From Halorubrum sp. CBA1229 (GTDB taxonomy: Archaea; Halobacteriota; Halobacteria; Halobacteriales; Haloferacaceae): a DNA stretch of 64,000 nucleotides. The notes under the pieces were generated by a model that did no database searches, was not told where the DNA came from, and saw nothing but the letters and a program-made list of their open reading frames with translations. The position numbers and the translations under genes were made by a program. The stretch spans positions 1,736,001 to 1,800,000 of the forward strand of contig NZ_CP054585.1 in assembly GCF_003721435.2 (NCBI RefSeq), given 5' to 3'. Below are positions 1 to 64,000 of the stretch, one piece after another. Numbering within the stretch: the stretch's first letter is position 1; each line of letters starts with the position of its first letter.

Positions 1-2
1 CC

Positions 3-31
3 ATTATGCGGTGTACGGACCGACGCATAAT
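3..31. promoter_or_regulatory. Inverted repeat ATTATGCG-N13-CGCATAAT
   Basis: Two perfect 8-bp arms separated by 13 bp sit in an AT-rich patch at the window edge. The spacing suits a dimeric regulator site or the promoter of a gene lying to the left, outside the window. No gene begins beside it inside the window, so its target is unknown. Confidence 0.3.
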
Positions 32-98
32 AGGGCTGTTCGTGTCTCTCGGTTCCGGCGTCCGGGCGTCCGGGGGCCCAGTCTCGCCGCTCGCGCCC

Positions 99-644
99 TC
101 AGCGGTGCAGCAGCTCGTACCACAGCACGGCGGTCACGGCCCGGCCGTCGCGGAGCCCCTCGTCGACGACCGCTTCGAGCAGGTCGTCGTACGGGACCGT
201 CTCGACCGCGATCGACTCGTTGTGGTCGAGGTCGCGCTCGGCCGTGGGCGTACAGCCCGTCGCGAGGAAGTGGTGGTGGACCGAGTCCGCCACCCCGTTC
301 GTCGGCTCCACCGTCGTCAGGCGCTCGAAGGAGTCGGCCTCGTACCCCGTCTCCTCGGCGAGCTCGCGGGCGGCGGCCCGCTCGAGGTCGTCGGCGTCCC
401 CCGGCTCGACCGTTCCGGCGGGGAGCCCGCGGTTGACCCGCCCGACCGCCTGCCGCCACTCGTCGATGACGACGACGTCGCCGTCGGGCGTCAGCGGGAG
501 CACCACGACCGCCGGCGGCTCGTCGACGTAGTGGAACCCGTCGGTGTCGCCGTCCGGGAAGCGCACCTCGTCCCGGCGCACGTCGAAGCCGGGGCAGCGG
601 TAGTCGATGTCGGTGTCGAGCGTCTCCCACGACAGATCGTCCAT
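99..644 (-). CDS. NUDIX hydrolase, ADP-ribose pyrophosphatase-like
   Basis: The 181-residue protein carries a Nudix signature around residues 95-120, ending in RELAEETGY, which supplies the metal-binding glutamates. Before it stands PAGTVEPG, the form seen in ADP-sugar pyrophosphatases. The box has about two extra residues (DADD) compared with the classical spacing, so exact substrate is uncertain. The likely reaction is Mg-dependent hydrolysis of a nucleoside diphosphate linked to another group, with ADP-ribose the first guess. The ATG at 644 is chosen because the upstream in-frame extension is arginine-rich and unlike a haloarchaeal N-terminus. Confidence 0.85.
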   Translation of the reverse strand: MDDLSWETLDTDIDYRCPGFDVRRDEVRFPDGDTDGFHYVDEPPAVVVLPLTPDGDVVVIDEWRQAVGRVNRGLPAGTVEPGDADDLERAAARELAEETGYEADSFERLTTVEPTNGVADSVHHHFLATGCTPTAERDLDHNESIAVETVPYDDLLEAVVDEGLRDGRAVTAVLWYELLHR

Positions 645-694
645 GCCTCGGCGTCGGCGCTCGGGCACCTAAATCCCCCCACTCCACGGGGGCG

Positions 695-1150
695 TCACTC
701 GGTGGGAGGGTCCCGACGCCGGGCCCGAATCACCTCGACCGCTCGGACCGCGATCGCGCCGGCGACCCAGGCGAGCGTCCCCAGCGAGAGGGCCTCGACG
801 CCGACGAAAGCGAGTCCGTCGGGTCCGAGGAACGCGGCGACGCGCTCGCCGAGGGGCCGACCGGACAGGCCCAGCAGGTAGTGGTCGGCGTTGTACCCGA
901 GCAGCGCGCCGTAGACGGTCGCCCACGCGAGGGCCAGTCCGGCCCGTCGGTAGGCGAGGACCGCGGCCGCGAGGACGCCGACGATCGCGGCCTCGCCCGC
1001 GAGGAACACGACGCCGCCGGCGATCTTGAAGATCCCCAGCGCGTAGGCGGCGAAGACGCCCAGAAAGAGCAGCGGCGGGACGAGGAGCCGGTGTCGTCGG
1101 GGCGAGCCGTTCGGGTTCGAGCCGAGGAGGACGCGGCGAGCGAGGGACAT
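695..1150 (-). CDS. Small membrane protein of unknown function
   Basis: A 151-residue protein with an N-terminal basic stretch followed by four likely membrane segments (about residues 22-42, 46-66, 70-88 and 112-136). Charged residues cluster at both ends. No family is recognised. It lies between the NUDIX gene and dinB, all on the same strand, with 50-bp gaps, so shared transcription is possible but not shown. The start at 1150 gives a normal short basic N-terminus; the open frame upstream overlaps dinB and is a shadow. Confidence 0.7.
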   Translation of the reverse strand: MSLARRVLLGSNPNGSPRRHRLLVPPLLFLGVFAAYALGIFKIAGGVVFLAGEAAIVGVLAAAVLAYRRAGLALAWATVYGALLGYNADHYLLGLSGRPLGERVAAFLGPDGLAFVGVEALSLGTLAWVAGAIAVRAVEVIRARRRDPPTE

Positions 1151-1200
1151 GTGTCCGGATCGCCGCGATCGCGTGATAAATCCACGCGCCGCCCTGACGC

Positions 1201-2679
1201 TCACTCCCAGTCGCCGAGCGACGCCTGCCCGTCGTCGCGTTCCGTCGCTCGCCGGGCCTCGCCCTCCTCCGCGTCGGCCTCGGCCGACTCCGCCGCGGCC
1301 GGCTCCCCGCCCACCCAGTCGGTGAGCTTCCCGCCGTCGCCGTCGGTGGCGGCCGACCGGGCGTCGGACGCGCCGTCGCGCTGGCTTACGCCGTCGCTCC
1401 TCCCGCCACCGGTCCCCCCTCCGTCCCCCGGCTCGAACCCCCCGAGGGTCGCCTGGTCGCTCTCGGCGAAGTCGAGGTTGGAGACGCGCACGCCGAGCTT
1501 GCGGACCCGGTCCCCGGCGAACTCCGCGAGGAGGTCGAACGCGACCGACTCCACGAGGTCGGGGTCGTCGACCGGTCCGGGGAGGCTCCGCGCTCGGGTG
1601 TTGACGTCGTAGGGGGGCTCGACCGCCTTGATCCCGATGGTCCGGTAGAGGCACCCCCGCTCGCGGGCCCGCCGCGCCACGTCGGCCGCCAGCGCCGCCA
1701 CCGTCTCGCGCTTCGTCTCCTCGTCGGCCGTCGGCGACAGCGACGACTCCCGCGAGAGGCTCTTCGGGAGCCCGGTCGGGGTGACCTCCCGGTCGTCGTC
1801 GCCGCGGGCGCGCCGGTGGAGCTCGGGGCCGCGCTCGCCCAGCTCGTCGGCGAGCCGGTCGGGGTCGGCCGCGGCGAGGTCGGCGGCGGTCTCGATCCCC
1901 ATCTCGGCGAGCGACCGCTCCGTCACGGGACCGACGCCGTGGATCTCGGCGGTCGGCAGCGGGGCGAGGAACGACTCGACCGAGCCGGGCGGGACGACCA
2001 CGAGCCCGTCCGGCTTGTCGGCGTCGCTGGCGACCTTCGCGGTCGACATGTTCGGCGCCACGCCGACGCTCGCGGGCACCCCGGCCTCGCGCTCGATGCG
2101 CTCCTTGACGTGCCGCGCGTACCCCTCCGCGAGGGTCCGCGCCTCGGCGGGGCCGGCCGCGGCGCTCGGCGGGGGGCCGCCGCCCTCGCTCTCCCCCGCC
2201 GCAGCGCTCCCCCCGGCGACATCCCACGCGGTCCGGTCGGTGACGTCGAGGTACGCCTCGTCGACGCTCACCTCGCGGAGCGTGTCGGCGCAGTCCCGGA
2301 GGACGGTCTTCACGTCGCCCGCGACTTCCTTATAAAAGTCGAGGTCGACGGGGAGGTACCGGCCGCTCTCCTCGGGGTCCGGTGCGTCCGGGTCGTCGGG
2401 GTCGGCGTCGGCCCGGCGGGGGAGCAGGTCGAGCGCCTCGGAGATGGGCATCGCGCTCTCGACGCCGAACGCGCGGGCCTCGTAGCTCGCGGTCGCGACG
2501 GCGCCGATCGCCTTTCCCTCCTCGTACCCCATGCCGACGACCACGGGCTCGCCCGCGAGCTCGGGGCGGCGGAGCCGCTCGCAGGAGGCGTAAAAGCAGT
2601 CCATGTCGACGTGGAAGACGACGCGGTCGCTCCCGTCCGCCTCGTCGGTCGCCGTCCCGGGGAGCGTGCCGCCGGCCAT
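1201..2679 (-). CDS. dinB: DNA polymerase IV (Y-family, translesion)
   Basis: A 492-residue DinB/Dbh-type polymerase that copies past damaged bases. The palm starts with VDMDCFYASCE (metal-binding D25 and D27), followed by YEARAFGV in the fingers, SVDEAYLDVT with the second catalytic acidic pair, and an HhH stretch (IHGVGPVTERSLAEMGI). The family is usually 350-420 residues. The excess is a Gly/Ser/Pro-rich insert near residues 155-180 and a low-complexity acidic tail of about 90 residues, which ends in QASLGDWE. That ending looks like an archaeal PIP box that would tether the enzyme to the PCNA clamp. A TATA-like CTTAAG 28 nt upstream supports the ATG at 2679 as leaderless. Confidence 0.95.
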   Translation of the reverse strand: MAGGTLPGTATDEADGSDRVVFHVDMDCFYASCERLRRPELAGEPVVVGMGYEEGKAIGAVATASYEARAFGVESAMPISEALDLLPRRADADPDDPDAPDPEESGRYLPVDLDFYKEVAGDVKTVLRDCADTLREVSVDEAYLDVTDRTAWDVAGGSAAAGESEGGGPPPSAAAGPAEARTLAEGYARHVKERIEREAGVPASVGVAPNMSTAKVASDADKPDGLVVVPPGSVESFLAPLPTAEIHGVGPVTERSLAEMGIETAADLAAADPDRLADELGERGPELHRRARGDDDREVTPTGLPKSLSRESSLSPTADEETKRETVAALAADVARRARERGCLYRTIGIKAVEPPYDVNTRARSLPGPVDDPDLVESVAFDLLAEFAGDRVRKLGVRVSNLDFAESDQATLGGFEPGDGGGTGGGRSDGVSQRDGASDARSAATDGDGGKLTDWVGGEPAAAESAEADAEEGEARRATERDDGQASLGDWE

Positions 2680-2704
2680 CGCCCGGGGCTCCGCGCCGCG
2701 TCGC

Positions 2705-2729
2705 CTTAAGAATCCGCCACGCGTGGCGG
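2705..2729 (-). promoter_or_regulatory. dinB promoter with 16-bp perfect palindrome
   Basis: CTTAAG (2705-2710) is the likely TATA element for dinB. Immediately upstream, at the BRE position, lies the perfect palindrome CCGCCACGCGTGGCGG (2714-2729). Its position would let a bound dimer block or guide TFB. Whether any regulator binds is inference. Confidence 0.45.
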
Positions 2730-2735
2730 TAGTGA

Positions 2736-2789
2736 AGCCGACCGCGGAGAGCGGAGCCGACCGCGGAGAGTGAAGCCGATCGGGGAGCG
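2736..2789. repeat. Three tandem 19-bp units in the dinB/kinase intergenic region
   Basis: The 16-mer AGCCGACCGCGGAGAG occurs at 2736-2751 and 2755-2770, and a diverged third unit starts at 2774, all at a 19-bp period. The array lies between the divergent promoters of dinB and the kinase gene. It may be slippage-generated or a multi-site binding array; nothing in the sequence decides. Confidence 0.6.
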
Positions 2790-2882
2790 CGATCGCGCCG
2801 GTGCCCGCGTGCCAACGATACGTTTCTCACACCTGATACCAGAGGCGGTATTCGTTTATGAGGCGGGCGCGTAGCGCGCCCC

Positions 2883-4673
2883 ATGCCCGAACGGATCGAC
2901 GTGTTGCACGTCGACGACGACCCCTCCGTGCTGGACCTGACGGAGGCGTACCTCGAACGCGAACTGGCGGACGTCGCGGTGACGAGCGTCACGGCGGCGT
3001 CGGACGCGCTCGACGAGGTCGACGGCGGGCGGTTCGACTGCATCGTCAGCGACTACGACATGCCCGAGATGGACGGGCTGGCGTTCTTCGAGCGGCTCCG
3101 GGAGACCGACCGCTCGATCCCCTTCGTGCTGTACACCGGGAAGGGGAGCGAGGAGATCGCGAGCCGGGCGCTCAACGCGGGCGTCACCGGCTACTTCCAG
3201 AAGGGCGGTCCCGAGCAGCTCCGGCGGCTCGCGAACCGCGTCCGTCAGGCGGTCGAGGAGCACCGGACCCGGGAGATCGCGAACCGCTACTCGACGGTCA
3301 TCGACGCGCTCGGCTACCCCGTCTACGTCGTCGACGAGACCGGAACGTTCGAGTTCGTCAACGAGCCGTTCGCGGAGCTGACCGGCTACGACCGCGAGGA
3401 GATCGTCGGGAGCGAGCCGGGCCTCATCAAGGACGACGCGGCGGTCGCGGAGGCGGAGGACCGGCTCGGAACGGTCCTCTCCGGCTCCGGGCCGGACGTC
3501 CAGCGGTTCCGCGTCGACATCGTCCCCAAGGAGGGCGATCCGATCCCCTGCCGTGACCACATGGCGGTGCTCCCGTACGAGGGGGAGCGCTTCGAGGGGA
3601 GCGTCGGCATCCTGCGCGACGTCTCGGACGAGGTGGAGCGGCGCGAGGAGCTGGAGACGAAGACGCGCGCGCTCGACGAGGCGCCCGTCGGCATCACCAT
3701 CACCGATCCCGACCGACCGGACAACCCGATGGTGTTCGTCAACGACCGGTTCGTCGAGATGACCGGCTACGACCGCGAGGAGTCGATCGGCGTCAACTGC
3801 CGGTTCCTGCAGGGCCCCGACACCGACGAGGAGCCCGTTTCGCGGATGCGAGAGGCCATCGACGCGGAGGAGGCGACGAGCGTCGAGCTGCTGAACTACC
3901 GGAAGGACGGGACCGAGTTCTGGAACCGCGTCAGCGTCGCGCCGATCCGCGACGCGGACGGGCGGGTCTCCGAGTGGGTCGGCTTCCAGGAGGACATCAC
4001 GGCGTTCAAGGAGCGCGAGGCGGCGCTCGAACGCCAGAACGAGCGCCTCGACGCCTTCGCGAGCATCGTCTCGCACGACCTCCGGAACCCGCTCAACGTC
4101 GCGCAGGGCCGCGTCGATCTGGCGCGGCAGGCGGCGGACGACGACGAGCACCTCGACGCCGCCGCCGACGCGCTCGACCGCATCGAGTCCATCGTCGAGC
4201 ACACGCTCACGCTCGCCCGCGAGGGGGAGACCGTCGGCGACCCCGAACCGGTGTCCATCGCGGCCGTCGCCGCGGACAGCTGGGCGACGGTCGACACCGG
4301 GGCCGGCGAGCTCGCGGTCGAGACGGACCGGGACGTGTCGGCCGACCCCGACCGGCTCCGGAACCTCTTCGAGAACCTCGTCCGCAACGCGGTCGAACAC
4401 GGCGGCTCGGACGTGACGATCCGCGTCGGCGACCTCCCCGACGGCTTCTACGTCGCCGACGACGGCCCGGGGATCCCGGAGGAGGTCGCGGACGAGCTCT
4501 TCGAGCCCGGACAGACCGGCACCGAGGGCAACACCGGCTTCGGACTGGCGATCGTTCAGGAGATCGCCAACGCGCACGGCTGGACGGTCTCGGCGACCGC
4601 GTCGGACGAGGGCGGCGCCCGCTTCGAGATCCGCGGGGTCGAGCGCCCGGACCCGTCGATGACCAAGCCGTAA
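2883..4673 (+). CDS. Receiver-PAS-LOV histidine kinase, putative blue-light sensor
   Basis: A 596-residue soluble signalling protein. Residues 1-118 are a response-regulator receiver (acidic D11-D13, phospho-acceptor D57, T85, K107). Residues about 135-250 are a PAS domain. Residues about 262-375 match a LOV domain: GVNCRFLQG places the photoactive Cys at 306, NYRKDGTEFWN gives the two flavin-contacting Asn, and Q369 lies in the last strand. The HisKA domain has its phospho-His at H398 (SHDLRNP), and the ATPase domain has N-box NAVEH, DDGPGIPEE and GFGLAI. No membrane segment is present. TATA-like GTTTATGAG about 27 nt upstream supports the ATG. The output partner is not encoded nearby. Flavin binding is inferred from the motif alone. 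Confidence 0.93.
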   Translation: MPERIDVLHVDDDPSVLDLTEAYLERELADVAVTSVTAASDALDEVDGGRFDCIVSDYDMPEMDGLAFFERLRETDRSIPFVLYTGKGSEEIASRALNAGVTGYFQKGGPEQLRRLANRVRQAVEEHRTREIANRYSTVIDALGYPVYVVDETGTFEFVNEPFAELTGYDREEIVGSEPGLIKDDAAVAEAEDRLGTVLSGSGPDVQRFRVDIVPKEGDPIPCRDHMAVLPYEGERFEGSVGILRDVSDEVERREELETKTRALDEAPVGITITDPDRPDNPMVFVNDRFVEMTGYDREESIGVNCRFLQGPDTDEEPVSRMREAIDAEEATSVELLNYRKDGTEFWNRVSVAPIRDADGRVSEWVGFQEDITAFKEREAALERQNERLDAFASIVSHDLRNPLNVAQGRVDLARQAADDDEHLDAAADALDRIESIVEHTLTLAREGETVGDPEPVSIAAVAADSWATVDTGAGELAVETDRDVSADPDRLRNLFENLVRNAVEHGGSDVTIRVGDLPDGFYVADDGPGIPEEVADELFEPGQTGTEGNTGFGLAIVQEIANAHGWTVSATASDEGGARFEIRGVERPDPSMTKP

Positions 4674-4774
4674 GGGCGCCGGCGCTCCGCGTCGGGTCCG
4701 CGCTCCGCGCCCGGAACCGGATCGACTCCCGCCGTCCGCAAACGCCTTTGTAATCCCGGCCGAAGCGTGGGGAA

Positions 4775-6091
4775 ATGGGGGCGCTCTCCGGCATCGCCGA
4801 CACCGACCGGCGGGTCATCGTGCTCGCGCTCGCCCGGATGGTCGGGGCGGCCGGCAACTCCTTCCTCATCGTCGTGCTGCCGCTGTACGTCGCGAGCGAC
4901 GCGATCGACCTCAGCTCGCTCCTCGGGACCGAGGTCGGGGTGGGCGCCGCGTCGGTCACGGTGACCGAGCCGCTGCTCATCGGGCTCGTGCTCTCGCTTT
5001 TCGGCTTCCTCAACAGCCTCTCGCAGCCGGTGACCGGGCGGCTCTCGGACCGGATGGGCGTCCGGCGCCCCTTCGTGCTGACCGGGATCCTCCTTTTGGG
5101 CACCGCCAGCGCGCTCTACACGGTCGCGAGCGTCTACTGGCAGCTCGTCGTCCTGCGGGCGATACAGGGGGTCGGCGCGTCGCTGATCATCCCCGCGACG
5201 GTCGCGCTGGTCAACGAGTACGCGTCGGCCGACGCCGACCGCGGGGGCAACTTCGGCGTGTACAACACGTTCCGGCTGATCGGCTTCGGCTTCGGGCCGG
5301 TGCTGGCCGGCGCCGTCGTCGAGGCGGGCCCCTACGACCTCTCGCCGGTCGGGCTCCCCGTCGTCGACGGGTTCGACGCCGCGTTCGTCGCCGCCTGCGC
5401 CGGGGCGTACCTCAGCTTCGCCCTCGTCTTCCTCCTCGTCCGCGACGCCGCCGAGTCCAGCGAGGCGAGCGAGGACCTCTCGATCCGGGTCCGGGGCCAG
5501 GGCGACCACCTGCTCGACCCCATCTTCGCGCTCGGGCTGGCGACGGTCGCGATGGGCCTCTGTATCGCGCTGTTCGCGACGCTCCAGAACCAGGTGAACG
5601 TCCGGCTCGACCAGCCCCCGGTGTGGTTCGGACTCCAGTTCGCCGCCGTCACGATCGCGAACGTGCTCCTGCAGGTGCCCGTCGGGCAGGCCAGCGACCG
5701 GATCGGGCGCCGCCCGTTCCTGCTCGCCGGGTTCGTCCTCCTCGTCCCGACCACGCTGCTACAGGGGATCGTCACCGGCTCGGTCGCCATGACGCTCGTC
5801 CGGCTGGCGCAGGGCGTCGCCGTCGCGTTCGTCTTCGCGCCGTCGCTCGCGCTCGCCGGCGACCTCGCGCGGGAGGGCGAGTCCGGGACGACCCTCTCCG
5901 TCCTCACGATGGGGTTCGGCTTCGGCGTCGCGCTCGGCCCCCTCGCGTCCGGCTGGCTCGTCGGCTTCGGCTTCCTCGTCCCGTTCGTCGTCGGCGCGGC
6001 GCTGGCGGTCGTCGCGCTCGTCGGCGTCGTGACGCAGGTCGAGGAGACGCTCGGCGCGAGCGACGACGCCGGGGCGGTCGCGGCGGACTGA
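4775..6091 (+). CDS. MFS transporter
   Basis: A 438-residue protein with about 12 hydrophobic segments. It carries the major facilitator signature loop twice: GRLSDRMGVRRP after the second segment and GQASDRIGRRPF in the second half. This marks a proton-coupled transporter or drug-efflux type protein of the cytoplasmic membrane. The substrate cannot be told from sequence. The gene stands alone, with a TATA-like element about 28 nt before the ATG. Confidence 0.9.
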   Translation: MGALSGIADTDRRVIVLALARMVGAAGNSFLIVVLPLYVASDAIDLSSLLGTEVGVGAASVTVTEPLLIGLVLSLFGFLNSLSQPVTGRLSDRMGVRRPFVLTGILLLGTASALYTVASVYWQLVVLRAIQGVGASLIIPATVALVNEYASADADRGGNFGVYNTFRLIGFGFGPVLAGAVVEAGPYDLSPVGLPVVDGFDAAFVAACAGAYLSFALVFLLVRDAAESSEASEDLSIRVRGQGDHLLDPIFALGLATVAMGLCIALFATLQNQVNVRLDQPPVWFGLQFAAVTIANVLLQVPVGQASDRIGRRPFLLAGFVLLVPTTLLQGIVTGSVAMTLVRLAQGVAVAFVFAPSLALAGDLAREGESGTTLSVLTMGFGFGVALGPLASGWLVGFGFLVPFVVGAALAVVALVGVVTQVEETLGASDDAGAVAAD

Positions 6092-6135
6092 GGGCCACCG
6101 AACGCCGCTATTTATAAGGCTCATACTTCGACTGC

Positions 6136-6320
6136 GGGTAAACTACCCTACCCTACTTCGCTCACCCCATACGGGGTTCGCTCGTTGAGGGTAGGGCTTT
6201 GATGTGGACTCCCAGCAATCAGTCGCCAGCAATAGGCTGGTGACTCTTGCCGTTCAACGTCCCACCATTTACACGCACGTCTACTGGTGCGTCTCCGCTC
6301 CCCGACTTGGGCGAGGAACG
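6136..6320 (-). ncRNA. omega-RNA (right-end hairpin) of the TnpB element
   Basis: Downstream of the tnpB stop codon, and overlapping its 3' end, is a strong nested hairpin. The outer stem is CCCTACCCT (6146-6154) with AGGGTAGGG (6188-6196). The inner stem is ACCCC (6164-6168) with GGGGT (6173-6177). A further small palindrome, GGGTA-AAC-TACCC, lies at 6136-6148, where the element would end. In IS1341/IS605 elements the right end is transcribed as the guide scaffold (omega-RNA or sense-overlapping transcript), with the guide taken from DNA beyond the end. The boundaries given are estimates. Confidence 0.6.
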
Positions 6321-7463
6321 GAGTCTGTGTGTCCGCTTTCGGGCATACCGTACCCCGATATTCTTCGCCGCGTTGTAATCCGCGTTGACCTCATAGCCGC
6401 ATTTCTGGCACTCGAAGTGTTCTCCGTGGCGGTTCACTTCGTGCGTGAACCCACAATCCGTCCGAGAACAGCGCTGGGACGTATGGTTCGGCTCGACTTG
6501 CTCCACGGACACGCCCTGCTCTGGTGCCTTGTAGGAGACGTACTCGTACAGGCGTCGGAACGCCCAAATGTGGTGCCATTTCGCCTGCGGGAGCCGCTCA
6601 CGGATGTCGGTTAACTCCTCGAACGCGATTACGTCGCAGTCGTGTTCGACGGCTTCCGAAACGATCTTATTGGCAACCGTGTGGATGTACTGCTTCCGCC
6701 ACGCTTCTTCGCGCTTTCCGAGGCGAAGCAGGGCGTTGTGCGCGGCTTGCGTCCCGCGCTGTTGCATCTCACCACGTCGCTTCTCGAATTCACGGCACCA
6801 GTGATCGTATTCGTCGCCCTGCCAGAACGTGCCGGTCGAAGCTACTGCGAGGCTGTTGACGCCGAGGTCGATACCAAGAACTGTTTGGTGCTCGGTATCT
6901 TCCGAAACCTCGGATTCGTCGGTATCGTACTTCCGCGTCGTGATGTGGAGATAGAACTCGTCAGTCGCCTTGTCGTATTGCAGTGTGCTCGCACGGAACT
7001 CGTAGTCCTCCGAGAGAACGTACTGTTCGTAGGGAGTCGGGCTATCCGCCGGAAGTTCAAAGTCGCACTCGACGCGCCCGTTGACGGTCGAGAGAGACAC
7101 ACGGTCGCGGTAGAACGTCGCGCTTCGCTTGTCGTAGACCATGCTCCACGACGTGAACTCCGGCTGGCTCACCCGCTTGCCCTGTTTCCACCGTTCGACG
7201 CACCCGTTCGTCGCTTGGACGGCACGTCGGATGGCCTCTTGAACGAGGTTCGCAGTAAGATCAGTTTCCTCTCGCAGTTGTTCGTAGAGCGCGTCCCGTG
7301 CGGTCGAGTTCGCCGTAACGCAGTTGGCGTAGGAGTTGTCGTCCCAACAGAATTCAGCGGCACGATTCGCACAGTGAAGGAACTGTCGCGCGGATTCGTG
7401 GAGGTCGTCGTACCGCTCATCGGGAACAACAAGTTTGACCGGCGCAGTTCGACGCACCTCCAT
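6219..7463 (-). CDS. tnpB: RNA-guided endonuclease TnpB
   Basis: A 414-residue TnpB. The split RuvC nuclease residues are all present: D199 in GIDLGVNSLAV, E282 in AFEELTD and D362 in NADYNAAKN. A zinc ribbon uses C332, C337, C352 and C355. The N-terminal half carries the wedge/REC region. Family members cut DNA next to a short TAM at sites matched by the omega-RNA guide. Length and catalytic residues look intact, so the protein may be active. Base composition is lower in GC than its neighbours, which fits a mobile gene. No TnpA is nearby. Confidence 0.93.
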   Translation of the reverse strand: MEVRRTAPVKLVVPDERYDDLHESARQFLHCANRAAEFCWDDNSYANCVTANSTARDALYEQLREETDLTANLVQEAIRRAVQATNGCVERWKQGKRVSQPEFTSWSMVYDKRSATFYRDRVSLSTVNGRVECDFELPADSPTPYEQYVLSEDYEFRASTLQYDKATDEFYLHITTRKYDTDESEVSEDTEHQTVLGIDLGVNSLAVASTGTFWQGDEYDHWCREFEKRRGEMQQRGTQAAHNALLRLGKREEAWRKQYIHTVANKIVSEAVEHDCDVIAFEELTDIRERLPQAKWHHIWAFRRLYEYVSYKAPEQGVSVEQVEPNHTSQRCSRTDCGFTHEVNRHGEHFECQKCGYEVNADYNAAKNIGVRYARKRTHRLRSSPKSGSGDAPVDVRVNGGTLNGKSHQPIAGD

Positions 7464-7611
7464 GTTTCAGATTACTATCTAACGGTACTTACCTGTTGGG
7501 GAGTCAGGTAGCTACCGTCGTGCGGTTGCGTCGTCCGTTGTCGGTTTCCTCTCCGACCTACTCGCTCGCTGCTCTCGCTCCTTGAGGTCGGAGGCTCCAC
7601 CTCGATTTATG

Positions 7612-7760
7612 CTGAAGCGCGCAGCGAGCGTGCGCGGCCCTCGTGGCTGGGGCTTTGAAAACGTTCACCGCCGGTCTCTCAGCAACCACTTATAAACGAG
7701 CGGCTGGGGCGTTGGAGGCGTTCAGAGCCGATCGAACGAGGCTTGCTTATAAATGATCAG
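7612..7760 (+). repeat. Copy D: 3' fragment of the interspersed stem repeat
   Basis: The 370 bp between tnpB and the next gene hold no credible gene. CTGAAGCGCGCAGCGAGCGTGCG (7612-7634) is identical to a segment of the full copy at 55 kb, and is followed by the family hallmark GGCTGGGGCTTTG and a TTCACCG. A second diverged unit (GGCTGGGGCGTTGGAGG, about 7701-7717) follows. TATA-like boxes stand at 7688-7696 and 7747-7753. The left arm of the stem is absent, perhaps lost when the TnpB element arrived. Confidence 0.65.
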
Positions 7761-7833
7761 CAGAGAGCACGGTGAGCATCACCGGCGTAGCAGTCACTCG
7801 CTTATAAGTTTATGACTCGCAAACCTCGTCCAC

Positions 7834-8112
7834 GTGCCGAACGACCGGGTCCACTGCGTCGATTGCCGGGAGCCGATCCCGAGCGACGCCCGGGTCTGCC
7901 CCCACTGCGAGGCGGTCCAGCCGTCGCCGCTCGTGGACGTCGCGGTGGTCGTCGCCGGCGTCTTCGCGTTCGCCTTCGGGCTGCTCCTCGCGATGCTGAC
8001 GGTCGGGACGAGCCGCCTGCTCGGCTTCCTGCTGCTCGTCGTCGGCTTCGGCCTCGCGGTCGGCGGCTACACCCGCCATGTCGACCGGCAGGCCGGGCGG
8101 CAGGCGCGGTGA
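7834..8112 (+). CDS. Zinc-ribbon membrane protein, unknown function
   Basis: A 92-residue protein with an N-terminal zinc ribbon (CVDC near residue 8, CPHC near residue 22). Two membrane segments follow (about residues 33-53 and 59-77), then a basic tail. The GTG at 7834 is chosen because a CTTATAAGTTTA box lies 25-33 nt upstream, which fits a leaderless transcript. Such ribbon-plus-TM proteins are common in haloarchaea and have no assigned role. Confidence 0.75.
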   Translation: MPNDRVHCVDCREPIPSDARVCPHCEAVQPSPLVDVAVVVAGVFAFAFGLLLAMLTVGTSRLLGFLLLVVGFGLAVGGYTRHVDRQAGRQAR

Positions 8113-8197
8113 CCGCGAGAGAGACGCAACTCCGCCGTCCCCACCGCCGCCGATCGGTCCGTCGCCTTTTAACCGTCGCCGGCGACAAAGCGGACGT

Positions 8198-8872
8198 ATG
8201 CTCACCCCTGTCAACGCCGGACTCGTCGTCGCGGGGCTGCTCCTCGCGTTCGTCGGCGCCGCGGTCTCCGTCTACGCCGTCACGCTGACCGGGCTGCTCG
8301 TCGGGGGCGGCGCGGGCTACCTCGCCGCGCCGAGCCTCGCCGGACTGATCGCGGTCGACGGGCTGGTCCTGACCGCCGCAGGCGTGGCCGTCGGGGCCGC
8401 GATCGGCGGCTTCCTTGCGTACGCCGGACTCTCCTTCGCCGTCGTCGCCATCGGCGGCCTGGTCGGCGGCTTCGCCGGCCGGTTCGCCGTCGGCCCGCTG
8501 TACGCGGCCGACGCCGCCGGGATGGAGGGGACGCTGCTGCTGGTCGGCGCGACGCTCGCGGGCGTCGCCGTCGGCGCGCTGTTCGGGTTCGTGTTGAGCC
8601 GGACGACGCTCGTCGTCTCGACCGCGTTCATCGGCGCGGCGTTCGCGTCGCGGTCGATCACCCCCGCGACGCTGGACGCGGCCACCGCGCAGACGTCGGT
8701 CGAGCCGCTGCTGTTCGACGTCGCCGACCCGGCGTTCCTCGCCGTCTTCGTCCTCGGTGCGCTCTCGCAGCTGGGGCTGTTCCGGTTCGGCTACGTGACG
8801 AAGCTGGTCGGCTTCCTCCCCGGCGCGCGGCGGTGGACCGCCGACGACGACCGGGACGCGAAGGGCGCCTGA
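8198..8872 (+). CDS. Polytopic membrane protein (possible DUF4203-like)
   Basis: A 224-residue, Gly/Ala/Val-rich protein with about seven membrane segments and a short charged C-terminal tail. The arrangement recalls the DUF4203 / TM7SF3-like group, but I recognise this only loosely. A CCTTTTA element about 28 nt before the ATG at 8198 supports that start over the longer open frame, whose extension is Pro/Arg-rich. It follows the zinc-ribbon gene by 85 bp, with its own promoter. Confidence 0.7.
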   Translation: MLTPVNAGLVVAGLLLAFVGAAVSVYAVTLTGLLVGGGAGYLAAPSLAGLIAVDGLVLTAAGVAVGAAIGGFLAYAGLSFAVVAIGGLVGGFAGRFAVGPLYAADAAGMEGTLLLVGATLAGVAVGALFGFVLSRTTLVVSTAFIGAAFASRSITPATLDAATAQTSVEPLLFDVADPAFLAVFVLGALSQLGLFRFGYVTKLVGFLPGARRWTADDDRDAKGA

Positions 8873-8919
8873 GTCGGGCTCCCGGCGCTCGCCGGTCGCT
8901 CCGCCTCCCTCGTCTCCCC

Positions 8920-9780
8920 CTACTCGTCGTACTCGTAGAAGCCGCGCCCCGTCTTCTTCCCGAGGTCGCCGGCCTCCACCTTGCGCTTGACGAGGTACGC
9001 CGGCTTGTAACGGTCGCCGAGCTCGGCGTGAAGCGTCTCGCTGGCGTCTAACACGACGTCGAGCCCGATGTGGTCGGCAAGCTCTAACGGGCCCATCGGG
9101 ACGTTCGTCCCGAGCGTCATCCCGCGGTCGATGTCGGCCTTGTCGGCGACGCCCTCGTCGAAGGCGCGGACGCCCTCGTTGATCCACGGCATCAGGATCC
9201 GGTTCGTGACGAAGCCGGGCTTGTCGTCGGCCTCCCACGTCTCCTTGCCGAGCCCCTCGGCGAAGGCGTGCGCGAACTCGACGACCGCGTCCGCCGTTCG
9301 CTCCCCGACGACGACCTCGACGCCGTCCATGATCGGCACCGGGTTCATGAAGTGGAGGCCGATCACGTCGCTCGCGCGGTCCGTGGCGCTCGCGATGGTC
9401 GTGACCGACAGCGTCGAGGTGTTCGTCGCGAGGACGACATCGTCGTCGGTCACGTCGTCGAGGTCGGCGAAGATATCGCGTTTCACGGCCATCTCCTCGA
9501 CCGCCGCCTCGACGACGACGTCGGCGTCGGCGAGATCGTCGAGGTCGGTGGTGGCCGCGATCCGGTCGCGGATCGCCGCCGGCTCTTCGTCGAGCGCGTC
9601 CTTCGACGCCAGCCGGTCGAGGCTGTCCGCGACGCTGTCGAGCCCTCGTTCGACGTACTCGTCCTCGATGTCGCGCATCACGACCTCGTAGCCGGCGGTC
9701 GCGGCGACCTGCGCGATCCCGTTGCCCATCGTGCCGGCCCCGACCACGCCGACGACGTCGATGTCGGATAGCTCCCGCAT
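8920..9780 (-). CDS. hbd: 3-hydroxyacyl-CoA dehydrogenase
   Basis: A 286-residue NAD-dependent enzyme of the 3-hydroxybutyryl-CoA dehydrogenase size class. The Rossmann motif is VGVVGAGTMGNGIAQVAA (residues 9-26), GLHFMNPVPIMDGVEVV holds the catalytic His region, and KPGFVTNRILMPWINE marks the C-terminal helical domain. It oxidises 3-hydroxyacyl-CoA in beta-oxidation or the reverse step in short-chain synthesis. There is no hydratase domain, unlike the bifunctional forms. It stands alone here, divergent from the aldolase operon. Confidence 0.93.
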   Translation of the reverse strand: MRELSDIDVVGVVGAGTMGNGIAQVAATAGYEVVMRDIEDEYVERGLDSVADSLDRLASKDALDEEPAAIRDRIAATTDLDDLADADVVVEAAVEEMAVKRDIFADLDDVTDDDVVLATNTSTLSVTTIASATDRASDVIGLHFMNPVPIMDGVEVVVGERTADAVVEFAHAFAEGLGKETWEADDKPGFVTNRILMPWINEGVRAFDEGVADKADIDRGMTLGTNVPMGPLELADHIGLDVVLDASETLHAELGDRYKPAYLVKRKVEAGDLGKKTGRGFYEYDE

Positions 9781-9873
9781 GGGGGTCGCTGCCGCGCCGC
9801 GGATGGTAAGTATTGCGGCTTCGCGGTTGAGGGCGACAGGCCGGGCGGGCGTTCGTTACGACTGATTGATAAT

Positions 9874-9993
9874 TAACTACTTGAGTAGTAATATTATGGC
9901 ATCCCGGATCCGTCACGAATGGCGGCGAACCGCGCGGACACCGCTGATTCCGTTTCTTTACGTCCGCCGGATCGACCATAGTGTTTTTTATCG
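9874..9993. promoter_or_regulatory. Intergenic control region between hbd and the aldolase gene
   Basis: An AT-rich block contains the near-palindrome TAACTACT-TG-AGTAGTAA (about 9874-9891). A TATA-like TTTTTTATC (9984-9992) lies about 27 nt before the aldolase ATG, so that operon is probably leaderless. The palindrome is about 95-125 nt from either start codon and could serve either gene. I looked for the TACT-N7/8-GAGTA element known for haloarchaeal TrmB and did not find that spacing. Confidence 0.4.
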
Positions 9994-10014
9994 ATGTAAC
10001 GGGAGTACGAACTG

Positions 10015-10818
10015 ATGCTTCCTCACGCCGCCGACGACATCGAGCGCGACGGCAAATCGCTGATCTTAGCGTACGACCACGGGATCGAGCACGGTCCCGT
10101 CGACTTCGAACCGAACCCCGACACGGCGGACCCCGAGCGGATCTTCGAGCTCGGCACCCACGAGGCGGTCACCGCGCTGGCCGTCCAGAAGGGGCTCGCC
10201 GAGGCGTACTACCCCGACTACGAGGACGAGGTGAACCTCCTGTTGAAGCTCAACGGGACCTCGAACCTCTGGATGGGCGAACCGGACAGCGCGGTCAACT
10301 GCACGGCGGAATACGCCGCCGGACTCGGCGCCGACGCGATCGGGTTCACCGTCTACGGCGGCTCGAACCACGAGATCGAGATGGCCGAGGAGTTCCGGGA
10401 GGCACAGGAGGGCGCCCGCGAGCACGACATGGGCGTCGTCATGTGGTCGTACCCCCGCGGACAGGGGCTCCGCAACGACGGGAGCCCGGATGTCATCTCG
10501 TACGGCGCGCGGCTCGGCTTGGAGCTCGGCGCCGACGTGGTGAAGGTGAAGTACCCCGGCTCCGCCGAGGCGATGGGCCACGCCGTCGAGATGGCCGGCC
10601 CCGCCGACGTCGTGATGTCCGGCGGGACGATGCGCGACGACAAGGAGTTCCTCCGGAACGTCTCGAACGCCATCGACGCGGGCGCCACCGGCATCGCCGT
10701 CGGCCGAAACGTCTTCCAGCGCGATAACCCCGAGCGCATCCTCGACGCGCTCGAGGCCGTGATCTTCCAGGAGGTCGATCCGGCCGAGGCGCTGACCATC
10801 GCCGAGAGCGACGACTGA
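10015..10818 (+). CDS. fba: Fructose-bisphosphate aldolase, archaeal class I
   Basis: A 267-residue TIM-barrel aldolase of the archaeal class I (FbaB/DeoC-like) group. AYDHGIEHGP (residues 19-28) holds the phosphate/substrate loop Asp, VVKVKYPG carries the likely Schiff-base lysine (K177), and VMSGGT and GIAVGRNVFQ bind the phosphate at the barrel end. It splits or forms fructose-1,6-bisphosphate. The stop codon overlaps the ATG of the fructose-1,6-bisphosphatase gene by one base, so the pair probably works together in gluconeogenesis. A related aldolase of shikimate-precursor synthesis has similar sequence; the fbp neighbour favours the sugar role. Confidence 0.88.
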   Translation: MLPHAADDIERDGKSLILAYDHGIEHGPVDFEPNPDTADPERIFELGTHEAVTALAVQKGLAEAYYPDYEDEVNLLLKLNGTSNLWMGEPDSAVNCTAEYAAGLGADAIGFTVYGGSNHEIEMAEEFREAQEGAREHDMGVVMWSYPRGQGLRNDGSPDVISYGARLGLELGADVVKVKYPGSAEAMGHAVEMAGPADVVMSGGTMRDDKEFLRNVSNAIDAGATGIAVGRNVFQRDNPERILDALEAVIFQEVDPAEALTIAESDD

Positions 10819-11726
10819 TGACCGATCCCGACGCCGACGTCGGCGACCCCGCCGACGCGGACTCGGTCGTCGAGGCGGTGTTCGACGCGGTCGCCGCGAC
10901 GGCCCCCGAGATCCGCGCCGCGCTCCCCGGGCGCCGCGTCGAGAGCGGGACGGACAACCCCTCCGGGGAGAGCGTCCTGGCCGGCGACCTGTACGCGGAC
11001 GAGCTGCTCGGCGAGGCGATCACCGCGATCGACGGCGTCGGCTCGTTCGTCAGCGAGGAGCGCGAGGCCGCCGTCGACGCCGGCGGCGCGGTCGGCGAGG
11101 GGGCCTACGCGGTCGCAATCGACCCCCTCGACGGCTCCTCGAACCTCCGGTCGAACAACGCGATGGGCACCGTGGTCGGCGTCTACGACGCCCCGCTGCC
11201 CGCCACCGGCCGCGACCTCGTCGCGGCCGGGTACGTGCTGTACGGCCCGATCACGACGATGGTCGTCGCCGACGAGTCGGGCGTCCGCGAGGAGGTCGTC
11301 ACGAGCGACGACGGCGGGGTCGACCGGTCGACCGTCGAGGACGACCTGCGGCTCCCCGACGACCCCCTCGTCTACGGCTTCGGCGGGCGCGTCCCCGACT
11401 GGCCGGACGACTTCACCGACTACGCCCGCGAGATCGAGGACGAGCTGAAGCTCCGGTACGGCGGCGCCATGGTCGGCGACGTGAACCAGGTGCTCACCTA
11501 CGGCGGGATCTTCGCGTACCCCGCCCTCGTCGACGCGCCCGAGGGGAAGCTCCGGCTCTCCTTCGAGGCGAACCCGATCGCGTACATCATCGAAGCGGCC
11601 GGCGGGGCCGCCACCGACGGGGAGATCGACATCCTCGACGTCGAGCCCGAGGGCGTCCACGACCGCGTCCCGCTGTACGTCGGCAACGAGGAGCTGGTCG
11701 AGCGGCTGCAGGCGGCGCTGGACTGA
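10818..11726 (+). CDS. fbp: Fructose-1,6-bisphosphatase, class I
   Basis: A 302-residue metal-dependent phosphatase of the FBPase/inositol monophosphatase superfamily. IDPLDGSSNL (D102, D105 and the Ser residues) is the metal and phosphate site, and VSEE near residue 79 supplies another acidic ligand. GGIFAYPAL and FEANPIAYIIEAAGG are class I FBPase signatures. It removes the C1 phosphate in gluconeogenesis. The N-terminus is acidic and about 15 residues longer than needed. Translation is probably coupled to the aldolase through the TGATG overlap. Confidence 0.94.
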   Translation: MTDPDADVGDPADADSVVEAVFDAVAATAPEIRAALPGRRVESGTDNPSGESVLAGDLYADELLGEAITAIDGVGSFVSEEREAAVDAGGAVGEGAYAVAIDPLDGSSNLRSNNAMGTVVGVYDAPLPATGRDLVAAGYVLYGPITTMVVADESGVREEVVTSDDGGVDRSTVEDDLRLPDDPLVYGFGGRVPDWPDDFTDYAREIEDELKLRYGGAMVGDVNQVLTYGGIFAYPALVDAPEGKLRLSFEANPIAYIIEAAGGAATDGEIDILDVEPEGVHDRVPLYVGNEELVERLQAALD

Positions 11727-11829
11727 GCGGCGCGGTTCGCCCTTTTAACTACTGTTTAAACACCGACCCGCGGGACGCCGGCAAACCCGCATGGAAAACT
11801 GTTTAGGATCTACCGCAAATCTTGCGTCC

Positions 11830-13647
11830 ATGAAAGTCCACGTCGGCGCGGCGGCGACGCCGGAGGAGGCCGAGGCGATCGCGAAGTCGCTCGCCGAACA
11901 CCTCGGCGTCGACGTCGACGTCCACGTCGGCGAGGCCGCGGAGCCCGCCGCGAGCGCCGAGCCGCCCGAGACGGCGTACCCCCTCGACGACGACCTCGGC
12001 CCCACCGACCGCGAGCGCGACCTCCGGGCCGAGATCGACGACATCCTGGAGGGCGGCCCCGAGAAGTACCGCGAGCGGCTCCCCGAGCAGGGGAAGCTGT
12101 TCGTCCGCGACCGGCTCGACCTCTGGTTCGGCGGCGAGGGCGGGACGCGCGGCGCGGGCGACGCGAGCGCGACCGACGGCGACCCGGCGGGCCTCCGCTT
12201 CGAGGACGGGAAGTTCGCCGCGTTCGACGACTGGCACCCGAACGCGCCGAACCGCGACGCCGACGACGAGGGGGACGGGTCCGACTCCGGCGACCGCCTC
12301 CCCGGCGACGGCCTGCTCACCGGCGCCGCGGAGTTCGAGGGGCGCGACGTCCACTTCATGGCCAACGACTTCACGGTGAAGGCGGGGTCGATGGCCGCGA
12401 AGGGCGTCGAGAAGTTCCTTCGGATGCAGCAGCGCGCCCTGAAGACGGGCAAGCCCGTGCTCTACCTGATGGACTCTTCGGGCGGGCGGATCGACCAGCA
12501 GAGCGGCTTCTTCGCCAACCGCGAGGGGATCGGGAAGTACTACTACAACCACTCGATGCTGTCGGGCGCGGTGCCGCAGATCTGCGTGCTGTACGGCCCC
12601 TGTATCGCCGGCGCGGCGTACACGCCCGTCTTCGCCGACTTCACGGTGATGGTCGAGGGGATGTCCGCGATGGCGATCGCCTCGCCGCGGATGGTGAAGA
12701 TGGTCACCGGCGAGGAGATCGAGATGGCGGATCTCGGCGGCCCGCGCGTCCACGCCGAGGAGTCCGGCTCGGCGGACCTCGTCGCCCGCGACGAGGAGCA
12801 CGCCCGCGAGCTCGTCGCCGACCTCATCGGCTACCTCCCCGATCGGGCCGGAGAGAAACCCCCGCAACGGGAGACGAAACCCCCCAAATACTCGCCCGAG
12901 GGGATCGACGAGCTGATCCCCGAGTCGCCGAACCGCCCGTACGACGTCCGCGACCTGCTCGACCGGGTCGCCGACGCGGAGTCCGTCTTCGAGCTGAAGG
13001 AGGGGTACGGCCCGGAGATCGTCACGGCGTTCTGCCGGATCGACGGGCGCCCCGTCGGCGTCGTCGCCAACCAGCCGACGGAGCGGTCGGGCGCCATCTT
13101 CCCGGACGCCGCGGAGAAGGCCGCGGAGTTCATCTGGACCTGCGACGCCTACGAGGTCCCCCTGCTGTACCTCTGTGACACGCCGGGGTTCATGGCCGGG
13201 TCGCAGGTCGAGCAGGACGCGATCTTAGAGAAGGGGAAGAAGATGATCTACGCCACCTCCTCCGCGACGGTCCCCAAACAGACCGTCGTCACTCGGAAGG
13301 CGTACGGCGCGGGGATCTACGCGATGGGCGGGCCCGCCTACGACCCGGAGAGCGTCATCGGCCTCCCCTCGGGCGAGATCGGTATCATGGGTCCCGAGGC
13401 CGCGATCAACGCCGTCTACGCCCGGAAGCTCGCCGAGATCGACGATCCCGAGGAGCGTGCCGAGACCGAGGCGCGGCTCCGCGAGGAGTACCGCGAGGAC
13501 ATCGACATCCACCGGATGGCGAGCGAGGTCGTCATCGACGAGATCGTGGCTCCCTCGACCCTCCGCGAGGAGCTCGCGGCGCGGTTCGCGTTCTACGAGG
13601 ACGTGGAGAAGGACCTGCCGGACAAGAAACACGGAACGGTTCTCTGA
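11830..13647 (+). CDS. Acyl-CoA carboxylase carboxyltransferase subunit (PccB-like)
   Basis: A 605-residue biotin-dependent carboxyltransferase with two crotonase-like halves. GCIAGAAYTP-type and SGGRIDQQ motifs sit in the first half; FLWTCDAYEVPLLYLCDTPGFMAG-like sequence and MGGPAYDPESVIGLPSGEIGIMGPEAAINAVYA fall in the second. It moves CO2 from carboxybiotin to acetyl- or propionyl-CoA. About 90 acidic residues at the N-terminus are extra to bacterial PccB (about 515). ATG 11830 is preferred to the in-frame ATG at 11791, because an AT-rich CTGTTTAGG lies about 28 nt upstream of it. Biotin carboxylase is not encoded nearby, so the complex is assembled from a distant gene. Confidence 0.88.
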   Translation: MKVHVGAAATPEEAEAIAKSLAEHLGVDVDVHVGEAAEPAASAEPPETAYPLDDDLGPTDRERDLRAEIDDILEGGPEKYRERLPEQGKLFVRDRLDLWFGGEGGTRGAGDASATDGDPAGLRFEDGKFAAFDDWHPNAPNRDADDEGDGSDSGDRLPGDGLLTGAAEFEGRDVHFMANDFTVKAGSMAAKGVEKFLRMQQRALKTGKPVLYLMDSSGGRIDQQSGFFANREGIGKYYYNHSMLSGAVPQICVLYGPCIAGAAYTPVFADFTVMVEGMSAMAIASPRMVKMVTGEEIEMADLGGPRVHAEESGSADLVARDEEHARELVADLIGYLPDRAGEKPPQRETKPPKYSPEGIDELIPESPNRPYDVRDLLDRVADAESVFELKEGYGPEIVTAFCRIDGRPVGVVANQPTERSGAIFPDAAEKAAEFIWTCDAYEVPLLYLCDTPGFMAGSQVEQDAILEKGKKMIYATSSATVPKQTVVTRKAYGAGIYAMGGPAYDPESVIGLPSGEIGIMGPEAAINAVYARKLAEIDDPEERAETEARLREEYREDIDIHRMASEVVIDEIVAPSTLREELAARFAFYEDVEKDLPDKKHGTVL

Positions 13648-13686
13648 GCGGAGCGCACGAAGCGCCGACGCGCCGGCGGTCTGCCC

Positions 13687-14235
13687 TTATAAAGCCGCGA
13701 CCCACTCGGCGCCGAGGAGCTCGGTCGCGCTCCCGACGCCGAGCGCCACTCCGATCCCGACCGCCAGCAGCGCGCCGACGTACGCGGCGGATCCGACCAG
13801 CGACGCGGCGGCGAACCGCGGGGCGGAGACGGACGAGGCGTTCGCGGTCGGGACGGCGAGCCACCCGCGCGTCCCGGGGACCGCGTTCGAGGCCGCCACC
13901 GCGGGGAGCCCCCATCGGTCGAACCAGCGGCCCGCGCCGTCGAGCTGCCTCTCGCCGACCGGGACGAGGGGGAGCGACGTGGGGTCCACGTCGAACCGCC
14001 GGACGGCCGCGAAGACGACCGACTGGCCGACGGTCGCGCCGATCACCGCCGCGGCGAACACCGGCAGGACCGCGACCGCCTCGACGCCGACTGCGACCAC
14101 CGCGGCGACGAACAGCGTCCGCGCCGGCAGCACTTTCCCGACGAGGGCGCCCTCGAGCGCGAACACGGCGAAGACCGCGACGGCCCCGTAGCCCTCGACG
14201 AGGGCGAGCGCGGTCGCGGCGTGGGCGCTGAACAC
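13687..14235 (-). CDS. DedA/VTT-family membrane protein
   Basis: A 182-residue protein with about five hydrophobic segments. WFDRWGLPAVAASNAVPGTRGWLAVPTA (residues about 106-133) matches the re-entrant loop of DedA/SNARE-associated VTT proteins, with the conserved Arg after the G-x-R motif region. Members are proposed lipid flippases or scramblases and support envelope homeostasis. It is convergent with the carboxylase gene, leaving only 39 bp between stops. The last sense codon is the rare leucine codon TTA, followed by TAA. Confidence 0.75.
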   Translation of the reverse strand: MFSAHAATALALVEGYGAVAVFAVFALEGALVGKVLPARTLFVAAVVAVGVEAVAVLPVFAAAVIGATVGQSVVFAAVRRFDVDPTSLPLVPVGERQLDGAGRWFDRWGLPAVAASNAVPGTRGWLAVPTANASSVSAPRFAAASLVGSAAYVGALLAVGIGVALGVGSATELLGAEWVAAL

Positions 14236-14395
14236 GCCTCACGTCGGTCGGGCACACGTAAAGCTCTTACACCGTGAGCGATGCTCTCAGCGGTCACACC
14301 GGTGTTTAATCGCCTCATCTGACACCTCCTCACTCCCCGATGCCCCCGAGAGCTCAGGGGTGGGTATTTATCAGTCGCGTTCGTACGTGTCACCC

Positions 14396-14923
14396 GTGAT
14401 AGACGTCGGCCGCAAGGCGCCGGACTTCATCGCCCCCGCGGTCACCGGCGGGACGGCCGCGGAGCTGGAGCTGTTCCGGCTCGTCGACGGCCACGCGGCG
14501 GTCGCGCTCTGTTTCGCTCCCGCGAACTTCGTCCCGACCTGCACGGCCGAGTTCGCCGCGGTGCGGGACGCGGGCTGGCACGAGCGCGACGACCTCGCCG
14601 TCGCCGCGCTCACCGGCGACTCGCTGTACTCGGGGTTCGCGTACGCCGATCGGTTCGACCTCCCCTTCCCCGTCGTCTCCGACTTCCACGGCGGGGTCGC
14701 CGACTCGTACGACCTGGTCGCGGAGTCGTGGGAGGGGCACTCTCGGATTCCGCGCCGCGCGACGGTCGTGATCGCCGGGGACTGGACCGTTCGGTTCGCC
14801 GAGGCGACGACGGACGCGCTCGACCGCCCGGCCCCCTCGCCCGTCCAGAACGCCACCGCGGAGCTCCGCGACCTCGGGGTCGACGTCGACCGGCCGCGGG
14901 TGAACTACGACGGCCCGTGGTGA
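14396..14923 (+). CDS. Peroxiredoxin-like redoxin
   Basis: A 175-residue AhpC/TSA-type thioredoxin-fold protein. GRKAPDFIAPAVTGG is the usual N-terminal strand, and APANFVPTCTAEF places the peroxidatic Cys at 49. The Thr normally four residues after the Pro of PxxxTxxC is replaced by Val, so activity may differ. No clear resolving Cys is visible, suggesting a 1-Cys type or use of an outside thiol. GTG 14396 is chosen because GGGTATTTATC lies about 28 nt upstream (leaderless). Likely role: removing peroxides in the cytoplasm. Confidence 0.82.
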   Translation: MIDVGRKAPDFIAPAVTGGTAAELELFRLVDGHAAVALCFAPANFVPTCTAEFAAVRDAGWHERDDLAVAALTGDSLYSGFAYADRFDLPFPVVSDFHGGVADSYDLVAESWEGHSRIPRRATVVIAGDWTVRFAEATTDALDRPAPSPVQNATAELRDLGVDVDRPRVNYDGPW

Positions 14924-15038
14924 CTTCCGCGCCCGCGTCGCAGGCCACCGATGCCGACCGCGCCCGCGTCGCCGGCCACCGGCGCCGACCGATCGCCGTC
15001 GCCGGGGTTATTTCACGCCCCCGCGCCGACTCCCCGGT

Positions 15039-16139
15039 ATGGAAGGCGACTTCGCGGAGTACCTCGACGAGTTCACGCGCCGAGACTGGGAGACGCTCGA
15101 CCCGGAGGCCGTCACGGACCCGGTCCGGATCGCGGTCGTGGGCCTCGGCTGGTTCGCCCGGGACTGGGCGCTGCCCGGGATCGCGCGGTCGGCGTACACC
15201 GAGGCGACCGTCGTCACCGACGTCGACGCCGAGGCGGTCGAGGCGGTCGCCGCCGAGCGCGACGTGACCGGTGTCACCCCGGAGGCGCTCCGCTCGGGCG
15301 CGGTCGCCGACGCGTACGACGCGGTGTACGTCGCGACGCCGAACGCGACCCACCTGGAGTACGTCCGGGCCGCCGCGGAGCAGGGCAAGGCGGTCCTCTG
15401 CGAGAAGCCGCTGGAGGCGACGCTGGACCGCGCCCGCCGGCTCGTGGCCGCCTGTCGCGACGCCGACGTCCCCCTGATGGTCGGCTACCGGATGCAGACC
15501 GACCCCGCCGTCCGGCGGCTCCGCGAGCTCCTCGACGCGGGCGTCGCCGGCGACGTGGTCGGCGTCCACGCGGCGATGTCGCAGACGATGCTCGGCGAGC
15601 TCGACGGCGACGCGGACCAGTGGCGGCTCGACTCGGAGCTGTCCGGCGGCTGCGCGCTCATGGACCTCGGCGTCTACCCGCTCAACACGACTCGGTTCGT
15701 GCTCGGTGAAGACCCGGTCCGCGTCTCCGGGCGGACCCACACGCGCCACGAGGCGTTCGCCGACGTCGACGAGGACGCCACGTTCCGGCTGGAGTTCCCG
15801 GGCGGCGTCGACGCGCTGTGTTCGGTGAGTCAGAACGCCCAGCACGCGAGCCGGCTGGAGGTCACCGGCACGGAGGCCAGACTAATCTTAGACCCGGCCT
15901 TCTACGAGCGAGAGGACCGCGGGTTCGCCGTCGTTCGAGACGGGACCCGCGTCGACGTCGACTTCGACCAGGTCCACCAGATCGAAGAGGAGTTCGCGTA
16001 CTTCGGCCACCAGCTGCTGGCGGACGAGCCGTTCCACCCGGACGGCGAACACGCCCTCGCGGACGCCCGCGCCCTCGACGGGATTTACGAGTCGGCCGAG
16101 ACCGGCCGGCCGGTGACGCTCGACGGGGACGCGGCGTGA
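15039..16139 (+). CDS. Gfo/Idh/MocA oxidoreductase, xylose dehydrogenase-like
   Basis: A 366-residue NAD(P)-dependent sugar dehydrogenase. The Rossmann motif is VVGLGWFARDWALPGI (about residues 33-48), CEKPLEAT is the conserved Lys-Pro turn (K of EKP), and DQWRLDSELSGGCALMDLGVYPLNT lines the substrate pocket. This pattern, with an RRDW-type N-terminus, recalls the haloarchaeal D-xylose 1-dehydrogenase group (Gfo6/XacA), but other aldose substrates are possible. Other xac pathway genes are not adjacent. It ends 33 bp from the convergent aldo/keto reductase gene. Confidence 0.82.
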   Translation: MEGDFAEYLDEFTRRDWETLDPEAVTDPVRIAVVGLGWFARDWALPGIARSAYTEATVVTDVDAEAVEAVAAERDVTGVTPEALRSGAVADAYDAVYVATPNATHLEYVRAAAEQGKAVLCEKPLEATLDRARRLVAACRDADVPLMVGYRMQTDPAVRRLRELLDAGVAGDVVGVHAAMSQTMLGELDGDADQWRLDSELSGGCALMDLGVYPLNTTRFVLGEDPVRVSGRTHTRHEAFADVDEDATFRLEFPGGVDALCSVSQNAQHASRLEVTGTEARLILDPAFYEREDRGFAVVRDGTRVDVDFDQVHQIEEEFAYFGHQLLADEPFHPDGEHALADARALDGIYESAETGRPVTLDGDAA

Positions 16140-16172
16140 GGTCGGGGCGCGTCGGTCGGTGACCGCGGCCCG

Positions 16173-17009
16173 CTACTGCTCGATCCCGTACACGTCGCTC
16201 GTCCAGTCGCGGGCCGGGGTGTCGTACACCGGCTCGTCGCGGTCGCGCTCGTCGAGCCGCCGCCGGTCGGCGTCGTCGAGCTCCCAGTCGAGGTCGGCGT
16301 TCGCCCGGACGTGGGCCGGCGTCGACGACCGCGGCAGCGGCACCACGCCGCGGTCGACCGCCCACCGTAGCACGACCTGTGCGGGACTCCTGTCGTACTC
16401 CTCGGCGAGCTCGGCGACGACCTCGTCGCCGAACACGTCCGTCCGCGCGAGCGGCGCCGCCGCCTCGATCACGGTGTCGGACTCGCGGCAGTAGTCGACG
16501 AGGTCGGGCCGCTGGAAGTACGGGTGGAACTCGATCTGGTTGACCGCGATCGGCACGTCCGAGACGTGGTGCGCGCAGCTGAGCTGATAGGCGCTGAAGT
16601 TCGAGACGCCGACGTCGCGGACGAGGCCCCGGTCGCGGAGCTCCGCCATCGCCCGGAGCGTCTCGCGCAGCGAGATGGCCGGGTTGGGCCAGTGGACGAG
16701 GTATAAATCGAGGTAGTCGGTGCCGAGCCGGTCGAGCGACGCCTCGCACGACTCGATCACCGACTCGTAGTTGAGGTTCTTCGCGAGCACCTTCGAGGTG
16801 AGGAAGGCGTCGTCGCGGTCGTACTCGGCGAGGACGTCGCCGATGACCGCTTCGTTGTGGTACCCCTCGGCGGTGTCGATGTGCGCGTAGCCCGCGTCGA
16901 GCGCCGCGCGGACGCTCTCGGCCGTCTGGTCGTCGTCGAGGTCGTACGTGCCCAGTCCGAGCCCCGGTAGCTCGGCGCCGCTCGGGAGCGTCTTCGTTGG
17001 TACGGTCAC
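16173..17009 (-). CDS. Aldo/keto reductase
   Basis: A 278-residue TIM-barrel NADPH oxidoreductase of the short prokaryotic AKR type (2,5-diketogluconate reductase-like). The catalytic tetrad is visible: D45, Y50, K73 and H106. VSNFSAYQL and AVNQIEFHPYFQ are family signatures, and VPLPRSSTPAHVRAN binds the cofactor phosphate. It reduces an aldehyde or ketone; substrate unknown. It is convergent with the sugar dehydrogenase gene. Confidence 0.92.
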   Translation of the reverse strand: MTVPTKTLPSGAELPGLGLGTYDLDDDQTAESVRAALDAGYAHIDTAEGYHNEAVIGDVLAEYDRDDAFLTSKVLAKNLNYESVIESCEASLDRLGTDYLDLYLVHWPNPAISLRETLRAMAELRDRGLVRDVGVSNFSAYQLSCAHHVSDVPIAVNQIEFHPYFQRPDLVDYCRESDTVIEAAAPLARTDVFGDEVVAELAEEYDRSPAQVVLRWAVDRGVVPLPRSSTPAHVRANADLDWELDDADRRRLDERDRDEPVYDTPARDWTSDVYGIEQ

Positions 17010-17200
17010 ACGCCACGGGTTCGGCGGATCGCCGATTGAAACTACCGGTCCGGGAACGGCTCCGTTGAAATCCTCGGAAAGAGACCTCGCGACACGGCTG
17101 CCGCCAAGACGGACACAGCGGCGAGCGATAGCGAGAGTGGGTGTCGCGGCCGTCGACGAGGATACGATATTTGAAATCCATGAGCGACGGCGACGATCGC

Positions 17201-17546
17201 TTATAAATACGAGGCGGTGGCGCGTGCCGACGAGCGCCCAGTGGGCGCGAGTCGCACGCGCGAGGGAGCCCGCGGCCCGCCACCGGCGGCCGCGGCGAGG
17301 CTGGGGAGGTGTGAGGCTGCGGTGCGGTTGTGGGGGTGGGACTCAAAGGGGCAGTCGCGATTCTCGCGAGCGGAGCGAGCGGAAGACGAGAGACGAAGTC
17401 TCTCGGAAGGGCGAAGCACGGCGCAGTAAGCACCGCAGCGAGGGAGCGCGAGCGACTGAGCGAGGAGCGCAACAAGCCGCGCGAGTCCTCGCGGCCGGGG
17501 CTTTGGAGGTGTTCTCCGGCGACCCGCAGCCAACCGTTTATAAGCG
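17201..17546 (+). repeat. Copy A: full interspersed stem repeat
   Basis: The 713 bp between the reductase gene and tRNA-Gly hold this repeat and no credible gene. From TTATAAATAC (17201) it runs through a GC-rich leader with CTGGGGAGGTGTGAGG (17301-17316). The left arm is CAAAG-GGG-CAGTCGCGA (17344-17360), followed by a variable middle. The right arm is TCGCGGCCG-GGG-CTTTG (17489-17505), then GGAGGTGTTCTCCGG and GTTTATAAGCG (17536-17546). Inner arms CTCGCG (17363-17368) and CGCGAG (17480-17485) also pair. Both ends face inward as TATA-like boxes. ORFs inside are counted as shadows. Confidence 0.7.
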
Positions 17547-17630
17547 AGCGACTGCGTCTTTCTGAGTTCAAATCGCTCGGTGACCTCTCTCACTTCGTTC
17601 GCGAGTTCGCTGAGCGGAGTGAAGCGAACG

Positions 17631-17710
17631 CTAACTGACGGAGTCAGTTAGAAAATGCACCGGCCGAGACTCCCCGCGAGCAATGCGAGCGGGGAGTCAG
17701 GGCGGTGCAC
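17631..17710 (-). terminator. Stem-loops downstream of tRNA-Gly
   Basis: Read from the tRNA outward (minus strand), three hairpins follow. GGTGCAC/GTGCACC (17704-17710 with 17722-17728) reuses the acceptor strand. GACTCCCCGC/GCGGGGAGTC (17668-17677 with 17689-17698) has a 10-bp stem. CTAACTGAC-GGA-GTCAGTTAG (17631-17651) is a perfect 9-bp stem preceded on the minus strand by TTTT. They may act in processing or termination; this is inference. Confidence 0.35.
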
Positions 17711-17736
17711 GACCGAAGGGAGTGCACCGGCCGAGA
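17656..17736. repeat. 14-bp duplication of the tRNA-Gly 3' end (att-like)
   Basis: TGCACCGGCCGAGA, the 3' end of the tRNA-Gly gene (17723-17736), is repeated exactly at 17656-17669, 67 bp away. A direct repeat of a tRNA 3' end is what integrase-mediated insertion or excision leaves. No integrase is present, and the spacer only holds hairpins, so this could be a scar or a local duplication. Confidence 0.45.
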
Positions 17737-17793
17737 TTTGAACTCGGGTTGCAACCATGGCAAGGTTGCGTGATACCACTACACTACCGGTGC
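17723..17793 (-). tRNA. tRNA-Gly (GCC)
   Basis: A complete 71-nt cloverleaf on the minus strand. The acceptor arms GCACCGG and CCGGTGC pair fully with discriminator A. The anticodon stem CAACC/GGTTG encloses loop TTGCCAT, giving anticodon GCC. The T arm is CCGAG-TTCAAAT-CTCGG. CCA is not encoded and no intron is seen. TATA-like elements stand upstream on the minus strand near 17810-17816 and 17828-17836. Confidence 0.97.
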
Positions 17794-17931
17794 GTGCTTC
17801 GCATTTCCATATAGCCCGAGTCGGAGATATAAGGGTTCCGAACGATAGGCGGCGGGACTGGATCTCGACGCTCGCCGACCGCCGGAAGCGTCATCGGGCT
17901 CCCGACCAAGACGCACACAGAGACGACCCAC

Positions 17932-19209
17932 ATGACGCGCCGATCCGCCCACATCGCCGACAGACGCAGCGTCCTCCGAGCGACCGGCGGGCTCGCCGTC
18001 CTCTCGACCGCCGGCTGTCTCGGCGGCGGCGGTGCCGACGGCGCGAACGGCGACGGCGGCACCGGAAGCGACGGCGACGACGCCCCGCCGGACGACGGCG
18101 ACGACGTCGAGTACGCGGTCGAGCGCGTCGCGGAGGGGTTCGAGAACCCGTGGGGGCTCGCCTTCCTCCCCGGCGACGGGCGCCTCCTCGTCACCGAGCG
18201 GCCCGGCCGGCTCTCGCTCGTCGACCCCGGATCGGGAGCCATCGAGTCGATCGCGGGCGCGCCCGACGTGTTCGCGGAGGGCCAAGGCGGGCTGCTCGAC
18301 GTCACTGTCCACCCCGACTACCCGGACGACCGCCGCGTGTACCTCACGTACTCGGCGGCCGCGGAGGACTCTCCTGCCGACGGGAGCGGCGCGACGACCC
18401 ACGTCGGCGCCGGCCGCCTCGACACGGACGCCCCGGCGCTCTCGGGGTTCGAGGCGATCCGCGTCGCCGAGCCGTTCCGCGACACGGACCTGCACTTCGG
18501 GTCGCGGGCGACGTTCGGGCCCGACGGGGCGCTGTTTGTCACCGTCGGCGACCGGCGCGACACTGACTTCGACGCCGAGCACGTCTCGCAGGACCTCTCG
18601 AACGAGCTCGGATCGACGCTCCGGCTGACGCCCGACGGCGACGCGCACCCGGACAACCCGTTCGTCGACGAGCCGGACGCGGCGGACGCGATCTACAGCT
18701 ACGGCCACCGGAACCCGCAGGCGATGGCCGTCCGCTCCGAGACGGGGGCGGTCTGGCAGTGCGAGCACGGCGAGCGCGACGGCGACGAGATCAACGTGAT
18801 CGAGCGCGGCGGCAACTACGGGTGGCCGATCACGAGCGAGGCGTGTCGGTACGGCACCGACGAGCGCGTCGCCCCGAGCCACCGGGAGCGCGGCGACGTG
18901 ATCGCCCCGGTCCACTACTGGCCGTGCGGCTCCGGCGGCTTCCCGCCGAGCGGGGCGGTCTTCTACGACGGCGGCGCGTTCCCCGCGTGGCGAGGCGACC
19001 TGTTCGCCGGCACGCTCGCGGCGCGGTACCTCGGCCGGTTCACGGTCGAGGGCGCGGGCGCCGCCGCCGCTACCGTGACCGAGCGGGATCCCCTGCTCGC
19101 CGACCGCGGCTGGCGCGTCCGGGCGCTCGCGGTCGAGCCGTCGACGGGCCACCTCTACGTCGCCGTCGACGACGCCGACGCGCCGGTCGCGCGGATCGTT
19201 CCGGACTGA
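17932..19209 (+). CDS. PQQ-dependent aldose sugar dehydrogenase lipoprotein
   Basis: A 425-residue exported protein. The N-terminus carries a Tat motif (DRRSVLRA, about residues 10-17), a hydrophobic stretch and the lipobox STAGC, so it is probably folded in the cytosol, exported by Tat and anchored by lipid at the cysteine. An acidic Gly-rich linker follows. The rest is the six-bladed glucose/sorbosone dehydrogenase (YliI-like) propeller, with GLLDVTVHPDY, FGPDGALFVTVGDR, YGHRNPQAMAV and EHGERDGDEINVI. It oxidises aldoses outside the cell if PQQ is available; PQQ synthesis genes are not nearby. Confidence 0.9.
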   Translation: MTRRSAHIADRRSVLRATGGLAVLSTAGCLGGGGADGANGDGGTGSDGDDAPPDDGDDVEYAVERVAEGFENPWGLAFLPGDGRLLVTERPGRLSLVDPGSGAIESIAGAPDVFAEGQGGLLDVTVHPDYPDDRRVYLTYSAAAEDSPADGSGATTHVGAGRLDTDAPALSGFEAIRVAEPFRDTDLHFGSRATFGPDGALFVTVGDRRDTDFDAEHVSQDLSNELGSTLRLTPDGDAHPDNPFVDEPDAADAIYSYGHRNPQAMAVRSETGAVWQCEHGERDGDEINVIERGGNYGWPITSEACRYGTDERVAPSHRERGDVIAPVHYWPCGSGGFPPSGAVFYDGGAFPAWRGDLFAGTLAARYLGRFTVEGAGAAAATVTERDPLLADRGWRVRALAVEPSTGHLYVAVDDADAPVARIVPD

Positions 19210-19309
19210 CGCCGCGCCCCCGCGGCCCGCTTAACTGAATTTACGTAGGGAGCGTTACAAAAATATCATCCAGATTATCATTAAGTGTCGTCCGACCCAC
19301 GGGTCTCGT

Positions 19310-19588
19310 ATGCGACCAGACGCGGAACGACTGGCCCGCGGCGAACCGAACCCCGTCCCCGGCGCGAGCGCGATCTCGCCCGTGTCGGCGACGGCGCTGT
19401 TGCTCGCGGCCCTGATCGGCCTCCTCGTCGCCGTCTCGTACCCGACCGCGAGCGCCGCCGTCGGCGCGACGGTCCTCGGGGTCCGCTACGGCGCGAGACC
19501 GCTCGCCGGCCGTCTGCGGCGCGCGGCGCGCGAGCGGGACGTGCGTCCGGTTTGCATGCCCGGGACCGACGTCTGTCTCGAAGCGTGA
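19310..19588 (+). CDS. Small membrane protein of unknown function
   Basis: A 92-residue protein with one long or two short hydrophobic segments (about residues 23-58) between a charged N-terminus and a basic C-terminal tail containing two cysteines. No family recognised. An AT-rich stretch (about 19255-19283) with TATA-like TATCATTAAG about 28 nt before the ATG supports the start. Confidence 0.6.
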   Translation: MRPDAERLARGEPNPVPGASAISPVSATALLLAALIGLLVAVSYPTASAAVGATVLGVRYGARPLAGRLRRAARERDVRPVCMPGTDVCLEA

Positions 19589-19691
19589 CCCGCCGACGGG
19601 CCGCCGCGTTCGCCCGCGGCCGTCCGCGACCGAGCGTCCGGGTACCCGCACGCAAGGACCTATACGCCGGCCGGTCGAACGCGGGACCGTC

Positions 19692-20636
19692 ATGACGGCG
19701 AACGACGCGGACGGGCGGCTGTCGCCGGACGAGGCGTTCGCCGCGCTCGGCGACGAGGTCCGGGTGGGGATCCTACGCTCCCTCGGCGACGCCGCGGAGC
19801 CGCTCGCCTTCTCCGAGCTGTACGACCGGCTGCCGGTCGAGGACACGTCGCGGTTCAACTACCACCTCGGCGAGCTCCGCGGCCACTTCGTCCGGAAAGA
19901 CGAGGCCGGCTACGCGCTCGATCACCCCGGTCGACGGGTCGTCGAGGCGATCCGCTCCGGGGCAGTCACCGACGACCCCGACTTCGAACGCACGTCGATC
20001 GACGACCGCTGCCCCGCCTGCGACGGGCGGCTGGAGATCCGGTGGTGCGACGGGAGCATCGAGGTGTTCTGCCCGGGCTGTGAGAACCGGTGGGAGCGGT
20101 CGTCGGGTCGCGTCGACGCCGCCGAAGAGCCGGAATCGGGGTACCTCGGGCGGCTTCCGTTCCCGCCGGCCGGACTCCGGAACCGCGAGGCGGAGGAGGC
20201 GTTCCGCGCGGCCCACGCCTGGACGGTCGTCGAGCTCCTCGCGGTCGGAACCGGCATCTGCCCGCGGTGCGCGGCGACCGTCGAGACCGAACTGGACGCC
20301 TGTCCCGACCACGAGGACGACGGGACCTGCTCGAACTGCCGGTCCAGCTTCGCGGTTGTGTTCCGGGCCTCGTGCACGAACTGCCCCTACCACGTCGGGA
20401 GCGCCGCGGCCCTCGGGCTCCTGTCGTCGCCCGCGCTGTTGGGATTCATGCTCGACCACGACATCGATCCGCTCGCGCCGCGGTCGGTCCGCCTGTTCGA
20501 CCGCTTTTTCAGCGAATACGACGAGGCGATCGGATCGATGGACCCCCTCCGCGTGACGCTCACGTTCTCCCTCGACGGCGACGAACTCGCGCTTCGCGTC
20601 GACGAGAGCGGCGAGATCGTCGACGTGTCGTCGTAG
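19692..20636 (+). CDS. ArsR-like winged-helix regulator with zinc-binding C-terminus
   Basis: A 314-residue protein. Residues about 12-85 form a winged helix (ALGDEVRVGILRSLG, SRFNYHLGELRG), and RWCDGSIEVFCPGCENRW begins a cysteine-rich part with several CxxC pairs (DRCPACDG, GICPRCAA, GTCSNC, ASCTNCPY). This two-part layout is common in haloarchaeal regulators (DUF7351-like, by memory). It probably binds DNA as a dimer and may sense metal or redox state; the target is unknown. TATA-like CTATACG lies 27 nt upstream. Confidence 0.8.
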   Translation: MTANDADGRLSPDEAFAALGDEVRVGILRSLGDAAEPLAFSELYDRLPVEDTSRFNYHLGELRGHFVRKDEAGYALDHPGRRVVEAIRSGAVTDDPDFERTSIDDRCPACDGRLEIRWCDGSIEVFCPGCENRWERSSGRVDAAEEPESGYLGRLPFPPAGLRNREAEEAFRAAHAWTVVELLAVGTGICPRCAATVETELDACPDHEDDGTCSNCRSSFAVVFRASCTNCPYHVGSAAALGLLSSPALLGFMLDHDIDPLAPRSVRLFDRFFSEYDEAIGSMDPLRVTLTFSLDGDELALRVDESGEIVDVSS

Positions 20637-20824
20637 ATCGTCGCCGTCGTCGCTGCCGGCGGTCGCGTTCCCGGCGGCCGCCGCGGCCCGCTCCGTGTGA
20701 CCGACTCTCTCGATTCGCGGGCCGAATCCCCCGCCAGACCCCGTGTGAACGCCCCACAGCCCGGAAACGGGACCGCTATCCTTTTACGGTGCCGTCCGAA
20801 ATCGAGGGGTACAGTCTCGCCACG

Positions 20825-21691
20825 ATGCGTACCGAAGACGGACTCACGATCTGTGTTCCGTCTTCGGTCGTCCGGGAGGCCGAGGACGATCGCGAGGCGA
20901 CTCGCAAACTCGGCTACGTCGCCCGTGCGGCGGCGGTGTTCCGGGCGGATCGACTGGTCGTCTTCCCAGACGGGGAAGGCGAGCGGCGACGGGGCGGCGA
21001 GTACGTTCGGACCGTGCTGGGGTACGCCGCGACCCCTCCGGGGCTCCGCAAGGACCTCTGGGGGGAGCGCGACGAGCTCCGGTACGCCGGCGTGCTCCCG
21101 CCGCTCCGCGTGCCGTGGCGGACCGGCTCGACCCCAGACGGGGAAGAGTCGAAAACACAGGGACTCGTGACCGAGGTCGGACCTGAAGGCCGCGTCCGGG
21201 TCAATTCCCCGCTGCGGGAACACCCGATCTCCCTGCTCGTGCCCTCCGGAATGGAGGTCGAGCAGGGGGAGCGCGTCACCATCAGGGTCTCTTCGAGAGA
21301 ACCGGTCCGCGCCCGCATCACCGGGAAGCCGGAGGACGGTTTCCAGGTCGTGGAAGCGGACCTGTCGGAAGCGCTCGCCGGCGACGGACTGGCCGTCGCG
21401 ACGTCGCGACACGGGGAGGAACTCTCCGTCTCGCGGCTCGGCGGCATCGTCTCGGACGCGCGGGAGGCCGGCGGCTACACCGTCGCCTTCGGCGCGCCCG
21501 AGCGAGGGCTTCCGGAGATGCTCGGGCTTTCGCCCGACGGCATTCGGGCGGCCGTTGCCGACGGCCGCTCGGTCGAACCCGATCCGGGGTTCGACCTCTG
21601 GCTGAACACGATCCCGGCACAGGCGAGCGAGGTCGTCCGGACGGAGGAGGCTCTGTTCGTGACTCTCGGCTCGCTCACACTCACGGAGTAA
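20825..21691 (+). CDS. SPOUT-family RNA methyltransferase (putative rRNA uridine-N3 type)
   Basis: A 288-residue protein of the COG2106/DUF171 type. The N-terminal part (ICVPSSVVREAEDDREATRKLGYVARAA) is a SPOUT alpha/beta knot start. An OB-like insert covers about residues 90-175, and the knot closes with YTVAFGAPERGLPEMLG and LNTIPAQASEVVRTEEAL, which would bind SAM. It sits 4 nt before rpl3, its usual archaeal position. ATG 20825 is preferred to GTG 20789, because CCTTTTACGG (20780-20788) lies too close to the GTG. Uridine-N3 methylation is inferred from family annotation. Confidence 0.82.
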   Translation: MRTEDGLTICVPSSVVREAEDDREATRKLGYVARAAAVFRADRLVVFPDGEGERRRGGEYVRTVLGYAATPPGLRKDLWGERDELRYAGVLPPLRVPWRTGSTPDGEESKTQGLVTEVGPEGRVRVNSPLREHPISLLVPSGMEVEQGERVTIRVSSREPVRARITGKPEDGFQVVEADLSEALAGDGLAVATSRHGEELSVSRLGGIVSDAREAGGYTVAFGAPERGLPEMLGLSPDGIRAAVADGRSVEPDPGFDLWLNTIPAQASEVVRTEEALFVTLGSLTLTE

Positions 21692-21695
21692 ACAC

Positions 21696-22712
21696 ATGCC
21701 ACAACCAAGCCGACCACGAAAAGGCTCGCTGGGCTACGGCCCGCGTACCCGCGCAGACCGCGAGGTCCCGCGCATTCGCTCGTGGCCCGACGACGACGGA
21801 GCCCCCGCGCTGCAGGGATTCGCCGGCTACAAGGCCGGAATGACGCACGTCGTTATGGTCAACGACGAGGCCAACTCGCCGCGTGAGGGGATGGAAACGT
21901 CCGTTCCCGTCACCGTCGTCGAGACGCCGCCGATGTACGCGGTGGCCCTGCGCGCCTACGAACAGACGGCGTACGGAAAGAAGCCGGTCGAAGAGGTCTG
22001 GGCGACCGAGTTCCACGAGGAGCTCGACCGCGCCCTCGACCTCCCGGCGGAAGACACCTTCGAGGAAGACGCAGAAGAGCTGCGCGCGTTGCTCGACGAC
22101 GACGTCGTCGACGATGTCCGCGTCATCACTCACACCGTCCCCTCGGAGCTCGCGAACATCCCCAAGAAGAAGCCCGACGTCATGGAGACCCGAGTCGGCG
22201 GCGGCTCCCTCGAGGAGCGCGTCGAGTTCGGGCTCGACCTGGTCGGGGAGGGCGGCGCCCACGAGTTCGGCGACGTCTTCCGCGCCGGTCAGTACACCGA
22301 CGTCTCGGGCATCACGAAGGGGAAGGGGACCCAGGGCCCCGTCAAGCGCTGGGGCGTCCAGAAGCGGAAGGGCAAACACGCCCGCCAGGGATGGCGGCGC
22401 CGGATCGGCAACCTCGGTCCGTGGAACCCCTCCCGCGTGCGCTCCACCGTGCCCCAGCAGGGGCAGACCGGCTACCACCAGCGCACCGAGCTCAACAAGC
22501 GCCTCATCGACTTCGGCGAGGGCGACGACGCCAGCGTCGACGGCGGCTTCGTCAACTACGGCGAGGTCGACGGCGAGTACGCGCTCATCAAGGGCTCGCT
22601 GCCCGGACCGGACCAGCGCCTGCTGCGATTCCGCCCGGCCATCCGGCCGAACGACCAGCCGCGCCTCGACCCCGAGGTCCGGTACGTATCCACCGCATCC
22701 AACCAGGGATAA
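21696..22712 (+). CDS. rpl3p: 50S ribosomal protein L3
   Basis: A 338-residue archaeal/eukaryotic-type L3, first ribosomal gene of the cluster. GFAGYKAGMTHVV and the long internal loop region TKGKGTQGPVKRWGVQ, WNPSRVRSTVPQQGQTGYHQRTE are the diagnostic parts; this loop reaches the peptidyl-transferase centre. The archaeal form is about 100 residues longer than the bacterial one. The start follows the methyltransferase stop by 4 nt, so it is probably co-transcribed. Confidence 0.98.
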   Translation: MPQPSRPRKGSLGYGPRTRADREVPRIRSWPDDDGAPALQGFAGYKAGMTHVVMVNDEANSPREGMETSVPVTVVETPPMYAVALRAYEQTAYGKKPVEEVWATEFHEELDRALDLPAEDTFEEDAEELRALLDDDVVDDVRVITHTVPSELANIPKKKPDVMETRVGGGSLEERVEFGLDLVGEGGAHEFGDVFRAGQYTDVSGITKGKGTQGPVKRWGVQKRKGKHARQGWRRRIGNLGPWNPSRVRSTVPQQGQTGYHQRTELNKRLIDFGEGDDASVDGGFVNYGEVDGEYALIKGSLPGPDQRLLRFRPAIRPNDQPRLDPEVRYVSTASNQG

Positions 22713-22715
22713 TAC

Positions 22716-23462
22716 ATGAACGCAACAGTACACGACCTGGACGGCGGGGACGCGGGCAGCGTCGAGCTGCCGGCGATCTTCGAGACCGCGTTCCGACCGG
22801 ACCTCATCGGTCGGGCGGTCTCCGCCGCACAGGCTAACCGGAAGCAGGCCTACGGTGCCGACGAGTTCGCCGGGCTGCGAACCCCCGCGGAGTCGTTCGG
22901 CTCCGGGCGCGGGCTCGCGCACATCCCGCGCTCCGAGAACGTCGCCCGCCGCGTCCCGAGCGCCGTCTCGGGCCGCGCCGCGCACCCGCCGAAGGCCGAG
23001 AAGGACCAGACGAAGAAACTGAACGACAAGGAGCGACAGCTCGCGATCCGGTCGGCCGTCGCGGCCACCACGGACGCCGAGCTCGTCGCCGAGCGCGGTC
23101 ACGCGTTCGACGAGGACCTGGCGCTCCCGCTCGTCGTCTCGGACGAGTTCGAGGACCTCCAGAAGACCCAGGAGGCCCTGGGCGTGCTGGAGGCCGTCGG
23201 CGCCGACGCCGACATCGAGCGCGCCGAGGAGGGCCGCTCCGTGCGGTCCGGCCGCGGGAAGACCCGCGGTCGCAAGTACAGCCAGCCCAAGTCCGTCCTC
23301 GTCGTCACCAGCGAGGAGCCGTCCCGCGCCGCCCGGAACCTCTCGGGCGTCGACGTCGCGACCGCGGGCGAGGTCAACGCTGAGGACCTCGCTCCCGGCG
23401 GACACCCGGGGCGACTCACGCTGTGGACCGAGAGCGCGATCGAGGAGGTGGCAGACCGATGA
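22716..23462 (+). CDS. rpl4p: 50S ribosomal protein L4
   Basis: A 248-residue archaeal L4 (L1e). The long extended loop with GSGRGLAHIPR, GRAAHPPKAEK lies in the exit tunnel near its constriction; ARNLSGVDVATAGEVN is the conserved C-terminal part. Its TGA overlaps the L23 start (ATGA), giving coupled translation. Confidence 0.98.
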   Translation: MNATVHDLDGGDAGSVELPAIFETAFRPDLIGRAVSAAQANRKQAYGADEFAGLRTPAESFGSGRGLAHIPRSENVARRVPSAVSGRAAHPPKAEKDQTKKLNDKERQLAIRSAVAATTDAELVAERGHAFDEDLALPLVVSDEFEDLQKTQEALGVLEAVGADADIERAEEGRSVRSGRGKTRGRKYSQPKSVLVVTSEEPSRAARNLSGVDVATAGEVNAEDLAPGGHPGRLTLWTESAIEEVADR

Positions 23463-23713
23463 ACTCCATCATCGAGCACCCGCTCGTCACCGAGCAGGCG
23501 ATGAACGAGATGGACTTCAAGAACAAGCTGCTGTTCCTCGTCGACATCGACGCGACGAAGCCCGAGGTCCGCGAGGAGGTCCAGGACCGCTACGACGTCA
23601 CCGTCACCGACGTGAACACGCAGGTGACCTCGAAGGGCAAAAAGAAGGCGACGGTCACGCTCTCCGAGGACGACGACGCGACCGAAATCGCCTCGCGCAT
23701 CGGGGTGTTCTGA
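23459..23713 (+). CDS. rpl23p: 50S ribosomal protein L23
   Basis: An 84-residue archaeal L23, starting with HPLVTEQAMNEM and ending in the KKATVTLSEDDDATEIASRIG strand. It binds domain III of 23S rRNA at the tunnel exit, where SRP and the translocon dock. The ATG at 23459 overlaps the L4 stop; longer in-frame starts inside L4 are rejected. Confidence 0.98.
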   Translation: MNSIIEHPLVTEQAMNEMDFKNKLLFLVDIDATKPEVREEVQDRYDVTVTDVNTQVTSKGKKKATVTLSEDDDATEIASRIGVF

Positions 23714-23714
23714 T

Positions 23715-24437
23715 ATGGGACGACGAATTCAAGGACAGCGGCGTGGACGCGGCGGCCCGACGTTCCGGGCCCCCTCCCACCGCTACAAGGCGGAACTGTC
23801 GCACAAGAAGCTCGAGGACGTGGACACGATCACCGGCGAGATCGTCGGGATCGAACACGACCCCGCCCGCTCGGCTCCGCTCGCGGAGATCGAGTTCGAG
23901 GACGACGACCGTCGGCTCGTGCTCGCGCCGGAAGGCGTGCGCGTGGGCGAGACGATCCAGGTCGGCGTGAGCGCGGAGATCAAGCCCGGGAACACGCTCC
24001 CGCTGGCCGAGATCCCCGAGGGCGTGCCGGTCTGTAACGTCGAGAGCAACCACGGGGACGGCGGGAAGTTCGCGCGCGCCTCCGGCGTGTCGGCGACGCT
24101 TCTCACCCACGACCGCGACGTCGCGGTCGTTCAGCTCCCCAGCGGGGAAGTGAAGCGGCTCGACCCGCAGTGCCGCGCCACGATCGGCGTGGTCGCGGGC
24201 GGCGGCCGGACGGAGAAGCCCTTCGTCAAGGCCGGTAACAAGCACCACAAGATGAAGGCGCGCGGGACCAAATACCCGCGCGTCCGCGGCGTCGCGATGA
24301 ACGCCGTCGACCACCCCTTCGGCGGGGGCGGTCGCCAACACCCCGGTCAGCCGAAGTCCGTCTCGCGGGACGCCCCGCCGGGACGGAAGGTGGGTGACAT
24401 CGCATCCAAGCGCACCGGACGAGGTGGCAACAAATGA
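23715..24437 (+). CDS. rpl2p: 50S ribosomal protein L2
   Basis: A 240-residue L2. [20 protein letters not shown] at the N-terminus and [17 protein letters not shown] near the C-terminus are diagnostic; the HPFGGG loop carries the His close to the peptidyl-transferase centre. It has an OB fold followed by an SH3-like barrel. One base separates it from L23 and it overlaps S19 by four. Confidence 0.98.
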
Positions 24438-24859
24438 GTTCCAACTACCGAACCGGCCGCGAGGGCAAGGAGTTCGCCTACCGCGGTCACTCGCTCGACG
24501 AGCTGCAGGAGATGGACGTCGAAGACGTCGCGGAACTGCTCCCCGCACGCCAGCGGCGAAGTATCGTTCGCGGCCTCGGCACCGAACAGCAGAAGCTGCT
24601 GGAGACGGTGCGGAGCCGCGACAAGGAGACGACGGCGGACGATCCGATCCGGACGCATCTGCGCGACATGCCGATCCTTCCGGAGTTCGTCGGCGTCACC
24701 TTCTCCGTGTACAACGGACACAGCTTCGAGCGCGTGCAGGTCGAACCCCAGATGATCGGACACTACCTGGGCGAGTTCCACCTCACGCGAAGCACCGTCG
24801 AACACGGTCAGGCCGGCATCGGCGCGACCCGGTCCTCGAAGTTCGTGCCCCTCAAGTAA
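24434..24859 (+). CDS. rps19p: 30S ribosomal protein S19
   Basis: A 141-residue archaeal S19 (S15e type). The N-terminal [14 protein letters not shown] extension is archaeal, and the core holds [27 protein letters not shown] and [25 protein letters not shown]. It binds 16S rRNA in the head with S13. It overlaps L2 by four bases. Confidence 0.98.
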
Positions 24860-24862
24860 CCC

Positions 24863-25327
24863 ATGGGAATCAACTACAGCGTCGAGGCCGACCCGGAGAC
24901 CACCGCCAAGGGGATGCTCCGCGACCGGCCCATCAGCGTGAAGGACAGCAAGGAGATCTCCCGGGAGATCAAAGGCGAGACCGTCGCCGACGCCGAGGAG
25001 TTCCTCCAGGAAGTCATCGACGAGGAGACGTCGGTCCCGATGCGCCAGCACAACGCCGGCGCGGGCCACCGCTCCGACATCGACGGCTGGGACGCGGGAC
25101 GCTACCCCGAGAAGGCCGCCAAGGACTTCCTCAAGCTCTTAGAGAACGTCAAGAACAACGCGACCGAACAGGGGTTCGACGGCGACGAGATGGTTATCAA
25201 ACACGTCGCCCCCCACAAGGTCGGTGAGCGACCCGGGCGGAACCCGCGAGCCGCGGGCGCCACCCAGTGGAACACCACCCTCGCCGACGTCGAACTCATC
25301 ATCGAAGACCCGGAGGCCGACGAATAA
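24863..25327 (+). CDS. rpl22p: 50S ribosomal protein L22
   Basis: A 154-residue archaeal L22 (L17e type). The conserved hairpin [21 protein letters not shown]-type sequence lies in the exit tunnel, and [17 protein letters not shown] is the N-terminal signature. It sits three bases after S19, and its stop shares one base with the S3 start. Confidence 0.98.
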
Positions 25328-26259
25328 TGGCTGACGAACACCAATTCATCGAGGACGGCCTGCGCCGTTCACAGATCAACGAGTTCTTCGCGGACGAGCT
25401 CGGCCGAGCCGGCTACGGCGGCATGGACGTCGCCAAGACGCCGATGGGCACGCAGATCGTCCTGAAGGCCGAGAAGCCCGGCATGGTGATCGGGAAGGGC
25501 GGGAAGAACATCCGCAAGATCACCACCGAGCTCGAGGACCGCTTCGACATGGACGACCCGCAGATCGACGTTCAGGAGGTCGACGAGCCCGACCTGAACG
25601 CCCAGATCGTCGCGGACCGTCTCGCGAACGCCCTCGAACGCGGCTGGTACTTCCGGAAGGCCGGTCACACGACGATCGACCGGATCATGGACGCCGGCGC
25701 GTTAGGCGCCGAGATCGTCCTCTCCGGAAAGGTCACCGGCGCGCGTTCGCGCGTCGAGAAGTTCAACCGCGGCTACATCAAGCACAACGGCGAGCCCGCC
25801 GAGGAGGTCGTCGACCACGGCCAGGGCGTCGCGGTGATGAAGCTCGGGACGATCGGCGTCAACGTGAAGATCATCCCGCCGGGCGCGGAGCTCCCGGACG
25901 ACTTCGACATCCGCGAGGACGCCGAGGTCCCGGAGGTCGAGCAGGCCGCCGCGGGCGACGACGAGGGCGTCGAGGCGCTCCTCGAGGAGGAGCCCGAGGA
26001 GGTGCCGGACGTCGGCGACGACGAGGACGTCGAGGTGCCCGACGAGGACCCCACCGACGTCATCGACGAGGAGGTCGTCGAGGAGGTCGTCGAGGAGACG
26101 CAGGAGACGGCCACGGAGGCGACTGACGTCGCCGCCGAGGAACCGGTCGGCGACGCCGACGCGGACGACATCGACGAGCTCGACGAGGACATCGAGTCCG
26201 AGGCGGCCGATCTCGTCGCGGAGATGGAAGCCGCAGACGACGAGGAGGAGGACGAATAA
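25327..26259 (+). CDS. rps3p: 30S ribosomal protein S3 with long acidic tail
   Basis: A 310-residue S3. The KH domain motif [12 protein letters not shown] (GxxG at 56-59) binds RNA at the mRNA entry. The C-terminal S3 domain ends near residue 205. About 105 further residues are almost entirely Glu, Asp, Ala and Val (runs such as [11 protein letters not shown]). Such a tail is common in haloarchaeal S3 but long here; it has no catalytic role I can name and probably aids solubility in salt. Confidence 0.97.
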
Positions 26260-26471
26260 TGGCGATCCTGTACACCGACGAGATCCGCGACATGACGGCG
26301 GCCGAGCGGCAGGTGGAGCTCGAGGAGCTCGAGACCGAGCTGCTCAACTCCAAGGCGCAGCGCGCCGCCGGCGGCATGCCGGAGAGCCCGGGCCGCGTGA
26401 AGGAGCTGAAGAAGACGATCGCGCGGATCAAGACGATCCAGCAGGAAGAAGGCGACTTCGACGACGAATAA
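26259..26471 (+). CDS. rpl29p: 50S ribosomal protein L29
   Basis: A 70-residue two-helix protein. [23 protein letters not shown] and RIKTIQQEE are typical. It lies next to L23 at the tunnel exit. One base overlaps S3, and the RNase P gene follows after two bases. Confidence 0.97.
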
Positions 26472-26473
26472 CG

Positions 26474-26932
26474 ATGATATCCCCCGATACACTCGTTCGG
26501 CACGAACTCGTCGGCCTCCCGGTTCGGGTGGCCGACGCCGCCAGCGACGCCCACGTGGGCATCGCCGGCCGCGTGCTGTCCGAGACGTTCGGTACCCTCG
26601 TGGTCCGAACGCCGTCGGGGGACAAACGCGTGCCCAAGTCGGGCGCGACGTTGGAGTTCGCGGTCGTCGATGTCCCGACCGTCCGCACAGATGAAGCCGC
26701 CGGCGACGCGCAGTCGTCGGGGTCCGCGTCCCAACTCGGGTCGGATACTACGGGGGTCCGCCCCCGTCAGTCTGGCCCGTCCGGGTCCACAAGCGTCGTC
26801 ACCGGTGACGGCGCGGGTCCGGCGAGCCACCGCGGCGAGTGCAAAGACGCGGTCTACGTAACGGTGGATGGCGATCGGTTGCGGCATCGACCCGCCGAAC
26901 GCACCGAACGAGGTGTCACACAATGGCGATAG
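26474..26932 (+). CDS. rnp1: RNase P protein component 1 (Rpp29/Pop4)
   Basis: A 152-residue Rpp29. The Sm-like barrel begins DTLVRHELVGLPVRV, followed by GIAGRVLSETFGTLVVRTPSGDKRVPK; the last strands (DAVYVTVDGDRLRHRPAERTER) lie at residues about 127-148. Between these conserved parts, residues about 75-125 are a Gly/Ser/Ala-rich insert not found in the roughly 95-120-residue family core. The protein pairs with Rpp21 to stabilise RNase P RNA. It overlaps S17 by ten bases. Confidence 0.93.
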   Translation: MISPDTLVRHELVGLPVRVADAASDAHVGIAGRVLSETFGTLVVRTPSGDKRVPKSGATLEFAVVDVPTVRTDEAAGDAQSSGSASQLGSDTTGVRPRQSGPSGSTSVVTGDGAGPASHRGECKDAVYVTVDGDRLRHRPAERTERGVTQWR

Positions 26933-27267
26933 GAATCGACGTACCCACGCCTCCGGAGCCAGACAACCCGGAGGATTACGACTACGAGAAGTGCCCGTTC
27001 TACGGGCAGCTCTCCGTCCGCGGCCAGACCCGTGAGGGAACGGTCGTGTCGACGGATATGGAAAAGACCGTCATCGTCGAGCGAGAATACGACGTGTTCG
27101 TACCGAAATACGACCGGTACATGAAGCGTCGCTCGCGCATCCCGGCTCACGTGCCGGGCGTGCTCGACTCGCTCGAAGTCGGTGACGAAGTGACGATCGC
27201 GGAGACGCGACCGCTCTCGAAGACGAAGTCCCACGTCGTCGTCGAGAACCTGTCGGGTGATCAGTGA
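26923..27267 (+). CDS. rps17p: 30S ribosomal protein S17
   Basis: A 114-residue S17 with an archaeal N-terminal extension (residues 1-30, containing [11 protein letters not shown]). The OB fold holds [15 protein letters not shown] and [11 protein letters not shown] at its end. The ATG is inside the rnp1 3' end, and the TGATG junction joins it to L14. Confidence 0.97.
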
Positions 27268-27665
27268 TGGAGGCGCTCAAGGCCGACGTCACGCAGGGCC
27301 TCTCGAAGGGCTCGCTCATCACGTGCGCCGACAACACCGGCGCCCGTGAGCTGAAGGTGATCTCCGTCGCCGGCTACTCCGGCACGAAGAACCGCCACCC
27401 GAAGGCAGGTATCGGCGACAAGGTGACCGTCTCGGTCACCAAGGGGACCCCGGAGATGCGGCGGCAGGTGCTGGAGGCGGTCGTCGTCCGCCAGCGCAAG
27501 CCGATCCGCCGTCCGAGCGGGACCCGCGTGAAGTTCGAGGACAACGCGGCCGTCATCATCGACGACCTCGAGGAGCCGCGGGGCACCGAGATCAAGGGCC
27601 CCGTCGCCCGCGAGGTCGCCGAACGATTCGGGAGCATCGCCTCGACCGCGACGATGATCGTCTAA
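27267..27665 (+). CDS. rpl14p: 50S ribosomal protein L14
   Basis: A 132-residue L14. [17 protein letters not shown] and [26 protein letters not shown] are diagnostic, as is [11 protein letters not shown] near the end. It lies at the subunit interface. The ATG at 27267 shares a base with the S17 stop; an in-frame GTG three bases earlier is the less likely start. Confidence 0.98.
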
Positions 27666-27667
27666 TC

Positions 27668-28024
27668 ATGACGAAACAGCCACGCAAACAGCGAAAACGG
27701 TCGGAGACCGCGCCGCTCCACGAGCGGCAGAACCAGGTCCGGGCCACCCTCACGGACGACCTCCGCGAGGAGTACGGACAGCGCAACGTCCGCGTCAACG
27801 CCGGCGACACCGTCGAGGTGCTCCGGGGCGACGCGGCCGGGACGGAGGCGGAAGTCGTCGCCGTCGACCTGTCCGCGGAACGGATCACCGTCGAGGACGT
27901 CACCGTCGAGAAGGCGGACGGGGAGGAGGTTCCCCGTCCCATCCCGGCGAGCAACGTCCGGGTGATCGAACTGGACCTGGAGGACGAACGCCGGGAGGCG
28001 CGGCTCCAGGAGGATAACGAATGA
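27668..28024 (+). CDS. rpl24p: 50S ribosomal protein L24
   Basis: A 118-residue archaeal L24 (L26e type). The KOW motif is [27 protein letters not shown], followed by an archaeal C-terminal extension ending in a highly charged helix. It nucleates 23S assembly. It overlaps S4e by four bases. Confidence 0.97.
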
Positions 28025-28746
28025 CGCGACATCAGAAGCGACTGGCAGTACCGAACTCCTGGCCGGTCGAGCGCAAGACCAACACGTTCACCGTCAAGGC
28101 CGGCGCCGGCCCGCACGGTGAGGCGGGCGTTCCGCTCGTCGTCCTGCTGCGGGACGTGCTCGGTTACGTCGACTCGACGAAGGAGGCGCGCTACGCGCTG
28201 AACAACGACTCGGTCCTCGTCAACGGGGACGCGGTGTCGGACGAGCAGCGTCCGATCGGGATGTTCGACATCCTGGCGTTCTCCGAGCGCGGGGAGTTCT
28301 TCCGCGTCTTCCCCGACGAGGGCGGTCGGCTCGCGCTGACCTCCGTCGACGAGGAGGCCGCGGGCAGCCGGCTCGGGAAGATCACGAACAAGTCGGTCGT
28401 CCCCGGCGGCGCCGTCCAGCTGACGCTCCACGACGGGACGAACGTGCGCGTCGACGCCGACGCGCCGTACGACACCAAGGACTCGATCGTCATCGACAAC
28501 GAGTCCAAGGAGATCGTCGCCCACTTCGAGTACGAGGAGGGCGCGCTCGTCACCGCCGTCGCCGGCCAGCACGCCGGTCGGATCGGCGAGGTCGACGACA
28601 TCGACGTGACGCTCGGCTCGGGCTCGAACACCGTCTACGTCGCCGACGACGGCGACGGCTACGAGACGGTCGAGGAGTACCTCGTCGTCATCGACGAGAA
28701 CTTCACCGGCGACGACGCCGAGGAGACGGGTGATTCGGATGAGTGA
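28021..28746 (+). CDS. rps4e: 30S ribosomal protein S4e
   Basis: A 241-residue archaeal/eukaryotic-only protein. [19 protein letters not shown] is the N-terminal signature, an S4 RNA-binding domain covers about residues 40-85 ([22 protein letters not shown]), and a KOW-like region ([15 protein letters not shown]) follows. An acidic tail ends it. It overlaps L5 by eight bases. Confidence 0.98.
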
Positions 28747-29263
28747 AGCCGAAAGCGCCTCACACGAGATGCGCGAGCCGTACCTCGAGAAGGTCGTCGT
28801 CCATATGGGCGTCGGGGAGGGCGGTGAGCCGCTCGCCGACGCCGAGGAGATCATCGAGGAGATCACGGACCAGCAGTCGGTCCGGACCACCTCAAAGCGC
28901 ACCATCGCCGAGTTCGGGATCCGCAAGGGCGACCCGATCGGCGTCAAGGTGACGCTGCGGGGCGAGGACGCACACGAGTTCCTCGCGACCGCGCTCGACA
29001 CCGTCGACGTCTCTCAGAGCCAGTTCGACGACACGGGCAACCTGAGCTTCGGGGTCGAGGACCACACCGACTTCCCGAGCCAGGAGTACAACCCCAACAT
29101 CGGTATCTACGGGCTCGACGTGACGACGACGATCGTCCGGCCCGGCTACCGCGTGTCGAAGCGGGACAAGGCGACCGCATCGATCCCGGAGAAACACCGG
29201 ATGACAGCCGAGGACGCGGCCGCGTTCCTCGAAACGAACTTCGACGTAGAGGTAACGGAATGA
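28739..29263 (+). CDS. rpl5p: 50S ribosomal protein L5
   Basis: A 174-residue archaeal L5 (L11e type). [40 protein letters not shown] and [20 protein letters not shown] are diagnostic. It binds 5S rRNA and contacts the P-site tRNA. The ATG at 28739 lies within S4e. Confidence 0.98.
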
Positions 29264-29433
29264 GCGAAGCGAACAACGACACGGGCGAGCACGCGGCGAA
29301 GCGCACCAGCACCCGGCACACCTGCCGGCGGTGCGACCGCGAGCAGGGGCTTGTCGGCAAGTACGACATCAACCTCTGCAGGCAGTGTTTCCGCGAGGTC
29401 GCCCGAGACATGGGATTCGAGAAGTACAGCTGA
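29260..29433 (+). CDS. rps14p: 30S ribosomal protein S14, zinc type
   Basis: A 57-residue short S14, translated here by hand. Four cysteines (C22, C25, C40, C43, as CRRC and CRQC) bind zinc. [17 protein letters not shown] and AKDMGF-like [10 protein letters not shown] complete the family pattern. It is on the 30S head near the A site. The start overlaps the L5 stop by four bases, and S8 starts two bases after its TGA. Confidence 0.96.
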
Positions 29434-29435
29434 TC

Positions 29436-29828
29436 ATGACAGGAAACGATCCATTCACCAACGCGCTCGCCGGCATGGACAACGCCGAGAGCGTTGGCCA
29501 CCTGTCGTACACGGTTGAGCCCGCCTCCAACATCATCGGCTCCGTCCTCGAGGTCCTCTACGACCGCGGGTACGTCGACGGCTTCGAGTACGTCGACGAC
29601 GGGAAGGCCGGGAAGTTCGAGGTCGAACTGAAAGGCGCGATCAACGAGTGTGGCGCCGTCAAGCCCCGCTACTCCGCGGGCGCGGACGAGTTCGAGAAGT
29701 GGGAGAAGCGGTACCTCCCCGCCCGTGACTACGGGACGCTCATCGTCACGACGAGCCACGGCGTCATGAGCCACTACGAGGCCCGCGAAGAGGGCATCGG
29801 CGGCCAAGTGATCGCATACGTCTACTAA
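29436..29828 (+). CDS. rps8p: 30S ribosomal protein S8
   Basis: A 130-residue archaeal S8 (S15a type). DPFTNALAGMDNAES at the N-terminus and IVTTSHGVMSHYEAREEGIGGQVIAYVY at the C-terminus are diagnostic. It binds helix 21 of 16S rRNA and may also regulate its own operon, as S8 does elsewhere. The ATG at 29436 follows S14 by two bases. Confidence 0.98.
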   Translation: MTGNDPFTNALAGMDNAESVGHLSYTVEPASNIIGSVLEVLYDRGYVDGFEYVDDGKAGKFEVELKGAINECGAVKPRYSAGADEFEKWEKRYLPARDYGTLIVTTSHGVMSHYEAREEGIGGQVIAYVY

Positions 29829-29830
29829 TA

Positions 29831-30364
29831 ATGAACAGAGTCGAAATCGAGATTCCGGACGACGTCTCCGCCGAGACCGACCACCTCGAACTCACCGTCG
29901 AGGGTCCCAACGGGAGCGTCACGCGACGCCTCTGGTACCCCGACGTCGAGGTCACGGTCGAGGACGGTGTCGTCGCGATCGCTTCCGAGAACGAGGACGC
30001 GAAGACGAACGCCACGGTCGGCACCTTCGAGAGCCACGTCGCTAACATGATCCACGGCGTCACCGACGGATGGGAGTACACGATGGAAGTGTACTACGCC
30101 CACTTCCCGATGCAGGTGACCGTGGAGGGCGACGAGGTCGTCATCGAGAACTTCCTCGGCGAGCGAGCACAGCGACGCACCCCGATCCGCGGGGACACGG
30201 ACGTACAGGTCGACGGCGAGACGGTCACGCTCTCGGGCTCCGACAAGGAGGCCGTGGGGCAGACCGCCGCCGACATCGAACAGCTGACGAAGGTGACCGA
30301 CAAGGACACGCGCGTCTTCCAGGACGGCGTGTACATCGTCGAGAAGCCCACCGGAGGTGCCTAA
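29831..30364 (+). CDS. rpl6p: 50S ribosomal protein L6
   Basis: A 177-residue archaeal L6 (L9e type) with two repeated alpha/beta domains. ETDHLELTVEGPNGSVTRRLWYPD opens the first, and TPIRGDTDVQVDGETVTLSGSDKEAVGQTAADIEQLT the second. It binds near the sarcin-ricin loop. Two bases follow S8, three precede L32e. Confidence 0.98.
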   Translation: MNRVEIEIPDDVSAETDHLELTVEGPNGSVTRRLWYPDVEVTVEDGVVAIASENEDAKTNATVGTFESHVANMIHGVTDGWEYTMEVYYAHFPMQVTVEGDEVVIENFLGERAQRRTPIRGDTDVQVDGETVTLSGSDKEAVGQTAADIEQLTKVTDKDTRVFQDGVYIVEKPTGGA

Positions 30365-30367
30365 CCA

Positions 30368-31081
30368 ATGGCCGAAGAACTGGAAGACATCAGCGGTGTC
30401 GGTCCCTCGAAGGCGGACGCCCTTCGCGAGGCCGGCTACGAGACGGTCGAGGACGTGAAGGCCGCCTCCCAGTCGGAGCTCTCCGAGGTCGACGGCGTCG
30501 GCAACGCGCTCGCAGCGCGTATCAAGGCCGACGTCGGCGGACTGGAGGTCGACGAGGAGGCGGACGCGGAGATCGAAGACGAGACGGAAGAGGAGGAGGA
30601 GGCCGACGAGGCCGCCGCCGACGAGGACGTCGAGACGGAGCTTCGCCCCCGCGGTCACGCCGATAAGACGCCGGAACTGGACGACGAGACCGCTCGCGCG
30701 CTCGCACAGAAGCACCGCGAGGGGAAACCGCAGTTCAACCGGCAGGACTACCACAAGAAAAAGCGGATCCCGACGTCGTGGCGCAAGCCGCGCGGCGGGC
30801 TCTCCAAGCAGCGCCGCCGCATGAAGGCGAAGGGCCCCGTCGTCGAGGCGGGCTTCCGCTCGCCGAAGGCGTCGCGCGACCTGCACCCGAGCGGCTTCGA
30901 GGAGGTCCGCGTGCATAACACGGACGACCTCGAGGGCGTCGACGGCGACACGCAGGCCGTGCGGATCGCCTCGAAGGTCGGCGGTCGCAAGCGCGAACTG
31001 ATCGAAGACGAGGCGGAGGAGCGCGAGATCCGCGTGCTGAACCCGACCTACGTCGAAGTGGAGGTCGACGACGATGAGTGA
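30368..31081 (+). CDS. rpl32e: 50S ribosomal protein L32e fused to an HhH domain
   Basis: A 237-residue protein, much longer than the roughly 130-residue L32e core. Residues 1-60 form a helix-hairpin-helix domain ([30 protein letters not shown]). Residues about 62-100 are a very acidic linker. The L32e core follows ([34 protein letters not shown]). The fusion is known in haloarchaea; its role is unclear. It overlaps L19e by eight bases. Confidence 0.95.
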
Positions 31082-31535
31082 CCTGAAAGCACAGAAGCGG
31101 CTCGCAGCGGACGAGTTAGACGTCGGCAAGGGCCGCGTCTGGCTCGACCCCGAGGCACAGGAGGAGATCGAGGACGCCATCACCCGCGAGGACGTCCGCG
31201 AGCTCATCGAGCAGGGCACGATCCGCGCGAAGGACGCGAAGACGAACTCCCGCGGTCAGGCCCGCGAGCGCGCCGCGAAGCGCTCGTACGGACACAAGTC
31301 GGGCGCCGGTACCCGGAAGGGGAAGTCCGGCGCGCGACAGAACACGAAGGACGACTGGAAGGCGCGGATCCGCGCGATGCGGGCCCGCCTGAAGGAGCTC
31401 CGCGACGACGAGGACGTGCTCGACGCCACGGAATACCGCACGCTCTACAACAAGGCGAGCGGCGGCGAGTTCGAGGACGTCGCGCGGCTGGAGGCGTACA
31501 TCCAGACGCAGTACGGTTACGAGGTGACAGAGTAA
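31074..31535 (+). CDS. rpl19e: 50S ribosomal protein L19e
   Basis: A 153-residue archaeal/eukaryotic-only protein. [23 protein letters not shown] opens it, and the basic [29 protein letters not shown] stretch threads rRNA. A helical C-terminal part follows. The ATG lies inside L32e, and the stop shares one base with L18. Confidence 0.98.
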
Positions 31536-32092
31536 TGGCGACAGGACCACGATACAAGGTGCCGATGCGGCGCCGCCGCGAGGTCCGGACGGATTACCAT
31601 CAGAGGTTGCGCCTGCTGAAATCGGGCAAGCCTCGCCTGGTCGCCCGGGTGAGCAACGCTCACGTCAGGGCGCAGCTGGTGACTCCCGGATCCGACGGCG
31701 ACGAGACCCACGCGGCCGCCTCCAGCGAGGAGCTCGGCGAGTACGGCTGGGACGCCCCCACGGGCAACCTCCCCAGCGCGTACCTCACCGGCTACCTCGC
31801 GGGCGCCCGCGCAGTCGACGCCGGCCTCGACGAGGCCGTCCTCGACATCGGGCTCAACACGGCGACGCCCGGCAACAAGACGTTCGCAGTACAGGAAGGA
31901 GCGATCGACGCCGGTCTCGAAATCCCGCACAACGACGGCGTGCTGGCCGACTGGTCGCGTACGCGAGGCGAGCACATCGCCGCGTACGACGAGCAGCTCG
32001 ACGAGCCGCTGTACAGCGGCGAGTTCGACGCGGCCGACGTACCCGAGCACTTCGACGACGTGCTCGCGACAATCCAGGAGGACCATGAGTAG
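31535..32092 (+). CDS. rpl18p: 50S ribosomal protein L18
   Basis: A 185-residue archaeal L18 (L5e type). [38 protein letters not shown] is the diagnostic N-terminus, and [21 protein letters not shown] follows mid-way. It binds 5S rRNA with L5. It overlaps S5 by eight bases. Confidence 0.98.
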
Positions 32093-32732
32093 ACACAACG
32101 ACGGCTGGGAACCGCGGACGCGACTCGGCCGCAAGGTACAGAACGGCGACATCTCGTCGATGGAACAGGCGCTCGACTCCGGTCTCCCGATGAAGGAGGC
32201 GGAGATCGTCGACCAGCTCCTCCCGGGGCTGGAAGACGAGGTGCTGGACATCAACATGGTCCAGCGCATGACCGACTCCGGCCGCCGCGTGAAGTTCCGC
32301 TGCGTGGTCGCCGTGGGCAACCGCGACGGCTACCTCGGCTACGCGCAGGCCCGGGACGACCAGGTCGGCGGCGCCATCCAGAAGGCGATCGACGTCGCGA
32401 AGCTGAACATCATCAAGGTGGACCGCGGCTCCGGGTCCTGGGAGGACCAGCCCGGCGGCACGAACTCCCTGACCCGGACGGCGAAGGGGAAGGCCGGCTC
32501 CGTCACCGTCGAGATCAAGCCCGCCCCGCAGGGGCTGGGCCTCGCGGCCGCGGAGACGGTCCGGAACATCTTGGAGCTCGCCGGCGTCGAAGACGCCTGG
32601 ACGAACTCCGACGGCAACACCCGCACCACCGTCAACCTCGCGAAGGCGACGTTCAACGCCTTGGAGAACGCGGCGCAGTCCCGCACTCCGCAGCACGCGC
32701 GCGAAGTGCACTACGACGAGGTGAGCGAGTGA
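32085..32732 (+). CDS. rps5p: 30S ribosomal protein S5
   Basis: A 215-residue archaeal S5 (S2e type). The double-stranded RNA-binding part has [21 protein letters not shown] and the second domain has [32 protein letters not shown]. It guards mRNA entry and decoding accuracy. It is coupled to L18 and L30 by overlaps. Confidence 0.98.
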
Positions 32733-33196
32733 TGCAGGCGATCGTGCAGCTCCGCGGCGACGTCAACCTCGAGTACGGCGTCGAGGACACGCTCGACATG
32801 CTGAACGTCGGGCGCGTCAACCACGCGACGTTCGTCCCCGAGACGGACTCGTACCGCGGCATGATCACCAAGGTGAACGACGTCGTCGCGTTCGGGGAAC
32901 CGAGCGTCGACGCGGTCGCGGCCACTATCGCGCGACGCGGCGATCCCCTCGAGGGCTCCGCCGACATCGACGACGAGTGGATCGACGACAACACCGACTA
33001 CGCCGACCTGGAGGCGCTGGCGGAGGCGCTCGTCGCCGAGGAGACGAGCCTGCGCGAGCAGGGGCTCTCCCCGACGCTGCGACTCCACGCCCCCCGCGGC
33101 GGTCACGAGGGCATCAAACACCCCGTGATCGAGGGCGGCGAGCTCGGCAAACACACGACCGAGGAGATCGACAGTCTCCTGGAGGCGATGCGATGA
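32732..33196 (+). CDS. rpl30p: 50S ribosomal protein L30
   Basis: A 154-residue archaeal L30 (L7e type). AIVQLRGDVNLEYGVEDTLDMLNVGRVNHATFVPET is the ferredoxin-like core; LRLHAPRGGHEGIKHP is the archaeal extension. The ATG at 32732 shares a base with the S5 stop. It overlaps L15 by four bases. Confidence 0.98.
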   Translation: MQAIVQLRGDVNLEYGVEDTLDMLNVGRVNHATFVPETDSYRGMITKVNDVVAFGEPSVDAVAATIARRGDPLEGSADIDDEWIDDNTDYADLEALAEALVAEETSLREQGLSPTLRLHAPRGGHEGIKHPVIEGGELGKHTTEEIDSLLEAMR

Positions 33197-33687
33197 CGAG
33201 CAAGAAACGTCGACAGCGCGGATCCAGAACGCACGGCGGCGGAACGCACAAGAACCGGCGCGGCGCCGGTCACCGCGGCGGCCGCGGCGCGGCCGGCCGC
33301 GCGAAACACGAGTTCCACAACTACGGCCCGCTCGGCAAGTACGGATTCAAGCGCCCCGAGGACGCGCAGACGGAGGTCCTCGAGGTCAAGGTCCAGAAGC
33401 TCGACGAGGACGCGGCGCTGTACGCCGCGGAGGGCCTCGCCGAGGAGGACGGCGACGCCTACGTGGTCGACGCGCGCGACGTCGTCGACGACGGCCACGA
33501 CGCCGATGTCGTGAAGGTGCTCGGCGGCGGACAGGTCCGCCGCGAGCTCCGCGTCACGGCCGACGCGTTCACCGCCGGCGCGGTCGAACTGATCGAGGAG
33601 GCGGGCGGCGAGGCGACGCTCTCCGAGCGCGCCGAGGCCGCTGCCGAATCAGAAAACACTTCAGACGACGAGACTGACGAGGCGTAA
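33193..33687 (+). CDS. rpl15p: 50S ribosomal protein L15
   Basis: A 164-residue archaeal L15 (L27Ae type). The N-terminus is basic and Gly-rich (SRTHGGGTHKNRRGAGHRGGRG), entering the rRNA core; VKVLGGGQVRRELRVTADAFTAGAVELIEEAGG is the C-terminal domain. An acidic tail ends it, two bases before secY. Confidence 0.97.
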   Translation: MTSKKRRQRGSRTHGGGTHKNRRGAGHRGGRGAAGRAKHEFHNYGPLGKYGFKRPEDAQTEVLEVKVQKLDEDAALYAAEGLAEEDGDAYVVDARDVVDDGHDADVVKVLGGGQVRRELRVTADAFTAGAVELIEEAGGEATLSERAEAAAESENTSDDETDEA

Positions 33688-33689
33688 TC

Positions 33690-35159
33690 ATGAGCTGGAA
33701 GGAGGCCGCCGAACCGGTGCTCTCGCGGATGCCCGTCGTGGAGCGACCGGCGGGTCACGTCCCGTTCAGACGGAAGCTCACGTGGACGGCCGGCATCCTC
33801 ATCGTCTACTTCTTCCTGACCAACATCAACCCGTTCGGGCTGGCCGTCGGTCAGGGGTCTGACTTCTTCGGGCAGTTCCGGTCGGTGCTCGCCGGATCGT
33901 CCGGCTCGCTGTTGCAGGTCGGTATCGGACCGATCGTCACGGCGTCCATCGTCCTCCAGCTGTTGGGCGGTGCGAACCTGCTGGGACTCGACACCGACGA
34001 CCCGCGCGACCAGGTGCTCTACCAGGGCCTCCAGAAGCTGCTGGTGGTAATCGTCACGGCCCTGACGGCCGCGCCGATGGTGTTCACCGGCCAGTTCCTG
34101 CCCGCGGATCCGGCCGTCGGACAGGCGCTCGGTATCGGGACGTTCGGCGTCAAGTCGCTGATATTCGTCCAGATCTTCGTCGGCGGCGTCCTCCTTCTGT
34201 TCATGGACGAGATCGTGAGCAAGTGGGGCGTCGGCTCCGGCGTCGGGCTGTTCATCATCGCGGCGGTGAGCCAGCAGATCGTCGGCGGCTTCTTCAGCTT
34301 CTCCGCGCTCGGCGCGCGCGGCTTCTTCGCGAACTGGTACGCGATCGCGACGGGCGGCACCCAGCTCGGGTCGCCGTTCACGTCGGCCGGACTCGAGTCG
34401 CTGCTGTTCGCGCCGGGGAACATCCTCGCGCTGTTCACGACGGTGTTCATCTTCGGGATCGTCGTCTACGCGGAGTCGGTCCGCGTCGAGATCCCGCTCT
34501 CGCACGCCCGCGTGAAGGGCGCCCGCGGCCGCTTCCCGGTGAAGCTCATCTACGCGTCCGTCCTGCCGATGATCCTCGTCCGGGCGCTGCAGGCGAACAT
34601 CCAGTTCGTCGGGCAGCTCCTCTCCTCGCAGTGGGCGGGGATGCCGGCGTGGCTCGGCGTGTACGGCGAGCAGGGACAGCCCACGTCCGGGCTGTTCTAC
34701 TACCTGAACCCCATCCAGCAGCCGGAGCAGTGGATGTGGTTCCGCGGCGCGGCGACCGGCGAACCGTGGATGATCGCGGTCCGGCTCGCGATCGACCTCA
34801 CGTTCATGATCGTCGGCGGAGCGATCTTCGCCATCTTCTGGGTCGAGACCACCGGGATGGGCCCGGAGGCGACCGCGAAGCAGATCCAGAACTCCGGGAT
34901 GCAGATCCCCGGCTTCCGACGGAACCCGCAGGTCGTAGAGAAGGTGATGGAGCGGTACATCCCACAGGTGACCGTCATCGGGGGCGCCCTCGTCGGGTTC
35001 CTCGCCGTGATGGCGAACCTGCTCGGCACTATTGGACAGGTCTCCGGAACCGGGCTGCTGCTCGCGGTCTCTATCACGTACAAGCTGTACGAGGAGATCG
35101 CCGAGGAGCAGCTGATGGAGATGCATCCGATGATGCGCCAGATGTTCGGGAACGAGTAG
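33690..35159 (+). CDS. secY: Preprotein translocase subunit SecY
   Basis: A 489-residue channel subunit with about ten membrane segments. The first segment and plug region are followed by VGIGPIVTASIVLQLLGGA (segment 2a/2b), then KWGVGSGVGLFIIAAV and SHARVKGARGRFPVKLIYASVLPMI, the cytoplasmic loops that contact ribosome or partners. Proteins are moved co-translationally through it, which fits its place at the end of the ribosomal operon. A T-rich tract follows the stop at about 24 nt. Confidence 0.98.
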   Translation: MSWKEAAEPVLSRMPVVERPAGHVPFRRKLTWTAGILIVYFFLTNINPFGLAVGQGSDFFGQFRSVLAGSSGSLLQVGIGPIVTASIVLQLLGGANLLGLDTDDPRDQVLYQGLQKLLVVIVTALTAAPMVFTGQFLPADPAVGQALGIGTFGVKSLIFVQIFVGGVLLLFMDEIVSKWGVGSGVGLFIIAAVSQQIVGGFFSFSALGARGFFANWYAIATGGTQLGSPFTSAGLESLLFAPGNILALFTTVFIFGIVVYAESVRVEIPLSHARVKGARGRFPVKLIYASVLPMILVRALQANIQFVGQLLSSQWAGMPAWLGVYGEQGQPTSGLFYYLNPIQQPEQWMWFRGAATGEPWMIAVRLAIDLTFMIVGGAIFAIFWVETTGMGPEATAKQIQNSGMQIPGFRRNPQVVEKVMERYIPQVTVIGGALVGFLAVMANLLGTIGQVSGTGLLLAVSITYKLYEEIAEEQLMEMHPMMRQMFGNE

Positions 35160-35182
35160 CGACCGTTCCCGCTTCTCGCGGT

Positions 35183-35190
35183 CTTTTATT
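35183..35190 (+). terminator. T-rich tract after secY
   Basis: CTTTTATT lies 24-31 nt after the secY stop, at the end of a roughly 14-kb operon and just before the convergent macro-domain gene. Short T tracts are the usual archaeal terminators. The assignment rests on position and composition only. Confidence 0.4.
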
Positions 35191-35203
35191 ACCGCCTTCG
35201 CAG

Positions 35204-35719
35204 CTACCGCTCCGTCGAGCGGACTCGCTCCGCGACGGCGTCGAGCGTCTCGAACTCCTCGCTCGAGTACGCGATAACCCGGACGTCGGTCAGCGTCGTC
35301 GGATCGTGTGCCTCGATCGCTTCGCAGACGGTCTCGGCACCCGCCTCGAACCCGAGCCCGGCGGCGCCGGTACCGAGCACCGGAATCACGAGCGACTCGC
35401 AGCCGAGCTCCTCGGCGGTCGCCAGCGCGTTCCGCGTCGCCTCGCGGACGCTCTCCTCGGTCGCCAGCCCGTCGCCGTAGTGCGGCATCGCCGCGGCGTG
35501 GATCACGTGGTCGGCGTCCAGCTCGTACGCGTCGGTGACGGCGACCCCACCGAGCTCGACGGGCCCCTTCGAGACGGCGGCCTCGTTTATTGGGCCGCCC
35601 GCGTTTCGACGAAGCGCGCCGGCGACGCCGCTCCCCATCCGCAGGCTGGTTCCGGCGGCGTTCGCGAGCGCGTCCGCGCGCTGTTCGGCGATGTCGCCGC
35701 GGGTCACGTCGAACTCCAT
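35204..35719 (-). CDS. Macro-domain protein (ADP-ribosyl hydrolase-like)
   Basis: A 171-residue single macro domain. NAAGTSLRMGSGVAGALRRNAG near residues 20-41 is the Asn/Gly-rich loop that binds ADP-ribose, and VIPVLGTGAAGLGFEAGA (about residues 109-126) the second loop. Members remove ADP-ribose from proteins or deacetylate O-acetyl-ADP-ribose. The ATG at 35719 starts directly on the first strand (MEFDVTRGDIAEQ); the longer open frame has no matching sequence. Confidence 0.92.
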   Translation of the reverse strand: MEFDVTRGDIAEQRADALANAAGTSLRMGSGVAGALRRNAGGPINEAAVSKGPVELGGVAVTDAYELDADHVIHAAAMPHYGDGLATEESVREATRNALATAEELGCESLVIPVLGTGAAGLGFEAGAETVCEAIEAHDPTTLTDVRVIAYSSEEFETLDAVAERVRSTER

Positions 35720-35813
35720 ATCGTGGCGGTTTCGACGCCGATCCGGTAAACGCTGACGGGGGCACCCGTCTGAGGGCGGGCGGGCCACCCCGCTCCGAGA
35801 GACTGCCCCGTGA

Positions 35814-35841
35814 GTAACCCCTATTACGTTCTGGGGGTTAC
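35814..35841. promoter_or_regulatory. Inverted repeat GTAACCCC-N12-GGGGTTAC around a TATA box
   Basis: Perfect 8-bp arms (35814-35821 and 35834-35841) flank a 12-bp spacer starting TATTACG. The spacer TATA lies about 26 nt before the ATG at 35850, the first codon of an upstream ORF, so the repeat encloses the core promoter of the Lrp/TrkA-C gene. Autoregulation by that regulator is a natural guess. Confidence 0.6.
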
Positions 35842-35849
35842 GACGCGAC

Positions 35850-35909
35850 ATGACGATCGTTCGACGGCGCGGTCGGGAATCGACCGCCACGGGAGGCGAT
35901 CCGCCGTGA
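35850..35909 (+). CDS. Possible 19-residue upstream ORF (leader peptide)
   Basis: ATG at 35850 lies at the expected leaderless position. It opens a 19-codon frame (starts MTIVRRRGRE, ends GGDPP) whose TGA overlaps the GTG of the next gene as GTGA. A GGAGGCGAT stretch lies about 7-15 nt before that GTG and could load ribosomes. The layout suggests that translation of the regulator depends on the short ORF. It has no visible homologue, and chance short frames are common in GC-rich DNA. Confidence 0.4.
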   Translation: MTIVRRRGRESTATGGDPP

Positions 35910-36673
35910 GTCACCACCTCGACGAGATCGATCGACAGATCATTCACGCGCTGATGTCGGACGCGAGGAACACCTCCGCGCCGATGATCGCGGAGGACAT
36001 GAACGTCTCCGCGGGGACGGTCCGGAACCGGATCGAGCGTCTCGAGGAGGCGGGCGTCATCCGCGGCTACACGGCGATCGTCGACTTCGAGCAGGCCGGC
36101 GGACGGCTCACCTCGGTGTTCATGTGTACCGTTCCCGCGGACGAGCGGGAGCGACTGGCGCTGGCGGCCCGATCCATTCCGGGGGTGATCAACGTCCGCG
36201 TACTGATGGCCGGCCGCCGTGACCTGCAGGTGGTCGCGGTCGGCGAGGAGACGAGCGACCTCCGGGAGATCGCGCGCGCGCTCTCCGGGCTTGACATCCG
36301 CATCGAGGACGAGGAACTGCTCCAGACGGAGCTACACACCCCGTACTCTCGGTTCCTCGACGACGGCTCCAAACAGTCCGTGGTCACCGACACCGTCACG
36401 CTCGCGGACGGGACCGCCGTCATCGAGGTGTGCGTCACCGATGACGCGCCGATCGTCGGCCGCTCTCCGTCGGAGGCCCGCGACGACGGGCTCCTGTCGA
36501 GCGACACCATCGTGACGTCGATCGAGCGCGACGGGTCGATCATCCATCCGGTCGACGACGCGACGGTCCGGCCGAACGACGTGGTGACCGTGCTTCCAAA
36601 GGAGTCGTCAGAGGAGGAGGTCCTCGAAGCGTTCCTCGCCGACGAGGACGAGACCCCGCCGGCGACGTCGTGA
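35906..36673 (+). CDS. Lrp/AsnC-type regulator with TrkA-C (RCK_C) domain
   Basis: A 255-residue two-part regulator. Residues about 3-62 are the AsnC winged helix (DEIDRQIIHALMSDARNTSA, SAGTVRNRIERLEEAGVIRGY). The RAM-like ligand-sensing fold covers about 65-140. Residues about 170-245 match the TrkA C-terminal domain (VIEVCVTDDAPIVGRSPSEARDD, NDVVTVLPKE), which binds small ligands or nucleotides in transport control. It is followed by a UspA gene and an APC permease, so it probably senses an amino acid or ion state and controls this locus. GTG 35906 gives the normal AsnC N-terminus. Confidence 0.88.
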   Translation: MSHHLDEIDRQIIHALMSDARNTSAPMIAEDMNVSAGTVRNRIERLEEAGVIRGYTAIVDFEQAGGRLTSVFMCTVPADERERLALAARSIPGVINVRVLMAGRRDLQVVAVGEETSDLREIARALSGLDIRIEDEELLQTELHTPYSRFLDDGSKQSVVTDTVTLADGTAVIEVCVTDDAPIVGRSPSEARDDGLLSSDTIVTSIERDGSIIHPVDDATVRPNDVVTVLPKESSEEEVLEAFLADEDETPPATS

Positions 36674-36682
36674 GTCTCTCCG

Positions 36683-36688
36683 TTTTTT
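36683..36688 (+). terminator. T6 tract after the regulator gene
   Basis: TTTTTT begins 10 nt after the stop codon in a 40-bp gap, and the next gene has its own start 31 nt later. It fits an archaeal T-tract terminator, perhaps a partial one that lets some transcripts continue. Confidence 0.4.
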
Positions 36689-36713
36689 CACTCCGGGCGG
36701 TCTACCCTGAGCC

Positions 36714-37421
36714 ATGGCAGACACGATCCTCGTTCCGATCGAACTCCCGGATCCGGAGCCGCTGTCGTCGGTGTTGATCGAGGACCTGGCCTCGCTCTCG
36801 GTCGTGGTGCTCGGCCACTACGACCTCCCCGAGCAGACGCCGGCCAGCTCGGCCCGCGACCAGTTCGGTGAGGCGGCACAGGCGACGCTCGACGAGGTCG
36901 CCGAGGCGTTCGCCGACGCCGGCGCGGCCGTCCGGACGCGACTGGTGTTCGGGAAGGATCGAGCGGCCGCGATCCGGCAGGTCGCGACAGAGGAAGGGTG
37001 TGCCGCAGAGCTCGATCCCGCCCCGACAGAGGGGATCGGTCGAATTCTCGTGCCGCTCCCCGACGTCGCCGAGTTCGACCGGCTCCCGAGGTTCATCCGG
37101 GTGCTGAGCGAGGACTCCACCAAGCGGATCACCCTGTTCCACGTCGTCGAGGGCGAGGAGTCACGGGAACGGGGCGAGTCCATCGTCGCGGAGACCCGCG
37201 AGCGCCTCGTCGCGGACGGGTTCGATTCCGCGTCCGTCGACACGCTGGTCGTCGAGGGCGACGAACACGACGAGGAGATCCTCCGGGTCGCGGCCGGGTA
37301 CGACGCGGTCGTGATGTACGAGCCGGAGTCCCGTCTCGGCGACCGCCTGTTCGGATCGCTGGCGGACCGGATCGCGGACGAGACCGGCGACCCGGTGATC
37401 CTCGTCAACCGAGACTACTGA
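36714..37421 (+). CDS. Universal stress protein (UspA family), tandem-type
   Basis: A 235-residue protein starting DTILVPIELP and ending DPVILVNRDY, both typical of Usp folds; a second strand start, RILVPLPDVAEF, lies near residue 107. This suggests two Usp-like halves, the first of them degenerate. The G-2x-G-9x-G-S/T ATP loop appears only weakly. UspA proteins next to APC permeases are frequent in haloarchaea and may gate the transporter. It lies convergent with the permease gene. Confidence 0.82.
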   Translation: MADTILVPIELPDPEPLSSVLIEDLASLSVVVLGHYDLPEQTPASSARDQFGEAAQATLDEVAEAFADAGAAVRTRLVFGKDRAAAIRQVATEEGCAAELDPAPTEGIGRILVPLPDVAEFDRLPRFIRVLSEDSTKRITLFHVVEGEESRERGESIVAETRERLVADGFDSASVDTLVVEGDEHDEEILRVAAGYDAVVMYEPESRLGDRLFGSLADRIADETGDPVILVNRDY

Positions 37422-37466
37422 CTCGGTCTCGGCTGTCGACCCGACCGCTCCGCTCGCCGGATCCGA

Positions 37467-38849
37467 TCACTTCGGCTCGGTCGCGGTGATCCCATCGTCG
37501 TCTTCCCCGCGACGGGCCCGGAGGATCGTTCCGACCGCGCCGGTCCGATCGGTCCGCGACCGCCCGTACGCGAGGTACACGAGGGCGCTCCCGACGATGA
37601 TCCCGACCGCCCCGAGAATGGGCACCGTCCCCATCTGCGTGAGTAGGCCGATCCCCGCGACGAAGCCGAACAGCTGGACGAACGGGTAGCCGGGCGCCGT
37701 GAACTCCGGATCGTAGGAGGGGACGTCGGCCACGCGGAAGGCGACCAACGCCATGTTCTCGAACGAGAAGACGAGGATCTGGAACGCGCTCGCCAGTTTC
37801 GCCAGCTCGATCACCGGGACGAACGCGATGAGCAGCAGCAGCACGACGCCGGTGATCAGCACGGAGTTCCGCGGGGTCTTGAACCGCCGGTCGATGGTCC
37901 GGAGCGCGGGCGGCAGGAGGTCGTCGCGGCTCATCGCGAGCGGGAACCGCGAGGAGGAGAGCACGCCGGCGTTGGCCATGCTTGTGAGCGCGACGACGGC
38001 GATCACGGAGATGAACAGCACCCCGGCGCCACCGAGGAGGGCGCCCGCTCCGTCGGCCATCGGCGTGAGCGACGCCGTCCCGCCCGGGCCGCCCGTCGTC
38101 AGCGTCTCCGGGTCGCTGAGACCGATGATCGCGCCGACCACGCCGATGTAGAGGACCGTCATGATACCCATGGAGCCGAGCATGGCGCGCGGGAGGTTCG
38201 TTCCGGGGTCTTTCACCTCTTCGGCGACGCTCGCGACCTTCGTCACGCCCGCGTACGAGACGAAGACGAACGCGGCGGCCGTGACGACGCCGCCGCTTCC
38301 GTGCGTCGTGAAGGGCGAGTATCGAGCGGTGTCGGCGACGAACCCCGCGTTGACGACGTACGCGAGCAGCCCCGCGATGACCAGCGTGACGATGACAGCC
38401 TGTATCTGGCCGCTCATTTTCGTCCCCGAGACGTTCAGCGCGACGACGAGGACCGCCAGTGCCAGCGCGACGTACACCACCGCGCCCTGAGAGAGCGGCG
38501 CGAACAGCAGCAGGTACGCGCCGAGACCGACGAGCGCGAACGAGCTCTTGAACACCAGCGAGAACCACGCCCCGATCCCGGCGACCGTCCCGAGCAGCGG
38601 ACCCAGCGCCCGGTCGATGTAGAGGTACGTCCCGCCGGACTCCGGCATCGCCGTCGCCATCTCGGCCTTCGACAGCGCGGCCGGCAACACGACGAGCGCG
38701 GCCAGCACGTACGCCAGGATCACCCCCGGGCCGGCCTTCTTATACCCCAACGCCGGCAGCACGAAGATCCCGCTCCCGATCATCGCACCCATGCTGATCA
38801 TCATCGTCGGGTACAACCCGAGATTTCGGTCCAAATCGTGCTGGCCCAT
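37467..38849 (-). CDS. APC-superfamily amino acid permease
   Basis: A 460-residue protein with about 12 membrane segments. MISMGAMIGSGIFVLPALGYKKAGPGVIL is the unwound first helix with the GSG substrate motif, and AMPESGGTYLYIDRALGPLLG the conserved second loop. The C-terminus is short and charged. It imports or exchanges amino acids or polyamines. It faces the regulator and UspA genes tail to tail, 45 bp apart; substrate unknown. Confidence 0.9.
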   Translation of the reverse strand: MGQHDLDRNLGLYPTMMISMGAMIGSGIFVLPALGYKKAGPGVILAYVLAALVVLPAALSKAEMATAMPESGGTYLYIDRALGPLLGTVAGIGAWFSLVFKSSFALVGLGAYLLLFAPLSQGAVVYVALALAVLVVALNVSGTKMSGQIQAVIVTLVIAGLLAYVVNAGFVADTARYSPFTTHGSGGVVTAAAFVFVSYAGVTKVASVAEEVKDPGTNLPRAMLGSMGIMTVLYIGVVGAIIGLSDPETLTTGGPGGTASLTPMADGAGALLGGAGVLFISVIAVVALTSMANAGVLSSSRFPLAMSRDDLLPPALRTIDRRFKTPRNSVLITGVVLLLLIAFVPVIELAKLASAFQILVFSFENMALVAFRVADVPSYDPEFTAPGYPFVQLFGFVAGIGLLTQMGTVPILGAVGIIVGSALVYLAYGRSRTDRTGAVGTILRARRGEDDDGITATEPK

Positions 38850-38956
38850 TCGTCTGTCTCCCCGTAACGGCCGTTCCGGTTTATCACCTTCGGGATGCCC
38901 AACATAACCGCCGTCGAATTGCGTATTCAGAAGACAAAAGCCGCTTCGGTCGGTGA

Positions 38957-39745
38957 CTACGATTCGCCGCGTCGGTAGTCGATGTCGTCGCCGTCTTCGT
39001 CTTTCTCCTCGCTGCCGTCTTCGTGCGTCTCTTCGACCTTCTCTTCCACCTTCTCACCGACCGTCTCTTCGACGGTCTTTTCGACGGTTTCCTCGACTTT
39101 CTCGCCGACGGTCTCTTCGACCTTCTCGCCGACGGTCTCTTCGACCTTCTCGCCGACGGTTTTCTCGACCGTCTCCTCGACGGTCTTTTCGACGGTTTCC
39201 TCGACCTTCTCGCCGACGGTCTCTTCGACCTTCTCGCCGACCGCCTCTTCGACGGTCTTCTCGACGGTTTCGCCGACCGTCTCCTCGACTTTGCCCGTCA
39301 CCTCTTCGCTGACGGTGTCACTGACGTCGTCGGCGACCTCGCTGACCTCCTTGTTGACCGTCTCGCCGACCGTCTTCTCGACTTCCTTGCTCACGGTTTC
39401 GCCGACGCTCTTTTCGACCTCTTTGCTGACAGTGTCGCCGACGGTTTTCTGGACTTCCTTGTTGACGGTGTCGCCGACGGTTTTCTGGACTTCCTTGTTG
39501 ACGGTGTCGCCGACGCTCTTCTCGACTTCCTTGCCGACCTGGTCGGCGACCTCCCGCGTCATCCAGTCGGGGTCGAATCGGGCCATCTTCCAGACGACGT
39601 GGACCACGTAGGAGGCGAACACCCCGATCCCGAACGCCACGCCGACGTTGTTCGCGTTCAGCGTCGCGATGAGCACGATCGACAGGACGATCAGCGCGCC
39701 GTACGCGAGGTCGGTGAGCGCGTCGACGCGGGCCGGACTCACCAT
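38957..39745 (-). CDS. Membrane-anchored valine-tetrad repeat protein
   Basis: A 262-residue protein of unknown function. Residues about 12-30 and 32-52 are two membrane segments. From V66 to V237, valine recurs at every fourth residue, about 44 times, with one slip (V134 to V137). The residues between are Glu, Lys, Thr, Gly and Asp, in blocks such as KEVQKTVGDTVN and GEKVEETV. The DNA is therefore a 12-bp tandem repeat of about 515 bp, which explains open frames on both strands. The last 25 residues are acidic. Strict period 4 is unlike heptad coiled coils; an amphipathic surface or rod is a guess. A GGAGG stretch precedes the ATG at 39745. Confidence 0.8.
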   Translation of the reverse strand: MVSPARVDALTDLAYGALIVLSIVLIATLNANNVGVAFGIGVFASYVVHVVWKMARFDPDWMTREVADQVGKEVEKSVGDTVNKEVQKTVGDTVNKEVQKTVGDTVSKEVEKSVGETVSKEVEKTVGETVNKEVSEVADDVSDTVSEEVTGKVEETVGETVEKTVEEAVGEKVEETVGEKVEETVEKTVEETVEKTVGEKVEETVGEKVEETVGEKVEETVEKTVEETVGEKVEEKVEETHEDGSEEKDEDGDDIDYRRGES

Positions 39746-39798
39746 CGCCGGCCCTCCTCCGCGGTCGCGTTGCGGTCTCGATTGAGCGTAGCGTGCAT
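39739..39798 (-). CDS. Possible 19-residue upstream ORF before the valine-tetrad gene
   Basis: ATG at 39798 opens a 19-codon frame (starts [10 protein letters not shown], ends EEGRRW) whose TGA overlaps the next gene's start as ATGGTGA. A GGAGGAGGG stretch lies just upstream of that start. A weak TATA-like CTTTTAG on the minus strand (39828-39834) stands about 33 nt before the ATG. The arrangement parallels the leader ORF at 35850. Existence as a peptide is unproven. Confidence 0.3.
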
Positions 39799-39823
39799 TA
39801 GTGTGTGTACCTATCGGCGGTGA

Positions 39824-39838
39824 GGGGCTAAAAGCCCC
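39824..39838. promoter_or_regulatory. Perfect hairpin GGGGCT-AAA-AGCCCC in a divergent intergenic region
   Basis: A 6-bp stem with a 3-nt loop lies between the valine-tetrad gene and trm1. Its centre provides the only AT-rich patch upstream of the valine-tetrad gene, so it may be that promoter's core or an overlapping operator. Confidence 0.35.
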
Positions 39839-39926
39839 GATTCGCGGCGACACCGATGGGGCCCGGGCTCGTCGGGGATCACCGGCGGAGCGCGGTCCTT
39901 TTGTGCCGGATGGCCGAAGCCGAGGC

Positions 39927-41051
39927 ATGGATATCGAGGAGGGCGGTCTCACCGTCTCCGTCCCCGAGGCCCGCGACGGGGCCAGCGAGGGCACCGGCGG
40001 CGGGGTCTTCTTCAACCCGACCCAGGAGCTGAACCGCGACATTACCGTCGCGGTGCTGCGCGCGTACCGCGAGCGGGAGCCGCGCGCGGCGTCGTACCTC
40101 GACGCGATGGCGGCGTCGGGGATCCGCGGGGTCCGCGCCGCCGCGGAGGGGTACGACGTCACCTGCGCCGACGTCGACCCGGACGCGGTCGAGCTCGCGG
40201 CCGAGAACCTCGCCGCCAACGACCTCGACGGCGAGACGGTCCACCGCGACGTCAACGCGCTGCTGTACGAGAACGTCTTCGACGTCGTCGACCTGGACCC
40301 GTACGGGACGCCGATCCCGTTCGCGGACGCCGCGCTCGCGAACGCGCGTAACCTCGTCTGCGTCACGGCGACCGACACCGCCCCGCTCTGCGGCGCGCAC
40401 CTCAACAGCGGGATCCGGAAGTACGGCGCGGTCCCGCGCAACACCGACTACCACCCGGAGATGGGGCTCCGGACGCTGATCTCCGCGCTGGTGCGCACCG
40501 CAGCGCGCTACGACAAGGCGGCCCGCCCGATCGTCTCGCACGTCTCGCGCCACTACGCCCGGACCTACCTGGAACTGGAGTCCGGCGCGCAGGCGGCCGA
40601 CGCCTGCGTCGACGAGCTGGGACACGTCGACAACTGCGAGGACTGCCTCTGGCGCGAGGCGACCCGCGGGCTGATCGCCGACCCGGTCGAGGCGTGCCCG
40701 GTCTGCGGGAGCGAGCGCGTGCTCACGGCCGGCCCGCTGTGGCTGGGGGCCGTCGCCGAGGCCGACTTCGCCCGCGCGGTGCGGCGGCACGTCACCGACG
40801 ACATGGGCGAGGCGAAGCGCGCCCGGAAGCTGCTCGGGACCGTCGCCCGCGAGCTCGACACCCCCACGCACTACGACCAGCACCGTCTGTACAAGGAGTG
40901 GGGCGAGCCCGCCATCGGCATGGACGAGTTCGTCGACCGACTGCGGGGGGCCGGCCACGAGGCCAGCCGCGCCCACTACCGCGGCACCGCGGTCAAGACC
41001 GCCGCGTCGATCCCGGAGATGCGGGCGGCGGTTTTGGGCGAAACGGACTGA
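39927..41051 (+). CDS. trm1: tRNA (guanine26-N2)-dimethyltransferase Trm1
   Basis: A 374-residue SAM-dependent enzyme that makes N2,N2-dimethylguanosine at position 26. [14 protein letters not shown] is the Trm1 N-terminal signature, [11 protein letters not shown] the SAM loop, and DLDPYGTP (about residues 122-129) the catalytic DPxG-type motif. [13 protein letters not shown] and [10 protein letters not shown] are the C-terminal zinc-binding cysteines. The ATG at 39927 is preferred because CCTTTTGTG lies about 28 nt upstream; the longer frame is arginine-rich noise. Confidence 0.96.
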
Positions 41052-41111
41052 CCGCGCCCGAGCCCCGACAGCACCGTCCCGTTTTTGTCGCCATCGCTCG
41101 AACGGCGGAGC

Positions 41112-42428
41112 GTGCCCCGACAAATGACCATCGCCTTCGGTACGGCGCGTCGCGTCGTCGACGTCGCGATCGACCGGCAGGTGACGTTCCTCGCCGCCGC
41201 GATCGCCTACTACGCGTTCGTCTCGCTGATCCCCGCGCTCCTGCTGCTCGTCGTCGTCGCGACCGCCGTCTTCGGCGAGACCATCGCCGGCGAGCTGGTG
41301 GCGGCGGCCGGCGGCTTCCTCACGCCCGCCGGCGAGGAGGCCGTCGCCGGCGCGATCGGCTCGGCGGGCGGTCGGACCGGCGCCAGCGTGCTCGGCGTGG
41401 CCGTGCTGCTGTGGTCGACGCTGAAGGTGTTCCGCGGGCTCGACACCGCGTTCGCCGAGCTGTACGGCGTCAAGGAGCCGCCGGACTTCGTGAAACAGCT
41501 CACCGACGCCGGCTCTGTCGTGCTCGGCGTGGGCGTGGGCGTCGGTGTGATGGTCGTCGTCGGCGCGTTCGTCGCGGCCGCCGACGCGGTCCCCGCCGTG
41601 GAAGCGGTTAGCATCCTCGCGCTGCCGGCCTTCCTCGCCGTCGCCTTCCTCCCGATGTACTACCTGCTCCCCCAGCCCCGCATCGGGCTCCGGGAGGCCC
41701 TCCCGGGCGCGGCCGTCGCCGCGGTCGGCTGGACGCTGCTGCAGGCCGGCTTCCAGCTGTACGCGGCGAGCGCCGGGCAGTATCAGGTGTACGGCGTCAT
41801 CGGCGGGGTGCTGCTGCTCGTCACGTGGCTCTACCTCGCCGCCGTCGTCGTCGTGGTCGGCGGGGTCGTCAACGTCGTGCTGGCGGGTCGCGACGGGGCG
41901 TCCCCCGCGAGCGGCGCCGGCCTCGAGACCGGGTCGACCGCGGTCGACCACGCCGCGGACCGGCAGTTACAACACGACCGCGACCGACCCACGGGTATGA
42001 ACGGCGAGTCGGACGGCGCGGGCGACGCCGGCGACGAGGAGCGGCCGGAGGGGGCGCCGGACGTCGCGGCGCTACAGGAGGAGATCGCGCGGCTGCGGGC
42101 GGAGTTCGACGAGTTCGAGGACGACGTCGAGCGGCGCACCGTCGACAAGCCCGCGGTGGAGTCAGAGCTGAAGCGCTACGTCCGGTCCCGGATGCGGCGC
42201 GGCCACGCCCGCGGCTGGGGACCGTACCTCGTGCTGCTGTACGGCACGGTGCTCATCTTAGGCGCGTTCTCCTTCCTCGACGGGCTCTACGCCATCGCCG
42301 CGATGCTCATCCTCGGGCTGTCGACGCTCGGGCTCTACACCCTCTTCATCATCGTCGGCATCGGCCTCAACCTGCTGGAGACGCCCGGGAAGGCGCTCGA
42401 CTACGCCCGCGACCGGGGCGACGACTGA
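41112..42428 (+). CDS. YihY/BrkB-family membrane protein with extra C-terminal domain
   Basis: A 438-residue protein. Residues about 10-265 are a YihY/BrkB domain with six membrane segments (FLAAAIAYYAFVSLIPALLLL, LLWSTLKVFRGLDTAFAELYG, LLLVTWLYLAAVVVVVGGVVN). Then comes an acidic Gly-rich linker (about 275-320), a coiled coil (VAALQEEIARLRAEFDEFEDDVERR) and a basic helix with two more membrane segments. The second part reads like an independent protein beginning at the internal ATG 41998, joined in frame. GTG 41112 is about 28 nt from GTTTTTG; ATG 41124 is the alternative start. Function unknown. Confidence 0.8.
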   Translation: MPRQMTIAFGTARRVVDVAIDRQVTFLAAAIAYYAFVSLIPALLLLVVVATAVFGETIAGELVAAAGGFLTPAGEEAVAGAIGSAGGRTGASVLGVAVLLWSTLKVFRGLDTAFAELYGVKEPPDFVKQLTDAGSVVLGVGVGVGVMVVVGAFVAAADAVPAVEAVSILALPAFLAVAFLPMYYLLPQPRIGLREALPGAAVAAVGWTLLQAGFQLYAASAGQYQVYGVIGGVLLLVTWLYLAAVVVVVGGVVNVVLAGRDGASPASGAGLETGSTAVDHAADRQLQHDRDRPTGMNGESDGAGDAGDEERPEGAPDVAALQEEIARLRAEFDEFEDDVERRTVDKPAVESELKRYVRSRMRRGHARGWGPYLVLLYGTVLILGAFSFLDGLYAIAAMLILGLSTLGLYTLFIIVGIGLNLLETPGKALDYARDRGDD

Positions 42429-42442
42429 CGAGTGACCGAATC

Positions 42443-43432
42443 GTGACCGGACTCGTCGCCGCGGAGCGCGGTCTCGGCGAGACCGCCCTCGTCGACGCGC
42501 TCCCCGAGGTCGTCGTCGTCGTCTTCGCGGCCGTCACCCACCTCGCCGACCCGTGGTTCCTCTTCGGGCTGCTGGCGGTCGCCTACTGGTTCGGGAGCGA
42601 CCGGATCGCGGCCGCGCCGCGCCGCGCCGGCGCGACCGCCATCGCCGCCGTCACCTGCGCGTACGCCGCCGTCGCGCTCGGCAAGGCGTGGTTCGCCGTC
42701 CCCCGACCGCCGGGGGCGATGGGCCCCGTCGACGTGCCCGCGTGGCTCCCCGCTCTGCTCACCGGGTGGTACGAGGCGCAGGTGCTCTCCGACGGCTTCG
42801 GCTTCCCCAGCGGCCACGCCACCGGCGGCGCGGCGGCGTACCTCGCGCTGGCGCTGCTGTACGACCGCGCCTCGACCGGCGAGAGGCGGCTGCTCGCGGC
42901 CGGCGCCGTCGCCGTCGCGGTCGCCGCCTCGCGGGTGGTGATCGAGGTCCACTACCTCGTCGACGTGCTCGCCGGGCTCTGCCTCGGCGGGGTGGTCGTG
43001 GTCGGCGCGCTGTGGCTCGCGGGCGACCCTCGCTTCCGCGGGCGGAACGCCTCGCGGGTGGACCGCCGCGAGCCGACCGCCGCGCTCGACCCCACGCCGG
43101 CGTTCCTGCTGGCCGCGGTCGTCTCGCTCGCGGCGGCCGGCGTCGCGTTCGCCGCCGGGCACACCGGCGAGGTCGTCGAGGCGGGGATCGGGATCGCCAC
43201 CGGGGTCGGCGGCGCGGCGGGCTGGCGGCTCGTCTCCGGGGACGAGCCCGCTGTCCCGGTCCGGATCGCCGTCCCGGCGCTCGCCGTCACCGGCGCGCTC
43301 TGGGTCGGCGCGTACGCGCTCGCCGACTCGCTCGTCGTCACGCTGGCCGCGACCACCGCGGCGGTCGTCGCCGTGGTCGCGCTGCCGGCGCTGCCGGAGC
43401 GGATCGAGGCGATATCGAGCGATCGGAGCTGA
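42443..43432 (+). CDS. PAP2-superfamily phosphatase
   Basis: A 329-residue membrane phosphatase. All three PAP2 motifs are present: K81-x6-RP (R88, P89), PSGH with H125, and SR-x5-H-x3-D (S163, R164, H170, D174), so the active site is intact. About 130 further residues carry four more hydrophobic segments of unknown role. Likely substrates are isoprenoid or lipid phosphates, with the active site on the outer face. The GTG at 42443 begins 15 nt after the YihY-type gene, suggesting an envelope-related operon. Confidence 0.88.
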   Translation: MTGLVAAERGLGETALVDALPEVVVVVFAAVTHLADPWFLFGLLAVAYWFGSDRIAAAPRRAGATAIAAVTCAYAAVALGKAWFAVPRPPGAMGPVDVPAWLPALLTGWYEAQVLSDGFGFPSGHATGGAAAYLALALLYDRASTGERRLLAAGAVAVAVAASRVVIEVHYLVDVLAGLCLGGVVVVGALWLAGDPRFRGRNASRVDRREPTAALDPTPAFLLAAVVSLAAAGVAFAAGHTGEVVEAGIGIATGVGGAAGWRLVSGDEPAVPVRIAVPALAVTGALWVGAYALADSLVVTLAATTAAVVAVVALPALPERIEAISSDRS

Positions 43433-43507
43433 GCGAGTTCGGTAGGGACCGCGGTGTATCCCTCTGACCGATAGCGAGAGTGGACATAGTACGTCGCGAG
43501 TGAGGTG

Positions 43508-43682
43508 GTTTATAAATGATCGAGTGGTGTTGCCGTCGGCTGTTTATAAGTGAGTAGCGACTCTGGGTGAACACCTCCAAAGCCCCACCCGCAACCGCCC
43601 CGCACCTCCAACCTCCCCAACCTCGCGCCCTCTGGGCGCTCGGAGGCGCGCCGACCGCACCGCGCCATTCATTTATAAAAAA
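43508..43682 (-). repeat. Copy C: internally deleted interspersed repeat
   Basis: The 490 bp between the phosphatase and glutamine synthetase hold this element and no convincing gene. Read on the minus strand, it begins at the TTTATAAAA box (43672-43680) and runs through a leader with GCGCGCCTCCGAGCGCCC, GGTTGGGGAGGTTGGAGG. It then jumps directly to GGGTGGGGCTTTGGAGGTGTTCACCC, skipping both long arms and the middle. Two TATA-like boxes close it (TGTTTATAAGTG at 43541-43552 and TTATAAATGATC at 43510-43521). The second box is shared as a 12-mer with copy D. Confidence 0.65.
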
Positions 43683-43924
43683 TCGTTGCTCTCGCATTCT
43701 TCTGTTAAATACCACGTTGCCGACGGCGGTCTGCAATACCCACTCCCGCTATCGATCGCCGTCGCGCGCCGGTCGCGACGCGCCTCGTCGGCAGTCGAAA
43801 ACTGCGTGACGATGCGAAACCGGAGAGACTGAGGGCGCTGACCGCACCGGAAAACCGACCGCACTAAAAATCGAACGCGCCGAGAGAGCCGAACGGTCGA
43901 GAGAGCCGCGACCGCGCCGTCGCC

Positions 43925-45295
43925 TCAGAACGTCTCGAGGTAGCGGTCCTCCTCCCACTGCGAGACCTGGGTGAGGTACTCGCTGAACTCCTGGGACTTC
44001 GCCTCGGCGAACTTCTCGGAGGTGTGCGGGCCGAGCGCCTCCTGAAGCACCTCGTCGGTCTCCAGCTCCTCGACGGCGGCGCCGAGGTTCGGCGGCAGCG
44101 TCTCGATGCCGTACTCCTCGCGCTTCTCCTCGTCGAACTCGTAGATGTCCTCGCGGACCGGGTCGCCGGGGTCGGCGCCGGTCTTGATCCCGTCGAGACC
44201 GGCGGCGATGAGCGACGCCATCCCGAGGTAGGGGTTACAGGACGGGTCGGGGCTGCGGACCTCGAAGCGCGCGGAGACGCCCGCGGCGTCCGGGACGCGG
44301 ACGAGCGCCGAGCGGTTCGTGTCGGACCACGCGACGTAGATGGGCGCCTCGTAGCCGGGCACCAGGCGCTTGTAGGAGTTCACGGTCGGGTTGGTGACGG
44401 CCGTGAACGCCTTCGCGTGGTTCAGGATGCCGCCCATGAACTGGTAGGCCGTCTCGCTCAGGTTGAACTCGTCGTCGTTGTCGGCGAAGGCGTTGCCGTC
44501 CTCGTCGAACAGCGAGATGTGGCTGTGCATCCCCGAGCCGTTGATGTTGGCGATCGGCTTGGGCATGAACGTCGCGTGGAGGTCGTGCTGCTCGGCCACC
44601 GCGCGGACGACGGCGCGGAACGTCGCGATGTTGTCCGCGGTCGTGAGCGCGTCGTCGTACTTGAAGTTGATCTCGTGTTGCCCCTCGGCGACCTCGTGGT
44701 GCGAGGCCTCGATCTCGAAGCCCATCTCCTCTAGCGTGAAGATGATCTCCTTGCGGACGTCGGACGCGAGGTCCTTCGGCGCGAGGTCGAAGTAGCCGCC
44801 GTTGTCGTGGGGGATCGTCGTCGCGTTCCCGTCGTCGTCCTTCTCGAACAGGAAGAACTCCGGCTCGGGGCCGATGGAGACGGAGTAGCCCATCTCCTCG
44901 GCCTCCGCGAGGACGCTCTTGAGGACCTGACGCGGGCCGCCGGCGAACGGCTCGCCGTCGGTGTCGACGATGTCACAGATGAGCCGCGCGGCGCCGCTGT
45001 CGCCGTTCCCGTCGCTCCGCCACGGGAGCACCGCGAACGTGTCGGGGTCGGGGACGAGCCGCATGTCCGACTCCTGGATGCGCACGAACCCCTCGATGGA
45101 GGAGCCGTCGAAGTAGATGCCCTCGGTGAACGCCTTCTCGGCCTGGTGGGCCGGCACGGAGACGTTCTTCACGACGCCGAGGATGTCGGTGAACTGGAGC
45201 CGCAGGAAGTCGACGTTCTCTTCTTCGATCTCGTCGAGTACCGCCTGTTCTTCGGCCGTGAGGCCGCCGTCCGGTTTCGCTTGTTCGTCCGTCAT
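43925..45295 (-). CDS. glnA: Glutamine synthetase, type I
   Basis: A 456-residue [65 protein letters not shown] and [28 protein letters not shown] are the metal-, ATP- and glutamate-site signatures. It makes glutamine from glutamate and ammonia. The adenylylation-loop Tyr is not obvious, so control is more likely at transcription. A divergent Lrp gene starts 126 bp upstream, and a direct repeat flanks the TATA box. Confidence 0.98.
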
Positions 45296-45311
45296 GTTTT
45301 GGACAGTAATT

Positions 45312-45339
45312 CCTTATCTGCCAGTATAAAGGCCTTATC
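45312..45339. promoter_or_regulatory. glnA promoter with GATAAGG direct repeats
   Basis: On the minus strand, GATAAGG occurs twice (45333-45339 and 45312-45318), exactly 21 bp apart, two helical turns. The glnA TATA element TTTATAC (about 45323-45329) lies between them. Both copies would face the same side of the helix. A CCACC-N11-GGTGG inverted repeat (about 45357-45377) lies nearer the lrp start. These are candidate Lrp or nitrogen-control sites. Confidence 0.5.
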
Positions 45340-45420
45340 GCTTGGCGCATGAACCGCCACCCTCCCAATTATGGTGGACGTTCGTAAAATTCTAAACCCC
45401 TGAGGCCGTGGATAGGTGTG

Positions 45421-45882
45421 ATGACGTACGAAAACCTCGACGCCAAACTCGTTAACTCCCTTCTCAGCAACGGCCGCGCGAGCCTCCGGAGCCTCGGTGA
45501 CGAGCTCGACGTGTCCGTGACCACCGTCTCGAATCACCTCCGCGATCTCGAAGACGAGGGCGTGATCCGGGGGTATACGCCCATCGTCGACTACGACAAG
45601 CTCGGCTACGACGTGACGGCGGTGCTCCAGCTGAAGGTGGAGGGAAGCGCGCTCCCCGACGTCACGGAGAAGCTCCGGCAGGAGAAGCAGATGGTGAGCG
45701 TCTACGAGGTCACGGGCGACTACGACGTGATCGCGATCGGCAAGTTCACCGACACGGACGGGATGAACGACCAGATCAAGTCGATTCTCACCGACGCCGA
45801 CATCCGCGAGTCGAACACGAGCGTCGTCTTGAACGCGGTGACGGAGAACGAGCAGTTCGACCTCGACCTCAACGACGAGTAG
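45421..45882 (+). CDS. lrp: Lrp/AsnC-family transcription regulator
   Basis: A 153-residue classic Lrp. Residues about 5-60 are the winged helix ([42 protein letters not shown]), and 65-140 the RAM ligand-binding fold ([29 protein letters not shown]). It is divergent from glnA; in haloarchaea an Lrp in this position is known to affect glnA expression. It likely senses an amino acid. ATG 45421 fits an AT-rich core promoter (TTCTAAAC, about 45388-45395). Confidence 0.95.
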
Positions 45883-45917
45883 CCCGACCGCACGAGCGGC
45901 GATCCGGCCCGACCGCG

Positions 45918-47141
45918 CTACTCCCGCCCGGCCGCCGCTTCCAGGACCTCCACGGCCGGCAGCGGCTCGCCCGTCAGCGCGCGGATGTACGCCCCGCCCG
46001 CGATGGAGACGTGCGAGAAGTCGTCCTCGCTCAGGCCGTACATCTCGATCGCCCGGGAGGTGTCGCCGCCCCCGACGACCGAGAAGCAGTCGGTCTCCGC
46101 GATGGCCTCGAGCACGCCGACGGTGCCGTCGGCGAACCGCTCGTCCTCGAAGACGCCGAGCGCCCCCTTCACGAACACCGCGTCGGACTCGCGGACGAGC
46201 GGCTCGTAGGCCGCGACCGTCTCCGATCCCACGTCGAGGTACCCCGCGGTCTTCTCGTCGATCTCGTCGACGGCGACCTCCGCGCGCTCGCCGTCGGCCC
46301 CCTCGTACGCGAGGTCCGCGGCGAGGTGGATCGCGTCGCCGCGCTCGTCGAGCACGGACTCGATCAGCTCGCGGTTCTCCTCCCACTGCTCGTCGAACAG
46401 GTCCATGTCCCCGATGTCGTGCCCGACGGGGTGGCCCGCGGCGCGCAAGAAGAGCTCGCCGGCGACGCCGCCGAGGAGGAACCGGTCGACCCGGTCGTCT
46501 AAGGCGTCCATCACGCCGATCACGTCGGTCGCTTTGGTTCCGCCGACGACCATCGTCACCGGGCCGTCGAACTCGCGGGTCGCGATGGCGGTGTTGGCCT
46601 CGTACTCCGTCTCCATCACGCGGCCGGCGTACGACGGGAGGACGAGCGGGAAGCCGACCAGCGAGGCGTGCTTCCGGTGGGCGGCCGAGTAGGCGTCGTT
46701 GACGTACGCGTCGAACTTCGGCGCCAAGGTCCGGACGAACTCCGTGTCGGCCTTCTCCTCGGGCGACGCCTCGGGGAGTTCGTCGTCACACATCCGAGTG
46801 TTCTCCAACAGGAGGATTTCGCCCGCATCGAGCGCGTCGATGGCCGAAAGCGCCTCGTCGCCGTACGTGTCCTCGACGAAGGCGACGTCGCGGCCGACGT
46901 GTTCGGCGAGGATGTCGGCGTGGCCCGACAGCGACGTGAAGTCGTCGCGGCCGGGGCGGCCCTGGTGGGCCAGCAGGACGACCCGGTGGCCCGCCTCGGC
47001 GAGCTCGCGGACCGTCTCCGCGTGGCGCTCGAAGCGGCGGTTGTCCTGCGGTGCTCCGTCCTCGATCGGCGAGTTGAGGTCGAGCCGAACGAGGACGCGT
47101 TCGTCTGCCGGGAGGTCGTCGATGGTGTCGAAGGTGGCCAT
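45918..47141 (-). CDS. pgk: Phosphoglycerate kinase
   Basis: A 407-residue PGK. RLDLNSPIEDGAPQDNRRFE is the substrate-loop signature, VLLAHQGRPGR and NDAYSAAHRKHASLVGFP follow, and VVGGGDTSRAIEMYGLSEDDFSHVSIAGGA is the nucleotide site. It interconverts 1,3-bisphosphoglycerate and 3-phosphoglycerate. The gap gene lies 138 bp upstream on the same strand. pgk has its own TTTAAATAC box about 26 nt before the ATG, so it is separately transcribed. Confidence 0.97.
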   Translation of the reverse strand: MATFDTIDDLPADERVLVRLDLNSPIEDGAPQDNRRFERHAETVRELAEAGHRVVLLAHQGRPGRDDFTSLSGHADILAEHVGRDVAFVEDTYGDEALSAIDALDAGEILLLENTRMCDDELPEASPEEKADTEFVRTLAPKFDAYVNDAYSAAHRKHASLVGFPLVLPSYAGRVMETEYEANTAIATREFDGPVTMVVGGTKATDVIGVMDALDDRVDRFLLGGVAGELFLRAAGHPVGHDIGDMDLFDEQWEENRELIESVLDERGDAIHLAADLAYEGADGERAEVAVDEIDEKTAGYLDVGSETVAAYEPLVRESDAVFVKGALGVFEDERFADGTVGVLEAIAETDCFSVVGGGDTSRAIEMYGLSEDDFSHVSIAGGAYIRALTGEPLPAVEVLEAAAGRE

Positions 47142-47213
47142 GGATGAGTGGTCGTCGATTGAGTATTTAAAAAGCGGTTCTTCGGGAGAACGTCGCCGCC
47201 GGGAGCCTCGGCC

Positions 47214-47270
47214 GCGGCGGCGTTCCGGTGGAGACCGACCCCGGCGGCGTTCCGGGATGGGACCGACCGC
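47214..47270. repeat. Imperfect 29-bp tandem duplication between gap and pgk
   Basis: GGCGGCGTTCCGG followed by a G-rich stretch and GACCGACC occurs twice in a row. It lies between the gap stop and the pgk promoter and is probably a local slippage product. Confidence 0.45.
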
Positions 47271-47279
47271 GCTCGCCGC

Positions 47280-48332
47280 TTACGCCTCGTCGTGGACGTA
47301 CGCGGCCATGTCGAGCATCCGGTTCGAGAAGCCGTACTCGTTGTCGTACCAGGTGAGGATCTTCAGGAGCTTCCCGCCGGCGATGACGTTCGTCGACCCC
47401 AGGTCGACGTAGCTGGAGAACGGGAGGCCGACGATGTCGCTGGAGACGACCTCGTCGTCGGTGTAGCCGAGCACGCCCGCGAGCGGACCGGAGTCGGCTG
47501 CGTCGCGGAAGGCGGCGTTGACCTCCTCCGCGGTGACGGTCTCGTCGAGGCTGACGACGAACTCGGTGATGGAGCCGCTCGCGACCGGGACGCGCATCGC
47601 CATCCCGTCGATCTTCCCGTCCAGCTGCGGGAGGACCTTCTGTGCCGCGCCGGCCGCGCCCGTCGAGGTCGGCACGATGTTCTCGGCGGCCGCGCGCCCG
47701 CGGCGCGTCTTCGCCTTCGGGCCGTCGATGAGCGCCTGCGAGCCGGTGTAGGCGTGGACGGTGGTGAGGGTGCCGGCGTCGATGCCGAACTCCGCGTCGA
47801 GCACCTTCGCGACCGGCGTGATGGAGTTCGTCGTACAGGAGGCGTTCGAGATCACGTCGTCGCCGTCGTACTCGTCGTGGTTGACGCCGTAGACGAGCTG
47901 CTTGACCGGCTTCTCGCCCTTCGGCGGCGCCGAGATGATCACGGTGTCCGCGCCGCCGTCGAGGTGCGCGCTCGCGTCCTCGCGCGTCCGGAAGACGCCC
48001 GTGCACTCCAGGGCGACGTCGACGTCGAGCTCGTCCCACGGGAGGTCCGCGGGGTCCTGCACGTTGTACAGCGGGACCGAGGTGCCGCCGATCGTCAGCG
48101 CGTCGCCGTCGCGCTCGACGCCGTCGAGCCGCCCCATGACGGTGTCGTACTTCGCGAGGTACGCCATGTCGTTGAACTCCATCACGTCGTTGATGCCGAC
48201 GAGCTCGATCCGCGGCGCCTCCAGCACCGCGCGGAACACGTTCCGTCCGATCCGACCGAACCCGTTGAGACCGACCCGCACGACCTCGTCGTCGCTCACG
48301 TCGTCCGCCGCATCGAGGTACGATTTACTCAT
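47280..48332 (-). CDS. gap: Glyceraldehyde-3-phosphate dehydrogenase (bacterial-type)
   Basis: A 350-residue phosphorylating GAPDH of the bacterial/eukaryotic class. GLNGFGRIGRNVFRA (residues 21-35) is the NAD(P) loop, and SNASCTTN contains catalytic C166 with H193 in TVHAY. ASGSITEFVVSLD and WYDNEYGFSNRM are family signatures. An extra 18-residue acidic N-terminus precedes the Rossmann fold. Haloarchaea often carry two such genes, one for glycolysis and one for gluconeogenesis; the position beside pgk does not decide which this is. GATTTAAGTATC lies about 27 nt upstream of the ATG. Confidence 0.97.
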   Translation of the reverse strand: MSKSYLDAADDVSDDEVVRVGLNGFGRIGRNVFRAVLEAPRIELVGINDVMEFNDMAYLAKYDTVMGRLDGVERDGDALTIGGTSVPLYNVQDPADLPWDELDVDVALECTGVFRTREDASAHLDGGADTVIISAPPKGEKPVKQLVYGVNHDEYDGDDVISNASCTTNSITPVAKVLDAEFGIDAGTLTTVHAYTGSQALIDGPKAKTRRGRAAAENIVPTSTGAAGAAQKVLPQLDGKIDGMAMRVPVASGSITEFVVSLDETVTAEEVNAAFRDAADSGPLAGVLGYTDDEVVSSDIVGLPFSSYVDLGSTNVIAGGKLLKILTWYDNEYGFSNRMLDMAAYVHDEA

Positions 48333-48354
48333 ATTTGAAAAAGCCGAGCCGCAG

Positions 48355-48415
48355 ATACTTAAATCCGGCCGAGTCGGTCTGAGATAGTCACTATCGTTCG
48401 ATTTCGTTACGAACG
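48355..48415 (-). promoter_or_regulatory. gap promoter with two adjacent inverted repeats
   Basis: The gap TATA (about 48355-48362, minus strand) is followed upstream by GATAGT-C-ACTATC (48383-48395) and directly by CGTTCG-N9-CGAACG (48395-48415). Two inverted repeats side by side in an otherwise plain region suggest a regulator platform for this carbon-flux gene. Confidence 0.45.
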
Positions 48416-48539
48416 GTGTCGGCTGTCGGCGGCGCTCCCCGACCGACGGCGGCGGATCGACCCCGCACAGTGGCGCGTCGTGCCGGCCAATACGGCGACC
48501 GACAGAAGGCTTATCGGCGTCACCGCCTTCACGTGAGGT

Positions 48540-48917
48540 ATGGATAGAGACGACCGTGACGATCCGTTCGGCGATTTCTTCGAGGAGATCGAACGGATGA
48601 TGAACGAGATGGCGGGCGGCGAACCGGGCACCGAGGACGCCGGCTTCGGGTCGGCGACGCACGTGGACGCGTACGCCACCGACGACGGCGTGCGGCTCGT
48701 CGCCGACCTCCCGGCCGTCTCGAAGGAAGAGCTCTCCCTGCAGTGCGACGGCGAGGCGCTCACCATCTCCGCGGCCTCCGACCGGCGGGAGTACGACGAG
48801 ACCGTCGACCTCCCCGTCCCGGTCGACGAGCACTCCGCGAACGCGACGTTCAACAACGGCGTCCTCGAGGTCACGTTCGACCGCGACGACGACTCCGCGT
48901 CGATCGACCTCGAGTAG
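48540..48917 (+). CDS. Hsp20/alpha-crystallin-like small chaperone
   Basis: A 125-residue protein. Residues 1-35 are an acidic helix-rich arm (DPFGDFFEEIERMMNEM). Residues about 40-125 form the beta-sandwich: VDAYATDDGVRLVADLPAVSKEELSLQCDG and a final NGVLEVTFDRDD, close to the A-x-x-x-N-G-V-L signature of alpha-crystallins. It would bind unfolding proteins as an oligomer. The C-terminal I-x-I/V anchor is only weakly present (SIDLE). GGCTTATCGG lies about 28 nt upstream. Confidence 0.85.
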   Translation: MDRDDRDDPFGDFFEEIERMMNEMAGGEPGTEDAGFGSATHVDAYATDDGVRLVADLPAVSKEELSLQCDGEALTISAASDRREYDETVDLPVPVDEHSANATFNNGVLEVTFDRDDDSASIDLE

Positions 48918-48933
48918 GCGCTCCGGTTTCCGG

Positions 48934-49839
48934 TCAGTTCCTCCCCGCCGTCCGCTCGATGAGCTCCGCGAGCCGGTCGTAGAAATCGGGCTCATACTTC
49001 GTCGCCGCGTCCACTGTCGGGCGCGCGTTGGTCTCGTTGACGACGAGCCGGTCGCCCGTCGCGAGCAGGTCGACGCCGAGGTAGTCGATACCGAGGACGT
49101 CGGCCGCCCGCTCGGCCAGCTCCCGAGCGCGCTCCGGGAGGTCGACGCCGGTCGCCTCGGCGCCGCGGTGGACGTTGTGCTTCCACCGGCCCGCCTCGCG
49201 GGCGTCGTCGGGGAGTTCCCGGCGCACCGCGCCGGCGTACGCGCCGTCGACGACCATCGCGCGGTAGTCGCGCGCGTCGGGGAGGAACTCCTGGATCAGG
49301 TACGACTTGTCGCCGGTCGCGCGGTAGTCGTGGACGAGGTTCAGGTAGTCGACGACGCCGAGGAGGGAGTCGAGGTCGGCGGCGGTCGCGACGCCGACGC
49401 CCCGTGTCGCGGAGTTCGGCTTGACGACGACGGGGTACGAGAACGACGACACGGCGTCGGTGACGACCGCCTCGTCGACGGGGTTCGACACCAGCGTCGT
49501 CCGCGGCGTCGGGAGTCCGGCGTCGTCGAGCGCGGCGAGCGCGCCCGCCTTATTCCGGGAGGCGAGGACGGCGTCGCGGCCGTTCACCCACGGGACCGAC
49601 AGCCGCGCGTCGACGACGGCGCCCTCCATGAGCCGCGAGGGGTAGACGAGGCCGACGTCGAAGCCGTCGAACTCGGCGTCGCCGTCGCTTTCCTTCCCGC
49701 CCTCGCCGCGCTCCCCGCCCGAGACGCGGAGCGACCGCTCCTTCGCCTGCACGTGCTCGACGGCGATTCCGCGACTCGCGAGCGGCTCGCGCACCCGGTC
49801 GAACGTCTCCGCGTCGGTCGTCATCGCCAGCCGGAGCAT
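48934..49839 (-). CDS. RimK-like ATP-grasp ligase
   Basis: A 301-residue ATP-grasp protein. The pre-ATP domain (to about residue 90) precedes ASRNKAGALAALDDAGLPTPRT. PVVVKPNSATRGVGVATA (about residues 133-150) is the ATP loop, YLIQEFLPDARDYRAMVVDG the lid, and VNETNARPTVDAATKYEPDF the metal site. Such enzymes join an amino acid to a carboxylate (RimK, LysX, coenzyme-gamma-glutamyl types). Substrate is unknown; no biosynthetic neighbours are present. An acidic 20-residue loop near 45-60 is extra. Confidence 0.87.
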   Translation of the reverse strand: MLRLAMTTDAETFDRVREPLASRGIAVEHVQAKERSLRVSGGERGEGGKESDGDAEFDGFDVGLVYPSRLMEGAVVDARLSVPWVNGRDAVLASRNKAGALAALDDAGLPTPRTTLVSNPVDEAVVTDAVSSFSYPVVVKPNSATRGVGVATAADLDSLLGVVDYLNLVHDYRATGDKSYLIQEFLPDARDYRAMVVDGAYAGAVRRELPDDAREAGRWKHNVHRGAEATGVDLPERARELAERAADVLGIDYLGVDLLATGDRLVVNETNARPTVDAATKYEPDFYDRLAELIERTAGRN

Positions 49840-49967
49840 ACGCTCGCTCGGGGCCGTTCGGACTTAAAAACGGTGCGGCGGTCGACGGTCGCTCGTCGAC
49901 CTCGCGGGCGCCGACGCCGCTTCCGTGACGCCGACGGTATTCGATCCGGGCGCGACCCGCGCTCGCG

Positions 49968-50258
49968 CTACCCCAGGTGGCCTTCCTCGCGGAGCTGTTC
50001 CGCCTCGCTCTTCTCGTAGCGCCACGCGATGTCGCCCTTCTCGTCTTGCCAGTCCCACGGCTCAACGAGGACGATGTCGTCCTCGCGGATCCAGACGCGC
50101 TTCTGCATCCGCCCGGGGATGCGCGCGGTCCGCTCTTTCCCGTCCGCACAGCGGACGCGGACCCGGTTCGCGCCGAGCATCTCGACGACCTCCGCGAACA
50201 CCTCGTCGTCGTCGGGCATCCGGAGGTCGTTTCGGCCGTCGCCGTCTCCGTCGCTCAT
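49968..50258 (-). CDS. eif1a: Translation initiation factor aIF1A
   Basis: A 96-residue OB-fold factor. [48 protein letters not shown] covers the whole core, with [16 protein letters not shown] as the C-terminal helix. It binds the A site with aIF1 and promotes start-codon selection. A short acidic N-terminus precedes the core. The gene is alone here, with a 128-bp gap to the ATP-grasp gene. Confidence 0.97.
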
Positions 50259-50350
50259 GCGTACGCGGTGATACGCGTTCCCGGAAATAAAAGGGCCGCT
50301 CTCCGCGCGGAAGCGTCCTTTTTAAACACCGACGGGCGCGATCGGCGGGT

Positions 50351-50530
50351 ATGCGCGACACGCTCGGACCCACCGGCCTCGTCGGCGTCGCCCTCGTCCT
50401 CCTCGCGGTCGGCCTGTTGACCGCGTACGACCCCGTCGTCGGCGGCGGGGTCGCCCTCCTGCTGGCCGGGCTCGGACTGATCGCGAAGGGCGTCGCCGAC
50501 TCGGCGATGCGCACCTTCGGCCTCAAGTAG
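50351..50530 (+). CDS. Small two-helix membrane protein (DUF7470-like)
   Basis: A 59-residue protein, translated here by hand. It begins RDTLGPTGLVGVALVLLAV and has two hydrophobic helices (about 8-25 and 31-47), with DSAMRTFGLK at the end. The pattern matches, from memory, small haloarchaeal DUF7470 proteins. Function unknown. TTTTTAAACACC lies about 28 nt upstream of the ATG. Confidence 0.7.
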   Translation: MRDTLGPTGLVGVALVLLAVGLLTAYDPVVGGGVALLLAGLGLIAKGVADSAMRTFGLK

Positions 50531-50623
50531 CCGTTCTCTGCCCTCTCGCCGCTCGCTCCTCCGACCGACCCTTCTCGCGCCGCTCCCGAAAGAGTGATAA
50601 CCGGCGGCCGCCCCGGACCGATC

Positions 50624-50869
50624 ATGGTCGACGCACCCGCGGTCGCGGTCGAACTGGCGGAGCTCCTCGCGGTGGTCGTCGGGGCCGGCGCGGCCTCGGT
50701 GATCGGCGTCCTGCTTGAACGGTTCGGACTCTCCGCGGCCTCCACGGGCGACCTCGTGCTCGGCGCGTGGGCGGTCGGGATGGGGCTGCTCGCGCTGTAC
50801 GTCGGGATCGTCGCGCTCGGGTACGAGCAGGCGCTCCCCCGCCTCCGGCGGCTCGCCGCCGGCGAGTAG
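50624..50869 (+). CDS. Small membrane protein of unknown function
   Basis: An 81-residue protein with two hydrophobic segments (about residues 9-30 and 44-63) and a basic tail (ALPRLRRLAAGE). No family recognised. The ATG at 50624 follows a GTGATAACC element by about 28 nt. It runs in the same direction as the preceding 59-residue protein but has its own promoter-like element. Confidence 0.6.
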   Translation: MVDAPAVAVELAELLAVVVGAGAASVIGVLLERFGLSAASTGDLVLGAWAVGMGLLALYVGIVALGYEQALPRLRRLAAGE

Positions 50870-50913
50870 GACCGCGACGGCGAACGCCGGGACGGCGACC
50901 CGCGGCCGATCGC

Positions 50914-52632
50914 TTATAAATCTCCGCGCTTCGCGAGGTCCCGAACCGTCTCCGCCCGCTCGCGGATCGCGGCCCACTCCGCGTCGTCTTTGTCGTCGAC
51001 GTGCGAGTACATCAGTCCCATCCGGCCGGTGCCGCGGAGCGTCTTCTCCTTGTCCTTCAGGAAGTCCCAGTAGAGCGCGTTGAACGGGCACGCGCCCTCG
51101 CCCGTCGTCCGGGAGACGGCGTAGGGGCACGACGCGCAGTAGTCGCTCATCCGGTTCACGTAGCTCCCCGAGGCGGCGTACGGCTTCGAGGAGAGCACGT
51201 CGGTCCCGAACGACCCCATCGCGACGACGTTCGGCGTCGTCACCCAGTGGTACGCATCCACGAAGCCGAGGTGGAACCACTCGTTCACGTCGGCGGGGTC
51301 GGCGCCGTAGAGCAGCGCGAAGTTCGACAGCACCATCAGCCGCTCGATGTGGTGGGCGTACCCGTACTCGCGGACGTGGTCGACCGCCTCGGAGAGGCAC
51401 CGCATCTCCGTGTCCCCGTCCCAGTACGCCGGCGGGAGCTCCCGCGACTGATCCAGCTGATTCGCGTCCGCCAGCGCCGGCATCGCCTCGCGGTAGACGT
51501 GTCGCGTGAACTCCCGCCAGCCGATCACCTGCCTGATGAACCCCTCGGCCGCGTTCAGCGGAACCGAGAGACGGTCGTCGCCGCCGCTGTCGCCCGCGCC
51601 GACTCCGTCCTCTCCCTCGGTTCCGCCCTCCGCGAACGCGTCGAGCGTCGTCCCCGAACCGCCGCCCGCCGCGGGGTCGTCGTCGGGGTCGTACCCGCCG
51701 GGCTCGACCCCGCGCCGCTCGTAGGCTGCCTCCACCGCCCGGACCGGTTCGCGCGGGTGGAGGAGTCCGAGGTTGATCGGGACCGAGAGCAGGGAGTGCG
51801 AGAGGAACGGCTCCCCCGTCACCATCGCGTCCTCGTACCGCCCGAACGACGGCAGCCGCTCCCGAACGAACGCGTCGAGCGCGGCCCGGGCCTCCTCTCT
51901 GGTGACCGGCCACGCGAACCCGTCCAGCGCGTCCTCCCCCCACGTGTCGAACCGGTCGCGGACCCACGCGTGCGTCTCTCGGGTGAGTTCGTCGGGCTCG
52001 AACCCCGGCCGCTCCGGCGGCTCCCAGTCGTCCGGCGGGGTCTCTTGGTTCAGGTCGTCGTAGTTCCACTCGCCGCCGACCGGCTCGTCGCCGTCCATCA
52101 GCACGCCCGTCTCGCGGCGGACGTGGCGGTACCAGCTCTCCTGTCGGTAGCTCCGGGCGGCGGTGCCGTCCTCGTCGAGGACCGACTCCGTCCCGCTCTC
52201 GCCCTCGCTCCCATCGTCCGGACTCCCCGCCCACTCCCGCCAGTCGCTCGGCGTCGTCCAGAACAGCTCGTTATCCAACAGCTCCAGCGACCCGCCTCGC
52301 TCGGCGACGAGCTCGCGGAGGCGCTCGGCGGCGCCGTGGCTCGCGGGGCGCATCAGTCGGAGGTCGGGGTCGGAGCGGTCGGTCAGGAACTCCTCGAGGC
52401 CCTCGCCGAACGACTCGGCCGTCAGGTACGTCACGTCGCGGCCGCGCTCGCGGAGCTCGTCCCGGAAGTGGCGCATCGCGGAGAAGACGAGCGTCAGCTT
52501 GTGGGCGTGGTACGGCTTCCGGTCGGCGAAGCCGTGCGCCTCGATCAGCAGCACCTCGTCGGCGTCGTCGAGGACGTCGAGCTCGGGGTTGAGCTGATCG
52601 CCGAGCAGCCAGAGGACGGCGTCGTCGCTCAT
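50914..52632 (-). CDS. FeS-BCP type photolyase (prokaryotic 6-4 photolyase/cryptochrome-like)
   Basis: A 572-residue photolyase-like flavoprotein. The N-terminal half is the alpha/beta antenna domain (VLWLLGDQLNPELDVLDDAD). The C-terminal FAD domain has FIRQVIGWREFTRHVYR, ERLMVLSNFALL and VTTPNVVAMGSFG. Four cysteines fit the FeS-cluster ligands: one in EMRCLSE and three in DYCASCPYAV...ACPF. These FeS proteins (PhrB/CryB) repair 6-4 photoproducts or act as light sensors. An acidic insert (about residues 285-330) is extra. The ORF extends far upstream in frame, but ATG 52632 gives the family N-terminus. The last codon is the rare TTA. Confidence 0.92.
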   Translation of the reverse strand: MSDDAVLWLLGDQLNPELDVLDDADEVLLIEAHGFADRKPYHAHKLTLVFSAMRHFRDELRERGRDVTYLTAESFGEGLEEFLTDRSDPDLRLMRPASHGAAERLRELVAERGGSLELLDNELFWTTPSDWREWAGSPDDGSEGESGTESVLDEDGTAARSYRQESWYRHVRRETGVLMDGDEPVGGEWNYDDLNQETPPDDWEPPERPGFEPDELTRETHAWVRDRFDTWGEDALDGFAWPVTREEARAALDAFVRERLPSFGRYEDAMVTGEPFLSHSLLSVPINLGLLHPREPVRAVEAAYERRGVEPGGYDPDDDPAAGGGSGTTLDAFAEGGTEGEDGVGAGDSGGDDRLSVPLNAAEGFIRQVIGWREFTRHVYREAMPALADANQLDQSRELPPAYWDGDTEMRCLSEAVDHVREYGYAHHIERLMVLSNFALLYGADPADVNEWFHLGFVDAYHWVTTPNVVAMGSFGTDVLSSKPYAASGSYVNRMSDYCASCPYAVSRTTGEGACPFNALYWDFLKDKEKTLRGTGRMGLMYSHVDDKDDAEWAAIRERAETVRDLAKRGDL

Positions 52633-52732
52633 GGACCACGACACGAGCGCGGTCGACGTAGGTCTGGGGGCCGGACGGTCGGGGCCGAGCCACAACACCC
52701 CCCTTTTTATTCGGCCTCGACGAGGGGAGACC

Positions 52733-52930
52733 GTGGACGAAATACTCACGAACTGGCTCCTCGGTCTGATCGCTGCCCTCCTCGCCGTGCTCGTGCTCGA
52801 CTCGACCGGGCAGTCGTTCCTCGCTCCGCTCGCCCCGGTCGCGAACGTGCTCGCGCTCGTGACGTTCCTGGCGTTCGTGCTCCTGACGGGCGCGTTCCTC
52901 GTGTACACGGCGTCGTTCCGCAACGCGTAG
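52733..52930 (+). CDS. Small two-helix membrane protein of unknown function
   Basis: A 65-residue protein with two hydrophobic segments (about residues 7-24 and 32-57). GTG 52733 is chosen because CCTTTTTATTC lies about 26 nt upstream (leaderless). The long open frame upstream has no such promoter and is arginine-rich. No family recognised. Confidence 0.6.
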   Translation: MDEILTNWLLGLIAALLAVLVLDSTGQSFLAPLAPVANVLALVTFLAFVLLTGAFLVYTASFRNA

Positions 52931-52995
52931 ATCGCTCCCGCGGCGGTCCCGGCCGGCGCGGATACCTTTTTACTCTGCGTCCGTCTGGTCGCCGT

Positions 52996-53970
52996 ATGGA
53001 GTACACCACCCTCGGCGACACCGGAATGACGGTGTCGAAGATCTGTCTCGGCTGCATGAGCTTCGGCGACCCGGACTGGCGCGAGTGGGTCCTCGACGAG
53101 GAGGACGGGAAGGAGATCGTCGAGCGCGCCCTCGAACTCGGGGTGACCTTCTTCGACACCGCCAACATGTACTCGAACGGCGAGTCGGAGCGCGTCCTCG
53201 GCGAGGCGCTGGAGGGCCACCGCGAGGAGACCGTCGTCGCCACGAAGGGCTACTTCCAGATGGACGAGTCGAACCCGAACTCGGGCGGGCTCTCGCGGAA
53301 GGCGATCGAACAGGAGCTGCAACACAGCCTCGACCGGCTCGGCATGGACACGATCGACCTCTATCAGATCCATCGCTGGGACGACGACACGCCGATCGAG
53401 GAGACGCTCGCCGCGCTCGACGACGCCGTCCGCCGCGGCGACGTGCGGTACGTCGGCGGCTCCTCGATGTGGGCCCACCAGTTCGCGGAGGCGCTCCACG
53501 CGAGCGAGCGCGAGGGGTACGAGCGGTTCGCCACGATGCAGAACCACTACAACCTCGCCTACCGCGAGGAGGAGCGCGAGATGCTCCCCCTCTGCGAGAA
53601 GGAGGGGATCGGCGTGATGCCGTGGAGCCCGCTCGCGCGCGGCTACCTCACCCGGCCGCACGAGGAGGTCGACGCCACGCTGCGCGGGGAGACCGAGGAG
53701 CACCTCTACGAGCACCCCTACCGCGAGGGCGGCGGTCCGGTGGTCAACGCGCGCGTCGCGGAACTGGCCGCGGAGAAGGGCGTGAAGATGGCCCAGATCG
53801 CGCTGGCGTGGCTGTTCCACAAGGAGTGGGTCGACACGCCCATCGTCGGCACGACCAGCGTCGAGCACTTGGAAGACGCCGTCGAGGCCCTCGACATCGA
53901 TCTGTCCGCCTCGGATCTGGAGTGGCTCGAGGAGCCGTACGAGCCGGTTCGGGTCTCCGGTCACGAGTAA
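52996..53970 (+). CDS. Aldo/keto reductase (YghZ/Tas-like)
   Basis: A 324-residue NADPH oxidoreductase. MEYTTLGDTGMTVSKICLGCMSFG is the longer AKR N-terminus, with D54, Y59, K84 and H126 as the catalytic tetrad. MPWSPLARGYLTRP and TPIVGTTSVEHLEDAVEALDI complete the barrel. It reduces aldehydes; substrate unknown. It differs in subfamily from the reductase at 16 kb, so it is not a local duplicate. Confidence 0.93.
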   Translation: MEYTTLGDTGMTVSKICLGCMSFGDPDWREWVLDEEDGKEIVERALELGVTFFDTANMYSNGESERVLGEALEGHREETVVATKGYFQMDESNPNSGGLSRKAIEQELQHSLDRLGMDTIDLYQIHRWDDDTPIEETLAALDDAVRRGDVRYVGGSSMWAHQFAEALHASEREGYERFATMQNHYNLAYREEEREMLPLCEKEGIGVMPWSPLARGYLTRPHEEVDATLRGETEEHLYEHPYREGGGPVVNARVAELAAEKGVKMAQIALAWLFHKEWVDTPIVGTTSVEHLEDAVEALDIDLSASDLEWLEEPYEPVRVSGHE

Positions 53971-54049
53971 CGAGATCGGTGTACGAACGATCATCAGTAC
54001 GAGATATCTCACTCGTTTTAATTGCCTTCATGACGTTTTAGGCATATAG

Positions 54050-54080
54050 TGGCAAGTTATTAATGTGCTAGTAGTTGCCA
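54050..54080. promoter_or_regulatory. Inverted repeat TGGCAA-N19-TTGCCA around a TATA box
   Basis: Perfect 6-bp arms (54050-54055 and 54075-54080) flank an AT-rich spacer with TTATTAATG, the likely TATA element 28 nt before the ATG at 54088. A second ATTGCC lies at 54021-54026, and a perfect palindrome GAGATATCTC at 54001-54010. This small intergenic region is the most AT-rich of its neighbourhood. It looks like a regulated promoter. Confidence 0.55.
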
Positions 54081-54087
54081 TGATTCT

Positions 54088-54243
54088 ATGAGCGACGATG
54101 TCGATCAATCTCCCGTCCCGTCGAGCACCGAGTACGCACGCACCCGGACGCGGTGTCCGAACTGCGGGAACCGCGTGCCGGCGGTCGGCCGCGACGCGGA
54201 GACGACCGAGTGTCCGAACTGTCACCGGCCGGTCCGGGCCTGA
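54088..54243 (+). CDS. Small CPxC-type double zinc-finger protein
   Basis: A 51-residue protein, translated here by hand. Two cysteine pairs, RCPNCGN and ECPNCHR, separated by about 17 residues, make a compact four-cysteine zinc site. It has no membrane segment; the N-terminus is polar (MSDDVDQSPVPSST). Haloarchaea encode many such tiny zinc proteins, several needed for stress or biofilm traits, but I cannot assign this one. The promoter is unusually structured (see the inverted repeat just upstream). Confidence 0.75.
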   Translation: MSDDVDQSPVPSSTEYARTRTRCPNCGNRVPAVGRDAETTECPNCHRPVRA

Positions 54244-54356
54244 GGGCCGGGAGGAGGCGGCCGCGCAGCGGACACCGAGCCGGTTCCCCCGATATAAACG
54301 CACCGTCGAGAGCCGGAGCAACAACCCTTTTCGGCCGGGCTACCGAACCGATGTCC

Positions 54357-54815
54357 ATGGCAGACGACGAGACCAACGACGCCGAGGAACAGGGCGACAG
54401 CGCCGCCGGAGCCGACGGCGGGGACGCCGAGGGCGGCGACGACGAGGAGAAGTCCTTCCGCGAGCGCGTCGAGGAGATCCGCGAGCGACGCGAGCAGGAG
54501 CGCGAGGAGGGCGACCGGCCCGATCCGGAGGAGATGATGGGCGGTGGCGGCGGCCCGCCCGGGATGGGCGGCGGTGGCGGCGGCAACCCGTTCGCGCAGA
54601 TGATGTCCGGCATGATGGGCGGCGGCGGTCCCGGCGGCGCCGGCGGCCCGCCCGGGATGGGCGGCGGTCCGGGCGGTCCCGGCGGCCGCGGCGAGGAGGG
54701 CGGCGACCAGGTCGGCAACGAGGAGCTCGTGCGCGAGGTGCGCCAGCTCCGCGACGAGGTCCGCGACGCGACCCGTCAGCTCCAGCGCATCGCGCAGGCG
54801 CTCGAAGACGACTAA
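54357..54815 (+). CDS. Gly/Met-rich acidic protein with C-terminal coiled coil
   Basis: A 152-residue haloarchaeal protein. Residues 1-55 are acidic then charged-helical (EKSFRERVEEIRERREQEREEG), 60-115 are a Gly/Met/Pro-rich low-complexity segment (GGGGGPPGMGG), and 118-152 are a coiled coil (EELVREVRQLRDEVRDATRQLQRIAQALE). No catalytic motif is visible. ATG 54357 (MADDE) is chosen; ATG 54351 two codons earlier is equally possible. CCCTTTTC lies about 30 nt upstream. Function unknown. Confidence 0.65.
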   Translation: MADDETNDAEEQGDSAAGADGGDAEGGDDEEKSFRERVEEIRERREQEREEGDRPDPEEMMGGGGGPPGMGGGGGGNPFAQMMSGMMGGGGPGGAGGPPGMGGGPGGPGGRGEEGGDQVGNEELVREVRQLRDEVRDATRQLQRIAQALEDD

Positions 54816-54932
54816 CGCGGCGGTAGTTCTCTGCAGTCGCGATTCTGTTCCGTTTGTCGACGTACAGAAGTGATACGCTCGTCCGTCGATCGATCGCCGG
54901 GGCGAGTGCCACGGATCGGCGGCAGTGGTGTG

Positions 54933-55322
54933 GTATTTAAAAACTCGTGAGGACGGCGATGCTCGTTTATCAACTGATGGGGCGGTGGCGCGCCTCCGAG
55001 CGGTCGCCGGCGGCGACCGCGAGGAGTCCGCGAGGGACGCGGTGAGCGCTCGGAGAGCGCGAACCGCGAGTCTGGGGAGGTGTGAGGTGTGGTTTCGGTG
55101 TGGGGTGGGATTCAAAGGGGCAGCCGTGAGGCGGACGCAGGCGACGTAAGCACTGCAAGGAGCGAACAAAGTGAGCGACTGAAGCGCGCAGCGAGCGTGC
55201 GTCCGCCTCACGGCTGGGGCTTTGGAGATGTTCGCTGCACCAGCGACTGCGACGACGTGCAGCCGAGCGGCGGGGCCTTTGGAGGCCTTCACCGAAGCGT
55301 CGTCAACGGTATATAAATAACC
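54933..55322 (+). repeat. Copy B: full interspersed stem repeat
   Basis: The 645 bp between this protein and nrdJ hold the repeat and no credible gene. The left end has GTATTTAAAAAC (54933) and CGTTTATCAAC (54964). CTGGGGAGGTGTGAGG (55072-55087) equals copy A. The arms are CAAAG-GGG-CAGCCGTGAGGCGGACGCA (55113-55139) and TGCGTCCGCCTCACGGCTG-GGG-CTTTG (55198-55224). The inner 19 bp pair perfectly, with a G-G internal loop and a 58-nt middle. A second GCGGCGGGGCCTTTGGAGG follows, then TATATAAATAACC (55310-55322). Confidence 0.75.
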
Positions 55323-55460
55323 GACAGCGACACCGTCGCTTACTCATAAACAACCGATCGACCGAATTGACACACGTACTCCCGCTATCTCTCACCTCCG
55401 GCTCCGTACCGGTTGAAAAAACCGCGGCGCCGATAGCTCGTTACCGACAGCTCGCCGCGT

Positions 55461-58400
55461 CTAACACTCCGACCAGCCGCACGACTCGCACGTCTTGCAG
55501 CCCTCGGAGTAGTAGAGGTTCATCCCGCCGCAGTCGGGACACTCGGGCGACTCGCCCGCCGCGATGAGCTCCTGCATCGCGTCGTCGGCGCCGGCCGCGT
55601 CGTCCTCGGCCGCCGGGCCGGGGCCGCTCGGGGCGTCCGTCGCCGCGCCCGCGTCGACCGCGCCGCCGTCGGTCTGGCTCGCCGTCTCGTTCGCCAGGTC
55701 GCGCTCGACGTCGTCGAGGCTCTGCTGTTGCGGGATCCCCTTGTCGATCTCGTCGTCGAGGTAGCGCCGGAGCGCGGTGCCGATCGCGTCCGGGATCGAC
55801 TGGATCTGCTCGCCTTTGTCCCAGGCGACCTTCGGACTCCGGGTGCCCTGCAGCTCGTCGACGATCTCCTCGGGGTCCACGCCCGAGCGGAGCGCCGTCG
55901 AGATGACCTTCGCGAGCGCCTCCGTGAAGGAGTTGGTGTAGCCGCCGGAGTGGCCGATGTTCGCGAACAGCTCGAACGGCCGGCCGTTCTCGTCCTCGTT
56001 GATGGTGACGTACACCTTGCCGTACCCGGTCTCGATGCGCTGGGTGACGCCGTTCAGGGAGTCGGGGCGCGGGCTGCGCTCGCTGTAGTCGATGCGCGGC
56101 TGCTCGCTCGCCTCGAGCAGGTCCGCGATCTCCGTGTCGATCGCCGCCTGCACGTCCTCGTTCTCGAGGAACGCCTCGACGCCGCCGAACACCTCGCCGA
56201 TCTGCTCGACGATCGTCTCGGCCGCCTCGCTCTCGTCGGCGAACTCCGTGTTCTTCGCGCGCGTCGTGAGCACCTGCTTCGAGCGGGTGCCGTCGCGGTA
56301 GACGGTGACGCCCTTCCCGCCGTGGTCGTAGATGTAGCGGTACACCTCCTCCATCTCCTCGGCCGTGGCGTCGTTCGGGAAGTTACACGTCTTCGAGATG
56401 GCGGAGTCGACGCCCTCCTGGCAGGCGCACTGGACCGCCGCGTGCTGCTTGCCCGAGAGGTCGCCGGTGACGACGAACAGCTCGCCGATCGCGTCCGGCA
56501 CCGTCTCCAGGCCGTCCACGCCGTCGAACTCGTTTTCCGCCATCTGCTCTTGGGCCTCCCGCTTGACGGCGTCGACGTCGACGTCGTTCTCCTCTAAGGT
56601 GCGCAGGAAGTAGTCGTCGAACTCGACGAGCATCTCGTCGCCCTGGACGTCGTCGGAGACGTTCTTGTAGTAGGCGACGTTGTAGATTGGCTCGCAGCCG
56701 CCGGTGGTGTTCCCGATCATCGACGTCGTGCCCGTGGGCGCGATCGTCGTCGTGTTGTGGTTGCGGATCGGGAAGCCGTCCGCCCACTCGTCCGCGTCGA
56801 GGCCGGTGTAGTGCTCGAACCAGTCGCGGTACTCGGTGGGGTTCGCGTACTTCGACTCCTCCCAGTCGTTGAACGTCCCGCGCTCCTGCGCGAGCTCGTG
56901 GGAGGTCTGCTTCGACGCGTGGTTGATGTGGGTCATCAGCTGGCGGGCGACCTCGTTGCCCTCCTCGGTGCCGTACTGGATGCCGAGCTGGATGTACAGC
57001 TGGGCGAGCCCCATGACCCCCAGTCCGATCTTCCGCATGTCGCGGACCTTCTGCTCGATCTTGTCGACCGGGAAGTCCGACATCGTCACGACGTTCTCGA
57101 GGAAGCGGGTGCCGTAGTCGATCCGCTCGTCGAACTCCTCGAAGTCGATCGCCTCCTCGAGGAAGGCCGACATGGCGGCCTCCTTCGACGCGTACTCGTC
57201 GGCGTGCTCGTCGGACCAGACGCGCCAGTCCGGGGCGTCCTGCGCCGCGAGCGTCGAGAGGTTGATATGACCGAGGTTACACGCCTCGTACTCCTCTAAC
57301 GGCTGCTCGCCGCAGGGGTTCGTCGCGAGGATCCGGTGGTCCGGGTGTTCCTTCGTATCGAAGGAGTGCTCCTTGTTCACGCGTTCGAGGTAGATGACGC
57401 CCGGTTCGCCGTTCTCGTGGGCGCCCTCGATCATGTCGTCCCACAGCTCTTGGGCCGGGATCGAGAGCTCCTCGCCGACCTCGACGTGCTCGCCGAGGCC
57501 GAACATGTCGTAGATCTCCTTCGTCTCGGGGGTCGCGATGTGCGGCTCCTCCGTGCGCGGGTTGGTGAAGGTGAACTCCTCGTCGTTGTACAGCGCCTCC
57601 ATGAAGTCGTCGGTGACGCCGACGCTGATGTTGAAGTTCGACAGGTGGCCCTCCACGGCGTTGCGGAGGTGTTCGGGCACCCGCCCGTCCTCGTCGATGA
57701 GGTCGCGGGCCTCCTCTAAGGCGTCCGCGAAGGAGTTGTGCGTGAAGTCGTCGGGGTCGTTCAGGCGCAGCGAGTGCGCCAGCGAGACGTCCTTGTTCTT
57801 CGAGTGGATGAACTGGATGACGTCCGGGTGCGAGACGCGCATGACGCCCATCTGGGCGCCGCGGCGCGCGCCGCCCTGCGCGATCGTCTCGCACATCTGG
57901 TCGAACGTCCGCATGAACGTGATCGGCCCGGAGGCGATCCCGCCCGTCGAGCCGACCGAGTCGCCGTAGGGGCGGAGCTTCCAGAACGCGTACCCCATGC
58001 CGCCGCCGGACTGGAACACCTCGGCCGCCTCCTTGGCGGTCTGGTGGATGTCGGTGATGTCGTCGTCCGGGGAGTCGACGAAGCAGGCGGAGAGCTGCTG
58101 GAGCTCGTCGCCCGCGTTCATCAGCGTCGGCGAGTTCGGCATGAAGGAGAGCCGCTCCATCCCGTCGCGGAACCGGTCTGCGGTCGCCTCGACGTGCTCG
58201 CGCACGCTCTCGGGGAGCTCGGGGACGACGGTGTCGTACGCGAACTTGTTGACGTTGTGCGCCGTGAGCGTCGCCTCCGCGTCGTCCTTGGCGGTCGTGC
58301 CCGCGCCGAAGACCTCCTCGGCGAGCTCGTCGCGCCGCGGGTGGTCGGGCTTCAGCTGGTCGGGCGTGACCGTGACCTCGACGTCCTGCTTCTCGGCCTC

Positions 58401-58613
58401 GAAGACCGCCTCCGCGAGCGCGACGTTGCGCGCGACGCGGTCGAACAGCTCCTCGGGGTTCTCGATCGTCTCGCCGTCCGCGTTCTTCCGGAGGTACCGC
58501 GCAGGCAGGATGTTGTGGTAGGCGTTGGCGGTGAGGCGCTCCTCCATCGTGTCGCCTGTGGTTCGTTTGATCGGCAGTTCGAGTTCGTCGGCGGCGACGC
58601 CGTCGCTGCTCAT
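55461..58613 (-). CDS. nrdJ: Ribonucleotide reductase, class II (adenosylcobalamin-dependent)
   Basis: A 1050-residue enzyme making deoxyribonucleotides with B12 as radical source. NSPTLMNAGDELQQLSACFV holds the first active-site Cys. ILATNPCGEQPLEEYEACNLGHINLS has the NCGE-type Asn/Cys/Glu, and IAPTGTTSMIGNTTGGCEPIYNVAY is another family hallmark. A TSCPD-type domain follows (GVTQRIETGYGKVYVTINEDENGRPFELFANIG). The C-terminus has a zinc-ribbon-like tail (CPDCGG, CKTCESCGW) that shuttles electrons. No intein is inserted. No oxygen is required, unlike class I. The TATA-like CATATATG lies about 43 nt upstream. Confidence 0.96.
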   Translation of the reverse strand: MSSDGVAADELELPIKRTTGDTMEERLTANAYHNILPARYLRKNADGETIENPEELFDRVARNVALAEAVFEAEKQDVEVTVTPDQLKPDHPRRDELAEEVFGAGTTAKDDAEATLTAHNVNKFAYDTVVPELPESVREHVEATADRFRDGMERLSFMPNSPTLMNAGDELQQLSACFVDSPDDDITDIHQTAKEAAEVFQSGGGMGYAFWKLRPYGDSVGSTGGIASGPITFMRTFDQMCETIAQGGARRGAQMGVMRVSHPDVIQFIHSKNKDVSLAHSLRLNDPDDFTHNSFADALEEARDLIDEDGRVPEHLRNAVEGHLSNFNISVGVTDDFMEALYNDEEFTFTNPRTEEPHIATPETKEIYDMFGLGEHVEVGEELSIPAQELWDDMIEGAHENGEPGVIYLERVNKEHSFDTKEHPDHRILATNPCGEQPLEEYEACNLGHINLSTLAAQDAPDWRVWSDEHADEYASKEAAMSAFLEEAIDFEEFDERIDYGTRFLENVVTMSDFPVDKIEQKVRDMRKIGLGVMGLAQLYIQLGIQYGTEEGNEVARQLMTHINHASKQTSHELAQERGTFNDWEESKYANPTEYRDWFEHYTGLDADEWADGFPIRNHNTTTIAPTGTTSMIGNTTGGCEPIYNVAYYKNVSDDVQGDEMLVEFDDYFLRTLEENDVDVDAVKREAQEQMAENEFDGVDGLETVPDAIGELFVVTGDLSGKQHAAVQCACQEGVDSAISKTCNFPNDATAEEMEEVYRYIYDHGGKGVTVYRDGTRSKQVLTTRAKNTEFADESEAAETIVEQIGEVFGGVEAFLENEDVQAAIDTEIADLLEASEQPRIDYSERSPRPDSLNGVTQRIETGYGKVYVTINEDENGRPFELFANIGHSGGYTNSFTEALAKVISTALRSGVDPEEIVDELQGTRSPKVAWDKGEQIQSIPDAIGTALRRYLDDEIDKGIPQQQSLDDVERDLANETASQTDGGAVDAGAATDAPSGPGPAAEDDAAGADDAMQELIAAGESPECPDCGGMNLYYSEGCKTCESCGWSEC

Positions 58614-59068
58614 TCGACGGCCACCCCGCTCGGTTGACGTGCGTTCTGGCTCATATATGGTGTCTACGTACTGTCGCAGCAGGCCCTTTTGTGTTCCGCT
58701 CCCGGCCCGGATAGGTGGCTACCTGTTCGATTCGGTATGTAATTCCCGGTCCGCGTGTCTGACGCCGGATTCGATTACGTTCAAACTGCACGTGTTCCGG
58801 ACACATAAGCGTAGCCAGACCAGAGTGAAACTGATCTCTTCGGCGCCAAATCGTCAGATAGATCGGTCCTCCCACCGGAACAAAAGGGGGGTTCCTCACC
58901 CCCGATTTTTAGCGTTGTGCTCCGTGTTACCGCGGTCTCAGCGGTCGGGTCCGTGACGCTCCTGTCCCTTCGTCGCAGTATTTGCCGACACACCTATCAG
59001 ATTTCAATAACCGACAGATTGCGTCTCCTCCCCACAAGCTTATGCCGGACGTGCTCGTGGGCCCGGAC
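58614..59068. other. Long AT-richer intergenic region upstream of nrdJ
   Basis: 455 bp without a credible gene, lower in GC than its surroundings. It contains the nrdJ TATA-like element (about 58653-58660), a hairpin AGGT-GGCT-ACCT (about 58710-58721) and GGGGG-N7-CCCCC followed by GATTTTT (about 58888-58911), a terminator-like structure on the plus strand. An 82-codon minus-strand frame here has codon use unlike the genome. I searched for cobalamin-riboswitch boxes and found none convincing. Confidence 0.4.
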
Positions 59069-59281
59069 ATGACCGCTTCACTCGCCGCCTGGGTATCGTC
59101 GCTCCCGCTTCAGGCGGGGCTCTTAGCCAGTCAGGCGGGACAGCTCCTCGTCGCCTTGGTCGCCGTCGCGATCGTTATCGTCGTCGGCAAGTTCGTGCTG
59201 AAGCTCGCGTGGCGACTGGTCACGATCGGAATCGTCCTCGTCGCCGCGTTCTTCCTCCTGTCGACGATCGGGATTATATAA
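59069..59281 (+). CDS. Small membrane protein of unknown function
   Basis: A 70-residue protein with two hydrophobic helices (about residues 26-45 and 52-70) separated by KLAWR. ATG 59069 is chosen because CAAGCTTATG lies about 28-30 nt upstream; ATG 59042 would overlap that box. It ends in ATATAA and is convergent with cdc48, 67 bp away. No family recognised. Confidence 0.6.
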   Translation: MTASLAAWVSSLPLQAGLLASQAGQLLVALVAVAIVIVVGKFVLKLAWRLVTIGIVLVAAFFLLSTIGII

Positions 59282-59348
59282 AAAACGACGCCGGCGGTTC
59301 GCCGACGCCCGGTCCGGGCCTTACCGGAACGCCGCGCCGATCCGGGCC

Positions 59349-61616
59349 TTACTGGAACGCCGCGCCGGGCTCGGCGTCGGTGCGGTCGACCTCCGACCGC
59401 TTGAACTGCTTTTCGATCTCCTCGTAGCGCTCCCGCGTCTCGGGGGTGACGCTCGGGTTCACCTCGTCGAGCGCGTTCTCGAAGTGCTGCATCGTCACGC
59501 GGACGTTGCCGACGGACTCGCCGACCTCCTCGCGCGAGACGCTGCCGATGAACTCCCGGGAGGCGTTCATCGACGCCTCGCGGGCCACCGCCTCGAGGTC
59601 GGCCCCGACGTACCCGTCCGTCTTCCGGGCGAGCGCGTCGAGGTCGACGTCGTCGGCCAGCGGCTTGTCCCGGGTGTGGACCTCCAGGATCTTCCGCCGG
59701 GCCTCCTCGTCCGGCACGGGCACGTGCACGTGGCGGTCCAGGCGGCCGGGCCGGAGCAGCGCCGAGTCGATGAGGTCCGGGCGGTTCGTCGTCGCGATGA
59801 CGACCACGTCCTCCAGCGACTCGAGCCCGTCGAGCTCCGTCAGCAGCTGGGAGACGACGCGTTCGCCGACGCCGGAGTCGCCGGAGTTCTTGCCGCGCTC
59901 GGTCGCGATCGAGTCGATCTCGTCGAAGAACACGATCGTCGGCGCGTTCTCGCGGGCCTTGCTGAACACCTCGCGGACGCCCTTCTCGGACTCGCCCACG
60001 TACTTGTTCAGCAGCTCCGGACCCTTGATCGAGATGAAGTTCGACTCCGCCTCGTTGGCGACGGCCTTCGCGAGCAGGGTCTTCCCCGTGCCCGGCGGGC
60101 CGTACATCAGGACGCCCTTGGCGGCCTGCATGTCGAGCTCCTCGAACACCTCGGGGTACTCCAGCGGCCACTGGATCGTCTCGCGGAGCCGCTCTTTGGT
60201 CCCCTCCAGACCGCCGACCTGGTCCCAGGAGACGTCCGGGACCTCGACGAACACCTCGCGGAGCGCGGAAGGTTCGATGCCCTTCATCGCCTCCTTGAAG
60301 TCGCTCTCGGTGACCTGGATGGAGTTCAGGACGTCGGCGTCGATCTCGTCGCTCTCCAAGTCGAGCTCGGGCCGGATCCGGCGCAGCGCGTGCATCGCGG
60401 ACTCCTTCGCGAGCGACTCGAGGTCGGCCCCGACGAAGCCGTGGGTGTTCTCCGCGTACTCGTCTAAGTCGATCCCGTCAACGAGCGGCATGTTCCGCGT
60501 GTGGACCTGCAGGATCTCCTTGCGGCCGTCGCGGTCGGGGACGCCGACCTCGATCTCGCGGTCGAAGCGCCCGCCGCGCCGGAGCGCGGGGTCGATGGCG
60601 TCGACGCGGTTCGTCGCCCCGATGACGACGACCTCGCCGCGCTCCTCTAACCCGTCCATCAGCGAGAGCAGCTGGGCCACGACGCGCCGTTCGACGTCGC
60701 CGCCGGCCTCCTCCCGTTTAGGCGCGATCGAGTCGAGCTCGTCCATGAAGATGATCGAGGGCGCCTCCTCCGAGGCCTCCTCGAAGATCTCGCGGAGCTG
60801 CTCCTCGCTCTCGCCGTAGTACTTCGACATGATCTCCGGGCCGGAGATGTTGTGGAAGCTGGCGTCGATCTCGTTGGCGACGGCCTTCGCGATCAGCGTC
60901 TTCCCCGTGCCCGGCGGACCGTGGAGCAGGACGCCCTTCGGCGGGTCGATGCCGAGCCGCTTGAACAGCTCCGGGTGCCGCATCGGCAGCTCGATCATCT
61001 CGCGGACCTGCTCGAGCTCGCTGTCGAGCCCGCCGATGTCCTCGTAGGCGACGTCCGGGCCCTCGCTGGCTCCCTCGCCGCTTCCGCTCCGCTCGGCGAG
61101 CTCCTCGGCGGGGACCTCGGAGATCTCGATCTCGGTGTCGTCGGTGATGACGACCGTCCCCGACGGGGTGGTCGAGGCGACCTTCATCGGCACCGCCTGC
61201 GACTGGCCGCCCATCAGGCCGAAGCCCATCGACGTGCGGATCGTCTGGCCCTCGGTCACCGGCTGGCCGGAGAGCTTGTCGCGGATGAACGGGGCGATCT
61301 GCCCGCGCACGCGGAGCTGGCTCGGGAAGGCGATCGTGACGGACTCCGCGCGGGAGACGTCGACCGATTCGACGGTCACGCGGTCGTCGATCCCGACGCC
61401 CGCCTCCTGGCGGAGCCGCCCGTCGATGCGCACGACGCCGCTTCCGTCGTCCTCGGGGTAGCCGGGCCAGACGCGGGCGATCGCGGCCCCGTCCGAGCCC
61501 TCGACGCGGACGATGTCGCCGCCGGAGAGCCCGAGCTCCTCGGCCGCGACGCGGTCGATCGCCGCGAGGCGGCGCCCGGCGTCCTTCTGCTTGAGGGGTC
61601 TGACGGTGAGCTTCAT
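59349..61616 (-). CDS. cdc48: AAA ATPase Cdc48/VCP/p97
   Basis: A 755-residue segregase. Residues about 1-185 are the double-psi barrel and 4-fold N domains ([18 protein letters not shown]). D1 has Walker [18 protein letters not shown] and Walker [16 protein letters not shown]2 has [17 protein letters not shown] and [15 protein letters not shown], with arginine fingers near [17 protein letters not shown]. It unfolds proteins for degradation by the proteasome. Its start overlaps the stop of the Hsp20-like gene upstream (ATGA), so the two are co-translated. Confidence 0.98.
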
Positions 61617-61924
61617 CGCTCGCCCTCCGTCGTGTCGTCCTCAGTCACGTCGTCCTCGGCCGTGTCGTCCTCAATCGTGCCGCCTTCGACCGTGATCACG
61701 CCGTTCGCGACCGCGGTCGACGCGGCCGGCCCCGGCAGTTCGAACTCCGACTCGACCGGCTCGCCGTCGCCCTCGACGACGACGATCGCCGTCTCGCCGA
61801 CCGCGTCGACGCTCACGTTTGCGGCGTCGGCGCCCAGATCGGCGGCGACGATCCACCCGTCCTCGTACTCGAACCGGCGGAGCAGCGGACCGTCGCCGGT
61901 CGATCGGGTCTGTTGGTGATTCAT
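61613..61924 (-). CDS. Hsp20/CS-like partner protein in the cdc48 operon (DUF7127-like)
   Basis: A 103-residue protein. [37 protein letters not shown] and the final [10 protein letters not shown] resemble an alpha-crystallin/CS beta-sandwich with its A-N-G-V-I ending. An acidic tail of Asp, Thr and Glu follows. By memory it fits the haloarchaeal DUF7127 family. Translational coupling to cdc48 suggests an adaptor or co-chaperone that brings clients; this is inference. Confidence 0.75.
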
Positions 61925-61925
61925 G

Positions 61926-61962
61926 CTAACTACAAGTTAGGCGCGAGAGTATTTAAACTAAT
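61926..61962 (-). promoter_or_regulatory. cdc48-operon promoter with palindrome at the start site
   Basis: Minus-strand TATA-like GTTTAAATAC (about 61949-61958) is followed by the perfect palindrome CTAACT-ACA-AGTTAG (61926-61940), ending two bases before the ATG. It overlaps the expected transcription start, where a bound repressor would block initiation. A link with protein-stress control is a guess. Confidence 0.5.
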
Positions 61963-62114
61963 CGCTAAAAATCGCATGACGTGAGATTTCACGGGGCGCA
62001 TCGGTGGTGTTGCGGTTCGGGGTCGTCGAGGGCCGGATCCGGTCGCTGCTCCTCCCGGCGCGGCGGCCGGCGAGGCCGCCGGACGTTTATAAACTCCCGC
62101 CCGGGAGGAGGAGT

Positions 62115-62900
62115 ATGAAGCGGGTCACCCACGACGGCCGCGACACCGCGTACCGGGTCTCCGACCGCGGCGGCGACGGCCCGACGGTGTGTTTCGTCCA
62201 CGGGAGCGGCGGGAGCAAGGACGTCTGGAAGGCGCAGGCGCGCCTGAGCGATCGGTTCCCGACCGTCGCGCTTGACCTGTCCGGACACGGCGACAGCGAC
62301 GACGTGGAGACGCCGGCCGGGCCCGCGACGCTCGACGCCTACGCGGACGACGTCGTCGCGGTGGCCGCGGAGACCGGCGCGACGGTCCTCTGTGGCAACT
62401 CGCTCGGCGGCGCCGTGGCACTGCGGGTCGCCTTGGACCGCGACCGGGACCTCGACGGACTCGTCCTCGCGGGCACGGGCGCGAAGCTCGCGGTCGCCGA
62501 GCCGCTGTTGGACGCGCTCGCGACCGACTTCGACCGGTCGATCGACCTGCTCCACCAGCCCGACCGCCTCTTCCACGACCCGCCCGCGGAGTACGTCGAG
62601 CTCTCGCGCGCCGGCATGCGGGAGTGCGGCCGCGCCGTCACCGAGCGCGACTTCCGGACCTGCCACGCGTTCGACGTCCGCGACCGCTTGGACGAGGTCG
62701 CGGCGCCGTCGCTCGCGGTCGTCGGCGAGCACGACGCGCTCACCCCGCCGGAGTACCACGACTACCTCGCGGACGAAATCGACGACTGCGAGCGCGCGAC
62801 GGTCGAGGGCGCCGCGCACCTCGCGATGCTCGAACGCCCCGCGGCGTTCAACGCGGTGCTCTCGACGTTCCTCGCGTGCCGCTCGGAGGGATCAGGGTAG
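62115..62900 (+). CDS. Alpha/beta hydrolase
   Basis: A 261-residue alpha/beta-fold hydrolase. HGSGGSKDVW is the oxyanion loop, GNSLGG carries nucleophile S96, GEHDALTPP acid D207 and GAAHLAMLE the catalytic H235. All triad members are in order. Substrate is unknown (esterase, lactonase or C-C hydrolase are possible). GTTTATAAAC lies about 25 nt before the ATG, an unusually good haloarchaeal TATA box. Confidence 0.9.
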   Translation: MKRVTHDGRDTAYRVSDRGGDGPTVCFVHGSGGSKDVWKAQARLSDRFPTVALDLSGHGDSDDVETPAGPATLDAYADDVVAVAAETGATVLCGNSLGGAVALRVALDRDRDLDGLVLAGTGAKLAVAEPLLDALATDFDRSIDLLHQPDRLFHDPPAEYVELSRAGMRECGRAVTERDFRTCHAFDVRDRLDEVAAPSLAVVGEHDALTPPEYHDYLADEIDDCERATVEGAAHLAMLERPAAFNAVLSTFLACRSEGSG

Positions 62901-63268
62901 CGACCGGCAGGGCCGGGCCCGCTGACCAGGGGGTCGAATCCGCGATCGGCGCGCCCGGAGTCGACGGTGGCGGGGCGTGGAGTTCGGGTCGAGGGGGGAC
63001 GCCCCGCACCGGAACGAGTGGATCGGACAGTTATAGTCGCGCGGTACCGCTCGACGGTCGATGACTGGATATCTGGTCCTCGATGTCGTCGGTACTCACC
63101 TCGTGGTACGTGTTACCACCCAACGATATATAAACGATTCGCCGCTTCGACGGGACCTCGGCGGTCCCGTCGTGGCGCTGCCCGCCGAACCCCGACCGCG
63201 CCGCCCATCGAAACGCGGTCATGTCGCCGCCGATACGCTTTTGCGACGCCCACGCCGACCGATCGCCC
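62901..63268. other. Intergenic region with a structured AT-rich promoter
   Basis: 368 bp without a clear gene. It holds GTGGTA-CGTGT-TACCAC (63103-63119), a strong GATATATAAAC box (63125-63135) and a 10-bp stem CGACGGGACC-N5-GGTCCCGTCG (63148-63172). On the minus strand, a GTG at 63099 about 30 nt from the box opens a 22-codon frame (starts MSTDDIEDQIS, ends SSGTARL) to 63031. On the plus strand, the box could serve ATG 63221, in frame with the last gene. Confidence 0.45.
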
Positions 63269-64000
63269 ATGGACGGCGACGACTCGGGACGACGGTCCGT
63301 CGGATCGGGTCCGCCTTCCGACGCGGACCGGGCGGCGAGCCGGGTCGACGACGGCGGGGAAGGAACTCCCGCGAACGGCCCCCACGGTCCCGAGAACCCC
63401 GACATCAACGACCTGCTCGCGAAGCTCGACGCCCTGAGCGACACCGTCGACGAGGGACACGAGCGCGAGAAGGTGCGCCAGACCATCTCGCTCGTTGAGC
63501 GGATGCCCGGCAGTTCGGCGTTCAGGACTCGGATCACGAAGTACACCTCCCGGGACATGGCCGAGGCGTTCGTCGGTGCGGTGCTCTTCGCGCTCCCGCT
63601 GCTCGTCGAGGGCGGCGTCTTCGAGATCGCGGCGTGGTTCGCCGCGGTGCGGCCGGGCGGCGTTCCCGTCTTCCTCCTCGCTCACGTGGGGTTCGTGCTG
63701 GTCATGACCGCCGGACTGCTGTACTTCGCGGACTTCCGGCAGATCGAGATCAGTCACCCGATCCTCGGGGTCATCCCGCGCCGGTACGCGGGGATACTTC
63801 TCGTCTCGCTTTGCACGTCCGTGTTCATGCTGCTCCTCTGGGGACGCCTCCACGAGGGGGACCCGTCGTCGCTCGAGCGCGTCTCGCGCGTGGCGGTGGT
63901 CTGGGCCGGGGGCGCGTTCGGTGCGAGCCTCGGCGACATCCTCCCGGGCGAGTCGCAGGGGGCGGACATCAACGACCTCGACTTGGACTTCGACCGCAGG
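63269..64000 (+). CDS. Membrane protein, C-terminus beyond the window (possible DUF2391)
   Basis: At least 244 residues, open to the window end. Residues 1-45 are acidic and disordered. Residues about 47-100 are helical and charged, holding NDLLAKLDALSDTVDEGHEREKVRQTI. Membrane segments lie at about residues 110-131, 140-160, 175-196 and 208-225. ISHPILGVIPRRYAGI lies between two of them. The layout recalls the DUF2391/TIGR02587 family, recognised only by resemblance. ATG 63269 follows a CGCTTTT element by about 29 nt; ATG 63221 is an in-frame alternative. Confidence 0.65.
   Translation, partial: MDGDDSGRRSVGSGPPSDADRAASRVDDGGEGTPANGPHGPENPDINDLLAKLDALSDTVDEGHEREKVRQTISLVERMPGSSAFRTRITKYTSRDMAEAFVGAVLFALPLLVEGGVFEIAAWFAAVRPGGVPVFLLAHVGFVLVMTAGLLYFADFRQIEISHPILGVIPRRYAGILLVSLCTSVFMLLLWGRLHEGDPSSLERVSRVAVVWAGGAFGASLGDILPGESQGADINDLDLDFDRR

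Follow-up and report, generated by a model that had tools for sequence, protein, structure and literature searches.

Covarying hairpins in a widespread, modular family of haloarchaeal intergenic elements

Two repeat copies, A and B, in a 64,000-nt stretch of the Halorubrum sp. CBA1229 genome (positions 1,736,001 to 1,800,000 of contig NZ_CP054585.1; hereafter the window) are members of an intergenic family with about 100 copies in this genome. Folding of the core hairpin of the element, P3, is selected, since changes in one of its arms are matched in the other, so that pairing persists beyond what relatedness explains. Comparison of the copies showed that selection maintains the folding of one strand, and that the sites are old while modules move between them. 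The paired mutations keep one strand foldable despite constant sequence swapping, so the folded shape itself matters. We consider it plausible, if somewhat short of probable, that these are haloarchaeal non-coding, non-autonomous intergenic elements which work like REP, REPIN and BIME sequences and fold as single-stranded DNA.

The order of parts in Halorubrum is a TATA-like box, the hairpins P1 and P2, a linker, a GT-rich spacer with a terminal GGGAC, P3 and 57-bp tail units. The copies in the window and the region compared between species are the following.

17201–17209 (+): copy A, TATA-like box TTATAAATA, recognized by sequence just upstream of P1
17213–17266 (+): copy A, hairpin P1 (GCGGTGGCGCGTGCC...GCACGCGCGAGGG), from sequence comparison and RNA fold
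17268–17296 (+): copy A, hairpin P2 (CCCGCGGCC...GGCCGCGGC)
17297–17316 (+): copy A, near-invariant linker GAGGCTGGGGAGGTGTGAGG (102 genomic places, 79 exact)
17343–17506 (+): copy A, core hairpin P3 with CAAAG/CTTTG outer helix and GGG/GGG opposed loop; insertion at about 17361–17411
17507–17554 (+): copy A, 57-bp tail unit (AGGTGTTC..TTTATAAGCGAGCG), by nhmmer
54902–54941 (+): copy B, degenerate outer 5' module with the 3' end TATTTAAA, by the 5' module HMM (E=4e-14)
54984–55067 (+): copy B, hairpins P1 and P2, by sequence and fold
55068–55087 (+): copy B, linker GAGTCTGGGGAGGTGTGAGG
55112–55225 (+): copy B, core hairpin P3 with perfect 19-bp arms, by covariance model (133.8 bits)
55226–55317 (+): copy B, two degenerate tail units, by nhmmer
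55369–55389 (+): copy B, outer 3' end ACACACGTACTCCCGCTATC, matching in inverted orientation the 5' outer module that fuller copies have
7610–7710 (+): third copy, broken, with the 3' half of P3 and a tail unit only; 5' side replaced by TnpB-adjacent sequence
43460–43765 (-): fourth copy, reduced to outer inverted ends, TATA-like boxes, a short P1 and the linker
54902–55389: 3' intergenic region of nrdJ, compared with loci L090–L110 and L251–L257

The preliminary description had proposed that the arms of the repeat differ between copies A and B and still pair. This was confirmed for copy B, where 55121–55139 is a perfect reverse complement of 55198–55216 (19/19), and the outer CAAAG/CTTTG pair with the opposed GGG/GGG was seen in both copies alike. 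The copy A segments 17352–17360 and 17489–17497 pair at 8/9 positions, with the one G·T wobble already recorded and one A·C mismatch that had been missed. The second copy A pairing, 17363–17368 with 17480–17485, matches in its letters; family comparison indicated that it is probably not the conserved one, because it crosses an extra hairpin insertion (17361–17411) and the family partner of 17480–17485 is the GGGCGAAGC segment 3' of this insertion.

The linker is G-rich, near-invariant and unpaired, and its sequence GAGGCTGGGGAGGYGTGAGG occurs at the 102 genomic places given above. Tail units of 57 bp, some of them repeated in tandem with near-identical sequence, lie almost only 3' of a core and on the same strand. 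Further multi-hairpin modules are optional insertions that interrupt the element at several points. The fourth copy in the window lacks P2 and P3, and GGGTGGG is fused there to GCTTTGGAGG. The P3 core is 107–125 nt long. Three copies (G000: 143160, 830742 and 2881002) have the inner hairpin of P3 turned round with respect to the GGGG tracts, an inversion that probably arose when the arms recombined. A module delimited by GGAAGTCGCAGCCCGCGCAGC..GAGCAGGACCGTCTTCC, conserved in sequence across haloarchaeal families, is optional, being either inserted in the linker or placed close to the element; it was found at L234, L227 and several G000 copies (e.g. 722803 and 1734656). Haloarcula cores form head-to-head pairs about 43 bp apart without a TATA box, and halves with a missing hairpin also occur. 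Such inverted doublets are clear in Haloarcula and G058 but are not the rule in Halorubrum.

BLAST and a pattern search each gave more than 60 matches in this genome and the reversed control pattern gave none; the core covariance model gave 100 matches at E≤0.01, a few of which are one place matched on both strands. The window lies on the main chromosome contig (3.22 Mb of the 3.58-Mb Halorubrum genome), as do all listed copies. The 364-kb second contig carries none, about ten being expected there (P ~2e-5 if placement is uniform). Plasmid and phage records were searched without a Halorubrum match, and an origin from either was ruled out, there being no Halorubrum plasmid match and no phage match. 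All 95 copies analysed are intergenic; the surrounding genes, called by codon usage rather than annotation, are convergent for 32 copies, co-directional for 46 and divergent for 15, and 2 cases are incomplete. The copies follow no gene-orientation rule and their flanks are ordinary genes. Their spacing along the chromosome looks random (CV 0.96), regular spacing being rejected, and we claim no replication-strand bias, since the best arc split had p=0.006 before correction for the scan. With the threshold of E≤1e-5, the 114-position core model detected the element in 288 of the 391 haloarchaeal genomes (species sampled) and in 69 of the 86 genera. Copy number per genome varies between one and about 100, and it does so among Halorubrum genomes too.

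Both the number of genomic copies and the covariation tests place the pairing beyond chance. Across 42 Halorubrum copies 98.8% of pair cells are standard pairs, with 16 of the 30 pairs changing on both sides. The covariation score of this set was 0.330, against 0.119 for shuffled and at most 0.056 for slid alignments. The suggested covariation test over genomic copies, run on 95 sequences and 6129 column pairs against an R-scape-like null built on a tree, gave seven significant pairs (E<0.05), all within the proposed structure. Among 40 sequences from other families, both sides differ in 24 of the 30 pairs (score 0.588 vs 0.159), in an alignment that was fitted to the structure and so leans towards it. 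The outer helix, which is invariant in Halorubrum, covaries in this set, and the GGG/GGG opposed loop is retained in nearly all of it. Tandem G·A pairs in complex internal loops are also conserved across families.

The folding was originally attributed to selection on either RNA or a DNA cruciform. The first part of this proposal holds in that folding is selected, and folded RNA is still among the candidates discussed below; the symmetric DNA cruciform as the selected form was rejected. A cruciform folds both strands, so that G·T and A·C should be tolerated equally. The core alignment contains 45 G·T against 9 A·C (binomial p 7e-7, the cells not being independent), the distant set 24 against 7 and P2 5 against 0; P1 showed no excess (9 against 10, a crude count). 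Moreover, in all 72 copies compared the fold of P1 to P3 is more stable on the + strand than on the - strand, whether RNA or DNA parameters are used. The excess of G·T and the more stable + strand point to selection on one single strand.

GNA triloops are exceptionally stable in DNA. The closing loops on the + strand comprise 59 GNA triloops against 21 of the reverse-complement type, and one GNRA and one UNCG tetraloop. Folded single-stranded DNA is favoured because GNA triloops dominate, RNA tetraloops are nearly absent and the Haloarcula head-to-head pairs have no TATA box; it fits as well as or better than folded RNA and is slightly ahead. Family comparison showed the conserved imperfect P3 hairpin alone, head-to-head (in Haloarcula and others) or with hairpins, linker and tails (in Halorubrum). 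Single-stranded states of the DNA, such as those at replication forks, would expose the hairpin to a putative trans-acting protein. This protein would recognize its shape and its fixed single-stranded motifs (the GGTGGGAC foot, the GGG/GGG loop and the G·A-rich apical loops) and allow copies to be gained, lost, inverted and exchanged. The strict intergenic placement, the in-place inversion at nrdJ and the Haloarcula head-to-head pairs support this REP-like reading. Against it count the core, which far exceeds the REP hairpins of bacteria in length, the lack of a G·T excess in P1, the old sites of most copies, which imply that movement is rare, and the TATA-like box, which 71% of copies have at an almost constant distance from P1 and which suggests transcription. 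The lack of a TnpB-like zinc-finger ORF beside any fetched copy other than the broken one also counts against it.

The alternative closest to this reading is a structured non-coding RNA made from the TATA-like box or by read-through, with about 100 paralogous genes in Halorubrum, which would bind a protein or the ribosome through the G-rich linker and the tail, GGAGGTG resembling an anti-16S motif; we regard it as possible but rather doubtful. A TATA-like box no more than 40 nt upstream of P1 was found in 62 of 87 copies, as compared with 0.3–0.5% of control windows. The near-invariance of the unpaired linker, the excess of G·U over A·C and the complex internal loops with their tandem G·A pairs are also consistent with RNA. 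The box, however, starts 13–19 nt before P1, and archaeal transcription usually starts about 26 nt from the TATA centre. At this distance the start would fall inside P1 and the 5' arm would be lost, so that the box is doubtful as the promoter of the folded molecule. The few RNA-type tetraloops, the Haloarcula pairs and the result of a search of Rfam 15, in which neither gathering nor permissive thresholds gave a covariance-model match to the element, also argue against RNA. Similarly tentative is the wider proposal that the family forms a new haloarchaeal class of large, modular, covarying structured RNA or single-stranded DNA, with fixed chromosomal sites, a dedicated partner protein and whole hairpins swapped among the roughly 100 copies.

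In a second Halorubrum genome, 36 of the 50 copies examined were found at the same sites as here, 35 of them in the same orientation, and sites are common to several Haloarcula species too. The core identity was 80% at shared sites and 76% at unrelated ones, and the copies at shared sites were best matches in only 4 of 26 cases. The differences between copies at one site mostly reflect exchange of a whole arm or module rather than mutation in place. These comparisons indicate that the sites are old and that the sequences at them have been largely swapped between copies. Changed pairs were still paired in 83% of cases vs 31% under independent mutation, which on its own does not prove in-place compensation, since exchange moves whole modules.

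It could be argued that no structural selection acts at all, gene conversion homogenizing blocks and template switching in palindromes keeping the arms complementary. That copies at a shared site are hardly more alike than others and that hairpin modules, inverted apices and in-place inversions exist would agree with this. Both processes are strand-symmetric, which does not fit the large excess of G·T over A·C or the better folding of the + strand throughout the copies. In addition, two-base helices within purine-rich loops covary across families whose genomes carry few copies. This explanation is already disfavoured and we consider it unlikely. A classical MITE mobilised by a terminal-inverted-repeat transposase is more improbable still. 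The inverted outer ends of a few fuller copies (GATAGCGGGAGTNNGT) and the GTGTTCAGATAAGC ends flanking the core in G037 and G038 speak for it, but outer ends differ between lineages and are recognisable in only a handful of the 95 copies, while the folded core persists; a general terminal-inverted-repeat boundary was rejected, being found in few copies.

Among the nearest known counterparts are bacterial REP/REPIN/BIME sequences with their TnpA_REP (RAYT), which have hairpins of 21–65 nt with a GT[AG]G tetranucleotide at the foot (PMC3116915, PMC6006769). The haloarchaeal elements share with them the intergenic location and high copy number (95/95 and about 100, respectively), a hairpin that is imperfect, has certain positions fixed as unpaired and carries a set motif at its 5' foot, head-to-head pairs (clear in Haloarcula and G058) and compensatory changes (PMC3116915, PMC6006769). 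They differ in the core of 107–125 nt, the multi-hairpin partners, the linker, the tail and the archaeal host, and the GTGG within their foot motif GGTGGGAC does not lie immediately at the foot. Large modular intergenic repeats with a conserved fold and a variable module number are known in bacteria as BOX, ERIC and bcr1; our elements resemble them in modular fold, those repeats being bacterial. IscB/TnpB guide RNAs (HEARO, omega RNA) are likewise multicopy structured elements, related to IS200/IS605. The tail of our elements is unlike a guide, and a TnpB/IscB guide RNA was rejected, as the flanks of the fetched copies contain no zinc-finger nuclease ORF. The only TnpB-like zinc-finger ORF beside these copies is the IS605-type gene at the broken 7.6-kb copy. 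This TnpB gene (OrfB_IS605, Cas12f1-like zinc domain; window 6219–7463, -) adjoins the copy at about 7610–7710, whose hairpin appears to have been the landing site of an IS605-type element.

The transposase-free SMR, PATEs, MITEs and SwitchRepeats of Haloquadratum show different or inverted repeats at one site between strains (PMC3119063). SMR-A is about 110 bp long with inverted ends, and SMRs are absent from the large plasmid, favour IS605/PATE targets and are usually >95% alike within one type (PMC3119063). Like SMR, the present elements are haloarchaeal, lack a transposase and have a core of comparable length. Unlike SMR as described there, they covary, are about 76% identical on average and are flanked by ordinary genes and not by IS605/PATE palindromes, apart from the IS605-type gene beside the broken copy. 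The halovirus HF2 58-bp promoter repeats were rejected as a source of the tail because the motifs quoted in PMC8707807 differ. The family was previously unlisted in the open-access literature, and an earlier description elsewhere is possible. A structured element present in about three quarters of the sampled haloarchaeal species and absent from Rfam, with covariation comparable to that of established RNA families, should reveal either an archaeal counterpart of REP/REPIN or a new structured RNA. With its stable sites and exchanged sequences, the family also documents gene conversion among dispersed loci as it happens in nature.

At the nrdJ 3' site, the Halorubrum species carry the element in either orientation between the same inverted outer ends, or relics only, and no clean empty site could be defined there for a target duplication. 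Of named relatives, Halorubrum sp. Boch-26 comes closest at the nrdJ locus (92% nucleotide identity). At the nrdJ loci of G032, G041 and G052 (L265–L273), the nrdJ match is split into separate pieces inside open frames of 1203–2662 aa, which suggests putative ribonucleotide reductase inteins. Elsewhere in the window, 21183–21285 (+) matches the Rfam L4-Archaeoglobi ribosomal leader (74 bits), with an L3 ribosomal protein gene (21696) 411 bp downstream; it is an autoregulatory leader occurring beyond Archaeoglobi, the namesake of its Rfam family.
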